This document shows, piece by piece, positions 1 through 47,547 of a stretch of 47,547 nt of DNA. Below the pieces are notes generated by a model. That model ran no database searches, was not told the origin of the DNA, and saw only the letters and a program-made list of their open reading frames with translations. Source of the stretch: an uncultured Verrucomicrobiota bacterium (GTDB lineage Bacteria; Verrucomicrobiota; Verrucomicrobiia; Limisphaerales; UBA9464); assembly GCA_903939515.1 (NCBI GenBank), contig CAJAHH010000129.1:1-47547 (forward strand), given 5' to 3'. Every line of letters starts with the position of its first letter. The first letter of the stretch is position 1. A program made the position numbers and the translations under genes.

Positions 1-315
1 ACCACGCACGCACCGGCGGCAGCGGGATCGGGCCGGAGCGAGCATTGGAACGTCGACACCCTGATCCCCCCTCGCGCGACAGCGCGAAAGCTCCTCCTGT
101 CCCAACGTTCCCTGCGAGCGCAGGACCGATCCCGCGGAGCCTCACCGCGACTCAGCCCCATCGTGACTCAGCCTCACCGCGACTCAACCCCCACCCGCGA
201 CTCAGCCCCATCGCCGAACCCGCAACACCGCCACACACCCGGCACCCACCCGATCGCCTCGACAAACCGCTTTAACCCATGACGCGTCCGAACCGCTTCG
301 GGTACTCTGCCGAAA
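1..315. other. Gene-free GC-rich leader with short direct repeats
   Basis: No convincing gene lies in this stretch. The short open frames here have a Pro/Arg/His-rich composition typical of non-coding GC-rich DNA. It contains exact short repeats: a 19-bp unit (ccgcgactcagccccatcg) at 145-163 and again at 195-213, and a 16-bp unit (gcctcaccgcgactca) at 139-154 and 171-186. It presumably also holds the promoter of the gene starting at 316, but I see no clear -35/-10 pair. Confidence 0.5.
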
Positions 316-2886
316 GTGATCCCCCGAGTCCTGACCCAGTTCCTTGCAGGCATCCCCACCATCGTGCGGACCCTCGCGATCGTGCTGGCCCTCGGCTCCG
401 ACCACGCCGCAGTCCACGCTGCCGTCCGGCCTCCCGACAACGCCCGCGACCATTGGGCCTTTCAGCCCGTGCGCCCCGTCACGATCCCCGACACTGGCAG
501 CCCCGGATCGGCACAGAATCCCATCGACCGCTTCGTCCTCGCCCGGCTCGAAACCGCCGGAATCCACCCCGCCCCGCCGGCCGACCCGCGCACCCTCATC
601 CGACGCCTCAGCCTCGACCTCACCGGCCTTCCCCCCGAACCCGCCGACGTTGACCGCTTCATCACCGAAACCGCCCACGACCGCACCGGTGCGACCGGCC
701 GACTCATTGACCGCCTTCTCAACTCCCCCCGGTACGGCGAACGCTGGGGACGCCATTGGCTCGACGTCGCCCGCTACTCCGACACCAAGGGCTACGTTTA
801 CGGACGCGAAGAACCCCGCTTCGTCCACGCACCCGCCTACCGTGACTGGGTCATCAACGCCCTCAACACCGACCTGCCCTACGATCGTTTCCTCCTGCTT
901 CAACTCGCCGCTGACCAGTTGGTTCCGGCCGATTCCCCCGACCTCGCCGCCCTGGGCTTCGTCACCGGCGGCCGCCGCTTCCTCGGCGTCACCCACGACA
1001 TCATCGACGACCGCATCGACGTCATTACCCGCGGCACCCTGGGCCTCACCGTCGCCTGCGCCCGTTGCCACGATCACAAATACGACCCCATTCCGACGGC
1101 CGACTACTACTCCCTCTACGGCGTGCTCCGGGGCAATGACGACCAACTGGTCACCTTCAACGAACCGCAAGATTCCCAACTCGCCACCCTACGAAAAAAA
1201 TCCTCCGACCAGATGCGCCTGCGCCGTTCCGAAGCCAACGCCCGGCTGCGCGAACGGGCCGGCGACTACCTCGCAGCCCAATTGAACCTCAAGGACTACC
1301 CCGAGGAAGGCTTCGACCAACTCCTCTCCACCAGAGACATCATCCCCATGTCGGTGCGCCGGTGGCGGGATTTCCTGAACGTGTCGGCCACTCCCGATCA
1401 CCCGATCTTCGGACCCTGGCGGATCCTCATCGCAGACCTGCATCACCTGCCCGACGCCGACTGGCCGTCCGCGGCCACCCGGGCGCTCGCCGCCTCCCGC
1501 CACCTCGCACAGAGTTGGAACCCACGGGTGGCTGCGGCCTTTGCCCAAGCGCCGACCTCCCGGACTGAGGTCACCCGGCGCTACGGCGATCTCTTCACCC
1601 GGGTGGACAACGACTGGAAGACCCTGAGGGAGGCCTCAAAAAAGGCTACAAAACCGATCGACCCACAGGCCGGTACTCCCGACCCGACCGCCCCGATCGC
1701 CCTGCCCGATCCACACACAGAGGCCCTCCGCCGCTTTCTCCACGACCCCACCTCGCCCACCACCGTTCCCGACACCGGAATGGTGAACACCGAGTTCTTC
1801 TACCCGACCGACATCACCGTCGAACTCTGGCAACTCCAGGGTGCGGTCGACCGACGACTCATCGCCCTCGGTGTCCAAGCCGCACTCGTGCTCGTCGACC
1901 GCCCCCCGGAACCACAGCCCGTGGTGTTCCGCCGCGGTAGCCCCTCGCAGCCGGGGCCCGAGGCCCCACGCCGCTTTCTCGAAGTACTGACCGGTCCCGA
2001 CCGCCGCCCATTCCAGAAGGGCAACGGCCGCCTCGAACTCGCCCGAGCCATCGCCTCGCCCGACAACCCCCTCACGGCTCGCGTCATGGTCAACCGCGTC
2101 TGGCAACACCACTTCGGCACCGGCCTGGTCAAGACCCCCAGCGACTTTGGCCTGCGCGCCGAAGCTCCGAGCCATCCCGAGCTGCTCGACTGGCTGGCCC
2201 TGCGCTTCGTCGATTCAGGCTGGAGCCTCAAGGCACTGCACCGGCTCATCGTCTCCAGCGCCGCATACCAATCGGCTTCCCAGGGACACGATGGGCGCAG
2301 TGCGGATGAACGGAACCGAATCCAGAAACTCGATCCCGAGAACCGCTGGCTCGCGCACTTCCCGCTGCGCCGATTGGAATTCGAACAACTGCGCGACGCC
2401 CTGCTCACCGCCTCCGGCCGACTGGACCCCCGGATGGCCGGCCCGGCCGTAGGTCTTCTCGAACCCAATAACCACCGACGCTCTGTCTACGGTTTCGTGG
2501 ACCGACAATTCCTCCCCGGCGTGCTGCGCACCTTCGACTTCGCCAACCCGGATTTGCATGTGGCCGTCCGACACGAAACCACCGTGCCGCAGCAAGGGCT
2601 CTATTTCCTCAACGGCACCTTTGCTGCCGATCAGGCCCGGTCGCTGGCCAAGTCCGGAGCCGCACTGTCTCCCACAGCCCGCATCCACGACTTGCATCGA
2701 CGCCTTTTCCAACGAGCCGCCCGACCCACTGAAATCACTGACGGACTCCGATTCGTGACCGCCGCCGAAACCGCACCCGACCGACCTGTGCTGCCGCCGA
2801 TCGGACCACCCGAGCCACGACTGAGCCCTTGGGAACAGTACGCCCACGTGCTCCTCCTCACCAACGAGTTCGCCTTCGCCGATTGA
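316..2886 (+). CDS. DUF1549/DUF1553 (PSD1-type) exported protein, no N-terminal cytochrome module
   Basis: An 856-residue exported protein. A signal peptide with a hydrophobic stretch near residues 18-36 follows the GTG start. The DUF1549 half follows from about residue 65, with PIDRFVLARLE, the strongly conserved GERWGRHWLDVARYSD near 141-156, and an internal CARCHDHKYDP at 248-258 that contains a CxxCH heme-type motif. The DUF1553 half (about 570-850) has NPLTARVMVNRVWQHHFGTG and HPELLDWLA. Many relatives carry a planctomycete-type cytochrome domain in front. This one starts directly with DHWAFQPV, so that module is absent. The DUF1501 gene begins 19 bp downstream, as is usual for this pair. 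The family is thought to act outside the cytoplasm in PVC bacteria, but the reaction is unknown. The GTG start is the first start in the open frame; there is no clear ribosome-binding site. Confidence 0.9.
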   Translation: MIPRVLTQFLAGIPTIVRTLAIVLALGSDHAAVHAAVRPPDNARDHWAFQPVRPVTIPDTGSPGSAQNPIDRFVLARLETAGIHPAPPADPRTLIRRLSLDLTGLPPEPADVDRFITETAHDRTGATGRLIDRLLNSPRYGERWGRHWLDVARYSDTKGYVYGREEPRFVHAPAYRDWVINALNTDLPYDRFLLLQLAADQLVPADSPDLAALGFVTGGRRFLGVTHDIIDDRIDVITRGTLGLTVACARCHDHKYDPIPTADYYSLYGVLRGNDDQLVTFNEPQDSQLATLRKKSSDQMRLRRSEANARLRERAGDYLAAQLNLKDYPEEGFDQLLSTRDIIPMSVRRWRDFLNVSATPDHPIFGPWRILIADLHHLPDADWPSAATRALAASRHLAQSWNPRVAAAFAQAPTSRTEVTRRYGDLFTRVDNDWKTLREASKKATKPIDPQAGTPDPTAPIALPDPHTEALRRFLHDPTSPTTVPDTGMVNTEFFYPTDITVELWQLQGAVDRRLIALGVQAALVLVDRPPEPQPVVFRRGSPSQPGPEAPRRFLEVLTGPDRRPFQKGNGRLELARAIASPDNPLTARVMVNRVWQHHFGTGLVKTPSDFGLRAEAPSHPELLDWLALRFVDSGWSLKALHRLIVSSAAYQSASQGHDGRSADERNRIQKLDPENRWLAHFPLRRLEFEQLRDALLTASGRLDPRMAGPAVGLLEPNNHRRSVYGFVDRQFLPGVLRTFDFANPDLHVAVRHETTVPQQGLYFLNGTFAADQARSLAKSGAALSPTARIHDLHRRLFQRAARPTEITDGLRFVTAAETAPDRPVLPPIGPPEPRLSPWEQYAHVLLLTNEFAFAD

Positions 2887-2905
2887 ACGACCTGCTCCTA
2901 CTACC

Positions 2906-4354
2906 ATGCCTTCCAGGTTCTCCCCGTTTTCCAGCCAGAGTTCGCATCGGCCCTCGCTCAGTCGCCGTGATTTCCTCACCCGATCTGGCCTCGGCCTCGG
3001 GGCCCTGTCGCTGCAGACCCTGGGAGATCTTCCTACCGCGACGACCACGGGTTCCTCCATCTCTCCACTGGCCGCCCGGTCACCCCACTTCGCACCGCGG
3101 GCCCGCCGCGTCGTGCATTTCTTTCTCAATGGCGGGCCGTCGCAGGTGGACACCTTCGACCCCAAGCCGGCCCTCGCGAAATACGCCGGCCAACCCCTGC
3201 CCGGTCAATACCTCCGCACCGAACGCAAAACCGGCGCAGCCCTGCCATCGCCCTTCCAGTTCTCGCGCTACGGGCAAAGCGGTTTAGAAATCAGCGAAAT
3301 CTTCGCCCGCACCGCCGCCCATGCCGACGACATCGCCGTCATCCGCTCCATGCACGCGCAGGTGCCCAATCATGAGCCGTCGCTCATGCTCATGAATTGC
3401 GGCGATAGCGTGCAGCCACGGCCCAGCTTCGGATCTTGGGCGCTGTATGGGCTCGGTACCGAGAACCAGAACTTGCCGGGTTTCGTCTCGCTGTGCCCCG
3501 GCGGCTTGCCCATCAAGGACTCCGAGAACTGGCAATCGGCCTTCCTGCCCGGCGTGTTCCAGGGAACGTTCGTCGATCCGCAACACCGCGAGGTGGAGCG
3601 GCTCATTGAGAATATCCGCAGCCCGCACGCCACCCCGGGCATGCAACGCCGGCAGCTGGATCTGCTGGCCTCGCTCAATGCCGCCCACCGGAGCGACCAC
3701 GGATCAGATCCTCGACTCGAGGCGCGCATTGAGTCCTTCGAGCTGGCCTTCCGCATGCAAATGGAAGCTAGCGATGCCTTCGATTTGTCCCGCGAACCGG
3801 CCTCCGTCCGGGCCATGTACGGTGACACCGTGCACGGCCGGCAGACGCTCATCGCCCGGCGACTGCTCGAGCGCGGAGTCCGCGTGGTGCAGTTGTGGCA
3901 CGGAGCTGGGCAACCCTGGGACCATCACGACAACATCGAGGCTAATCATCGGAAGAACGCCGCCGAGATCGACGGCCCCATCGCCGCCTTCATCACCGAC
4001 CTCAAGCAGCGCGGCCTCTTCGACGACACGCTCATCCTCTGGGGCGGGGAGTTCGGTCGCACGCCCTCGGTCGAACTCGGCGACAGCGGTAAGTCTAAGC
4101 TGGGCCGCGACCACAACCACTACGGCTTCAGCGTCTGGCTGGCGGGTGGCGGCATCCGGGGCGGCGTGGCTCATGGCGCCACCGACGAGTTCGGGTTCCG
4201 CGCGGTCGAGAACCCCGTGAGCGTGCACGACTTGCACGCCACCATGCTCCACCTGCTGGGCTTCGACCACGAGCGCCTCACCTACCGCCACGCCGGCCGC
4301 GACTTCCGCCTCACCGACGTGTCGGGCGAAGTGGTGCGGCCGGTGGTCGCGTAG
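2906..4354 (+). CDS. DUF1501 family protein, Tat-exported
   Basis: A 482-residue DUF1501 protein, related to the alkaline phosphatase/sulfatase fold. A Tat signal, SRRDFLTRSGLGLGALSL, starts near residue 19. The mature part opens with HFFLNGGPSQVDTFDPKP, where family members carry putative metal-binding acidic residues. Further on come LILWGGEFGRTPSVE, RDHNHYGFSVWLAGGG and the C-terminal HDLHATMLHLLGFDHE. It follows the DUF1549/1553 gene by 19 bp on the same strand, so the two are very likely co-transcribed. Tat export suggests folding with a cofactor before secretion (inference). The substrate is unknown. It ends in TAG, which shows that TAG is an ordinary stop in this genome. Confidence 0.92.
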   Translation: MPSRFSPFSSQSSHRPSLSRRDFLTRSGLGLGALSLQTLGDLPTATTTGSSISPLAARSPHFAPRARRVVHFFLNGGPSQVDTFDPKPALAKYAGQPLPGQYLRTERKTGAALPSPFQFSRYGQSGLEISEIFARTAAHADDIAVIRSMHAQVPNHEPSLMLMNCGDSVQPRPSFGSWALYGLGTENQNLPGFVSLCPGGLPIKDSENWQSAFLPGVFQGTFVDPQHREVERLIENIRSPHATPGMQRRQLDLLASLNAAHRSDHGSDPRLEARIESFELAFRMQMEASDAFDLSREPASVRAMYGDTVHGRQTLIARRLLERGVRVVQLWHGAGQPWDHHDNIEANHRKNAAEIDGPIAAFITDLKQRGLFDDTLILWGGEFGRTPSVELGDSGKSKLGRDHNHYGFSVWLAGGGIRGGVAHGATDEFGFRAVENPVSVHDLHATMLHLLGFDHERLTYRHAGRDFRLTDVSGEVVRPVVA

Positions 4355-4365
4355 GACGGCCCCGA

Positions 4366-5796
4366 TCAAGCCGATCGCTGCGACTGACGCAACTTCTGCA
4401 CCTTCCGGATGAGCTGAATCTTGTTGTAGGCGTTGAGCGCGGCAATTTTGTAGCACTCAGCGAGCGTCGGGTAGTTGAAGACGCTGTTGATGAAGTAGTC
4501 GAGCCCACCTCCGAGCAGCATCACCGCCTGCCCGATGTGCACCAACTCCGTGGCCCCAGAACCGATGCAATGCACCCCGAGCAGCTTCTCGGTGTCGCGA
4601 TGGAAGATCATTTTAAACATGCCAGAGTGGTCGCCGAGGATCTGCCCGCGCGCCGTCTCGTTGTAGCGAGCGATGCCCGTCTCGTAGGGCACCTTCTTGG
4701 CCGTGAGCGCCTCCTCGGTCTCACCCATCATGGAAATCTCAGGAATGGAATAAATGCCGATGGGGAAACGATCTCCGAGCGGAGCGCTCTCCTCGCCGAA
4801 CATGTGCAAGGCCGCCAGGCGCCCCTGCTCACTGGAGGTTGCTGCCAGCGACGGGTAGCCGATGACATCGCCCGCCGCATAAATGTGCGGCACTGCCGTC
4901 TGGAAATGGGCGTCGGTTTTAATGCGGCCCCGATCGTCGGCCGACAATCCGACCACCTCGAGACCCAGCCCGTCGGTACAGCCCACACGACCGGTCGAAA
5001 TGAGCACCATCTCGGCGATCAGAAACTTGCCGCTCTCCAACTCCAGCAACGCCTGCTTCCGATCCCCATCGCTAATTTCCAGACTCTTGAGCCCATCACC
5101 GCACCGGAAGGTGACATCCAATTTGCGCAGTTGGTGGATGAGTTCGTCGACGATCTCATTGTCCAGGAACTCCAAAGGCCGCGGGCGCTTGTCCACGACA
5201 GTCACCTTCAGTCCCAAAGCCGCGAACATGGAAGCGTACTCGATGCCGATGACACCGGCACCCACGACCACCACCGATCGCGGCAGGCGCTTAAGATTTA
5301 GCAAACTGTCGGAGGTGACCGCAATCTCCCCATCCAGGGTTACCCCGCGGGACTCGGCCGGCCGGGTACCCACGGCGATGAGGAACTTCTTCGCCTTCAA
5401 GGTCTCATCCCCAGTGAACCCGCTGACCACCAGTTCGTTCGGCCCAACAAAACGCGCCGCCCCCTGGAACATTTTGATGTCATTGCGAGCCAGCGAGTCA
5501 TGGACCACCTGGCACTCACGACCCACCACCCCGGCCACCTGGCGCATCAAGCGCTCCATCGTCGGCCGAGCAGGACCCGAATGCGAACCGCCCGTGTCCT
5601 CATGATCGTGCGCATAGAGACGTCGCACCGCCTCCCGGAAGGTCTTCGACGGAATGGTACCCGTCTCGATGCAAACGCCGCCGACGTTCGCCTGTTTTTC
5701 CACAACGGCCACGCGTTTGCCCAACTTAGACGCCTGGACTGCAGCCCGCTGACCCGCGGGACCGCTGCCGATACAAATGAGGTCGAACTCGTGCAT
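4366..5796 (-). CDS. sthA: Soluble pyridine nucleotide transhydrogenase (Si-specific)
   Basis: A 476-residue flavoprotein of the class I pyridine nucleotide-disulfide oxidoreductase family. It fits a soluble transhydrogenase, which moves hydride between NADPH and NAD+ in the cytoplasm. The FAD-binding GSGPAGQRAA starts at residue 10. The redox-site region reads GGVCIETGTIPSKT: the first Cys (42) is kept, but the partner found in lipoamide dehydrogenases is Thr (47), as expected for the SthA branch. The second dinucleotide motif is VVVGAGVIGIEYASMF, and the dimerisation domain ends with CIGSGATELVHIGQAVM. Length is close to E. coli SthA (466 residues). The gene is convergent with the DUF1501 gene, with 11 bp between their ends, and stands alone. 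A divergent dihydrolipoamide dehydrogenase is less likely because of the missing second Cys. Confidence 0.88.
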   Translation of the reverse strand: MHEFDLICIGSGPAGQRAAVQASKLGKRVAVVEKQANVGGVCIETGTIPSKTFREAVRRLYAHDHEDTGGSHSGPARPTMERLMRQVAGVVGRECQVVHDSLARNDIKMFQGAARFVGPNELVVSGFTGDETLKAKKFLIAVGTRPAESRGVTLDGEIAVTSDSLLNLKRLPRSVVVVGAGVIGIEYASMFAALGLKVTVVDKRPRPLEFLDNEIVDELIHQLRKLDVTFRCGDGLKSLEISDGDRKQALLELESGKFLIAEMVLISTGRVGCTDGLGLEVVGLSADDRGRIKTDAHFQTAVPHIYAAGDVIGYPSLAATSSEQGRLAALHMFGEESAPLGDRFPIGIYSIPEISMMGETEEALTAKKVPYETGIARYNETARGQILGDHSGMFKMIFHRDTEKLLGVHCIGSGATELVHIGQAVMLLGGGLDYFINSVFNYPTLAECYKIAALNAYNKIQLIRKVQKLRQSQRSA

Positions 5797-6084
5797 GGAA
5801 GAGAATTGAAGGATTCGGGAAGAGACATGGGGCTTCGGACCCGTCTCAAGACGGCAACCATTTAGCCCCAGAGTAACTTCCGGTGGATTTCTCCGCGGAT
5901 TAAGCCAGAACTATTCAGTCGATAGGAAAGAGAGGGAAGTGATGGGGATGATGGAGTCTTTCACAAGACGCCGGGCAGGCGAAGAGCCGGCTATAGTGAG
6001 ACCTTTAACGAGCCTCGTGTGGAGGAAGACGCAGCCAACACAACGGATCCAATTGAATCGTTCCGTTTAGGCAATGGGACGACT

Positions 6085-6136
6085 CTGGATGTCGACCGAC
6101 GAGCCTCGCAGATAAGGATCGATCTCCAAGCGGTTC
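6085..6136. repeat. 52-bp direct repeat, copy 1
   Basis: Starts ctggatgtcgaccga and ends gatctccaagcggttc. It matches copy 2 at 6232-6282 with a few substitutions and one single-base length difference. The conserved blocks are ctggatgtcgaccga, gcctc and ggatcgatctcc. The spacing between copies is about 147 bp. Both copies lie in non-coding DNA. Confidence 0.7.
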
Positions 6137-6231
6137 GGCTCTGTGGCGGTCCGTGTCTGCCGACGTGGCGCTTTCGGAGAAATCGCCCTACCTCGGAGGT
6201 GCTTGGGTGAGGCTGAGGCTGTGGCGCGATC

Positions 6232-6282
6232 CTGGATGTCGACCGAAGGGCCTCTAGGTAGGGATCGATCTCCGAGCGGTCC
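6232..6282. repeat. 52-bp direct repeat, copy 2
   Basis: Imperfect second copy of the 6085-6136 unit, starting ctggatgtcgaccgaaggg and ending gatctccgagcggtcc. It could be part of a dispersed intergenic repeat family of this genome, but only two copies are visible here. Confidence 0.7.
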
Positions 6283-6363
6283 ACCTCTTAATGACGGGTT
6301 TACGACCTGACCCGTGCCGTGATGGAAGTTGCCTCCCTTCACAGAGACCGTTAGCCAAGGCGG

Positions 6364-7749
6364 ATGAAGACAGACGTCGGCGTGTGGGGAATGCGACTAG
6401 GGCAACGATGGCTGGCTGCTGGCGTCGGCCTGGCACTGACCTTCACGCTGGCTCAAAGCGCAACCGCCCAGGCCAACTGGCCTCAATTCCGGGGGGCCGA
6501 AAGCCGCGGAGTCGGCACCTCCGACCGGCTGCCTCTAGTCTGGGGCTCAGACACCAATGTCGCCTGGCGCGCAGAAGTTCCCGGACGCGGGTGGTCTTCG
6601 CCGATCGTGTGGGGAAAACGGGTGTTCCTCACCACGGCAGTGAGCGAGGGAGAACTGGAGGCTCCGAAGAAGGGTCTGTATTTCGGCGGCGACCGCCCGG
6701 AACCCCCGAAGCAGCGCCAACGCTGGATGGCCCTGTGCCTCGACCGCGACTCCGGCAAGACCCTCTGGAGCACCGAGCTTCACGGAGCGGTTCCGACCAC
6801 GCCCATCCACCTCAAGAACAGCTACGCCTCCGAGACCCCGGTCACCGACGGCAAGCACGTGTACGTGCTGTTTGGATCGGTGGGCCTGTTCTGCCTCGAT
6901 CTCCAGGGCAAGGTGGTTTGGTCGCAACCCATTCAACCCCACAAGATGCGCTACGGATGGGGCACCTCCGCTTCCCCTGTCTTACACGAGGGACGGGTGT
7001 ATGTGGTGAACGACAACGAAGAGGCTTCGACCTTGAGCGCCTTCGACGCCAAGACAGGCAAGATTCTGTGGCAAGTCCCGCGCGATGAACCCAGCAACTT
7101 CAGCACCCCCTACCTTTGGAAGACTCCGAAGCGCACCGAACTGGTGGTTCCGGGCCGCACTCAAATCCGCAGTTACGACCTGACAGGCAAGGTGCTGTGG
7201 CATCTGCAAGGGCCCTCCACCATCGTCATCCCCACCCCGTTCGAGGCCGAGGGGTTGCTGTATGTCGGCGCGGGCTACGTCGGCGACAACCTCAAGCTCA
7301 ACAAGCCGGTCTACGCCATTCGACCCGGCGGAGTCGGCGATCTCACCCTGCCCGAGGGAGCCCGCGACAGCGCCAGCATTGCCTGGATGGAAGCCAACGC
7401 CGCCCCGTACAATCCGTCACCCTTGGCCTACGACGGCCGATTCTACGTGCTGTGGGATTTCGGTTTCTTGAGCTGCCGCGATGCTCGAACCGGCCGGGAA
7501 CTTTACGGCAAGCAGCGGATCAAGGTCGACGGAACCGCCGGCTTCACCGCCTCACCCTGGGCCTACCGCGGGCGGGTGTTCTGCCTCAGCGAGGATGGCG
7601 ACACCTATGTGGTCAGCGGCCGCGACCCCTACCGGATGGAGCGGGTCAATGCGCTGGGCGAATTGTGCATGGCCACTCCCGCCATCGCTGGGGACCGGCT
7701 CTTCATCCGCACCGCCTCGCGACTCTACTGCCTGCGCGAAACTCATTGA
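6364..7749 (+). CDS. Exported PQQ-like beta-propeller protein
   Basis: A 461-residue protein with an N-terminal signal peptide ending near SATAQA, followed by NWPQFRGAESRGVGTSDRLP. That is the standard opening of the PVC quinoprotein-like propeller family (WPQFRG...G). Repeated blade motifs follow: SSPIVWGKRVFLTTAV, DRDSGKTLWSTELHGAVP, CLDLQGKVVW and FDAKTGKILWQVP. The fold resembles PQQ-dependent dehydrogenases and BamB, but many members bind no PQQ, so enzymatic activity is not implied. A second ATG at 6391 (MRLGQRWLAAG) would give a more typical signal peptide and may be the true start. A redoxin-domain gene follows 54 bp downstream and may share the transcript. A second, diverged member of the same family lies at 21691-22989. 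Confidence 0.88.
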   Translation: MKTDVGVWGMRLGQRWLAAGVGLALTFTLAQSATAQANWPQFRGAESRGVGTSDRLPLVWGSDTNVAWRAEVPGRGWSSPIVWGKRVFLTTAVSEGELEAPKKGLYFGGDRPEPPKQRQRWMALCLDRDSGKTLWSTELHGAVPTTPIHLKNSYASETPVTDGKHVYVLFGSVGLFCLDLQGKVVWSQPIQPHKMRYGWGTSASPVLHEGRVYVVNDNEEASTLSAFDAKTGKILWQVPRDEPSNFSTPYLWKTPKRTELVVPGRTQIRSYDLTGKVLWHLQGPSTIVIPTPFEAEGLLYVGAGYVGDNLKLNKPVYAIRPGGVGDLTLPEGARDSASIAWMEANAAPYNPSPLAYDGRFYVLWDFGFLSCRDARTGRELYGKQRIKVDGTAGFTASPWAYRGRVFCLSEDGDTYVVSGRDPYRMERVNALGELCMATPAIAGDRLFIRTASRLYCLRETH

Positions 7750-7803
7750 CCGGATCCTCAAGATCCCTCTTGGCCCCCGGTGCCTCGCGGTTAGCCTTCC
7801 GCA

Positions 7804-10146
7804 ATGCGACGCCGCGGGTATACTGGGGTGCTAGGAATTCTTCTCCTAAGCACCGTCCTCTCAGGGATGGCCCATGACGGCGACCCAACCAAGGCCGGGC
7901 CCGACGACGCCAAGACGGTGGATCCGGGCCACTCCATGCACGGGCAGATCTTCAACGAAGGCCTGCGCCAACACGCTCGGCAAATGTCGGGCATGCCGGA
8001 GATCCACTTCGACATCACCACCACCAACGACGTCGCCCGAAAGTTTTTCCTGCAAGGCGTGGGCCAGTTGCACGGGTTCTGGTACTTGGAATCCGAGCGC
8101 TCCTTCCGCGAGTCCGCCTTCCGCGACACGAACTGCGCCATGGCTTACTGGGGCATGGCCATGGCCAACGCCAACAACGCCACCCGCGCGGCCGGATTCA
8201 TCAAGGAGGCCGACCGCCGCAAGGGAACCGTCCATCGCCGCGAGAAGCTCTGGATCGAATCCCTGGCCGAGTTCCACAAGGACCCGAAGCGCGACGAGAA
8301 GGAACGCCGCCGCGATTACACCCGCGCGCTCGAGAACATCATCTTCGAGTTTCCCGACGACGTGGAGGCCAAGGCCTTCCTCGCGGTCCATGTGTGGGAC
8401 AGCAGCTACAAGGGTTGGCCCATCGGGAGCGCTCAAGCCGTCGAATCCATTCTCAAGGAGGTCTTCGCGCAGCAACCCATGCACCCGGCGCACCATTACC
8501 GTATCCACCTCTGGGACGGTGAGAAGGATGAGTCGGCCATCCGGGCGGTTCCCTCGGCCTCGAAATCTGGTCAAAGCTCGCCGGGCGTGGCCCATCAGTG
8601 GCACATGGCTGGGCACACCTTCAACAAGCTCAAGCGCTACCCCGATATGGCGTGGCAGCAGGAGGCTTCGGTGCGCGTGGACAACAGCCAGTTGATGGCC
8701 GACCGCCTGTTGCCCGACCACATCCACAACTACGCACACAACAGCGAGTGGTTGGTGCAAACCTACAACTACATCGGACAGGTCAACCGGGCGGTGGATT
8801 TGTGCGTCAACATGATTGAGATGCCTCGGCATCCGGGTTTCAACACCCTCGACAAGCAGACCAACGGGATCGCGTACGACAAGCGGGGCACCGGATCCCA
8901 CGGACGCCGACGCCTCATGGAGACTCTGCTGCGCTGGGAACTGTGGGACGAAGCCCTGCGACTCAGTCAGACCCCGTATCTCGAACCGACCGTTTTGGCC
9001 GACGAGCAAGGCCGACGGGCGCGCCTGCTCGGGTTGGCCCATCTCGGAAAAGGCAACCGCGTGGGCGTCTCGGAGCAAATTGAATCCATCGAGGCGGCCA
9101 TTCGAGTATTGCGCGAAGAACGTCGGGCCCATGTAGATGCCGCCGAGGCCAAAGCCAAGACCGATAAAAAAGGCCGCGGCGAAATCGATTCAGCCATCGC
9201 GGATGCCGTGAAGCGCACCACAGAACCGATGGAGAACTTGGAGAACTTCATCGAAGAACTGCGTGTGGGTCTGGAGGTGCATGCCGGAGAAACCAACGAC
9301 CTACCCAAGCGTTTGGAAGCCCTGAAAACCGTCTCCAAGGAACGTCTGGCCGCGATGTGGTTCCAAATCGGAAACACCAATCAGGCTCTGAAACTAGCCA
9401 AAGAGACCGTGGACGCCGGAACTAACCAAGTGCACCCGCTGGCCGTGCACACCGAGCTTCAGTGGAAGGCCGGCCAAACCAATGAAGCCCTGAAAACCTT
9501 CGCGACCTTGCGCGCGCTCAGCGCTCGGATGGACACCCACCTGCCCATCGTGCGCCGATTGGCCCCTGTGATTGCAGCCTCCAAGGCTTCGGACGCCGGC
9601 TCGGACTGGCGGCCGGCGGCCACCTTCCCGAGCGACTCTGGGGTGCGGCCCGCGCACGACTCGCTGGGATCCTTTCGTTGGAACCCGCAGCCTGCCCCGC
9701 CGCTCGAAGTCACCGGCTCGGACGGCAAGCCCATCCACTTAGCCGATTTCCACGGGCGCCCGGTGCTGCTCGTCTTCTACCTCGGCGGCGGATGCCTGCA
9801 CTGCGTGGAGCAACTCCGCCTGCTGGCCCCACGGACCGAAGAGTTCAAGAAGGCTGGGATCGATATTTTGGCCATTAGCACCGAGACCGTCGAAGGCCTA
9901 GCCAAGACACGGGAAAAGGCCGGGAAGGACGGCCGGATTTCATTCCCACTGGCCGCCGATCCGACGCTGGCGGCCTTCAAGAAATGGCATGCTCACGACG
10001 ACTTCGAGGGTGCCGCATTGCACGGGGTTTTCTTGGTGGATGGCGAGGGTCGGGTGCGCTGGCAAGACATCGGCTTCGAACCCTTCACCGACTTCCATTT
10101 CCTGCTCCCCGAAGCCCGCCGCCTGTTGAGCTTCCTTCAGGAGTGA
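7804..10146 (+). CDS. Large exported TPR-like protein with C-terminal redoxin (thioredoxin-fold) domain
   Basis: A 780-residue protein. A signal peptide (GILLLSTVLSGMAHD) leads into a long helical, TPR-like region with ARKFFLQGVGQLHGFWYLES and AYWGMAMANANN. A charged, coiled-coil-prone segment lies near 415-480. The C-terminal 130 residues are an AhpC/TSA-type redoxin: GKPIHLADFHGRPVLLVFYL, then GGGCLHCVEQL with a CxxC pair at Cys664 and Cys667, then GIDILAISTET. A CxxC in this position fits a thiol-disulfide oxidoreductase or peroxiredoxin-like role in the periplasm. The helical front may scaffold a partner (inference). It lies 54 bp after the propeller gene on the same strand. The length is much greater than that of ordinary peroxiredoxins (about 160-200 residues), because of the fused N-terminal region. 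Confidence 0.82.
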   Translation: MRRRGYTGVLGILLLSTVLSGMAHDGDPTKAGPDDAKTVDPGHSMHGQIFNEGLRQHARQMSGMPEIHFDITTTNDVARKFFLQGVGQLHGFWYLESERSFRESAFRDTNCAMAYWGMAMANANNATRAAGFIKEADRRKGTVHRREKLWIESLAEFHKDPKRDEKERRRDYTRALENIIFEFPDDVEAKAFLAVHVWDSSYKGWPIGSAQAVESILKEVFAQQPMHPAHHYRIHLWDGEKDESAIRAVPSASKSGQSSPGVAHQWHMAGHTFNKLKRYPDMAWQQEASVRVDNSQLMADRLLPDHIHNYAHNSEWLVQTYNYIGQVNRAVDLCVNMIEMPRHPGFNTLDKQTNGIAYDKRGTGSHGRRRLMETLLRWELWDEALRLSQTPYLEPTVLADEQGRRARLLGLAHLGKGNRVGVSEQIESIEAAIRVLREERRAHVDAAEAKAKTDKKGRGEIDSAIADAVKRTTEPMENLENFIEELRVGLEVHAGETNDLPKRLEALKTVSKERLAAMWFQIGNTNQALKLAKETVDAGTNQVHPLAVHTELQWKAGQTNEALKTFATLRALSARMDTHLPIVRRLAPVIAASKASDAGSDWRPAATFPSDSGVRPAHDSLGSFRWNPQPAPPLEVTGSDGKPIHLADFHGRPVLLVFYLGGGCLHCVEQLRLLAPRTEEFKKAGIDILAISTETVEGLAKTREKAGKDGRISFPLAADPTLAAFKKWHAHDDFEGAALHGVFLVDGEGRVRWQDIGFEPFTDFHFLLPEARRLLSFLQE

Positions 10147-10179
10147 ACAGGCAAGCAGAGGCCGGAAAACCGGATGATT

Positions 10180-10422
10180 TCAAAAGCTTAGTCGGATCAA
10201 TAACTCCTCGACGGACAATCCGTGGTGAGCGGCAGCCAGTTTGAGAATGCTCCGGAAGGTACCCACACGCAGCGGAACGTGGTTGGGAATCGTCAGATGG
10301 TATTCTCCATCTAGTCGGGTCGTCAGACGGACATGGGAACCTTCTTGTCGCATGCGTTGATAGCCCAAGACCCGCAACGCTTGGATCAGTTCTGCTCCCG
10401 AAACGTCGCGAGGAGTCTTCAC
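10180..10422 (-). CDS. hicA: HicA-family toxin (YcfA-like mRNA interferase)
   Basis: An 80-residue protein with the HicA pattern: SGAELIQALRVLGYQRMRQE, then GSHVRLTT with the putative catalytic His at residue 30, then HLTIPNHVPLRVGTFRSIL. HicA toxins are small double-stranded-RNA-binding-like RNases that cleave mRNA; the partner HicB neutralises them. The GTG start overlaps the stop of the upstream hicB-like gene by 4 bp (GTGA, 10419-10422), indicating translational coupling in the order antitoxin then toxin. The pair sits directly behind a long leftward operon, so it may be co-transcribed with it. Confidence 0.85.
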   Translation of the reverse strand: MKTPRDVSGAELIQALRVLGYQRMRQEGSHVRLTTRLDGEYHLTIPNHVPLRVGTFRSILKLAAAHHGLSVEELLIRLSF

Positions 10423-10637
10423 GCCACGAGCACTTCATCCCGGACAAAATGGAGACGGATCACCTTCGGCATCGGATCGACGTTCCCTTCGCCGAAATGA
10501 CAACGGACGGCGTCTTTGACCATCTGCCTTAACTCTTCTAGCGAATCCCCCTGCGTGACGATTCCATGGCCCAAGGCTGTGGCCACATAGCCCCCATCCA
10601 TCTCGTCTTCCTGAACTTCGAAAATGATCTCGCTCAT
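10419..10637 (-). CDS. hicB: HicB-family antitoxin
   Basis: A small HicB-like protein. The core FEVQEDEMDGGYVATALGHG matches the partial RNase H-like fold of HicB antitoxins, followed by GDSLEELRQMVKDAVRCHF. I chose ATG at 10637 (MSEIIFEVQ). The longer frame starts with TTG at 10673 and adds 12 residues that do not fit the family start. It ends at residue L/V-rich EVLVA without an obvious separate DNA-binding domain, so it is a short HicB. Its stop overlaps the hicA start by 4 bp. Its ATG lies 57 bp beyond the end of the dehydrogenase gene upstream on this strand. Confidence 0.82.
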   Translation of the reverse strand: MSEIIFEVQEDEMDGGYVATALGHGIVTQGDSLEELRQMVKDAVRCHFGEGNVDPMPKVIRLHFVRDEVLVA

Positions 10638-10694
10638 CTGAGCCAAACTAGAGAGGGCCTCCACGGGAAGCAAGTCGACCCAAGTGATGCCGGA

Positions 10695-13460
10695 TCACTC
10701 ACCTCGGATCCAGGCCAGCAAGTCGACGAACTCCTGAGGCTTCAATGCCGACTCGAAGCCGGCGGGCATGAGGGAGGCGGACTGGGCGGTGATGCTGCGA
10801 ATGGCCGAACGCAGGATGGGTTGCTCGCTGGTGCCGGCATACCGCATCACCAAATTGTTGGCCGTCTCGGCGGCGATAAGTCCGGTGAGGGATTCCCCAT
10901 CGGTGAGTTGCAGCGTCCACGCCCGGTAGCGGGCCTCGACGGCCTGACTGGGATCCAGGATAGCCATGAGCATCCAATCCAAGGGTTTGTCAGCAACCAT
11001 GCCGAGATCGGGGCCCACTTCTTGGCCTTCGCCCCGCAGTCGATGACATCCGGCACACAGGCTTGTGAAAGCGCCGTGGCCGCGTTGGGGGTCGCCTTTC
11101 AGTAACGCGGTGCTGGCGGTGTACTGCGCGATGACCTGAGCCCGATCAGCCGAACTCGGCTTCAGGACGGGGGTCGTCGCCGTGGGCGCGGGCTTCTGGC
11201 CCGATTTCAATGCGGCAAACAGCGCACTGTCCGGACGCAACGAGGTTTGGATGGCCGTGAGGATGAGCTCATCGCCGGCATCCAGGGCGGCCAATTCACG
11301 CAATACCGGTTCGGCCTGCTCCGCGGGCCATTGCCCCAACGTGAAGGCGGCTTGCAATCGCACCGCGGCCTCCGGATCCCGCGCCAAGGCAGCCACCAAC
11401 GGGAAGACCTCCGGGTGACTGGATGCCAGACGCTCGGATTGCTCCAAGGCTTGGCGTCGGACTCCCGGATGTGGGTCGGCTAGGGCCGTGATCACCGTCG
11501 CTGCATCGAGGCCCCCTTTCAGCAAACCCAAGGTGGCCAAGGCCTGCACCCGAACTTGTGGGCGATGGTCCGGCGAAATAAACCCACGCAGGCCGGCAGC
11601 GGCACCTCCTACGTCGCCTCGCTGAACCAAGAGTCTTTGGACCGAGTCCCGCTGCCAGCCATTGGGGGAATCCATGGCCGCGACCAACCCCGCGGTATCC
11701 AGAAGGCCCAGCTTCGGGATAGGACGCCGCACGGCCCCGCGAGGGGAGATGCGGTAGATGCGGCCACGGTCGTCGCCCGCTCGCTGATTCACCCGAGCCT
11801 GCATCTCCGGGGAAATCCACTCCGGATGCTCAAGGATGAAGCGGTACATGTCGGCGACATACAACGCACCGTCGGGGCCCACCCGCAGGGTCGTGGGCCG
11901 AAACCAGTTGTCCGTGCTGGCCAGAAATTCGGAACGCTCTTCTCCGGCGGCCCGCTGGCTGTGCAAGGCGCTGCCTCGGGCGCTGAGCACTTCTTGATGG
12001 ATCACGTTGTGAACCGGTTCGCTAATGAAGACCGAGTGCGCGTAAGCCGACCCGAACAAGTCATCGCGGTACGGAGTGGGGCTGCACCCACTGGTCACAT
12101 GATTCAGCGACCACGGTTGGTTGGGCCGGATCAAGGGCGCGGAGGCCGGGAAGGCCCGGGTAGAATCTTCGCGTTGGGCCAGCATTTGGCTCACCCGCTT
12201 CACTGCCACCTTCGGATTTCGGCGGAGGTAGTGCTCGGGCACCGTGACCTGCCACAGCCAGGTGGGGTTGTTGTTGCCGAACCAGTGACCCCAATCATCC
12301 CGACGACGGCCGAACTGGGTCTGGGCCGAGACGGTCTCCATCTCGCCGCTGTCCGGATTCATCCGTAAATCGCGTCCGCTGATGGACAAGGTCTTACCGG
12401 TCTGGAGACTTTTCACGGTCCCGCCGCTGTCGCCATTGGCGAGGTACAGCCAACCGTCGAGACCCCATTCGAATCCATTGAAGCGGTGCTGCTGATTGCC
12501 CTCGGTGAAGCCCGTGAAGAGCACGCGTCGCACATCGGCACGCCCGTCGCCATCGGTGTCTTCGGCGTAGAACAGTTCGGGAGCCGCCGCGATAAGGGCG
12601 CCCTTTCCGAAGGGCAACACGCTCGAAGGAAAGGCTAGGTCGGTGAGGAATGGCACCACGCGGTCCATGCGCCCGTCGCCATTGTCATCATAGAGGATGT
12701 TCACGCGGCCACCGGGTTTACCTTTGCCGTCGAGGCCCAACGGGTAGTCGCGCATCTCGACCACCCACAACCGCCCTTGCATGTCCCAGTTGAGGTGAAC
12801 CGGATCGATGACTAGCGGCTCAGACGCCACTAACTCGATTTGGAAACCCGCCGCTAACCGCATGGACGCCAGCGCGTCTTCCGGGGATTTCGGAGGCGGC
12901 ATGCGCACGGCAATGAGTTCGCGGGCAGAGATCCGCTGGGTTCGGGCAGGCTGCGCACCGGTAGCCGGAGTTTCGATGAGCAACACCCCATCGACCACGC
13001 GCACCGTCGTACCGACCAGAGACGGTGGCTCGTCATCGGCCCCGGTGCGACGAGCGGACCGGACGAATTGCGACCAACCCTTGGTCCAACCCAGTTCGGC
13101 TCGAACAGTGCGGTTCCAAAGATGAATGGCGTAGCCCTGCGGATGGGACTGAATGAGGTCTGCAAACCCGTCGCCGTTGAGGTCTACCCAACGCAACCCG
13201 GAATCCTTGCCTTGGGCATCGAGCACGGAAACTCCCTCGGGAAACTGAAAGTCGACCGGCTGGCCCTCGGGTTTCTGCAAGACGGTTTTACCGGGCTGAT
13301 GGATCAGCGTCTCCGGCACCCCATCGCGGTTAAAATCGACGGAGTCCGCCAACAGGCCCGGCACACCCATCGCGACGAAGGACAGCAGACCGGCCGCACA
13401 AACCCAACCAGCAGCACCAACGGCGCGCCGTCGAATGGACCCAAATCGAAACAGGCTCAT
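10695..13460 (-). CDS. PVC-type membrane-bound dehydrogenase: propeller, HEAT repeats and CxxCH cytochrome domain
   Basis: A 921-residue exported protein. After a signal peptide (to about residue 38) come two FG-GAP/VCBS-like acidic loops, DFNRDGVPETL and DLNGDGFADLI. A six-bladed propeller of the 'putative membrane-bound dehydrogenase' type then starts near 200 with GFQIELVASEPLVIDPVHLN and VVEMRDYPLG. HEAT-like repeats follow (roughly 600-760), and then a C-terminal cytochrome c-type domain with CAGCH at 802-806 and the typical tail LTGLIAAETANNLVMRY. The family is expected to oxidise sugars or alcohols and pass electrons to its own heme; the substrate is unknown. Its ATG overlaps the stop of the upstream DMFase-like gene by 4 bp (ATGA, 13457-13460), which indicates coupled translation. 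Confidence 0.9.
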   Translation of the reverse strand: MSLFRFGSIRRRAVGAAGWVCAAGLLSFVAMGVPGLLADSVDFNRDGVPETLIHQPGKTVLQKPEGQPVDFQFPEGVSVLDAQGKDSGLRWVDLNGDGFADLIQSHPQGYAIHLWNRTVRAELGWTKGWSQFVRSARRTGADDEPPSLVGTTVRVVDGVLLIETPATGAQPARTQRISARELIAVRMPPPKSPEDALASMRLAAGFQIELVASEPLVIDPVHLNWDMQGRLWVVEMRDYPLGLDGKGKPGGRVNILYDDNGDGRMDRVVPFLTDLAFPSSVLPFGKGALIAAAPELFYAEDTDGDGRADVRRVLFTGFTEGNQQHRFNGFEWGLDGWLYLANGDSGGTVKSLQTGKTLSISGRDLRMNPDSGEMETVSAQTQFGRRRDDWGHWFGNNNPTWLWQVTVPEHYLRRNPKVAVKRVSQMLAQREDSTRAFPASAPLIRPNQPWSLNHVTSGCSPTPYRDDLFGSAYAHSVFISEPVHNVIHQEVLSARGSALHSQRAAGEERSEFLASTDNWFRPTTLRVGPDGALYVADMYRFILEHPEWISPEMQARVNQRAGDDRGRIYRISPRGAVRRPIPKLGLLDTAGLVAAMDSPNGWQRDSVQRLLVQRGDVGGAAAGLRGFISPDHRPQVRVQALATLGLLKGGLDAATVITALADPHPGVRRQALEQSERLASSHPEVFPLVAALARDPEAAVRLQAAFTLGQWPAEQAEPVLRELAALDAGDELILTAIQTSLRPDSALFAALKSGQKPAPTATTPVLKPSSADRAQVIAQYTASTALLKGDPQRGHGAFTSLCAGCHRLRGEGQEVGPDLGMVADKPLDWMLMAILDPSQAVEARYRAWTLQLTDGESLTGLIAAETANNLVMRYAGTSEQPILRSAIRSITAQSASLMPAGFESALKPQEFVDLLAWIRGE

Positions 13461-14902
13461 TTTCCAAGTCGATCGAGGACGTTGCGAGTGATGCGTTCAA
13501 CCATCGGATCCCGCCCGCGAAGCCCGTGGGACCAATCGGTCGAGCCACAAGTAAACACCGTGCCTCCCCGCGTATACGTGCCCAGCACGGCGTGTCCCTT
13601 GCGACCGGGTTGCCAACGTTCGTACCACTCGCAGTCATCCGGATGCCACTGGGCGGGCGCGGAGGCCAGCACCTCGAAGTTCGCCGGCGTGCCATCGCGA
13701 TGGGTGGGCTTGGGCAATCCCTCCTGCCACTCCAGTTCACAGCCGTCGCACTCGTAACCCACGATGGTGTCCTTGGCCCCGAAACTGTCGCCGGTCTTGA
13801 GCGAGGTGCCCTCGAACACCCAATGGGTTGGACGGTGGACATTGAAAGCCCCCGACGCGTCCATGAGCTGCCCATGGCTCTTGTGGTAGCCGCCCCAGAG
13901 AAAGCCCACGCCCGTGAGCTGGTTCTCCGGACGCTGGATCAAATGGTGACCCCACAGGGAGGAGAGCGTGGCCTGGCTGCCCCGGGCCACGAACACCGGA
14001 TCTTGTTGGACGTTCTGTTTCCAGCACGTCAGCGCCGACCCGTTGTCCTCGGAACGCACCTGCCAGCAGCACGTGTTGCCGCTAAAAAAAGCCACATTGC
14101 CGCCGTCGCCGATGAACTTCTCCAAATTGTCCCGCATGGGCGTCGACCAGTACTCGTCGTGGCCCACGCTGAGTACCAACTTGTAGGCTTTGAGGATTTC
14201 CGGATGCGACTCGAGGTCGCTATTGGCGGCGTACTCGAAGGTGTATCCGTGCGACTCGGCCCATTCAACGAAGGCCTGTTCCCAGCTCGAGAACTGCGAT
14301 CCGGGCGGACGCTCGAAGGACACCCGGTGCCCCTGATTGCCCCCGCGACCATTGAAGGCATAAAGACTGAACCCGCCCCAGTTGTTGTAGGCGTTGTAGG
14401 TGTTGGTGGAGAACTGCAGAAGGATCTTTGAATCCCGTCCCGGTTGCGCTGCTCGCACGATGAAGAAGCAACTGGAGTCGGCCACCCGGTGCGTGCGCCG
14501 CACGTAGTTGCCCCCGTGATCCTCAACCCGGAACTGAACTTGATAGTAGCCCGACTTCCAATCCGCGGCGATGGGCACCCGGAGGCCCACCGGCCAGCGG
14601 CATCCGTGCGAGGAGGCATTGTCTGGCACCGGCTGGATCGCGCCCGTCTCCGAGGTCCCCTTCCAGACCACCGTTCGCTGAGCACCCATGCGGGTGATTT
14701 CGACAGAATACCGCCGCTGGCTGGAGGAGACATGAAGGGTCATTTCAGCCCCCTGCGGATAGCTGACGAGTCCGGCATACCCTTCGATGTGCAACTCCGG
14801 TGCGGTCTCCTCAGCACGGGCGATCCCGCCGGCCGCGGTGGCCAAGCCGACCAAACCGGTCATGCGCAAGAAGGGCCGGCGACGAATGGACGTGGATTTC
14901 AT
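13457..14902 (-). CDS. Exported N,N-dimethylformamidase beta-subunit-like protein
   Basis: A 481-residue protein with a Tat-like leader (IRRRPFLRMTGLVGL) followed by a region resembling the C-terminal part of the large subunit of N,N-dimethylformamidase. Typical stretches are YQVQFRVEDHGG, FSTNTYNAYNNWGGFSLYAF and LVLSVGHDEYWSTPMRDNLE. That fold also occurs in many PVC proteins with no known amidase activity. The N-terminal part (LHIEGYAGLVSYPQGAEMTL) is a beta-sandwich-like lead-in. A partner small DMFase subunit is not visible, so true formamidase function is doubtful. It lies between the hydrolase gene (35 bp upstream) and the dehydrogenase (4-bp overlap), suggesting a shared pathway for an amide- or ester-decorated substrate (inference). 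Confidence 0.8.
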   Translation of the reverse strand: MKSTSIRRRPFLRMTGLVGLATAAGGIARAEETAPELHIEGYAGLVSYPQGAEMTLHVSSSQRRYSVEITRMGAQRTVVWKGTSETGAIQPVPDNASSHGCRWPVGLRVPIAADWKSGYYQVQFRVEDHGGNYVRRTHRVADSSCFFIVRAAQPGRDSKILLQFSTNTYNAYNNWGGFSLYAFNGRGGNQGHRVSFERPPGSQFSSWEQAFVEWAESHGYTFEYAANSDLESHPEILKAYKLVLSVGHDEYWSTPMRDNLEKFIGDGGNVAFFSGNTCCWQVRSEDNGSALTCWKQNVQQDPVFVARGSQATLSSLWGHHLIQRPENQLTGVGFLWGGYHKSHGQLMDASGAFNVHRPTHWVFEGTSLKTGDSFGAKDTIVGYECDGCELEWQEGLPKPTHRDGTPANFEVLASAPAQWHPDDCEWYERWQPGRKGHAVLGTYTRGGTVFTCGSTDWSHGLRGRDPMVERITRNVLDRLGK

Positions 14903-14937
14903 GGGCTCTTGGAGTTCCGGATTTTTAGATTCTGAAT

Positions 14938-17283
14938 TTAGGGCTTCGGCCAGTGAAGGTGACGGTGCAAGAAGTCGAAGGTGCCCTTGCCGTGGATGGT
15001 GTGGGGCCCGTCGAAGAATTCGATCTCGGTGCGGTCACCCAAGCCCAGCTTGACGTACTGCCGACGGGTCTTAGCAAACTCGTAGGCCACCCACTCATCG
15101 GGCCCGACACCGTCGTCATGGCCGCGCTCCACCATGAACGGCCGGGGAATCATGAGCCAACTCAACTCAGCGTAGTTGAAGGTGTTGCCCAAATTGAACT
15201 CGGGCATGTCGTACTCACCCCCATACAAATAGCTGTAGCTCGATCGAGCCGAGACGTTCTTCCAAATCCACTCGTTGTAGTCGGCCGAGCAAATGCTCAG
15301 GCAATAACGGTCGATAACCTGCGGGATGCGCATGGCTGTCTTGCCGCCGTAGCTCAGCCCGTAGAAAGCCATGCGCGAGGGGTCCACGAACTCCTGCGAG
15401 GCCAACCAATCCAAGATAACCTCGTGCTGGCGGTGAATGAACGACCAGAGCGTGAGCTTGAGCGGTTGGGCCTTGCGCAGCACCTGACGGAAGCGGTTCT
15501 CGCCGATGTAGCAATTTTGCGGTGCGAAGGTCACGAAGCCGCGCTCGGCCAATCGCCACGCGTACGTGTGATACGCTCCGGCGTCGATGCGCGGATCGGC
15601 CACATCCGTCGGCCGGCCCTCGAGCCCGTGTTGGCAAACCACCACCGGACGCTTCTCGCCGGGCTTGAGTCCGCGGGGCACGACGAGGATGCCGTAGGCC
15701 ACCACATCCGGATGCACGTCGAGCATCACCTCGTAGGCAGTGATGCCATTGGTCTCAATGAGTTTCCGAGTCCGCGGCGAGGGCGGCAGCGAGGCGGGCG
15801 GAATGGGGCCGATGACCTCCTTCAATAAATATTCCCGATAGGCGCGGGTGCTCTGAGCGAAGGTGTCGGCATTCTTGCGGTCCGCCTTGTTCCAAAATGC
15901 AGCCCGCGTGAACTCGGACTCACGCATGAGCCACTGGGTGTCTTCCAAAATTTGAGAATACGCACGCAACTGACGCGCCGTGTTGTCTGGGAGCGGTTGG
16001 AGAGCAGAAGCAGCGGCGGATGCTGCGGGGGCCTCTGGCAGCCCCAACCGGTCGCCGAACGCACCCAAGGCCTCATCATTGAACAACTCGTCGGGCTGGG
16101 CCTTGACGAGCTTCCATTGATCCAGCCCGGGCACCCCTTTCAACCAAGCACCCGCCTCTTCGAGGACTTGCCGGGCCACCTCAGGATCGGGACGACCCAG
16201 TTTACCGGGTGCGGCCCCATGGTGGGACTGGCCGGATTTGGCGGGATACTGAGTCTCGGGGAATTTTCCATGCACCCAAACCAATCCACGGGGTGCGATG
16301 AGCCCGGCAATCTCGCCCGCGCCGAACTGGTCGGTCAGCGACCAGACGTTCCGGTCAATGGGTTCGTTGTGCAGGTGTGGATTCACCTGAAACCCACTGA
16401 CGGCCGTGACATCGATGCGGGGATCCAAGGCTCCGGCCAAGCACGCAACCATACCGCCCTCGCCGTAACCGATCACGCCCACAGGCTTCTTAGACCCTGA
16501 AGCCGACTGCTGTGAACCGAGCCAATCCACGGCAGCCAACACCTTCTGGATCTCATAGCCCTGCACGGTGCGCCCCATTTCGTAGGAGGCCCGCCACAGC
16601 ATCTCACGCTGAGATTGCTTGAGCTTGCGCGACCCGGGCAATCCGCTGTGGGTATCCGAGCGATCGACTAGCGCAGGAATGAGCACGCGGCATCCACGTT
16701 CGGCCAACCGGCGAGCAAACTGATCCGACTCCGGGACGCCCGCCTGAAGACCGGCCAGTTGCTCCGGCGTCTGGTCCGCATCGGCGATGGCCACTACGAA
16801 AGCCTTGGCCTCGCCCTCAGGAACCAGCATTAAGCCATCGGCCTCCACTCCACGAACCACCGACCAACTCACCGAGAAAATCTTAAATCCGCGGCCGCGG
16901 CCCACTTCAGCCAGATTACCGGAAGAGCCACCCGAGACCGGTGCCGAAATCCGCAGTTGCGCCGGCCCGCGAGTATCCACCACGCCGAGGATTCGGGCCA
17001 ATTGCTGGCGGTTGGTCTCGATGGACTTCACATAGGCCTCCGGCGAGTTGAGGTCCCGGTTCCAATGGCGGGCGCGGGTTTGGGGTGAAGCCGCCAGGAC
17101 CCGGTCCAAATAGCGGTCGATGCCCCCGACCAAGGCGTGAGCCAAATCACCCGTCTGGGTCAGCGGTTGGGTTCCGGGCAATACGGCCGGTGACGAGTCA
17201 GCTGCCTGCACTGCTGTGGCCAGTAACAGCGGCAACAGGGAGGACTGCAGGCAGCACCGGAGGATCGAGGAGCGTAACGTCAT
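14938..17283 (-). CDS. Tandem two-domain alpha/beta hydrolase (acetyl esterase-like), exported
   Basis: A 781-residue protein with a signal peptide (LLPLLLATAVQAAD). It appears to contain two alpha/beta-hydrolase domains. The C-terminal one is complete. It has VVVCQHGLEG, the nucleophile elbow GLSYGG at 642-647 with Ser644, SADYNEWIWKN and a C-terminal GPHTIHGKG that can supply the catalytic His. The N-terminal one has GVIGYGEGGMVACLAG: the nucleophile position (275) is Glu instead of Ser, so this half is probably inactive or has another role. Similarity to acetyl-xylan/cephalosporin-C esterase-like enzymes suggests release of acyl groups from a polysaccharide. It is the first gene of the leftward operon and is divergent from msrA, with 219 bp between them. 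Confidence 0.82.
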   Translation of the reverse strand: MTLRSSILRCCLQSSLLPLLLATAVQAADSSPAVLPGTQPLTQTGDLAHALVGGIDRYLDRVLAASPQTRARHWNRDLNSPEAYVKSIETNRQQLARILGVVDTRGPAQLRISAPVSGGSSGNLAEVGRGRGFKIFSVSWSVVRGVEADGLMLVPEGEAKAFVVAIADADQTPEQLAGLQAGVPESDQFARRLAERGCRVLIPALVDRSDTHSGLPGSRKLKQSQREMLWRASYEMGRTVQGYEIQKVLAAVDWLGSQQSASGSKKPVGVIGYGEGGMVACLAGALDPRIDVTAVSGFQVNPHLHNEPIDRNVWSLTDQFGAGEIAGLIAPRGLVWVHGKFPETQYPAKSGQSHHGAAPGKLGRPDPEVARQVLEEAGAWLKGVPGLDQWKLVKAQPDELFNDEALGAFGDRLGLPEAPAASAAASALQPLPDNTARQLRAYSQILEDTQWLMRESEFTRAAFWNKADRKNADTFAQSTRAYREYLLKEVIGPIPPASLPPSPRTRKLIETNGITAYEVMLDVHPDVVAYGILVVPRGLKPGEKRPVVVCQHGLEGRPTDVADPRIDAGAYHTYAWRLAERGFVTFAPQNCYIGENRFRQVLRKAQPLKLTLWSFIHRQHEVILDWLASQEFVDPSRMAFYGLSYGGKTAMRIPQVIDRYCLSICSADYNEWIWKNVSARSSYSYLYGGEYDMPEFNLGNTFNYAELSWLMIPRPFMVERGHDDGVGPDEWVAYEFAKTRRQYVKLGLGDRTEIEFFDGPHTIHGKGTFDFLHRHLHWPKP

Positions 17284-17502
17284 TTCAGGAAGGGTTTAAC
17301 AAACAGCACAGGAAAACCGGCGAACTTCAGGGAGGATTTAGAGCCATCCTTGACGCTCCCTAGAGAGACTTCAAGCCACGGTTAGCCCAAGGGGCATTAT
17401 AGACTGCGTCCCCTCATCCGGACGGATCGGTCCTTTCTCCTCACCTGGGTCCACCATGCAATTGGCGGTTGCGCCGAGCGCTGGTGAGGCTATCGGTGAG
17501 TC

Positions 17503-18189
17503 ATGCGCCGTTGGATTGCCATCGTGTCCCTTTTGGCTGCCTCGCTGGTTCTGTTCCGGACCACCGTCGCCGCTGCGGATGCCCCCCCGAAAACCCCGTC
17601 TCCAAAAAAGACTCCCATGACCCAACCCACCTCGATCAACGCATCGACTAACCCAGCGTCGTCGCTGCCGGCCGTGCCCCCGGCACCACAGCCCGCTCCA
17701 GGACTGGAAACCATTTACCTCGCCGGCGGCTGCTTCTGGGGCATGGAGGAGATCTTACGCAAGATTCCCGGCGTCCGGGAAACCCAAGCTGGATACACCG
17801 GCGGCTGGCTGCCCAACCCGAAATACGACGACACCCACGACAGCAAGTCGGGCCATGCCGAGTCGGTCAAAGTGGTCTTCGATCCCAAGACCTTGTCGCT
17901 CGAAGAGTTGCTCGAGAAGTGGTTCTTCCGCATGCACGACCCCACCACGCTGAACCGCCAGGGCAATGACGTGGGCAGTCAGTACCGCTCGGCCATCTTC
18001 ACCTTCAACGAGACCCAGAAAAAGACCGCCGAAACGGTCAAGGCCCGGGTCAACGCCTCCGGCAAGTGGCGCCGCCCCGTGGTCACCGAGATCGCCACCG
18101 CATCCATTTGGTATTCTGCCGAGGGCTACCATCAGAAATACCTCGTCAAAAACCCGGGCGGCTACACCTGCCACTTCATGCGCGACTGA
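17503..18189 (+). CDS. msrA: Peptide methionine sulfoxide reductase MsrA, exported form
   Basis: A 228-residue MsrA that reduces methionine-S-sulfoxide in damaged proteins. The catalytic GGCFWGMEEILRKIPGV places the active Cys at 77. Further family motifs are AGYTGG, SGHAESVKVVFDP and GNDVGSQYRSAIF. A Cys at 224 in the terminal GGYTCHFMRD is a plausible resolving Cys. A signal peptide (residues 1-25) and a Pro/Ala-rich linker precede the domain, so the enzyme likely acts in the periplasm. There it would repair proteins exposed to the oxidative chemistry suggested by the neighbouring genes (inference). A partial copy of its 3' end lies 950 bp downstream, at 19128-19160. Confidence 0.95.
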   Translation: MRRWIAIVSLLAASLVLFRTTVAAADAPPKTPSPKKTPMTQPTSINASTNPASSLPAVPPAPQPAPGLETIYLAGGCFWGMEEILRKIPGVRETQAGYTGGWLPNPKYDDTHDSKSGHAESVKVVFDPKTLSLEELLEKWFFRMHDPTTLNRQGNDVGSQYRSAIFTFNETQKKTAETVKARVNASGKWRRPVVTEIATASIWYSAEGYHQKYLVKNPGGYTCHFMRD

Positions 18190-18279
18190 AATCGCGACTG
18201 AGTTTGCTCAACCAGCCCGGCCAACGCCGAAGACACACTTTGACAGACCCTGCCGGGCGGGCTGACATGTCAAAGATCC

Positions 18280-19005
18280 ATGAGACCTTTTCCATCATCC
18301 AGGGCCGCGCTGTTCCGCCACGCCTTCACGTTGATCGAATTGCTCGTCGTCATCGCCATCATCGCCATCTTGGCAGGAATGCTCCTGCCAGCACTGGCTC
18401 GAGCTAAGGCCAAGGCCCAAACAATTCGCTGCACGAGCAACGAGAAGCAAATTGTCTTGGGCTACTTGCTGTATGCGGGCGACCAAACCGATTTTCTGCC
18501 GGTGGCGGGCACCGAGGCCCCGGTCGGATCGGGGTGGGTGGCCCCGAGCCGATGGTTCGCTGAAATCTCCACGTACATCGCCACCGACAACCGCAACTTC
18601 ACCAACCTCGTCGCCAAGGACAAGGTGGTGGCCTGCCCCACGGCCAAGATCGGCACCAACGTCATCCCGGCCAACGTTCCCGGGTATCAGGGTTACGGTG
18701 GGTATGGGCACAACTATGCCTACCTCGGATACACCCCGGCGGACCGAGTAAAAACCTCCCTCATCACCAAGCCTTCGGACACCGTGATGAACGGCGACGG
18801 ACTCGATCCCGCCAAGGGCCTGGAATGGTGGAACTACGGGTACTTGTACCCACCCAGCCTGGGGGTCGCCTTATTCCGCTACGTCCGTCACGGTCAGGGC
18901 GGCAATTATGCGTGGGCGGACGGACACACCGCGGTCATGCCCTGGAAGACCCTCTCCAAGGGAGCTAACGGTAAGGTGGATTGGTTCTATCAACCGGGAC
19001 AGTAG
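18280..19005 (+). CDS. Type II secretion/type IV-like pseudopilin with H-X9-DG tail
   Basis: A 241-residue prepilin. A short basic leader is followed by [16 protein letters not shown], the methylation/cleavage segment, with Glu at +5 and the hydrophobic helix. After it comes [16 protein letters not shown], typical of the very abundant verrucomicrobial pseudopilins. Near the C-terminus [14 protein letters not shown] fits the H-X9-DG signature. The residue before the cleavage point is Ala, not Gly, as is common in this phylum. No secretion apparatus genes are nearby. A 10-bp perfect palindrome (tgacatgtca, 18263-18272) lies immediately upstream and could be an operator. Confidence 0.92.
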
Positions 19006-19127
19006 CACTCCCCTTCGCCACGACCTCCCCGTGAAAGGAATGGATCCTTGGATTCGGAGGGCGACCGCTAAGAAGCCGGCTCGGGCGATCGGGAATCCCC
19101 AGAGGGTTATGGGAGGAGGGTCAACGC

Positions 19128-19160
19128 GACACCCACGACACCTGCCACTTCCTGCGCGAC
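19128..19160 (+). pseudogene. Remnant of a second msrA (two fused fragments)
   Basis: Two blocks of msrA are joined here. Positions 19128-19140 (gacacccacgaca) equal 17830-17842 in msrA, which codes for DTHD. Positions 19138-19160 match 18164-18186, the last coding bases of msrA (TCHFMRD), in 22 of 23 positions. Together they look like the scar of an msrA copy that lost its middle. There is no reading frame of useful length. Confidence 0.5.
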
Positions 19161-19209
19161 GGAGGGCCTCGAATCGGTTGGTATCGACCTCGCAGTCGCT
19201 TCTCCTCAC

Positions 19210-20298
19210 ATGAACCGTCTTTTTACCCCTTTCACGGCCGGCGATCTCCAGTTGTCCAACCGCATGGTCATGGCCCCGCTCACCCGGGGTCGCACCGGTC
19301 CCGACCGGATTCCCAATGACCTCATGGTCGAATACTACCGGCAGCGGGCGACGGCGGGATTGATCATCAGCGAAGCCACGATCATCTCCGAGCAGGCAGC
19401 CGGCTGGGTCAACACCCCGGGTCTCTACAACGAGGAGCAGGTGCAGGGATGGAAACGGGTCACCGACGCGGTCCATGCGGCCGGCGGCAAAATTATTGTC
19501 CAACTCTGGCACATGGGCCGTTCGTCCCATCCCGATTTTCAACCCGGCGGGGCTCTGCCCGTGGCCCCTTCGGCCATCGCTCTCCGCGGCGACGGCATTC
19601 ACACCCCTTCGGGCAAGAAGCCGTATCCGACTCCCCGAGCCCTCGATGCCGATGAGATTCCCGGAATCGTGGCCGACTACGCCACGGCGACACGCCAGGC
19701 TCAAAAGGCCGGATTTGATGGGGTCGAAATCCATGGAGCCAATGGCTACCTCATCGATCAATTCCTTCGGGATGGAACCAATCACCGAACCGACGGCTAC
19801 GGCGGCAGCGTGGAAAACCGAGCTCGATTCCTCCTCGAAGTCACCGAGGCGGTGATCGGGGCTTGGCAACCAGGACGCGTCGGAGTCCGACTGTCGCCCA
19901 CCGGTGCCTTTGGCGACATGAGCGACAGTGATCCCGCGTCGACCTTCAGCCATGCCGCCCGAGAATTGAACCGCTTCGGATTGAGTTTCCTTCACATCAT
20001 GGAGGCGCTGCCGGGTCATCCAATGGCAAGCCCAGGGCCGCGGGTCGCACCGCTGCTGCGCCAGGCCTTCCGGGGTCCAGTGATCCTCAATGGCGGCTAC
20101 GATGCCGCGCTGGGAGACCAGGCCATCGCCGATGGGGAAGCCGATCTCGTTGCCTACGGCGTGCCGTTCTTGGCCAACCCGGACCTGGTCGAGCGCTTTC
20201 GCATCGGGGCCCCTCTGAACCCTCCCGACTATTCGACCCTGTATAGCGGCGGTGCCCAAGGCTACACCGACTATCCGGCGCTCACCGCCACGCCCTAA
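19210..20298 (+). CDS. nemA: Old yellow enzyme-family alkene reductase (NemA-like)
   Basis: A 362-residue FMN-dependent reductase of the NemA type, which reduces activated C=C bonds or nitro compounds with NAD(P)H in the cytoplasm. It starts with LFTPFTAGDLQLSNRMVMAP and contains QLWHMGRSSHPDFQPGG. The catalytic pair is His175/Asn178 in HGANGYLIDQFLRDG, followed by NHRTDGYGGSVENRARF. The C-terminal FMN-phosphate region has VILNGGYD and DLVAYGVPFLANPDL. Length matches E. coli NemA (365 residues). Its stop overlaps the stop of the convergent DTW-domain gene (20295-20298). No regulator lies nearby. Confidence 0.9.
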   Translation: MNRLFTPFTAGDLQLSNRMVMAPLTRGRTGPDRIPNDLMVEYYRQRATAGLIISEATIISEQAAGWVNTPGLYNEEQVQGWKRVTDAVHAAGGKIIVQLWHMGRSSHPDFQPGGALPVAPSAIALRGDGIHTPSGKKPYPTPRALDADEIPGIVADYATATRQAQKAGFDGVEIHGANGYLIDQFLRDGTNHRTDGYGGSVENRARFLLEVTEAVIGAWQPGRVGVRLSPTGAFGDMSDSDPASTFSHAARELNRFGLSFLHIMEALPGHPMASPGPRVAPLLRQAFRGPVILNGGYDAALGDQAIADGEADLVAYGVPFLANPDLVERFRIGAPLNPPDYSTLYSGGAQGYTDYPALTATP

Positions 20299-21524
20299 CC
20301 CAGGCGCGCCAGCTGCAACCCTCCGGGCGGCTGAAGCTGCCCGGAGCCCGCCCGCTGCTCTTCCAACAGTCGCCGAATGAAGGCCGACATGACCCGCACC
20401 GCCGCACCGGCCCGACCGCTGGCCACCGCCGGGCCTTCGACGTTGGCTCCAATCGATTGAGCAGCCAATGCGGCGGTCCCCGGACGGCGCTTGAGGCGAT
20501 GGGCTGCCACGATACGCAAATCGATGGGCTCGCACTCGGGCTGCCACGATTCCTGCGCCCACAGTTGGACCGCAAAATCACCCCAACCCACCAAATGGTC
20601 CCCCGGCTTGAGGAAGCCATTCCAAGCTAAGGTCGCCTCCGCGACGGTTCGGCCGCCCAAAATCATCTCCTGGAGCACTTCCAAGTGTTGGTGAGCCCGA
20701 GCCGCCAACGGTCGGCGCGGAGTCAAAAACACTTCAAACACTTCCCCCGTTGCCGGCCGCATCGCCACGAATTGGAGGAGTTCGGGAGATCCAGGCACAG
20801 GGCTGTCCCGCCGATGGGCATTGGCTTCGCCGGCCACCACCACGAGGTTGGGCCACAAAGCCATGAGGTCGGGCATGGACGGGCTTTCCCACCACGGATC
20901 CGCCCTTTTTAACCGACGGCGGGGCGGCCCCGTGCGGGCGGCGGTGGCGGCAATTTGACGGTCCACCATGGCGTCGAAGGCACTGAGCAACGGTTGGAAA
21001 CGCCGCTCGTCTCCCTCCCAGGCGCTGAGCACCTCCACCACCGCTTCCACCGTGGCGACGCAATGCAAGTCGGGTTCCCGGCGGATGCGGTAATTGCCCG
21101 GCTTGCGCGGCATGAACCCGATGCGCGGCAAGGCCCGCAGCGCCGGATTGAGCGCCACCATCTTGCGCGCCTGGGGCCACGTGCCGTCGATGATGATCAA
21201 CGTCTCAGGCGGTCGTTCGAGAGCATTGGGTGCCACCGCTCCGGGACCGGGAAACAGCAAGGCCGTCCCGGGCCGGGCCAGCAGTTCCTCGATGCGCGGA
21301 TGACCGGCGAATTCAATCCCCTCATGAAGTTCACTGCGGGATAAACCCAAGTGCGCAATGCGGGCCGTCCCAATGGCCACCCGGGATTCGCGGGGATGCT
21401 GCAAGAACACCACCTGCGTCGCCGTTTCGACCGGCGTCAACTCGGCGCACCAGCAGGCAGAGGCTGGGCGTCGGCAGCGCACGCAGGAAGGACGGGCCGT
21501 CAAGGCTTCAAAGGGGACAGGCAT
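20295..21524 (-). CDS. DTW-domain tRNA-uridine aminocarboxypropyltransferase with C-terminal extension
   Basis: A 409-residue protein. The first ~200 residues are a DTW domain: a cysteine cluster (Cys14, 17, 24 and 26 in CVRCRRPASACWC), FLQHPRESRVAIGTARI, and the signature IIIDGTWPQARKMV. DTW enzymes attach a 3-amino-3-carboxypropyl group from S-adenosylmethionine to uridines of tRNA (or rRNA in Tsr3-like families). Usual bacterial members are about 200-230 residues. The extra ~190 residues resemble a DEDD-exonuclease layout: LVVVAGEANAHRR, then VGWGDFAVQLW, then SGRAGAAVRVMSAFIRRLL. The expected acidic and His catalytic positions are mostly missing there. That reading is inference. The gene ends convergent with the OYE gene with stops overlapping. 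Confidence 0.85.
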   Translation of the reverse strand: MPVPFEALTARPSCVRCRRPASACWCAELTPVETATQVVFLQHPRESRVAIGTARIAHLGLSRSELHEGIEFAGHPRIEELLARPGTALLFPGPGAVAPNALERPPETLIIIDGTWPQARKMVALNPALRALPRIGFMPRKPGNYRIRREPDLHCVATVEAVVEVLSAWEGDERRFQPLLSAFDAMVDRQIAATAARTGPPRRRLKRADPWWESPSMPDLMALWPNLVVVAGEANAHRRDSPVPGSPELLQFVAMRPATGEVFEVFLTPRRPLAARAHQHLEVLQEMILGGRTVAEATLAWNGFLKPGDHLVGWGDFAVQLWAQESWQPECEPIDLRIVAAHRLKRRPGTAALAAQSIGANVEGPAVASGRAGAAVRVMSAFIRRLLEEQRAGSGQLQPPGGLQLARLG

Positions 21525-21690
21525 GGCAGCCCGGTGAGGTCACGAAAACCGCGTGTCTCACCGGAATCCGAACGGAACCACGCACCGGGGGTCCGGAGCA
21601 AGGCAGCGGTCGGGTTCCTACCCGCGGAGCACGGATCGCCGGCGGTCAATCCTGCTCCATTCCCGAAGAGGGCTGCCGGCCGTCACCGCC

Positions 21691-22989
21691 TCACTTCTTG
21701 CCAATGCGGTAGAGATGCTCGGCTCCGCGCAAATAGAGAGCCCCGTCATCGACGGCGCTGCTGGCCAGCGTGCGCTCACCCAATTCGTTGCGGGCCAGTA
21801 GTTCGAAGGTTTTGCCTGCCTGAACCACGAATCCGATGCCTTCCTCGTTCTGGAAATAAATCCGGCCATCGGCGAACACCGGCGAAGCCGAAAATCCACC
21901 ACCGAGCCGTTCATTCCAATGCACCTTGCCGCTCTGCGCATCGGCACACGTCGCAATACCGGCATCGGAGACGAAGTAGAGCTCGTCTCCCACGACCAAG
22001 GCCGAGGGGGTGCTGGGGGCCCCACGAGCGATTTGCCAAGCCAAGTGAGTCGTGGTGACATCCCCCTCACCGCCGGGGCGGATCGCATAGAGCTTAGGAA
22101 AATCGTAGTCGATATTCACGTAGAGCAACCCATGCGCGAAGACCGGTCGGGGCACCACCGAGAAGCCGGTGCCCGTGCCCACCTGCCAGAGCGGTCGACC
22201 GCTGAGCGGGTCGTAGGCGTAGATGCCACCAGCACCCGGACTGATGAGCTCCTGACGACCAGCGTGGGTGATGAGCAAGGGCGTGCTGAACGAGAACTTC
22301 TTGGTCAACGCATCATTGGGCCGCCGGGTCTTCCACCGCACCGCGCCCGTCTTACAATCCAACGCGATCACAAACGGATCCGAAGCCCCATCGCAACTGA
22401 AGATCAAATGGTCTCCGGCCAAAACGGGCGACCCACCATTGCCGTGGACCGGCGGATATTGAACCGACGTCTGTCGCCAAATCACCTGCCCCTTCAGATC
22501 CAGACAGGCCGTCCCCAGGTGTCCAAAATGGGCGTAGAGCCGACCGTCGCGCACCACAGGTGTCGGGCTGGCATAGCCGTTCTTGCGATGGATATTCGCC
22601 CCATTGTCCGGCGTGAAGACGTTGGTGCTCCAGAGAATTGCACCCGACCGCGCGTCGAGGCACAGCACCGCCAATTCGAGACCACTGGACCCGGACTTGG
22701 CGCGGGAACCTGTCAGGTAGAGGCGTTGCTTCACCAACACCGGTGACGACCACCCGGTCATCGCTAGCGGGGTCTTCCAGACCACATTGCTGCTCCCGCT
22801 CCAGTGGATGGGAACGTGTTTCGCCGGAGAGAGACCCTGTCCGGTTGGGCCTCGGAACTCCGGCCAGTCATGAGCTTGAATCGCGAACATCGTGACGCAC
22901 GAAGCCATCACCAACGCCGTTCGACGGGTACGCCGCATCAGGCCTGCGACACCTTGGAGGGAGAGAGACAATGGGGAGGTGGAGCTCAT
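21691..22989 (-). CDS. Exported PQQ-like beta-propeller protein (second member)
   Basis: A 432-residue propeller protein of the same family as 6364-7749: HDWPEFRGPTGQGLSPAKHV after the signal peptide, then SSPVLVKQRLYLTGSR, CLDARSGAILWSTNVF, YASPTPVVRDGRLYAHFG and CADAQSGKVHWNERLGGG. ATG at 22938 (MRRTRRTALVMASCVTMFAI) gives a compact basic-hydrophobic signal peptide. It may be the real start rather than 22989. It is divergent from the ThuA-like gene, with 183 bp between them. No PQQ ligand set can be assigned, so a catalytic role is uncertain; scaffold or sensor roles are equally possible. Confidence 0.86.
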   Translation of the reverse strand: MSSTSPLSLSLQGVAGLMRRTRRTALVMASCVTMFAIQAHDWPEFRGPTGQGLSPAKHVPIHWSGSSNVVWKTPLAMTGWSSPVLVKQRLYLTGSRAKSGSSGLELAVLCLDARSGAILWSTNVFTPDNGANIHRKNGYASPTPVVRDGRLYAHFGHLGTACLDLKGQVIWRQTSVQYPPVHGNGGSPVLAGDHLIFSCDGASDPFVIALDCKTGAVRWKTRRPNDALTKKFSFSTPLLITHAGRQELISPGAGGIYAYDPLSGRPLWQVGTGTGFSVVPRPVFAHGLLYVNIDYDFPKLYAIRPGGEGDVTTTHLAWQIARGAPSTPSALVVGDELYFVSDAGIATCADAQSGKVHWNERLGGGFSASPVFADGRIYFQNEEGIGFVVQAGKTFELLARNELGERTLASSAVDDGALYLRGAEHLYRIGKK

Positions 22990-23172
22990 GGGAAACAGGG
23001 ATTTGGTAAGCGCTCACAATTCCTCATTCATCGAAAAACGCACCGAAAAAAACTCCCGCACCCAAACGCTCACCGCCACGGCGAGACCACGCATCCACCC
23101 GTTCCAAGGTCGCTCGCCGGGCCCAGTCTTTTATGACTGGTCAGGGTCTCTTCCCAACGCCAACGTTCGGTC

Positions 23173-24051
23173 ATGATCCAGCGTGTTCTGCTGCTTGCTG
23201 TGTGGTTGACGATGTCCGTGTTCGCCGCGGATTCCGGCCGACTTCGGGTTCTTCTCATCGACGGCCAAAATAACCACGACTGGCGATCCTCCACGCCGCA
23301 CCTGAAGAAGGTTCTCGAGGCTTCCGGACGCTTCGCGGTAGAGGTCGTTACCCTACCCAGTAAGGGCGGTGACATGGCCGCGGTGAAACCCAAGCTCGAC
23401 GGCGTGGCGGTGGTGCTCTCCAACTACAACGGCGACCTCTGGCCCGAGGAACTGCGAACGAACCTGGTCGCCTTCGTTCGCAACGGCGGCGGCTTCGTTT
23501 CAGTTCATGCCGCCAACAACGCCTTCGCAAAATGGCCCGAGTACAACGAAATGATCGGCGTCGGCGGTTGGGAAGGGCGCAACGAACAATCCGGACCGTG
23601 GCTTTATTGGGAAGGCAAGATCGTGCGGGATACCTCACCGGGGCCGGGCGGCAGCCATGGCAGCCAGCATGCCTTCCAGATGACCACTCGCGAGCCCAAG
23701 CACCCCATCATGGAGGGACTCCCGCCGCAATGGATGCACGCCAAGGATGAACTCTACGATCGCCTGCGCGGACCGGCCAAGAACCTCACCGTCTTGGCCA
23801 CGTCCTTTTCGGACCCCAAGACGCACGGGACCGGCAAGCACGAGCCCCTGCTCTTCACCATCGCCTTCGGTCAAGGTCGAGTCTTCCACACAGCCCTCGG
23901 TCACAACAACGGCCCCGACCTCACCTCGCAGAAGTGCGTGGGTTTCATCACTACCCTCCTGCGCGGCACCGAATGGGCAGCCACCGGCCGGGTCACCCTG
24001 CCCATCCCGACCGACTTCCCCACGGCCACTGAAGTCCACAGCCGGGAGTGA
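23173..24051 (+). CDS. Exported ThuA-like domain protein (trehalose-utilisation family)
   Basis: A 292-residue protein: a signal peptide (LLLAVWLTMSVFAAD), then the ThuA-like glutamine amidotransferase-like fold. Visible family motifs are LRVLLIDGQNNHDW near the start of the mature part, VVLSNYNGDLWPEELR, FVRNGGGFVSVHAANNAF, the HPIMEGLPPQW loop and FTIAFGQGRVFHTALGHN. ThuA relatives in PVC bacteria are common beside sugar-oxidising exported proteins. Their exact chemistry is unknown, though ketosugar handling has been proposed for rhizobial ThuA. It precedes the coiled-coil protein gene by 40 bp on the same strand. Confidence 0.88.
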   Translation: MIQRVLLLAVWLTMSVFAADSGRLRVLLIDGQNNHDWRSSTPHLKKVLEASGRFAVEVVTLPSKGGDMAAVKPKLDGVAVVLSNYNGDLWPEELRTNLVAFVRNGGGFVSVHAANNAFAKWPEYNEMIGVGGWEGRNEQSGPWLYWEGKIVRDTSPGPGGSHGSQHAFQMTTREPKHPIMEGLPPQWMHAKDELYDRLRGPAKNLTVLATSFSDPKTHGTGKHEPLLFTIAFGQGRVFHTALGHNNGPDLTSQKCVGFITTLLRGTEWAATGRVTLPIPTDFPTATEVHSRE

Positions 24052-24091
24052 GAATTTCTTGCGCTGGATTCGTACCAACTAACCTCTCTCT

Positions 24092-25051
24092 ATGATTCCA
24101 ACGAAAATTTTCCGTTCAGTGATGCCTTTGGTGATCGGACTGGCCGTGGGTGGGCTGGGTGTCGGCCTGTTCCAACACAGCAGACCGGGCGAAGAGGGCT
24201 CTCCCGAGAAGCAAATCCAGCATCTGGAGACCGAGTTGCAGCAGGCACGCACCCGCATCGCGGCCCTCGAAGAAACCCGACCCCGTTCGTCACGCACGCC
24301 TGCGCAAACCGCCTATGACCGGGGCCGTGAGATCGCCCAGCGTCTGCGCGAGGGGCGCCCGGTTAGTTCCGACGATCTTTTCCGCGCCGCCCAACCCCTG
24401 CTCCGCGACATGGCACCGCTGTTCGAGCGCATCGCGGATCAGAAGTCCAAACAGCAAGCCGACAGCCTCATCGGAGAACTGGCCCGCAAGTACGACCTGA
24501 AACCCAGACAACAGGAAACCCTCCAGCAGTGGTTCTCCGAAAAATCCCGGACGGATCGAAAAAAATGGAACGATCTCATTTCCAGCGACGACACCACCTA
24601 CTTGCAGTGGGTGAAGTCGATGCGCAATGACCGCACCGATGCAGGGCTGGACCCGGTGATGGAAGGCCTGCTCCAAGGCCCTCAACTGGAGGCGTTCAAA
24701 GCCGAGCGTCTGGAAGAAAGGTCTCAGCGAGTCCAGCAGTACGCCGACATGCAGGTGCAACGAATTAACAACCTCGTTCAACTCGACCCTGCGCAAACAG
24801 ATCAACTCTTCGGCATCATGGCCCAGTCGTCTCCGGATTATGACGCGTCCATCCGACTCGAGGGGGCGACCGGTGAAATCGCACCCGCCAACCTCCATCC
24901 GCGCGACGCCCTCCGGTCGGTGCTGCGGCCGGATCAACTGGCTAAATACGAGGACGATCGCAACCGACGACTCATGGAAGCCTCGCAAGAGATGAACAAG
25001 TTGGGCGTGGAACTGCCTGCTGACTGGGATGAACTCGAGTTTGCCCCCTAA
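24092..25051 (+). CDS. Membrane-anchored coiled-coil protein of unknown function
   Basis: A 319-residue protein that I cannot assign to a named family. An N-terminal helix (VMPLVIGLAVGGLGVGLF) anchors it in the membrane. Residues of about 35-65 (EKQIQHLETELQQARTRIAA) form a coiled coil. The rest is alpha-helical and charged, with QQETLQQWFSEKSRTDRKKW and a tail rich in acidic residues. The domain should face the periplasm. The start of the ABC ATPase lies inside its 3' end (23-bp overlap if ATG 25029 is used), so the two may be translated together. A structural or regulatory partner of the exporter is possible, but that is only inference from position. Confidence 0.75.
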   Translation: MIPTKIFRSVMPLVIGLAVGGLGVGLFQHSRPGEEGSPEKQIQHLETELQQARTRIAALEETRPRSSRTPAQTAYDRGREIAQRLREGRPVSSDDLFRAAQPLLRDMAPLFERIADQKSKQQADSLIGELARKYDLKPRQQETLQQWFSEKSRTDRKKWNDLISSDDTTYLQWVKSMRNDRTDAGLDPVMEGLLQGPQLEAFKAERLEERSQRVQQYADMQVQRINNLVQLDPAQTDQLFGIMAQSSPDYDASIRLEGATGEIAPANLHPRDALRSVLRPDQLAKYEDDRNRRLMEASQEMNKLGVELPADWDELEFAP

Positions 25052-26051
25052 CTCCCCACCGCTGGGCAGCACAGCCGGGGGCCTCGCGCCGGCAGGCCGC
25101 ATGGCAGGTCGCCTGGCTGTAGATATCCGATCTCTGCGGGTCGATTATCGAGATTTTGTCGCCGTCGACAACCTCACTCTGGCGGTACCGCCGGGCGAGA
25201 TATTGGGAATCGTAGGCCCCAATGGCGCGGGCAAAACGAGCACCTTCCGGGTGCTAGCCACGCTCATGGAACCCACCCACGGCGATGTCTTCTTCGACGG
25301 TGTCGACATCGCCGAAGATCCCCGCCGAGCCCGTCGACTCATGGGCTACATGCCCGACTTGGCTCCGGTCCCCAGCGATCTCAAGGTGTGGGAGTTCCTC
25401 GACTTCTACGCGGCCGCCTACGGGTTGCGCGACGCACAACAGCGGCGTCAACGCGCCGACCGATGCTTGGAAACCGTGGGCCTGTCGAACTTGCGGAACA
25501 ACGGTTGCCGTGAGTTGTCCAGAGGCCAGACCCAGCGGGTGGTCTTGGCCAAGACCCTCTTGCATGAACCCCGAGTGCTCATTCTTGATGAGCCTGCCAG
25601 CGGGCTCGATCCTATGGCCCGCCGGGATCTCCGCACCGCTCTGCAACGCCTCGCCGCCACCGGTGCAACCATTCTCATCAGTTCCCACATTCTCAGCGAG
25701 TTGAGCGAGATGTGCACCTCGTTGTGCATCCTCAACCGAGGCCGACTCTTGGCACACGGGAGCGTCAACGAGGTGCGGTCTCAACTCGGCAACACCCGCC
25801 GACGGCTGACCCTCGGCTTGCTCTCGCCGCCGTCCGAAGCCGCCGATTGGCTCACCCAACAGCCCACAATTAGTGAACTGCGCGTTGAATCCGCGCGGAT
25901 CTCCTTCGAGTTCACCGGAGACGACGAAGCCCAGGCGGAGCTGTTGGAAACATTGGTTCGGCGCCGGGTACGCCTGAGGACCTTCGAAGAGAAACGTTCC
26001 TCACTGGAGGAACTCCTCGTCGACATTGCTACCCCGCCTCTCCTGCCATGA
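25029..26051 (+). CDS. ABC transporter ATP-binding protein (ABC-2/exporter type)
   Basis: A 340-residue ATPase. Walker A is GPNGAGKT at 63-70, the signature is ELSRGQTQRV and Walker B is RVLILDEPASGLDP, followed by the switch His in LISSHILSEL. About 100 C-terminal residues form the regulatory-type tail (LTLGLLSPPSEAADWL onward). It energises the permease encoded next: the stop overlaps its ATG by 4 bp (ATGA, 26048-26051). The long frame starts at 25029. A second ATG at 25101 (MAGRLAVDIRSLRV) matches the family start better and would remove the overlap with the upstream gene. The exported substrate is unknown. Confidence 0.92.
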   Translation: MNSSLPPNSPPLGSTAGGLAPAGRMAGRLAVDIRSLRVDYRDFVAVDNLTLAVPPGEILGIVGPNGAGKTSTFRVLATLMEPTHGDVFFDGVDIAEDPRRARRLMGYMPDLAPVPSDLKVWEFLDFYAAAYGLRDAQQRRQRADRCLETVGLSNLRNNGCRELSRGQTQRVVLAKTLLHEPRVLILDEPASGLDPMARRDLRTALQRLAATGATILISSHILSELSEMCTSLCILNRGRLLAHGSVNEVRSQLGNTRRRLTLGLLSPPSEAADWLTQQPTISELRVESARISFEFTGDDEAQAELLETLVRRRVRLRTFEEKRSSLEELLVDIATPPLLP

Positions 26052-27739
26052 ACGCCCCTACGACGGACTCCGACCAAAACGAGGTCTCCGCTTGGCGGCT
26101 CTGGGAGAATCCCGTGCTGCGACGCTACGTGCGCTCTCGGCTTCGATCCCGCGATTTGGCTGTAGGGCTTTGCATCACGCTGGTGCTGTCGGCGTTCATC
26201 GTCGGCATTTCCTACTCACTGGGTATTCGCACCGAGTCCGATCCGATGAGCGCCGCCCGCGCAGCCATCATTCCGCTGTTCGTCTTACAGGCCTTTATCT
26301 TGTTTGTCATGGGCACCGCCCAGGTCTCCGGCGGCATGATCACCGAACGGGACGAAGGGAGCGTCGACTACCAACGACTCGTCCCCATGGCCCCACTGAC
26401 CAAGGTATTGGGATACCTCTTCGGCCTGCCCTTGCGCGAATACCTCTTGGCCGCCTCCATCCTCCCGTTCACCGCCTGGGCCATGGCTCGGGGGCATGTT
26501 CCCGCTTCGGCCTGGGCTCCGCTGTACTGGATCCTCTTCACCACCGCGGTCACTTACCACGCCACCGGACTCTTGACCGGCACCGTCGTCCGGAACCGCC
26601 GATGGGCCTTCCTCATTTCCATTGGAATGGTGTTCTCGCTCTACACCGTCATCCCCCAGTTGGCCAAATTCGGTCTCGTTTTCTTTAAGTATCTCACCAT
26701 CACACCGGTCTTCTACGAGAGCCTGCCCGAACTCCTTCCCGAGAAGGCCGGCGCAGCGCTGCGCATCGGTCAGAATTTCTTTCCAACGCCTCGGTTCTTC
26801 AATCTGGGCCTGCCCGAGGTGGTCTTCACCACGCTTTCCCAAGCCGGGCTGATCGGCCTGTTCGTGATGATGCTCTGCCGCAAGTGGCGGCAGGAAGAGG
26901 CTCATTTGCTCAGCCAATTTTGGGCGGTGGCCACCTTTATTGCGGTGCAAGTGGTGCTGCTCGGGCATGCACTGCCGCTCATTGATCCCGGAGATTTATT
27001 TCCATCCCGAAGCTTTCGTTGGTTCACGAGTCAAGCCCTCGACTGGAAGCCCGACAATAAGGAGGCGCTCGCCATGATCGCGGTGTACGGCCTGTTCACC
27101 ACCGGCCTAGCCTGTGTGCTGACTGGCATCGTCACGCCAGACCGTGAGCGGCAAATCCGTGGTTGGCGGCGCGCCTTCAAGAACGGCGAGGATCGTCTTC
27201 CGGCCTTCGGTGACACCGATTCGGCCACCCTCTGCACCGTGATCATTTCACTGTGCGGCGGCATCGGCTGGTACCTCTTCACCCATGCCCTGCTCGAATC
27301 GCGCTGGTTTCCGGGCCATCACGCAGGGCTTCACATCCTGATCATCCACTGCCTCATCCTTTTCGCGGTGACCGGATCGCTGCAAGCCCTGTTGGATGCC
27401 CAAGGGGGCCGAGCCGTTGGCATGGGCCTGCTCTTCATTGGCGTACTGCCACTCATGGCCGGAGCGATCATCGGCAGCATCGACAACGACTACTTGCACG
27501 TAGGGATTTGGATCGCGGGCATCTCGCCACTCTCGTTGCCTGCATCGGCCCCGGTGGCCCTGTTGTCCCTCGCCGATTCCGAGACGATGGCTGTCCGTCC
27601 GATCCAGGGCGCGGCCCGATTTGGATGGTTTGTCTGGGGACTCGTCAGCCTCTGGCTGATCCACCGCTCGAGAACCCATCGCCAAACCCTCAAACAGCGC
27701 ATTCTGGGAGATCGGTCATCAACGAATCCGGCGCGTTGA
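26048..27739 (+). CDS. ABC transporter permease, about 12 membrane segments
   Basis: A 563-residue integral membrane protein. Hydrophobic helices include LAVGLCITLVLSAFIVGISY, PLFVLQAFILFVMGTAQV, YLLAASILPFTAWAMA, WAFLISIGMVFSLYTVIP, FWAVATFIAVQVVLLGHALP, ALAMIAVYGLFTTGLACVL, ATLCTVIISLCGGIGWYLF, LHILIIHCLILFAVTGSLQ and FGWFVWGLVSLWLIHR. The cytoplasmic segment ITERDEGSVDYQRLVPMAP after helix 2 resembles the coupling region of ABC-2 permeases. With the preceding ATPase (4-bp overlap) it forms a complete two-gene exporter. No substrate-binding protein is nearby, which supports export rather than import. Confidence 0.85.
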   Translation: MNAPTTDSDQNEVSAWRLWENPVLRRYVRSRLRSRDLAVGLCITLVLSAFIVGISYSLGIRTESDPMSAARAAIIPLFVLQAFILFVMGTAQVSGGMITERDEGSVDYQRLVPMAPLTKVLGYLFGLPLREYLLAASILPFTAWAMARGHVPASAWAPLYWILFTTAVTYHATGLLTGTVVRNRRWAFLISIGMVFSLYTVIPQLAKFGLVFFKYLTITPVFYESLPELLPEKAGAALRIGQNFFPTPRFFNLGLPEVVFTTLSQAGLIGLFVMMLCRKWRQEEAHLLSQFWAVATFIAVQVVLLGHALPLIDPGDLFPSRSFRWFTSQALDWKPDNKEALAMIAVYGLFTTGLACVLTGIVTPDRERQIRGWRRAFKNGEDRLPAFGDTDSATLCTVIISLCGGIGWYLFTHALLESRWFPGHHAGLHILIIHCLILFAVTGSLQALLDAQGGRAVGMGLLFIGVLPLMAGAIIGSIDNDYLHVGIWIAGISPLSLPASAPVALLSLADSETMAVRPIQGAARFGWFVWGLVSLWLIHRSRTHRQTLKQRILGDRSSTNPAR

Positions 27740-27821
27740 CGATCCATTGGAATTTCCGTGTTTTGAATGGCTTTTGCCACGACGAGTGGGTCGAGTTGCC
27801 GATCGATTCCAACGTCATCCG

Positions 27822-28802
27822 ATGACCATTGATTTCCCGCAGATTCCTTCATGGACGCAGGTTCTGGGCAAGACGCTCAAACTGCCTCCGGTTCTTTATC
27901 CCGGCGGCGGGCACCGCGGGGTCATTCGCCGCTGGAAACTCGTCGCAAGAAGCCTGATCCAATGGCCTTGGACTCTAGAATGGTACCGGTTCCTCGAGGC
28001 ACCCCGTTAGCAAGTGGCCACGGCCGCCCGATTGCGGCTCTACACCAAATTGCAACGGCCTTACTCCACCCGACGCCACGGATTTGCGGCGCGATTGGCC
28101 GCCCTGAAAACCCATTACACCTGGGTCGAAGCCACCCTGCCGGAAGCCACTCTGAACTCCATTTATCGAGACCCCGGTCTCGAGCTCGGCCGACTCCCAC
28201 TGGAAGAAGGGTGCTCACTGGTGGTTCGCCTGTGCTACACGGACCGCTACGAGAAGGAAGGGGATCTGTCCTTCAGCGTGTTCCTGGCTCCGGCCGAAAC
28301 CATGATTTACACCGTGACCGTCTCCATCACCGAACGGGCCGGCGTGGGTCGCGGGGTGTTCATCGGCGGCCTGCAAGGCGGCAACGCACCCGATCAACCC
28401 GAGATCGTCCGGCAGCTCACCCGCGAGATGTTCGGCATGCGACCGAAGGCCTTCGCCTTGTACTTGGTGCAACAATTGGCCGATTGGATTGGAGCGGTTG
28501 AAGTTCGAGGGGTGGCCGATTCTGAGACCGTCTACCGTCACCTCCAGAACCGGAAGGTCATCGAGGCTTCTTACGATCGGTTGTGGACCGAATCCGGCGG
28601 AACGAGGTCGCCCCGCGACGGTTGTTTTGACCTGCCACTCCGGCACGTGGAAATCCCGCGCGAGGAAATCAAGACCAGCAAACGCAGCCTCTACCAGAAG
28701 CGCTACGCCCTGCTGCGCGATCTAGCCCAAAAACTCCGTTCCCGCTGGGACCAGTCGAGCAACCGCCCCACCTCGACAGCACAGCCACCGGCACCCCACT
28801 GA
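27822..28802 (+). pseudogene. VirK/YbjX (DUF535) family gene interrupted by an in-frame TAG
   Basis: The whole frame from ATG 27822 to the stop at 28802 would encode 326 residues, the normal size of DUF535 proteins such as YbjX (about 320). TAG at 28008-28010 breaks it. The 62 residues before (KLVARSLIQWPWTLEWYRFL) and the 263 after (LRLYTKLQRPY, GVGRGVFIGGLQGG, FALYLVQQLADWIGAVEVRG, KRSLYQKRYALLRDL) are in the same frame and read as one protein. VirK and YbjX are linked to envelope stress and antimicrobial-peptide resistance in enterobacteria. A GTG at 28014 could restart translation, but it lacks the N-terminal segment. Either a true nonsense mutation, readthrough, or a sequencing error explains this. 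Confidence 0.75.
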
Positions 28803-28921
28803 CGGGCCCTCGGCCAGAGCTTGTGTCTGCCTGTGTTCGCCTGTCTTCGTCTCCACGGCCGGACTCCCCTTCCGGCAAATCGGAATTGCGAGCGATGGCA
28901 TGGCGAAGATAGTTTTCCCTC

Positions 28922-31135
28922 ATGAAATCCCCCCGATGGCTGAGCATGGCCGCGGTCGTGATGGCGACTTTCTGCGGTCTTCGCCTGGACGGCCAACCGG
29001 CGAGCGAGGTGGATTTCGTCCGGGACATACGGCCTCTTTTTCAAACCCACTGCCACTCCTGTCACGGCCCGGACAAAGACAAAGGCGGGTTCTCGCTGGC
29101 CACGCGGTCTCGAGCCATGGAGGGAGGCGACACCGGCCCGGCCCTCTTGCCGGGCAATAGCGCCGCAAGTCCTTTGGCCCAACGCATCAACTCGTCGCTC
29201 GAAGACCAGAGAATGCCGCCCAAAGGCGAACGACTCAGCCCGGCACAAATCCGACTCATCCAGACCTGGATCGACCGCGGGGCCCCATGGCCAGACCAGG
29301 CCGATGAACCCGATCCTCAGAAGCAGAAAGCCGCCGACCACTGGTCGTTTCGGGCGCTGAGAAAACCGCAACTTCCCCAGGAGTCCAGCTCCTGGATCAC
29401 CTCGCCCATCGATGCCTTCGTCCTGCAGAAGTTGCGCAACGCCGGATTGAAACCCACGGGACCAGCCACCCGAGAAGCGCTCCTGCGCCGCGTCTCGTTC
29501 GACCTCACCGGGTTACCCCCGAGTCCCGAGCAAATCGAAGCCTTCACCCGCTCTCAAGACCCGCACGCCTTCGAGCAGGTGGTGGATCGCCTGTTGTCAT
29601 CCCCCGCTCATGGCGAGCGCTGGGCGCGTCATTGGCTGGATGTGGTGCGCTACGCGGATTCGGGCGGCTACGAGACGGACATCTTCTATGAACAGGCGTG
29701 GCGCTACCGCGACTATGTCGTCCGCAGCCTGAACGAAGACAAGCCCTACGACCGTTTCCTCATGGAACAGGTCGGCGGCGACGAACTCTGGCCTGAACAA
29801 ACCGAAGCCATGCAAGACGCCGTGGCGGTCTGGACGCTGGGGGAATGGCCCAATGCGTTGGACGCCTATCCCGAGATGTTGGAGTACGTGCGGCGAACCG
29901 ATCAGGTGAGCACCCTCAGCGAGATGGCCTTGGGTTTGACCGTCGGGTGCGCCAATTGCCATGACCACAAGTACGACCCGATCACCCAGCGGGACTACTT
30001 CGGTTTGGAGGCCATTTTCGCCGCCAGTGAAACCTGGAATCGCAACACCCGCTCCAAGGCCTGGGGACAGGGAGAACGGACCGCCCATCGCGCGGTGCGA
30101 CACGCGAATCCCCCACTACCGATTCGTTTTCTGAAGCGAGGCAACCTCCACCAACCCACTGGGCTCATCGGCCCGGCCCTACCGGGTTTTCTGCCCGGTG
30201 GCGGACCCTTGGAATCCGGCGTCGGCGAAAACACCCGGCGCCGAGCCCGGCTCGCACGCTGGCTCGTAGCACCCGAGACTCCCCTGACGGCACGAGTGAT
30301 GGTGAATCGAGTGTGGCAATGGCACTTGGGTCAGGCGTTGGCAACGACCCCGAATGATCTCGGCACTCAAGGTTCTCCGCCTTCGCACCCGGAACTGCTC
30401 GATTGGTTGGCTTCCGAATTCATGGAGAGCGGCTGGAGCCTCAAACGATTGCATCGGCAAATCGTCATGTCGGCCACCTACCAGCAGTCCGCTGTGAGGG
30501 ATGCCCAGTCTCTGGCTACGGACCCGGAGAACCGGTGGCTCTCGGGCTTTTCGCGCCGCCGACTGGAAGCCGAAGAAGTCTGGGATCAGGTGCACGCCGC
30601 GGCCGGAACGCTGGACCAACGGCAGTTCGGTAAACCCTTCGTGCCCCGACTCACCGAGGGAGAGTTGAAGGGCATGTACGACCTTGAGAACAAACGCGAA
30701 CTGAAATGGCCCGTGACCGCCGAACAGGAACGTCGCGCCCTCTACATCCTGAATCGTCGTTCCTTCCGCTTCCCGTTCTTCGAGGCCTTCGATCCTCCGA
30801 ACACGGCCGTCAGTTGCCCGGTGCGTCAAACCACGACCGTGCCCGCCCAGGCCCTCACCCTGATGAACAACGGGATCGTCGTGCAGCAGTCGCAGGCCAT
30901 GGCCGCTCGTTTGGTGCATGATGCGGGCGGAGATTGGGAATCCATCGTGAAGCGCGCGTGGTTGCTGGCCTACAACCGCACCCCAACCCATACTGAAGAG
31001 CGGATGGCCCGGGAGTTCATCACAGCCGCTCAAGCGGCCCATGCGCCAGCCGGTGTTGCCGTGGCACAGAGCACCGCCTTGCGCGAGTTCTGCCTGGCCC
31101 TCATGAACACCACCGAATTCATCTACTCCAACTGA
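28922..31135 (+). CDS. PSD1-type protein: N-terminal cytochrome module, DUF1549, DUF1553
   Basis: A 737-residue exported protein and the fullest of the four family members here. After a short signal peptide, DIRPLFQTHCHSCHGPDKDK carries CHSCH at 44-48, the heme site of the planctomycete cytochrome domain. GNSAASPLAQRI and RMPPKGERLSPAQIRLIQTW complete that module. DUF1549 follows with GERWARHWLDVVRYADSGGY and the second CxxCH in CANCHDHKYDPI. DUF1553 has TARVMVNRVWQWHLGQALA, HPELLDWLASEFMESG and PAQALTLMNNGIVVQQSQ. Its stop is 10 bp before the next DUF1501 gene. Two heme motifs suggest electron transfer within the protein; the substrate is unknown. Confidence 0.92.
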   Translation: MKSPRWLSMAAVVMATFCGLRLDGQPASEVDFVRDIRPLFQTHCHSCHGPDKDKGGFSLATRSRAMEGGDTGPALLPGNSAASPLAQRINSSLEDQRMPPKGERLSPAQIRLIQTWIDRGAPWPDQADEPDPQKQKAADHWSFRALRKPQLPQESSSWITSPIDAFVLQKLRNAGLKPTGPATREALLRRVSFDLTGLPPSPEQIEAFTRSQDPHAFEQVVDRLLSSPAHGERWARHWLDVVRYADSGGYETDIFYEQAWRYRDYVVRSLNEDKPYDRFLMEQVGGDELWPEQTEAMQDAVAVWTLGEWPNALDAYPEMLEYVRRTDQVSTLSEMALGLTVGCANCHDHKYDPITQRDYFGLEAIFAASETWNRNTRSKAWGQGERTAHRAVRHANPPLPIRFLKRGNLHQPTGLIGPALPGFLPGGGPLESGVGENTRRRARLARWLVAPETPLTARVMVNRVWQWHLGQALATTPNDLGTQGSPPSHPELLDWLASEFMESGWSLKRLHRQIVMSATYQQSAVRDAQSLATDPENRWLSGFSRRRLEAEEVWDQVHAAAGTLDQRQFGKPFVPRLTEGELKGMYDLENKRELKWPVTAEQERRALYILNRRSFRFPFFEAFDPPNTAVSCPVRQTTTVPAQALTLMNNGIVVQQSQAMAARLVHDAGGDWESIVKRAWLLAYNRTPTHTEERMAREFITAAQAAHAPAGVAVAQSTALREFCLALMNTTEFIYSN

Positions 31136-31145
31136 ACCTCCCACC

Positions 31146-32558
31146 GTGAGTATGATTCCCCCTTCTTCCCGAAGAGAGTTCCTGAGCCGCAGCGGCATGG
31201 GCATCGGATGGCTGGCGTTGTTGGATTTGATGAGCCGTGAAGCCGTTGCCGCCGAGCGTCCCACGGTCGTTCCCGGTCCCCACCGGACGCCGCGGGCCAA
31301 GGCCGTCATCTCGCTGTTCATGCACGGAGGGCCCAGTCAGGTGGACACCTTTGATCCCAAGCCGTTGCTGGCGAAGTATTCAGGCCAAACGCTGCCGGCA
31401 AGTTTCGGGAATCTGAACCTGGAGTTCACCAAGACGAGCACCGCCAAGGTGCTGGCCAGCAAGCGCATTTTCCGGAAGTGCGGCCAGTCGGGTCTCGAGA
31501 TGTCGGACATCTTCGAACACCTGCCCGGTGTGGCCGATGAACTGGCGGTGATCCGCAGTTGTCACCACACCGAGTTCAACCACGCGCCGGCCCTTTACAT
31601 GGCGCATTCCGGAGCCCGTTTGATGGGCCGCCCCAGCCTCGGCTCGTGGGCGATGTATGGATTGGGATCAGCCTCACAGGACTTGCCGGGATACGTCGTG
31701 ATGCGCGACGGCCCGCTCAAGGGAGGCCCGATGACCTACGGCAACGGGTTTCTGCCGGCCGTGTATTCAGCGACTGAATTGAGCCTGAGCGGGACACCCA
31801 TCCAGTATCTCGACCGACCCCAGGCAATCCGAGGTGACGATCAGCGTCGCGTGCTCGATTTTTCACAACGCCTCAACCGCCACTACCTCGCCAAACAGAA
31901 CAACGACGACCCGCTATCCGCACGCATCGCAGCCTACGAACTCGCCTACCGCATGCAGTCCGCTGCGCCCGAAGCCGTGGACCTGACCCGCGAATCGGAA
32001 AGCACGAAGGCGCTCTATGGTTTAGACAACAACCTCACGCGCTCCTTCGGCACCCAATGCCTCAGCGCCCGACGTCTCGTCGAGCGGGGTGTCCGCTTCG
32101 TTCAACTCTACCATGGCGGCGGCGGGGATGGCTGGGACACCCACGGTGGCAACGATTCCAAGCACCTCCGCAATGGCCGCCAAATCGACAAGCCCATCAC
32201 CGCTCTCATCACCGATTTGAAGGCACGGGGATTGTTGGATTCCACGCTCATCATCTGGGGCGGAGAATTCGGACGCACGCCTACTTCGGAAGGGTCCGAC
32301 GGCCGGGATCACAGCCCATACGGTTACTCCGTCTGGATGGCGGGTGGAGGCATTCGGGGCGGCACGGTCCATGGCGCAACCGACGATTTCGGATTCCGCG
32401 CAACCGAGAACCCGGTTCAAGTCCGGGACCTGCATGCCACAATCCTGCACTTGCTCGGCCTGCAGCACGACAAGCTCACCTACTACTTCCAAGGCCTCCA
32501 GCAGCGCCTCACCCAAATCGACGGTGACAGTCGGGTGATCCGGGAAATCCTGGCCTGA
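31146..32558 (+). CDS. DUF1501 family protein, Tat-exported
   Basis: A 470-residue partner of the PSD1 gene before it (10-bp gap). The Tat leader is SRREFLSRSGMGIGWLALLD. The mature part has SLFMHGGPSQVDTFDPKPLL, GWDTHGGNDSKH, LIIWGGEFGRTPTSEGSDGR, GGTVHGATDDFGFRATE and DLHATILHLLGLQHDKLTY. The frame opens with GTG at 31146; an ATG two codons later (31152) is an equally good start. Compared with the DUF1501 gene at 2906 it keeps every family motif, so both are probably active. Confidence 0.92.
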   Translation: MSMIPPSSRREFLSRSGMGIGWLALLDLMSREAVAAERPTVVPGPHRTPRAKAVISLFMHGGPSQVDTFDPKPLLAKYSGQTLPASFGNLNLEFTKTSTAKVLASKRIFRKCGQSGLEMSDIFEHLPGVADELAVIRSCHHTEFNHAPALYMAHSGARLMGRPSLGSWAMYGLGSASQDLPGYVVMRDGPLKGGPMTYGNGFLPAVYSATELSLSGTPIQYLDRPQAIRGDDQRRVLDFSQRLNRHYLAKQNNDDPLSARIAAYELAYRMQSAAPEAVDLTRESESTKALYGLDNNLTRSFGTQCLSARRLVERGVRFVQLYHGGGGDGWDTHGGNDSKHLRNGRQIDKPITALITDLKARGLLDSTLIIWGGEFGRTPTSEGSDGRDHSPYGYSVWMAGGGIRGGTVHGATDDFGFRATENPVQVRDLHATILHLLGLQHDKLTYYFQGLQQRLTQIDGDSRVIREILA

Positions 32559-32940
32559 CACCGGCGAGTCCGTATCCGTCGCCCAAGACCCATCTCCCGG
32601 CATCTGCGATCATCTCTGGGCAAAGCGGACAGGCCCATGGACAAGTCGGCCCACTTCCGAGGGATGCGGTCCACGCTGAGCACGATTTCGGCAGCACTCA
32701 TACCGATCAGAAGACTCCCCCAACACGCACAACCCCGACCGACGATCTAGGCACCCTTGTGCGACCGAAATCGAAATCGAGTCAGGTCCAACGCGTTTTA
32801 TGCGGAGTTCTGTAAGGACACCAAAGAAGAGGTGGGCCGAAGCCAGCCCGATCCATGGCACTCAATCAACTCACGTTCCGAAAATCCCGAAACAGCCACT
32901 CCGGCGAAAAACAGGTTGGAGGTGGGAATCATGGCGGAAC
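32559..32940. other. Intergenic region upstream of the third PSD1-type pair
   Basis: No gene that I can support lies here. A frame from 32800 is continuous with the next gene, but its first ~47 codons encode a basic, non-family sequence ahead of a normal signal peptide. I therefore treat the stretch as leader DNA. Small frames on the minus strand look like chance. Confidence 0.5.
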
Positions 32941-35751
32941 ATGCTGACTCCGATGTCCATCCCCCTCCCGGCCCTGTCAGCATTTTGGCGCTCATGCGCT
33001 CGAATGGCTGTATTGGCCGTAGTGTCCTGGGCGGGGTTGGCACTGGCGGACGACACCGTTGGGTCTCGGTTGTGGGTTCAGCCCAATCGATTGGATTTGC
33101 GGGGAACGGGTGACGTGCACGGAATTCTGGTCTCGGCACCCGCGGATTCCCGCTCAGGGCTCACCAACCTCTTTCGAGACGTCACGCAAGATGCACACTT
33201 CAGCAGCACGGATGAGCGAATACTGACAGTCGCTTCCAACGGCCTGGTTCAGGCCGTGGGCGATGGCGTGGCCCAGGTCCTGGTCCGTTTCGGTGGACAG
33301 ACCCACCGTATCGCCGTGGTGGTGCAAGAGGCGGCTCACCGGACCCCACCGTCGTTCCGGCAAGAAATGGAACCGCTGCTCACCCGCTTGGGCTGCAACA
33401 TGGGCGCATGCCATGGCAAGTTGGCCGGACAAAATGGCTTCAAGCTATCGCTGCGGGGTTACGCCCCAGAACTCGACTACAGCTGGGTTGCGAATGATGT
33501 CAGTGGCCGCCGGATCAACCCGGCCTTTCCTGAAGAATCCCTGCTCATCGCCAAGCCATTGGGGCGCGTTCCACATGAAGGCAAAGTGCGTTTTGCCGAG
33601 GGCTCCCGCTATCACCGCACCTTGTCGCAGTGGATCGCTGCCCGAGCACCGGGCCCCAAGCCAGCACAGGAGGAAACCGACGCCAGCCAATTGGAGATCC
33701 TCGCCGGAATCCCCGAACCATCCACGCCCACGCAATCGAGCCCGCGGACCGCAGACCGGGCGGTGTTGAGCCGGATTCTCGCTCCCGGCGAAACCCAGCA
33801 ATTACTAACACGCGCCCACTGGCCCGATGGACGCATCCGGGACGTCACCTGGCTTTCTCAGTTTTTCTCCAACGACCAGAACATCGCCACCGTCACTCCG
33901 GAAGGGCGGATTCAGGCGGTCCGTCCCGGCGAGACCGCCATCCGAATCCATTTCCAGGGACTGGTTGAAATCGTCCGGGTGACCATTCCGTTCACCAACG
34001 TGGTCGAGGGATGGAAGTTCACCCGCGCTCAGAATCCCGTGGATGTCTCGGTCTTTGCCAAGTTGCAGTCATTGAACCTTCCCCCGTCGCCTCGGTGCGA
34101 TGACACGACCTTCTTGCGTCGGGCCATGCTCGACACGCTCGGAACACTGCCCACACCGGAAGAAGTTCGGGCATTCCAAGCCGACCGCTCACCCGGAAAA
34201 CGAGCAACTCTGAACGACTCCCTCTTCCAGCGCCCCGAGTTTGCCGATTACTGGACACTTCAACTCGCGGATTTATTCCAAAACCGCAAGGAACGCGATC
34301 ATGACGTCCGCGGTGCAAAGAATGTCCGCGCCTTCCACGGATGGCTGCGGGATCAAGTGGCCGCTCATCGCCCGTGGAACGCGCTGGTACGCGATGTCCT
34401 GACAGCCAGCGGCGATTCGGTCCAACACCCGGAAATTGGCTACTACGTTTATTTGGTCGGTGAAAAGCGTTCCACCGAGAGCGAAGCGCCGGATGCCGTC
34501 GCGCAGGCGTTCATGGGCACGCGCATCGGTTGTGCCCGGTGCCACAACCATCCGTTGGAGAAATACACCCAAGACGATTTCTACCATTTTGCCGCCTTCT
34601 TCGATCGCGTGACCCTCGACCGAAAGGGACCCGCCGACGGAGCCACTACCTTGCTCACCATGAGTCGCGAGGAACGCGAACGCACCCAGCGTTTGCAGGA
34701 GGCAGAAACGAAACTAAAGGAAGCGGAAGCCAAGCTGCTCACCTTGGGCTATGACGGCGGAACAGCCAGCCCCGCGGCCGGACCTGAAGGGGCGAAGCAA
34801 CTCGAAGCCGCCCAAAACGAATTCCGCGATCGGAAACGCGAGTTCACTTCCAAGAAACGCGAACTGGCCGAAAGCCGGAATAAAATCCCCCACGCCTGGC
34901 AACCCCGCACCCTGCGCGACCTCGAGGCACGCCCCCTCGACCGAAAGCCGATGGAGTTCAGCGCCGACACCGATCCGCGGGCCCAGTTGGCCGATTGGCT
35001 CACCGCAACCAACAACTCCTACTTCGCCGGCGCGATGATTAACCGTCTCTGGAAACACTTTTTGGGAACCGGTCTGGTGGAACCTGTGGATGACCTTCGT
35101 GCCAGCAACCCACCTTCGAATCCGGAACTGTGGGCCTTGCTCAGCCGAGAGTTTGTCGGAAGCGGCTACGACCTGCAGCACGTGATGAAGCTCATCCTCA
35201 ATTCGCGAACCTACCAACTCAGCGCACGCACCGTACGCGGCAACGAAACCGACACCCGGTTTTATTCGCACTACTACGCACGCCGCCTGCCTGCGGAGGT
35301 CATGGCTGATGCCATTAGCTCAGCCACCGGCGTACCCGATCGATTCGATGGCTTCCCGGTGGGAATGCGTGCCGTGCAAGTGCCCGAACCCACCGTCAGC
35401 AGCTACTTCCTCACACTCTTCGGCCGCAGCGAGCGGGTGACGGCGTGCGCCTGCGAACGCAGCGGCGAGGTGACCTTGCCGCAATTGCTACACCTTCAAA
35501 ACGGCGAGGAAATGACCAAGAAAATCCAACACCCCGAAGGTCGGCTCAAGGAGTTGATCTCCTCGGCCAAGACCCCCACCGACTGGCCGCGACTCGTCGA
35601 AGAACTTTACCTCATCACCGTCGGACGCCGCCCCACTGCCGTGGAGTTGGAACGGGTGCTCGCGCAATGCACCGGCACCCCTCCGGAGGACGTGCTGCCC
35701 GATTTGTTTTGGGCCCTGCTCAACACGAAGGAGTTCGCCTTCAACCACTAA
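32941..35751 (+). CDS. DUF1549/DUF1553 protein with Big2-like domain and CxxxxCH motif
   Basis: From ATG 32941 the protein has 936 residues; ATGs at 32953 and 33004 are alternatives, and 32800 is the longest frame. After the signal peptide (MAVLAVVSWAGLALADD) an Ig-like Big2 segment reads LTVASNGLVQAVGDGVAQVL. LTRLGCNMGACHGKLAGQNG then carries C-x4-C-H instead of the usual CxxCH. A second Big2-like stretch has IATVTPEGRIQAVRPGETAI. DUF1549 has IGCARCHNHPLEKYTQDDFY, then a coiled coil (ERTQRLQEAETKLKEAEAKL). DUF1553 has FAGAMINRLWKHFLGTGLVE. The domain order marks a distinct subfamily. A DUF1501 gene follows after 18 bp. Confidence 0.9.
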   Translation: MLTPMSIPLPALSAFWRSCARMAVLAVVSWAGLALADDTVGSRLWVQPNRLDLRGTGDVHGILVSAPADSRSGLTNLFRDVTQDAHFSSTDERILTVASNGLVQAVGDGVAQVLVRFGGQTHRIAVVVQEAAHRTPPSFRQEMEPLLTRLGCNMGACHGKLAGQNGFKLSLRGYAPELDYSWVANDVSGRRINPAFPEESLLIAKPLGRVPHEGKVRFAEGSRYHRTLSQWIAARAPGPKPAQEETDASQLEILAGIPEPSTPTQSSPRTADRAVLSRILAPGETQQLLTRAHWPDGRIRDVTWLSQFFSNDQNIATVTPEGRIQAVRPGETAIRIHFQGLVEIVRVTIPFTNVVEGWKFTRAQNPVDVSVFAKLQSLNLPPSPRCDDTTFLRRAMLDTLGTLPTPEEVRAFQADRSPGKRATLNDSLFQRPEFADYWTLQLADLFQNRKERDHDVRGAKNVRAFHGWLRDQVAAHRPWNALVRDVLTASGDSVQHPEIGYYVYLVGEKRSTESEAPDAVAQAFMGTRIGCARCHNHPLEKYTQDDFYHFAAFFDRVTLDRKGPADGATTLLTMSREERERTQRLQEAETKLKEAEAKLLTLGYDGGTASPAAGPEGAKQLEAAQNEFRDRKREFTSKKRELAESRNKIPHAWQPRTLRDLEARPLDRKPMEFSADTDPRAQLADWLTATNNSYFAGAMINRLWKHFLGTGLVEPVDDLRASNPPSNPELWALLSREFVGSGYDLQHVMKLILNSRTYQLSARTVRGNETDTRFYSHYYARRLPAEVMADAISSATGVPDRFDGFPVGMRAVQVPEPTVSSYFLTLFGRSERVTACACERSGEVTLPQLLHLQNGEEMTKKIQHPEGRLKELISSAKTPTDWPRLVEELYLITVGRRPTAVELERVLAQCTGTPPEDVLPDLFWALLNTKEFAFNH

Positions 35752-35769
35752 CCGGAACCGAGTCACCCC

Positions 35770-37113
35770 ATGATCGACATCTCCCTCGCCTCCCGGCATG
35801 CAACCCAATGCAACGGCCTCTCGCGACGCGGCTTCCTGCGCCTAGGTGCACTGGCTCCGCTGGGGCTCTCGCTGCCCAGCGTGCTTTCTTGGGAGAGCGC
35901 TCTAGCTGGTTCTGCCAACGGGTTGATTCGCAAAGGGCCCCGAGCCAAGTCGGTGTTGCTGGTTTACCTAGGAGGCGGCCTTTCGCATCACGATTCCTTT
36001 GACCTGAAGCCCGGAGCCATTGAAGAAATTCGCGGCAAGTACACTGAGATCCCCACCAACGTCACCGGCCTCAAGGTGGGCAACCTCCTGCCCAAGATGG
36101 CGCAGACGATGGACAAGGTTTGCCTAGTCCGCTCGTGCGCGCATGACAACGACCACCACGAGACCGCGACCAACTGGGTTCTTTCAGGAAAATTTGGCAC
36201 ACCGTTCGGGGATCATCCAGCGATGGGCGCCATTGTTGCGCACAAGACAGGGTTCGTCGGAAAAGTGCCTCCCTATATCGCTGTGCCCAAGAACCCCAGT
36301 TTCACCTGGGAACTCGGAAAGAGCGCGTGGCTCGGAGGCCGCTACGAGTCCTTCAAGGCCGGGAATCCCAACGACAAATCTTGGAAGGTCCGCGATCTAG
36401 CCTGCCCGGCCCAGCTGACACCCAAAATCTTGGAACGCCGGCGCACCCTGCTTCAGGCGGTGGACACCCTCTCGGCACACATCCGCGGCAACGACCAGAT
36501 GGCCACCTACGATGAGTTCGCTCAGAAGGCCACCGACATGATCTTGTCGCCCGACGCCCAGAACGCCTTCGCCCTCGAGAAGGAATCCGAGGCTTTGCGC
36601 GACACCTACGGTCGGAGCGAGTTTGGACAAAGCTGCCTGCTGGCCCGCCGTCTGGTGGAAAGCGGTGTGCGCTTCGTCACCGTGAACTACGGAGGCTGGG
36701 ACCATCATGCGAAGATTTTCGAAAGCCTCGACAAGAAGCTGCCTGATTTCGACCGGGGTTTGAGTGCGCTGATCAACGACCTGCACGAGCGCGGCACGCT
36801 GAAGGAAACGCTCGTCGTGGTGATGGGCGAATTCGGTCGCACTCCCAAGATTAACAAGGACGCAGGACGCGATCATTGGGGGCAGGCTGCTTCCATGCTG
36901 TTCGCCGGTGCCGGAGTGCACGGCGGCCACGTCCTCGGTGCCACCGACAAGAACGGCGCCTTCGTCACCGATCGCCCCGTGCGACCTGCTGATGTGTGCT
37001 GGACGGTTTACGATGCACTGGGCATCGATCCGGGTAAGACCATCATCACACCGGAAGGGCGACCCACCCTCATTCTCGACGAAGGCAGCGTCGTCAAGGA
37101 ACTCTATGGTTGA
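35770..37113 (+). CDS. DUF1501 family protein, Tat-exported
   Basis: A 447-residue partner of the Big2-containing DUF1549 protein. The Tat leader is SRRGFLRLGALAPLGLSLPS. Typical motifs have drifted: LLVYLGGGLSHHDSFDLKPG replaces the usual GGPSQVDTFDPK, while VVVMGEFGRTPKINKDAGRD and GGHVLGATDKNGAFVTDRP are kept. The drift parallels the separate subfamily of its DUF1549 partner, which suggests the two have co-evolved (inference). Its stop overlaps the start of the PPC-domain gene by 8 bp. Confidence 0.9.
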   Translation: MIDISLASRHATQCNGLSRRGFLRLGALAPLGLSLPSVLSWESALAGSANGLIRKGPRAKSVLLVYLGGGLSHHDSFDLKPGAIEEIRGKYTEIPTNVTGLKVGNLLPKMAQTMDKVCLVRSCAHDNDHHETATNWVLSGKFGTPFGDHPAMGAIVAHKTGFVGKVPPYIAVPKNPSFTWELGKSAWLGGRYESFKAGNPNDKSWKVRDLACPAQLTPKILERRRTLLQAVDTLSAHIRGNDQMATYDEFAQKATDMILSPDAQNAFALEKESEALRDTYGRSEFGQSCLLARRLVESGVRFVTVNYGGWDHHAKIFESLDKKLPDFDRGLSALINDLHERGTLKETLVVVMGEFGRTPKINKDAGRDHWGQAASMLFAGAGVHGGHVLGATDKNGAFVTDRPVRPADVCWTVYDALGIDPGKTIITPEGRPTLILDEGSVVKELYG

Positions 37114-37936
37114 GCCAGAGAACACCGCTGACTTTTCACGTCTCTGGAGCACCGGGAAGACTCTTGTGTGCCTCTGTGCCGCGGCTCTTTTGTCTGTTCA
37201 AGGCTTAGCTGAGGACCCGAAACCGGAACCCAAAAAGCCGGCCCCTCCGACCATCGCCGTGGTGCTGCCGCTCGGAGTGGAAATGGGCTCTAGGCAGAAA
37301 CTCACCGTCCGCGGCTTGAACGTGACCAATGCCACGGCCGTCCGACTGACAGGCCTAACTCCGGCCCTGACCATCGAAATCAAAGACCGTGGAGCGGCCG
37401 CCAAAATCGACGGCTTCGACACCCAACGCGTCGGAGACCAACGCTTGGAAGTCGAACTGTCACTCCCAGCCAACACTTCAACGGGCACGAACATCGCGGT
37501 AGTGGTAGTTTCGCCCGACGGTGACTCCAAACCCTTCCCGCTGCTCGTTGCGGCGGCGGGCCGGATCGTCGCAGAGCAAGAGCCGAACAATGGGTTTCGC
37601 GAGGCAGGGGCCTTGGATGACGGAAAGACGGTGCGCGGTGCGCTGGAAACCTTGACCGACGTCGACGTGTTCCGCTGCGAACTGCAAGCCGGTCAAACCC
37701 TCCGTGCCGAAGTGATGGCCGAGCGACTCGGCGCCACGCTCGACGCCACCCTTTCCCTTTACGACGCCAAAGGGCGACTCCTGACCAGCAACGACGACGC
37801 CAAGGGCTTAGGGCGGGATTCGCTTCTCGAATTCAAGTCCCCTTCGGCAGGGCGCTACTTGCTCGCGGTCAGTGGCGTGACCGAGAAGGCCGGAGCGGCC
37901 TCCGTTTATTTGCTGACCGTGACCACAGCCCCCTGA
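37106..37936 (+). CDS. Exported protein with C-terminal PPC (bacterial pre-peptidase) domain
   Basis: A 276-residue protein with a signal peptide (TLVCLCAAALLSVQGLAED), a Pro/Lys-rich stretch, an IPT/TIG-like sandwich (VLPLGVEMGSRQKLTVRGLN) and a C-terminal PPC domain. The PPC domain starts at EQEPNNGFREAGALDDGKTV, with TDVDVFRCELQAGQTL and LDATLSLYDAKGRLLTSNDD. PPC domains bind surfaces or help secretion of hydrolases. I chose ATG 37106 because it overlaps the DUF1501 stop by 8 bp and places the signal peptide at the N-terminus; the longer frame from 36908 would add non-family sequence. It looks like the third gene of this unit. Confidence 0.85.
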   Translation: MVEPENTADFSRLWSTGKTLVCLCAAALLSVQGLAEDPKPEPKKPAPPTIAVVLPLGVEMGSRQKLTVRGLNVTNATAVRLTGLTPALTIEIKDRGAAAKIDGFDTQRVGDQRLEVELSLPANTSTGTNIAVVVVSPDGDSKPFPLLVAAAGRIVAEQEPNNGFREAGALDDGKTVRGALETLTDVDVFRCELQAGQTLRAEVMAERLGATLDATLSLYDAKGRLLTSNDDAKGLGRDSLLEFKSPSAGRYLLAVSGVTEKAGAASVYLLTVTTAP

Positions 37937-38013
37937 TTCCGCCCCGGTCTCGACCTTCCATCCCAGCGATCCATCCGCTCAGGGTCACCCGCGCGGCTCA
38001 CTTCAACCCTTCC

Positions 38014-38466
38014 ATGATGATAAACTGGAGCCTCCTGCGCCGGACGGCACTCTTCCAACGGGAGGCCGAGCTCACAGACACCTGGCAAATCATCGGCTGG
38101 TGGGAAGTCCGACGTGTTCCTTACAACCTCCTCGTGGGCATCGCTGGAGTCGTCTCCATTGCGGTCTGTTGGTTGGCTGTGGGTGTTGGCGGAGCCTTCT
38201 TGGATAAGCCCCTCCAGCGGCCCGATCCACCGCTCTTCGGGATCGTCCTCGTGTACGCCGTGGTCGCCAACGTCTTCTACTCCGGCGGCTGGCTTGCCGA
38301 ACTAGTCTGGCTTCGACTGTGGCGCATCCGTCAGCCTCGCTTGGCCGTGCTCTCTTTTAGTCTCGGACTTCTGTTTTCCATTTTGCTCACCTTGCTTCCC
38401 GCCGTCGCTGCCGTTTCGTGGGTCGCGTACACTCTTCTCACGCGACAGCCTCCTCCCACGCCCTGA
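38014..38466 (+). CDS. Small membrane protein of unknown function
   Basis: A 150-residue protein with about three membrane helices: LLVGIAGVVSIAVCWLAVGV, LFGIVLVYAVVANVFYSGGW and VLSFSLGLLFSILLTLLPAV. The cytoplasmic N-terminus contains WQIIGWWEVRRVPYN. I do not recognise the family. It stands alone, 77 bp after the PPC-domain gene and 188 bp before the fourth DUF1549 gene. Base composition matches the neighbours, so it is probably a resident gene. Confidence 0.75.
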   Translation: MMINWSLLRRTALFQREAELTDTWQIIGWWEVRRVPYNLLVGIAGVVSIAVCWLAVGVGGAFLDKPLQRPDPPLFGIVLVYAVVANVFYSGGWLAELVWLRLWRIRQPRLAVLSFSLGLLFSILLTLLPAVAAVSWVAYTLLTRQPPPTP

Positions 38467-38654
38467 GGCTCAACCCGTTTGACGAACCCGTTTTCAGCGA
38501 ACCCACACCGTCCACTGCCACCCGGTAGCGACGCCAGCAGAGGCCTCCGCCGGTTGGTCATTGGCGTAAACCCAAAACCCCGATTAGAATCCAACTCATC
38601 AATTCTTCCGGTCTAGTTCAAGTCTCAGGCGCAGGGCCTCGACCCCGACTCGGG

Positions 38655-40826
38655 GTGCTGTTGGCGTTGGTGTTCTGCCTCGGACAGCAACTGTGCTGCT
38701 CGGCGGAGGTTACCGCTGCCAAGGGCTTGTCGTGGTGGTCGCTCCAGCCTGTTCAGCGACCGGCCGTTCCCGGAGGTGAACTCGGGAAAGATAACCCGAT
38801 CGACCGCTTCCTGTCCGTCTCCCGCGGCGTCCAACCAAAGCCCCCAGCGGACCGCCGGACGCTCCTCCGGCGAGTGCATCTCGACCTCACAGGCATCCCC
38901 CCAACGCCGGCCGAGCAGGAGGCATTCCTCGCTGACCCCTCGCCCGATGCCTACCGGAAGGTCGTCGACCGTCTGCTGGCCGATGAGCAGCACGCCGTCC
39001 GCTACGCTCGGCACTGGCTGGACGTGCTGCGATATGCCGACGCCGACGAGCGCATGACAGCCGCGCCCGGCATCCACCTGTGGCGGGACTGGGTCATTCG
39101 GGCCCTGCACGAAGACCTGCCCTACGACCAGTTCGTGCAAGTTCAGCTCACCGGCCGACGCTCCAACGAGCGCACCCAAATGTCGGCGACGGGCCACCGA
39201 TCTCAACGCGAGCCCCGCCCAGGCGATGTGTTTGCCCTCGGGTTCCTGTCGCGAGGGGCTGGGTCTGATCCACAAGAACTGGCCATGAACGCGGTCGACA
39301 CCATTTCCAGCACGTTCTTGGGAATGACCGTCGCTTGCGCCAAGTGCCACGACCACATGTTCGACCCGGTGTCGCAGACCGACTATTACTCGATGAAGGC
39401 GCTCTTCGACCCGCTGGTCCTTCGCAAGATGACGCTGGCCTCGGCGGGCGACCTCATGGCGGCAGGCAAAGCCCAGGCCGAACTCGAACGTCAGCGGGCA
39501 CCGCTCGAACGCGAACGCGACGCATTGCTAGAGCCCATTCGGCGTACCCTTTACGACGCGCGCGTCGCCATGCTCCCGCCAGATATCCAGACAGTGATCC
39601 GCAAGCCGGAACGCACTCGCAGCGTCGAAGAACAAAAGATCGCCGACGATTACTTCCCCATCCTCCGAATTGATGGCGACAAAATCGACGAGGTACTCAC
39701 CGAAGACCTCCGCAAGAAAGACCGCGACTTACGACGCCAGATTGACGACCTAACACAAGCAATCCGGCGCACCAACGCCCCCGTCATACCGGTATTTCAC
39801 GCCGTCGAGGCCGACCCCGATCGGGCCCGTGAACAGCGCTACATATTGACCAGCGCCGATCCGAGCCGGTCCGAAACGAATCGACCGGTCAGGCCGGGAT
39901 GGCCTTTCGTGCGCGGCGCCATCGACTTCCGGGAAGGGCGCGTCGAGGCGTTCGCCGACTGGCTCACCTCGCCCGACAATCCCTTGTTCGCCCGGGTGGC
40001 GGTGAACCGGCTCTGGCAATGGCACTTCGGCGAAGGACTCCATCGCCAACCCAGCGATTTCGGCCATCAAACCGGCAAGCCCACACAACCGGAGCTCCTC
40101 GACTGGCTCGCCTCGGAGCTCGTCCGCAGCGGATTCAGCCTCCGTCACATCCATCGCCTCATCGTCACGTCGGCCACCTATCAACGGGCGTCGGAGTCTG
40201 AAGGGGCGCTGAAGCCTGGATCCACTGAAGCCGCCCACCACCAGCACGACCCGGACAACCGCCAACTCTGGCGACACCCGGTGCGTCGCCTCGAGGCCGA
40301 GGCCATTTGGGACAACTTGCACTGGGCCGCAGGGCTGCTCGACGTGCAAGTCGGCGGACCGTCCTTCGAACCGGGTGAGCGCAGTGGCAAAGGCAAAAGC
40401 ACGCAGTCCGCGACGACTGCGACGACCGCTACAACTGCGGCAAAACGCCGTCGAGGCGCATACATGACTCGCGGCTTTTCCACGAGCCGCGAGGCCACGC
40501 CGGAATTCCTGAGGACCTTTGACGCGGAGGATGGCCGAGACCCCTGCCCCATGCGCACGCGAACGGTCACGGCCCCACAGGCGTTGTTCTTGATGAATAG
40601 CCCAGAAGTCGAACGCGCGGCCGATGCGCTGGCGGGGCGGTTGCGAGCCGATGCCGGCAACGACCTCCCGCGCGCGGTCGACCTGGCCTATCGACTGGTG
40701 CTTTCGAGGCCCCCGGAAGCGAAGGAACGGGAGCGGTCGTTGACCTACCTCGCGAATGATCCCCAGCGGCTTTCCCGCTTCGCCTGGCTGCTCTTCAACC
40801 TCGACGAATTCATCCATGTCCCCTGA
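38655..40826 (+). CDS. DUF1549/DUF1553 protein, no N-terminal cytochrome module
   Basis: A 723-residue family member. After a hydrophobic leader (LLALVFCLGQQLCCSAEV) it starts with WWSLQPVQRPAVPGG, so it lacks the cytochrome domain, like the gene at 316. DUF1549 has PIDRFLSVSRGVQPKPPADR, YARHWLDVLRYADADERMT and CAKCHDHMFDPVSQTDYYSM with an internal CxxCH. DUF1553 has LFARVAVNRLWQWHFGEGLH and QPELLDWLASELVRSGFS. A low-complexity Ala/Thr run (SATTATTATTAAKRRRG, about 40409-40455) interrupts the latter. The GTG at 38655 leaves the signal peptide without basic residues, so a rarer start upstream may be used. Its end overlaps the next DUF1501 gene by 11 bp. Confidence 0.88.
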   Translation: MLLALVFCLGQQLCCSAEVTAAKGLSWWSLQPVQRPAVPGGELGKDNPIDRFLSVSRGVQPKPPADRRTLLRRVHLDLTGIPPTPAEQEAFLADPSPDAYRKVVDRLLADEQHAVRYARHWLDVLRYADADERMTAAPGIHLWRDWVIRALHEDLPYDQFVQVQLTGRRSNERTQMSATGHRSQREPRPGDVFALGFLSRGAGSDPQELAMNAVDTISSTFLGMTVACAKCHDHMFDPVSQTDYYSMKALFDPLVLRKMTLASAGDLMAAGKAQAELERQRAPLERERDALLEPIRRTLYDARVAMLPPDIQTVIRKPERTRSVEEQKIADDYFPILRIDGDKIDEVLTEDLRKKDRDLRRQIDDLTQAIRRTNAPVIPVFHAVEADPDRAREQRYILTSADPSRSETNRPVRPGWPFVRGAIDFREGRVEAFADWLTSPDNPLFARVAVNRLWQWHFGEGLHRQPSDFGHQTGKPTQPELLDWLASELVRSGFSLRHIHRLIVTSATYQRASESEGALKPGSTEAAHHQHDPDNRQLWRHPVRRLEAEAIWDNLHWAAGLLDVQVGGPSFEPGERSGKGKSTQSATTATTATTAAKRRRGAYMTRGFSTSREATPEFLRTFDAEDGRDPCPMRTRTVTAPQALFLMNSPEVERAADALAGRLRADAGNDLPRAVDLAYRLVLSRPPEAKERERSLTYLANDPQRLSRFAWLLFNLDEFIHVP

Positions 40827-42219
40827 CTCGCTGACACGGGTTCCGCACAACGCCTCCGCCTTCGACCGGCGGCAGTTCTTGTTCCGAGCCGGGGGCGGAT
40901 TTCTCGGCGTCGCACTCGGCGGCCTGTGGGCCGAGGCCGGCGAGATCCCCAATGCCATTGTGGGGCCCCACCTCCGACCCAAAGCCCGATCGGTCATCTT
41001 CCTGTTCATGGCCGGCGGGGTCAGCCACATCGACACCTTTGACCCGAAGGGCAATGCGCATGCCGGCAAATTGATCGATGCCGTGGGTTTCGGAGACAAC
41101 CTGGCCGCCATGAAGCGCCCGGTAATTCCTTGTCACCGCACCTTCACCCGGCATGGCAAATCCGGCACTCCCGTATCGGACTGGTTTCCGCACATTGGCG
41201 GGGTCATCGACGAGATCGCCGTGGTGCGCTCCATGTGGTGCCACGAAGGCAACCACTTCCCGGCGGTCATCGAAACGTGCACCGGCCATCGGGGTCGCCA
41301 GTTCGATCACCCCTCCTTCGGCGCCTGGGTCTCCTACGCGCTGGGTTCGGAGAACCGCAACTTGCCGACCTTCGTCAACATCGGCCGCCCCTCCTCACCG
41401 GTGCAACTCACCGGCGGATACCTCGGTGCCGGCGTCTCGGCCACCCCATTCCAAGCGGGCCCCACACCGGTGCCCAACTTGCATCCGCCCGAAGGCCTCA
41501 CCGCCCGCGAACGCGATGAGCAAATGGAGCTGCTGGAGTCCATGAATGCCGAGTTCCGGGCACGACACACGTTGCAGTCGGCCATCCAGGCCCGTACCCA
41601 GGCCTACGAACTGGCCGCCCGCATGCAATTATCAGCACCCGAGGCGGTGGACTTCGCGTCGGAGCCCGCCCACATCCGCTCGATGTACGGCCTCGACGAT
41701 CGGCACACCGAGGAGTTCGGAAAGCAGTTGCTGCTCGCGCGCCGGCTCTCGGAGCGCGGCGTTCGCTTCATCCAAGTTTGCCATGCCGGCGGGGGCAACG
41801 GCGGCTGGGACTCCCACGGGGACATGAAGACTCATGAACCGCTCTGCCGCGCCACCGACCGGCCCATCGCGGGACTCATCCGGGATCTCAAACAGCGCGG
41901 GATGCTCGACGACACCCTGGTGGTTTGGACCAGCGAATTTGGGCGCACGCCGTGGTCGCAAAACACCACCGGCCGAGACCACAACCCCAAAGGCTACACC
42001 TCGTGGCTCGCCGGCGGCGGCGTCCAAGGCGGCCTCGTGCATGGGGCCACCGACGACGTCGGCTACCGTGCGGTCGAGAACCCCCACTACTACAGCGACC
42101 TCAACGCCACCATCTTGCACCTGCTCGGCCTCGACCACACCCGCATGGAACTCTCCGCCCTCGGCCCCGTCTCACGCCTGGTCGAGCGCGGCGGCCCGAT
42201 CCGCGAAATCCTGGCCTGA
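40816..42219 (+). CDS. DUF1501 family protein, Tat-like leader
   Basis: A 467-residue partner of the preceding gene. The leader is FDRRQFLFRAGGGFLGVALG, a Tat-like RRxF signal. The mature part has VIFLFMAGGVSHIDTFDPKG, SPSFG-type loops, GGWDSHGDMKTHEP, LVVWTSEFGRTPWSQNTTGR, GGLVHGATDDVGYRAVENPH and DLNATILHLLGLDHTRMELS. I chose ATG 40816, inside the end of the DUF1549 gene. The longer frame from 40756 only adds residues in a shifted frame of that gene. Confidence 0.9.
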   Translation: MSPDSLTRVPHNASAFDRRQFLFRAGGGFLGVALGGLWAEAGEIPNAIVGPHLRPKARSVIFLFMAGGVSHIDTFDPKGNAHAGKLIDAVGFGDNLAAMKRPVIPCHRTFTRHGKSGTPVSDWFPHIGGVIDEIAVVRSMWCHEGNHFPAVIETCTGHRGRQFDHPSFGAWVSYALGSENRNLPTFVNIGRPSSPVQLTGGYLGAGVSATPFQAGPTPVPNLHPPEGLTARERDEQMELLESMNAEFRARHTLQSAIQARTQAYELAARMQLSAPEAVDFASEPAHIRSMYGLDDRHTEEFGKQLLLARRLSERGVRFIQVCHAGGGNGGWDSHGDMKTHEPLCRATDRPIAGLIRDLKQRGMLDDTLVVWTSEFGRTPWSQNTTGRDHNPKGYTSWLAGGGVQGGLVHGATDDVGYRAVENPHYYSDLNATILHLLGLDHTRMELSALGPVSRLVERGGPIREILA

Positions 42220-42230
42220 CCAACGACGGA

Positions 42231-42258
42231 AATGGGGGCAGGCAACAGTGTCTGACAC
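42231..42258 (+). repeat. REP-like palindromic element
   Basis: The segment begins aatgggggcaggcaac and ends with the palindrome gtgtctgacac (42248-42258). A G-rich lead followed by a GTGTC/GACAC hairpin resembles the ends of REP elements moved by Y1-type transposases (RAYT). No transposase is visible in the window. Confidence 0.4.
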
Positions 42259-42374
42259 AATGGCAAGCTTCTTTGATTAACTCTGTTTACCAGCGGGATT
42301 GCTGCTCGTTTTTTCAGTAATTAATCACGAATACACTCGCCTACCAAGGGGCTCCGAGTAACTTCCAAGTTAGT

Positions 42375-43334
42375 ATGAGTCGAGTCCCTCCTGTCATCGG
42401 GGCCGTGTCCAGACTTCGTCGTTTCGCATGGATTTGGGCCGGCATTCTCATCGGAGACCTCGCCACGGCGGGACTTTTCCTCGCCATCCAACGCTGGATC
42501 GAGAGCCTGAACGAACCGATGAAGCCCTTGCTATCGGTGCCCAACTTCTTGCTCGTCCCAGCATTCGGGGGACTCGTGGCCTCTTGGTTTTGGCGCAAAC
42601 TCAAACTCAACCCGCTGGACTACCTTCTCCACTCCTTCTCGATGACAGTCATCGGGATCGGCGGGGCAGCGGTGTTTTTGGGCGAAGGCATCGTCTGCCT
42701 AGTCATCGTCACACCCGGACTGTACGTCATACTCTTGGCAGGCATCTTATTGGGCCGACTGCTGTTCATGCCCCGAGACAACGGGCTGCGTCTGGTCATG
42801 CTGCCACTATTGGCCTTCGTCGCGCATGCCGAGGCCCAACTCCGATCGGACCAGCAGGAAGCCGTCACCGACGAGATCCTCATCCACGCTTCGCCAGCCA
42901 AGGTATGGCCCCATGTGCTGGCCTTCCCACGCATTCAAGAGCCACCCGACTATTGGATTTTCCGGCTCGGTCTGCCGTGTCCCATGGAGACGACCAACGG
43001 CGGCAATCGTGTCGGCGCGGACCGTCAGTGCATCTTCAGCGATGGTGTCGTCATCCAAGAGCAAATCTCTGAGTTCATCCCTCAGGAACGCCTGACCTTC
43101 GAGGTGTCTGAACAACCGACCCACCCGGAGTCTTACGGTCATGTCACTCTCCATCGGGGCCAGTTCGACTTGCGTGACAACCACGACGGCACGACAACCC
43201 TCATCGGTACCAGCTGGTACACGCTCCACGTCCGCCCGCTCTGGTATTTCAACCTCTGGACCGAGGACATGACCCGGCAAGTCCACCTCCGCGTGATGCG
43301 CCACATCCAGCGCCTCGCTGAATCCTCACCCTGA
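42375..43334 (+). CDS. Membrane protein with C-terminal SRPBCC-like domain
   Basis: A 319-residue protein. The N-terminal half has four to five hydrophobic helices: FAWIWAGILIGDLATAGLFL, FLLVPAFGGLVASWF, MTVIGIGGAAVFLGEGIVCL, VIVTPGLYVILLAGILLGRL and LRLVMLPLLAFVAHA. The C-terminal half (about 165-305) looks like a START/SRPBCC ligand-binding domain: TDEILIHASPAKVWPHVLAF, RLTFEVSEQPTHP, FDLRDNHDGTTTLIGTSWYT. SRPBCC folds bind hydrophobic ligands. It is followed 1 bp later by the luciferase-fold gene, so the two are co-transcribed. The substrate is unknown. Confidence 0.78.
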   Translation: MSRVPPVIGAVSRLRRFAWIWAGILIGDLATAGLFLAIQRWIESLNEPMKPLLSVPNFLLVPAFGGLVASWFWRKLKLNPLDYLLHSFSMTVIGIGGAAVFLGEGIVCLVIVTPGLYVILLAGILLGRLLFMPRDNGLRLVMLPLLAFVAHAEAQLRSDQQEAVTDEILIHASPAKVWPHVLAFPRIQEPPDYWIFRLGLPCPMETTNGGNRVGADRQCIFSDGVVIQEQISEFIPQERLTFEVSEQPTHPESYGHVTLHRGQFDLRDNHDGTTTLIGTSWYTLHVRPLWYFNLWTEDMTRQVHLRVMRHIQRLAESSP

Positions 43335-43335
43335 G

Positions 43336-43764
43336 ATGTTCCGCTTCACCGTCGAGCATCTCGGCTTCCTCGCGAAGGTCCCGGGCCTTCCGCAGGTATT
43401 CGATGCCCTGCTGCTGGTGACGACCGCCCTGCGGCGGACTCCGTGCCTGGTGGCCATGGAGCAAATCGAGACGCACTTGCGTTCACTTCCGGAAATGCGA
43501 TTGCGGCCCCATCGTCTCGGAGGCACCGAGTTCGTGTTGGCGGGCCATGAGATCGCCCACCTGCATGGCAATGGATTGCTCGACGTCCGGTTGAACGCGC
43601 CTGAGCGGAACCGATGGGTACAATCGGGACGAGTGCAGCCCCATCATGTGCTTTTGGAATCTTCCTGGGTGAGCCTCTGGATCACGGGAGCCGCAGATGT
43701 CCCAACGGCACTGGAACTGTTGGAAACTGCCGCCTGGCTGCGCGCTTCCGGATTCAGGACCTGA
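43336..43764 (+). CDS. Luciferase-fold (DUF5519) domain protein
   Basis: A 142-residue protein matching the small 'luciferase' family found in many bacteria. Its conserved core is GGTEFVLAGHEIAHLHGNG, followed by LLDVRLNAPERNRWVQSGRV and HHVLLESSWVSLWI. The family is named after a fungal protein and does not imply light production; its biochemical role is not established. It starts 1 bp after the stop of the SRPBCC membrane gene (tgagatg), which suggests translational coupling and joint action. Confidence 0.8.
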   Translation: MFRFTVEHLGFLAKVPGLPQVFDALLLVTTALRRTPCLVAMEQIETHLRSLPEMRLRPHRLGGTEFVLAGHEIAHLHGNGLLDVRLNAPERNRWVQSGRVQPHHVLLESSWVSLWITGAADVPTALELLETAAWLRASGFRT

Positions 43765-43837
43765 AGCGGTAGGTCAAGATGTAGACCGACCATCCGATCG
43801 AAAGAGAGGGTTCGAGAGGCCAACGAGGCGGTGGTTG

Positions 43838-44392
43838 TCAGGACGCGCCGGGAGGCGAGGTCGGAGGCGGCAGCGGGGGCTGAACCGGCGGGATGGCGCC
43901 GGACTTTTCCTGCTCAAGCTGTTGTCGGGCCAGATCCATGGCGACCAACCGTTCCAAGGTGGCCGATGGAACCCCTCGCGGAGGCGGCTTCACCATTCCG
44001 ATGAAGTTCCGGATGACTTGCATCGGCGTCCACACGATCCCCCAAGGGATTCCCCACCAACCGAGGCCGAGACTGAAGAGCATCGAGCCCGCCTGTCGTT
44101 TGAGGCCACAGCGTCGGCATGAAATCGCCGGATGGCTGCTCCACGAGGTCGCCAACAATGCCGACCAGACCCGATGAGCGGTGTGCACATCGATAGGTCC
44201 CACCCCCTCGCACCGCGGACAAGAGCCTTCGTGCACGGCCCGCGTCCGCCTCTGAACGAAGTCTACCGGCAGTTGGGAAGCATTCCGTAATAAAACGCCA
44301 CTCTGGCGACATGTGTCGTTGCAGAAGCGCAACTCGCCATCGCGACTCCCACCAAAAACAATCAAACCGTTGCAGTATTTGCAGAGAGTCAT
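43838..44392 (-). CDS. Zinc-ribbon protein with one membrane segment, unknown function
   Basis: A 184-residue protein with three cysteine pairs: LCKYCNG at the start, RFCNDTCRQSG, and further CPRCEG and CRRCGLKRQ motifs that can form zinc ribbons. A hydrophobic segment (MLFSLGLGWWGIPWGIVW) follows near 104-121, then a Pro-rich tail (PPVQPPLPPPTSPPG). The layout suggests a membrane-tethered zinc-binding adaptor. I do not recognise a named family. It is convergent with the luciferase-fold gene, 73 bp apart. Confidence 0.72.
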   Translation of the reverse strand: MTLCKYCNGLIVFGGSRDGELRFCNDTCRQSGVLLRNASQLPVDFVQRRTRAVHEGSCPRCEGVGPIDVHTAHRVWSALLATSWSSHPAISCRRCGLKRQAGSMLFSLGLGWWGIPWGIVWTPMQVIRNFIGMVKPPPRGVPSATLERLVAMDLARQQLEQEKSGAIPPVQPPLPPPTSPPGAS

Positions 44393-44570
44393 GAGCAGTT
44401 CGGTGATTCAGATTATTAAACCAATAAAATCACTGGGAGACGGGTCGGTCAATCCATCGTTGTTCGTACTAGGACGGCGGATCGGGGTTCGGGAAAGCGC
44501 ATTCGGAATTGCTGGTAGCCCTGCATCCCCCGGCTGTTGGGTCCGCTCACTCGCTCATTCAGTCACCCAG

Positions 44571-45065
44571 TCACTGTTGCTGGCCTTGGTGGTCGTGGCA
44601 GACCAGGTCGATGATCACCGCGCTGGCCAGGATCACGACGACGTCTTCGCCGTCTGCAATGTCCACGCCGTAGGTATCCGTCCAGGAGAACCAGCGCTTG
44701 CTCACTTCTGCCACCACGCGGCCGTGACGCCGAAAGGTATACTCCCGGTCGAGGAGATCGCCGGAGGCCTCGAGATCGTCGGGACCGGGAACATCGACGG
44801 TGAATCGGCACCGAAACAACGTGAACAAGTGTTTACGCACCTCCGCCACCACACGCCCATCCTTCTCGATGTCATACGTGGGCCCCCAGTTCAGGAGTTT
44901 TTGACGAATGAACGCGAGCTCATGGCCGCTCGGATCCTGGAACGAGAGCTTGTCGCCCCAACTGAAGACCTTGCCATTGACTAAGTACACCTCGTTCTCC
45001 GAAGCGTCGCGGATGCGATAATCGTCGCCCCAGCTCCAGAATTTCTGACGCATCACATAACGCAT
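44571..45065 (-). CDS. LURP-one-related (YxjI-like) protein
   Basis: About 165 residues from ATG 45065 (an ATG four codons later, 45053, is also possible). It has the tubby-like LURP-one pattern: YVMRQKFWSWGDDYRIRDAS, then KVFSWGDKLSFQDPSGHELA, FIRQKLLNWGPTYDIEKDGR and AEVSKRWFSWTDTYGVDIAD. An AGGGGG stretch lies just before the first ATG. The longer frame to 45254 adds sequence antisense to the SecA-like fragment and was not used. YxjI-type proteins may act as membrane-associated phospholipid scramblase-like folds; the function is unproven. Confidence 0.85.
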   Translation of the reverse strand: MRYVMRQKFWSWGDDYRIRDASENEVYLVNGKVFSWGDKLSFQDPSGHELAFIRQKLLNWGPTYDIEKDGRVVAEVRKHLFTLFRCRFTVDVPGPDDLEASGDLLDREYTFRRHGRVVAEVSKRWFSWTDTYGVDIADGEDVVVILASAVIIDLVCHDHQGQQQ

Positions 45066-45120
45066 ACCCCCTAAGGCACCAGAATCGCCGCACAACTCAA
45101 GGCAAAGGGCGATTACGCAG

Positions 45121-45669
45121 GTGAGAAACACGAGCGAAGTTTCCGATGGACCGACGACGCCCCGGCCAACATCGAGCGCGACACCCGCCATCGATGCCAT
45201 CGACCGCCTCTGGCAGGAGCACCTCTCTGGAATAAATTCGCCGCGCAACTCCATCGGTTTGCCCGCCTATGGCCAGCGGGATCCGCTCATCGAATACAAG
45301 GCCCAGGCCTTCAAGCGGCTCGACGCCCTGATGGTGAACATCCAGTCGGAGATCTGCCGCAACCTCTTCCTCTGCGCCTTGAGCCGGATTGCCCGCAAGC
45401 AGTTACTGCACAACCGGCCGCTGACGCCCGCCCTGTTCCAGGATCCGCCCTTATTGGCTGAATCCAGCAACGTGCTCACCCAAGACAACGAAGGGCTGGC
45501 CAAGGCCCAACCCGTGTGTAAGGACACCCGCGTCGGACGCAACGACCTCTGCCCCTGCGGCAGCGGCAAGAACTACAAGGCGTGCGGCCGCTCCGTCATC
45601 CGCTCGCGCATCGCGGGAATTTGTGAGCGCCCCGTGGGTTACACCGCTGTCGCTGATTTTGTGCGATAG
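45121..45669 (+). pseudogene. Detached C-terminal fragment of SecA with damaged zinc motif
   Basis: An open frame of 182 residues (GTG start) that matches only the last part of SecA, the preprotein translocase motor. Residues 24-85 contain IDAIDRLWQEHL, YGQRDPLIEYKAQAFKRLDA and MVNIQSEICRNLF from the scaffold/C-terminal region. After a variable linker comes VGRNDLCPCGSGKNYKACGR, the SEC-C zinc motif. The usual C-x-C-x8-C-[C/H] set is incomplete: Cys144, 146 and 155 remain but the fourth ligand is Gly156. The ATPase motor (over 700 residues) is absent. Most likely it is a remnant of a duplicated secA; a small SEC-C protein that is still expressed cannot be excluded. Confidence 0.8.
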
Positions 45670-46502
45670 CCGTACCCACATCACATACTACGAAGTCGGC
45701 AATTTCCCATCTAGGTTGCGGATCCCATTACCGAATCCTAGCCGAGGCAACCCACACGCCCAAATTCGGCAACCCTTCTCTGACCCGGCTTCCGGGCAAT
45801 TCCGCGAACCAATCGTCATCAAACCCTGACATTTAAAGTTTTCGGTCCATTAACCGTTTTTAATTTGACTATCTTATTACTCCCCCTGATTATTAGGCAA
45901 CTTGGAACCTCCCGCATGCTCAATAAAACCACCATTCTGCTGCGAGTAGGCATTCCCGTGGTCGCCGACCGGTTCATGGTCCGATCAAGAACCACCGCGA
46001 ACCGCGGAACCCCCTCCGCCCGAGGCATTAAACTCAACCTGCGCCTGCTTCGGACAAAGCCCGGTAAAACCTCGAACTTAGCCATTATCCCCTCGACCGC
46101 CGCCGGAGAAATCCAAGCCAACAAAAGCAAAGACAGCGACTTAATCGGAGACCCACTCCTGAAGCCCTCAACCAAGCCCTATTCCTGCAGAGATAACACA
46201 AACCCCCAACAGCCTAACCCCACGCTCAACCGGGCGCACCACAGCGTTCTTCGCCCGATGCCGCACGCCGGTTAGCTTCAAGTTAACCCTTAACAAAATC
46301 ATGGACTCCTATCACGGAACATCCGTTTCGGCCACGCAACTTTTCTCCTGCAAAAGTGTCAAAGGCTGAATTTGGAGGTGGAGATCGGTTTCTTTTCTCC
46401 GAAGTAGGCGAGAACGGACAGGGACTCTTGCCCAAGGAGACTTGGTATCTACTGAGAAACAAGCGCCGGCAGCCCCCAAGTGAGTCCTAAACAACGTTAG
46501 CG
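45670..46502. other. Long gene-poor region with repeat-like hairpins
   Basis: Over 800 bp without a gene that I can defend. Frames at 45865-46275 (+) and 45819-46175 (-) overlap each other and match no family pattern. Visible structure: a GCCTAAC heptamer (46212-46218), a hairpin with arms cgggcg/cgcccg (46231-46257), GTTAGCT (46271-46277), and a larger hairpin (46422-46487) before GTTAGCG (46496-46502). These could be degenerate cassette recombination sites (see findings). Confidence 0.4.
46422..46487. repeat. Inverted repeat before the orphan gene
   Basis: The right arm CCAAGTGAGTCC (46476-46487) pairs with ACTTGG (46440-46445) and GGACTC (46422-46427), giving 12 base pairs interrupted by a 12-nt bulge on the left side. 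The heptamer GTTAGCG follows 8 bp later and directly abuts the ATG at 46503. It could be the folded part of an attC-like site, or a terminator without a T-run. Confidence 0.5.
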
Positions 46503-46991
46503 ATGCAATCTACAGATTTACTGGAAAAAATGGCTTTAAAAAAATTACCCATTGAAGGGCATTTACTGGAAGAAATGATTATATCTGGTAATGGCAATGA
46601 CTGTGATTTGACCATTAAAACAAAGGGTCAATCTCCATACGTGTATTTTGTCATGAGAGATCCTCGCCTAGTCGTGGATATCAAAGGAAATGTAATTACA
46701 GAGTCTTTCAATTACGGGGATTCTGATCTTGGAATTAAATATCTACCAAGCGAAGAAATAGTGATCGAATTGGCCGAAATCGACTTTCCTGGAACTGAAA
46801 ATGAATGGATAGAATCATTGGATAGATTCAAAGAAGGAGACAGTGAGTTTATCGAATATATGATTAGATTCGCGAAGATTAGATTAACCAGCTCAAGGCG
46901 ACCCTGAAGAGTCGATGGGATTTCGAGTGACATGTACCGCTAACACTCACATCCAGCGAACTTCGCTTCGCTACGCCGCTGATGTGAAGCG
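46497..46991 (+). mobile_element. Possible integron-type gene cassette (one gene plus attC-like site)
   Basis: Boundaries follow the G/TTRRRY cassette rule: the first T of GTTAGCG (46496-46502) to the G of GTTCGCT (46991-46997). Inside are one orphan gene starting right after the heptamer and, 30 bp after its stop, CGCTAAC (46938-46944), the exact reverse complement of the first heptamer. In real cassettes that relation holds between the start and the attC of the same cassette. Both heptamers deviate from the consensus in two positions, and no integrase is in the window, so this is a hypothesis. Confidence 0.35.
46503..46907 (+). CDS. Orphan low-GC gene, unknown function
   Basis: A 134-residue acidic protein that I cannot place in a family. 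It starts MQSTDLLEKMALKKLP and has SPYVYFVMRDPRLVVDIKG, SEEIVIELAEIDFPGTENEW and IEYMIRFAKIRLT. Its A+T content is clearly higher than that of every gene before 46000, and its codon choice (many att, gaa, aaa) differs from its neighbours, a sign of transfer. No signal peptide or membrane helix is seen. The start lies directly behind GTTAGCG, as in a gene cassette. An immunity or anti-phage role is conceivable from context, but there is no direct evidence. Confidence 0.7.
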   Translation: MQSTDLLEKMALKKLPIEGHLLEEMIISGNGNDCDLTIKTKGQSPYVYFVMRDPRLVVDIKGNVITESFNYGDSDLGIKYLPSEEIVIELAEIDFPGTENEWIESLDRFKEGDSEFIEYMIRFAKIRLTSSRRP

Positions 46992-46997
46992 TTCGCT
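46938..46997 (+). repeat. 60-bp attC-like hairpin with bulged base
   Basis: CGCTAAC (46938-46944), then left stem TCACATC-C-AGCG (46947-46958), an 18-nt loop, right stem CGCTGATGTGA (46977-46987), then GTTCGCT (46991-46997). The stem has 11 perfect pairs and one extra C (46954), like the extrahelical base of integron attC sites. The total of 60 bp is the usual short attC length. The last heptamer departs from GTTRRRY at its fourth base. Confidence 0.4.
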
Positions 46998-47013
46998 GAA
47001 AAGATTGAGTCTG

Positions 47014-47264
47014 ATGCCACGATTCCTGCAAAGAGAATATTTTCGGCACACCCGCCAGCGACCCGACCGGGTCGGAATCAAGGATGAATGGATTGAGCGC
47101 GTCATCGAACATCCCGAATCAGAGAAGATTTAGTCAGATGGATGCATTCGACGATGGGCACGGATTTCTGACTCTCAGAATCGGGCATTACGAGTTATTC
47201 TTTTGGGAGACTCGCGAACCGTACACAATCCTTTCTTTGACCATAATTATGAGGATAAAAACAA
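47014..47264 (+). pseudogene. Toxin-like protein gene (DUF2283-associated family) broken by TAG
   Basis: From ATG 47014: MPRFLQREYFRHTRQRPDRV, then DEWIERVIEHPESEKI, TAG at 47131-47133, then in the same frame SDGCIRRWARISDSQNRALR and TVHNPFFDHNYED. Across the TAG the sequence reads as one small protein of a type often found beside DUF2283 genes, where Gln (CAG) is expected at the stop position. A C-to-T change (CAG to TAG) explains it. The frame then runs on to 47412 without its usual stop. The family's toxic activity is unproven; I infer a toxin-like role from the pairing. Confidence 0.6.
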
Positions 47265-47495
47265 ATGGAAATTAAATATTTTGAAGATACCGACACCGCT
47301 TTCTTTGAGTTTGGGGGTGGCACTCCTGCCGAAACCCGGGAACTATCAGAGGACATTTATGGTTCCTCGCTATTTCCAGTGGGAAGGGGGGGGCTTGACG
47401 GGTGGCGGATGATGGCGATCGATGCCACCGGAACAGACCTTTGGACAGTTGCTTGGGCTTGGGAAGAGCTGGAAGGTAGTGGAGTCGCGGTTTGA
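47265..47495 (+). pseudogene. DUF2283 protein, N-terminal half only, replaced C-terminus
   Basis: The first ~31 residues (MEIKYFEDTDTAFFEF, AETRELSEDIYG) match DUF2283 proteins, which often accompany small toxin-like genes. The expected second half (a D/E-rich LDLDxxG...I-E pattern) is missing. After residue 32 the sequence is GC-rich and unrelated (DGWRMMAIDATGTDLWTVAW). The switch lies close to a run of eight G (about 47386-47393). A frameshift or a recombination junction is likely. ATG 47265 overlaps the end region of the toxin-like frame. Confidence 0.6.
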
Positions 47496-47547
47496 GCCGG
47501 AGTCCTCCACATTTTTCCTGAAGGTGGAAGAAACGCCCGAGTTGTGG

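Follow-up and report, generated by a model that had tools for sequence, protein, structure and literature searches.

The window, by which we mean the whole stretch of 47,547 nucleotides analysed here, contains on its minus strand an open reading frame of 409 codons plus a stop, encoding a protein in which a DTW domain is joined through a basic linker to a domain of the DEDDh exonuclease type that lacks its active site (Table 1). An earlier note, made from the sequence alone, had reported this reading frame, and both the frame and its coordinates were present in the sequence as claimed; the stretches that the note had quoted from the second half were located at residues 228–237 (VVVAGEANAH), 313–322 (GWGDFAVQLW) and 369–387 (SGRAGAAVRVMSAFIRRLL). 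The fusion gene overlaps by 4 bases the end of a convergent ORF (19210–20298), and its closest relatives (L002–L005) end approximately 12 residues before the window protein, whose extension occupies positions 20295–20333. A frame of 563 codons was also observed on the minus strand (18871–20562), antisense to the ORF at 19210–20298, and is probably spurious. In one close relative (L067, and L019/L025 of genome G005) the frame is broken between the DTW and the dead exonuclease domain, from either a sequencing error or a real split, and either half has an identity of about 91% with the window protein.

Table 1. Features of the fusion gene (window positions) and tRNA-Sec genes next to related planctomycete genes (positions within each locus).
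Feature	Position	Strand	Residues	Evidence or remark
Whole ORF, DTW and inactive DEDDh fusion protein	20295..21524	minus	409 aa + stop	homologues
DTW domain, predicted SAM-dependent acp transferase	20955..21494	minus	11-190	Pfam PF03942, E 1.2e-45
CxxCx6CxC motif	21447..21485	minus	C14, C17, C24, C26	invariant in 31/31 aligned homologues
DGTW motif	21177..21188	minus	D113-W116	invariant in 31/31 aligned homologues
Basic linker	20886..20939	minus	196-213	net positive in 31/31 homologues, mean +3.8
Predicted inactive DEDDh (RNase H-like) 3'-5' exonuclease domain	20343..20885	minus	~214-394	AF2, Foldseek, VIA-align, profiles
Motif I remnant VVVAGEANAH	20814..20843	minus	first Asp -> A231; acid kept, E233	alignment
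Motif II remnant GWGDFAVQLW	20559..20588	minus	catalytic Asp -> A318; N of HN pair -> W314	alignment
Motif III remnant SGRAGAAV...	20364..20420	minus	His -> G370; Asp -> A375	alignment
tRNA-Sec gene, L077	5812-5911	same as fused gene		
tRNA-Sec gene, L078	5797-5896	same as fused gene		
tRNA-Sec gene, L079	55-154	same as fused gene		
tRNA-Sec gene, L080	2452-2551	same as fused gene		
tRNA-Sec gene, L081	5801-5900	same as fused gene		
tRNA-Sec gene, L082	5797-5896	same as fused gene		
tRNA-Sec gene, L083	5794-5893	same as fused gene		
tRNA-Sec gene, L085	3953-4052	same as fused gene		

The earlier note had described the first half of the protein as a normal DTW enzyme, and this description holds, with an intact DTW domain in which the DGTW motif, the four cysteines and 21 further columns are invariant across all 31 aligned homologues. 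DTW alone was recognised when the whole protein was compared with Pfam, with no second domain. The DGTW at residues 113–116 follows the D/E-x-T/S-W pattern of the DTW (TDD superfamily) acp transferases, while C14, C17, C24 and C26 form the CxxCx6CxC signature of bacterial TapT-like proteins, whose spacing is identical in TapT (PMC7026641). In TapT and Tsr3 the motif Asp has been proposed to act as the catalytic base, and changes of TapT C31 and C34 abolished activity, with a change of the motif Asp strongly reducing it (PMC7026641). Residues 1–311 matched a single solved chain, PDB 9kyt, a tRNA-uridine aminocarboxypropyltransferase (E 7.7e-9), which was also the top match in a DTW profile search (E 8.1e-21). 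TapT, DTWD1 and DTWD2 are tRNA acp transferases (PMC6895100, PMC7026641), the product of E. coli TapT being acp3U47 and those of human DTWD1 and DTWD2 being acp3U20 and 20a (PMC6895100). Judged by its family, the DTW domain of the window protein would move a 3-amino-3-carboxypropyl (acp) group from S-adenosylmethionine to a tRNA uridine.

Which uridine this may be was approached through the unfused DTW proteins of the same genomes. E. coli TapT (YfiP, the tRNA acp3U47 transferase) has the DTW motif and the CxxCx6CxC signature in common with the window protein; it differs in being unfused and only about 26% identical, and the TapT-like protein of the genus is a separate, unfused gene. In a genome of the same genus, this unfused protein (L030) scored 83.6 bits against E. 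coli TapT versus 53–54 bits for the fused DTW, and thus the fused protein is not the DTW protein closest to TapT in this comparison. The window's own genome also has a second, unfused DTW match (31% to the query; the TapT scores come from L030 instead), and a second DTW match was present in 11 of the 20 genomes with a fused gene. Because the unfused DTW protein of the genus is nearer to TapT, U47 is probably not the target of the fused enzyme, which would modify a different position. For Vibrio and Pseudomonas, several paralogues of DTWD2 have been discussed whose proposed tRNA sites differ (PMC6895100); some acp-like signals in Pseudomonas are independent of TapT (PMC10962704), and acp3U47 has been confirmed for Vibrio TapT (PMC12588516).

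For the second half of the protein, the earlier note had read the motif order of DEDDh exonucleases and had named a fold unrelated to RNase H-like nucleases as the result that would count against this reading. The AlphaFold2 model of residues 198–402, built with 32 sequences, had a pLDDT of 93.8 and a pTM of 0.88. Foldseek returned 58 PDB matches to this model at E <= 0.001, with ERI2 first (3.7e-8) and RNase T next (2.9e-6), and VIA-align superposed it on ERI3 (7k05; Z 16.4, rmsd 2.7, 165 residues) and 3'hExo (1w0h; Z 16.4, rmsd 2.8, 168 residues) at identities of 11–12%. The best 50 matches of each program were DEDD-type exonucleases and their relatives. A family profile used in hmmsearch found the PolC exonuclease of T. 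maritima (2p1j; E 1.8e-5), collinear over approximately 150 residues, and more weakly 8fyc, a chain named DEDDh (0.0018), and Cas2-DEDDh 8fy9 (0.0059). The C-terminal profile also matched a bacterial DnaQ-like protein (E 1.7e-7), and hhalign against seven bacterial DEDDh proteins gave an E of 3.4e-12 and a probability of 97.6, covering the part after motif I. Model, structure matches and profiles were all of the DEDD type, and the motif order was borne out by the fold, by the collinear PolC match and by the joint alignment described below.

We ruled out a chance likeness of the motifs on the strength of the fold and profile evidence (PolC, the Z score of 16.4 and hhalign). RNase_T was the only Pfam family touched by more than one of the 32 family members, with matches to 8 of the 32 at E <= 1 (best E 0.0045); the window protein itself did not reach the RNase_T cut-off (11.9 bits vs 24), and against NCBIfam at E <= 1 it matched DNA polymerase III epsilon alone, far below the cut-off (E 0.23). 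The shortfall against RNase_T, together with identities of 10–18% among the 50 VIA-align matches listed, would be expected if the likeness to DEDDh enzymes were a common arrangement of the fold rather than descent. We consider that explanation extremely improbable, given three links by sequence profile (PolC, DnaQ-like and hhalign), the high Z score and the same order of motifs. In a separate observation, the window's genome as assembled had no match to Pfam RNase_T (DnaQ-type exonuclease), and one of the nine genomes searched had one; the control for this search was positive in 10 of 14 well-known genomes.

The joint alignment comprised 87 sequences, of which 80 were family members including the window protein and 7 were DEDDh proteins with all five catalytic residues. 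The first catalytic Asp was observed in a single family member, while the position of the motif I Glu was acidic in all 80 (71 E, 9 D). None of the 80 had the second catalytic Asp, and the Asn preceding motif II was Trp in 73. The catalytic His was likewise absent from all 80, with Gly in 75, as was the last catalytic Asp, with Arg in 52 and Ala in the window protein. When a slack of three columns was allowed, 32 of the 80 had an acid close to the second Asp, 8 had a His close to the His position and 9 had an acid close to the last Asp. The claim of the earlier note that most catalytic acids and the His are replaced therefore stands, with D, D, H and D lost and the second acid of motif I retained, so that one of the five residues of a DEDDh exonuclease (four metal-binding acids and a general-base His) is kept. 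The domain shares its fold and motif order with the RNase T, ERI1 and DnaQ-type DEDDh exonucleases and differs from them in the replacement of these four. The sole member with the first Asp (L076, 6538–7059, from Polyangia) has lost the His and both of the later catalytic Asp residues.

The pairing of residues in motif III is uncertain, as hhalign leaves a gap there. The Arg of GRAG had appeared as a direct substitute for the catalytic Asp in an ungapped HMMER alignment to 2p1j; we set this aside, as GRAG lies over HRAL in the 87-sequence alignment, with Gly in place of the His and, five residues further along, Ala (window protein) or Arg in place of the Asp. In all three alignments (HMMER, 87-sequence and hhalign) the window protein has neither Asp nor His at the catalytic positions of motif III. 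Model and alignments together show the C-terminal half as a predicted DEDDh 3'-5' exonuclease fold without its catalytic residues and, since the metal-binding and general-base residues are lost, the domain would not cut. A weak or altered nuclease activity, or nucleotide binding, through the one kept acid could be argued from the invariably acidic E233 position, from the additional Asp of L076 and from the 32 members with an acid no more than three columns away from the second Asp. The complete absence of the His and of both later catalytic Asp residues makes this very unlikely, however, as does the common replacement of the His by Gly and of the last Asp by Arg, which would repel metal.

Despite its lost active site, the domain is not decaying. 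Across nine pairs, dN/dS was 0.10–0.23 for the C-terminal half and 0.06–0.14 for the DTW half (dS was >2, or saturated, in some), and on these ratios the dead domain is under purifying selection. Our preferred reading, held with moderate confidence, is a two-domain tRNA-modification enzyme in which the DTW domain would transfer acp, and the catalytically dead DEDDh-fold domain and the basic linker would hold or position the RNA for the DTW active site. We infer this role for the dead domain because its retention by selection is most likely explained by a continued contribution to holding or positioning RNA. The earlier note had likewise suggested that a dead nuclease domain could recognise tRNA. 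The full-length model had a pTM of 0.56, and the relative placement of the two domains is thus not confidently predicted. This low value weighs against the preferred reading, as do the near-neutral charge of the domain, its absence from some DTW proteins of the fused clade and the lack of tRNA genes in the window and at most loci scanned (all described below).

Positive charge was considered as a sign of RNA binding and rejected, as the linker alone is clearly basic and the domain is not. The C-terminal domain has a net charge close to zero (mean +1.2 over 31 homologues, 0 for the window protein itself), so that charge lends no support to RNA binding by it. R256, F304 and P269 are nearly invariant in the family; most active enzymes in the alignment have them too, and they probably serve the fold. 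A near-neutral domain whose kept residues look like fold positions and not like a new RNA surface would also suit a module for dimerisation or protein–protein contact, through which the acp transferase docks on another enzyme while the domain itself does not touch RNA. We regard such docking as unlikely, though deserving of serious consideration; RNase T and ERI1, to which the domain is related, both have RNA as substrate, and no recognised partner gene was found beside the fusion gene among the flanking ORFs of four loci. A more specific form of RNA recognition can also be imagined. Active RNase T accepts the 3' end of tRNA, and the dead DEDDh domain may do the same, with acp transfer at a site other than U47 being confined to tRNAs whose 3' end is correct. 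We think this quite doubtful; if true, a pseudo-exonuclease would serve as a maturity sensor for RNA modification.

The conservation of the C-terminal half in verrucomicrobial homologues, a check that the earlier note had proposed, was examined in 59 genomes (the window's own and those of the same genus, family and order). Matches were observed in 24 of these: 18 contained the full-length protein, two contained it in two pieces, owing to a frame break in one and to its spread over two contigs in the other, and four had other DTW proteins only. The C-terminal half is thus conserved within this group, and it was also found in Myxococcota and planctomycetes. A scan of 84,980 species genomes was seeded with two conserved DTW peptides, so that its counts are lower bounds, and returned at least 48 loci: 31 verrucomicrobial, 7 from Myxococcota-related, delta- or other Proteobacteria (assigned by record title), 8 planctomycete and 2 others. 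Forty-four of the 48 reach the second domain, one of them (L067) in another frame; the two others were unfused, and two verrucomicrobial loci were ended by a contig edge before the second domain.

Used alone at E <= 0.001, a C-terminal profile made from 10 sequences matched in 8 of 384 genomes of the class. At the same threshold, C-terminal profile searches in the phyla around L073 and L081 matched in 56 of 282 and 28 of 294 genomes, respectively, with a weak tail in both lists that includes ordinary DnaQ-like proteins; loci from these searches are labelled by the phylum of the centre genome. Among the loci opened, nearly all strong C-terminal matches were in frame with a DTW domain, the exceptions being L122 and L134, which were frame-broken, and L113, where no DTW domain was found in a locus sequence of 2330 bases. 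Conversely, a search of 112 genomes from the L073 phylum for DTW returned 30 loci, and 23 of these were fused.

A tree of DTW domains contained 108 leaves after near-identical sequences were removed, 90 of them fused. The smallest clade with all 90 had a support of 0.129 and also included seven without a C-terminal domain in frame, of which L069 was ended by a contig edge, L122 was broken in frame and the other five were unfused. A single origin of the fusion is unsupported given this low value and these seven members, and the DTW domains without a C-terminal domain inside the fused clade indicate that this domain can be dispensable. The 18 verrucomicrobial fused sequences formed one clade (support 0.998), nested in a larger clade with Myxococcota and planctomycete sequences (support 1.0). 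This nesting suggests that the verrucomicrobial fusion was acquired by transfer.

A fusion of DTW with an inactive 3'-5' exonuclease was reported in 2014 by Burroughs and Aravind from planctomycetes and delta-proteobacteria, and an RNA-binding role of the inactive domain was already proposed there (PMC4275035). In their DTWD2 fusion, too, a single protein joins the DTW (TDD) domain to an RNase H-fold exonuclease domain devoid of catalytic activity, and the two groups that they named also hold relatives found here (PMC4275035). The window protein has the same composition and is a verrucomicrobial case of this architecture, in print since 2014; unlike their cases it comes from Verrucomicrobia, which are unnamed in the passage of that paper on the fusion (PMC4275035). 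Burroughs and Aravind favoured an RNase role for DTW, whereas later work on bacterial and human members showed acp transferase activity (PMC4275035, PMC6895100, PMC7026641). Our analysis adds an alignment across three phyla with residue states, a predicted structure, a verrucomicrobial clade with its likely origin by transfer and a reading that treats DTW proteins as acp transferases. Among the open-access papers listed by our searches, no title or opening of an abstract indicated an experiment on a DTW–dead exonuclease fusion. Now that DTW proteins are known to transfer acp, truncation offers a direct test of what the dead domain does, and the fusion may illustrate how a tRNA-modifying enzyme gains substrate recognition by taking over a nuclease with its chemistry switched off.

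The surroundings of the fused genes were also examined for tRNA genes. According to ARAGORN, the window has no tRNA gene, and the same holds for 28 of 38 loci and for 55 of 58 loci of a second set. All eight planctomycete scan loci contained a tRNA-Sec gene just upstream of the fused gene and on the same strand (Table 1), with an Rfam RF01852 score of 67.4 bits and, in L077–L081, a distance of about 40 bases to the likely ATG. The tRNA-Sec was observed again at L088 and L089, loci of the genomes that also contain L077 and L081. Since the ORFs around L077 and L081 are alike and the eight tRNA-Sec scores are equal, this adjacency is probably one event in one group. No tRNA-Sec was found in the other 30 of the 38 loci or in the other 56 of the 58, and we rejected a link to the selenocysteine tRNA, as it is confined to one planctomycete group and is seen neither at other loci nor in the window. 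Against this rejection stands an 86-base match to RF01852 in the window's genome, which scored above the cut-off (54.1 bits vs 47). This match recurs across the genus, where several genomes also have a second match of 74 bases, and it is probably a different tRNA with a long arm, not tRNA-Sec.
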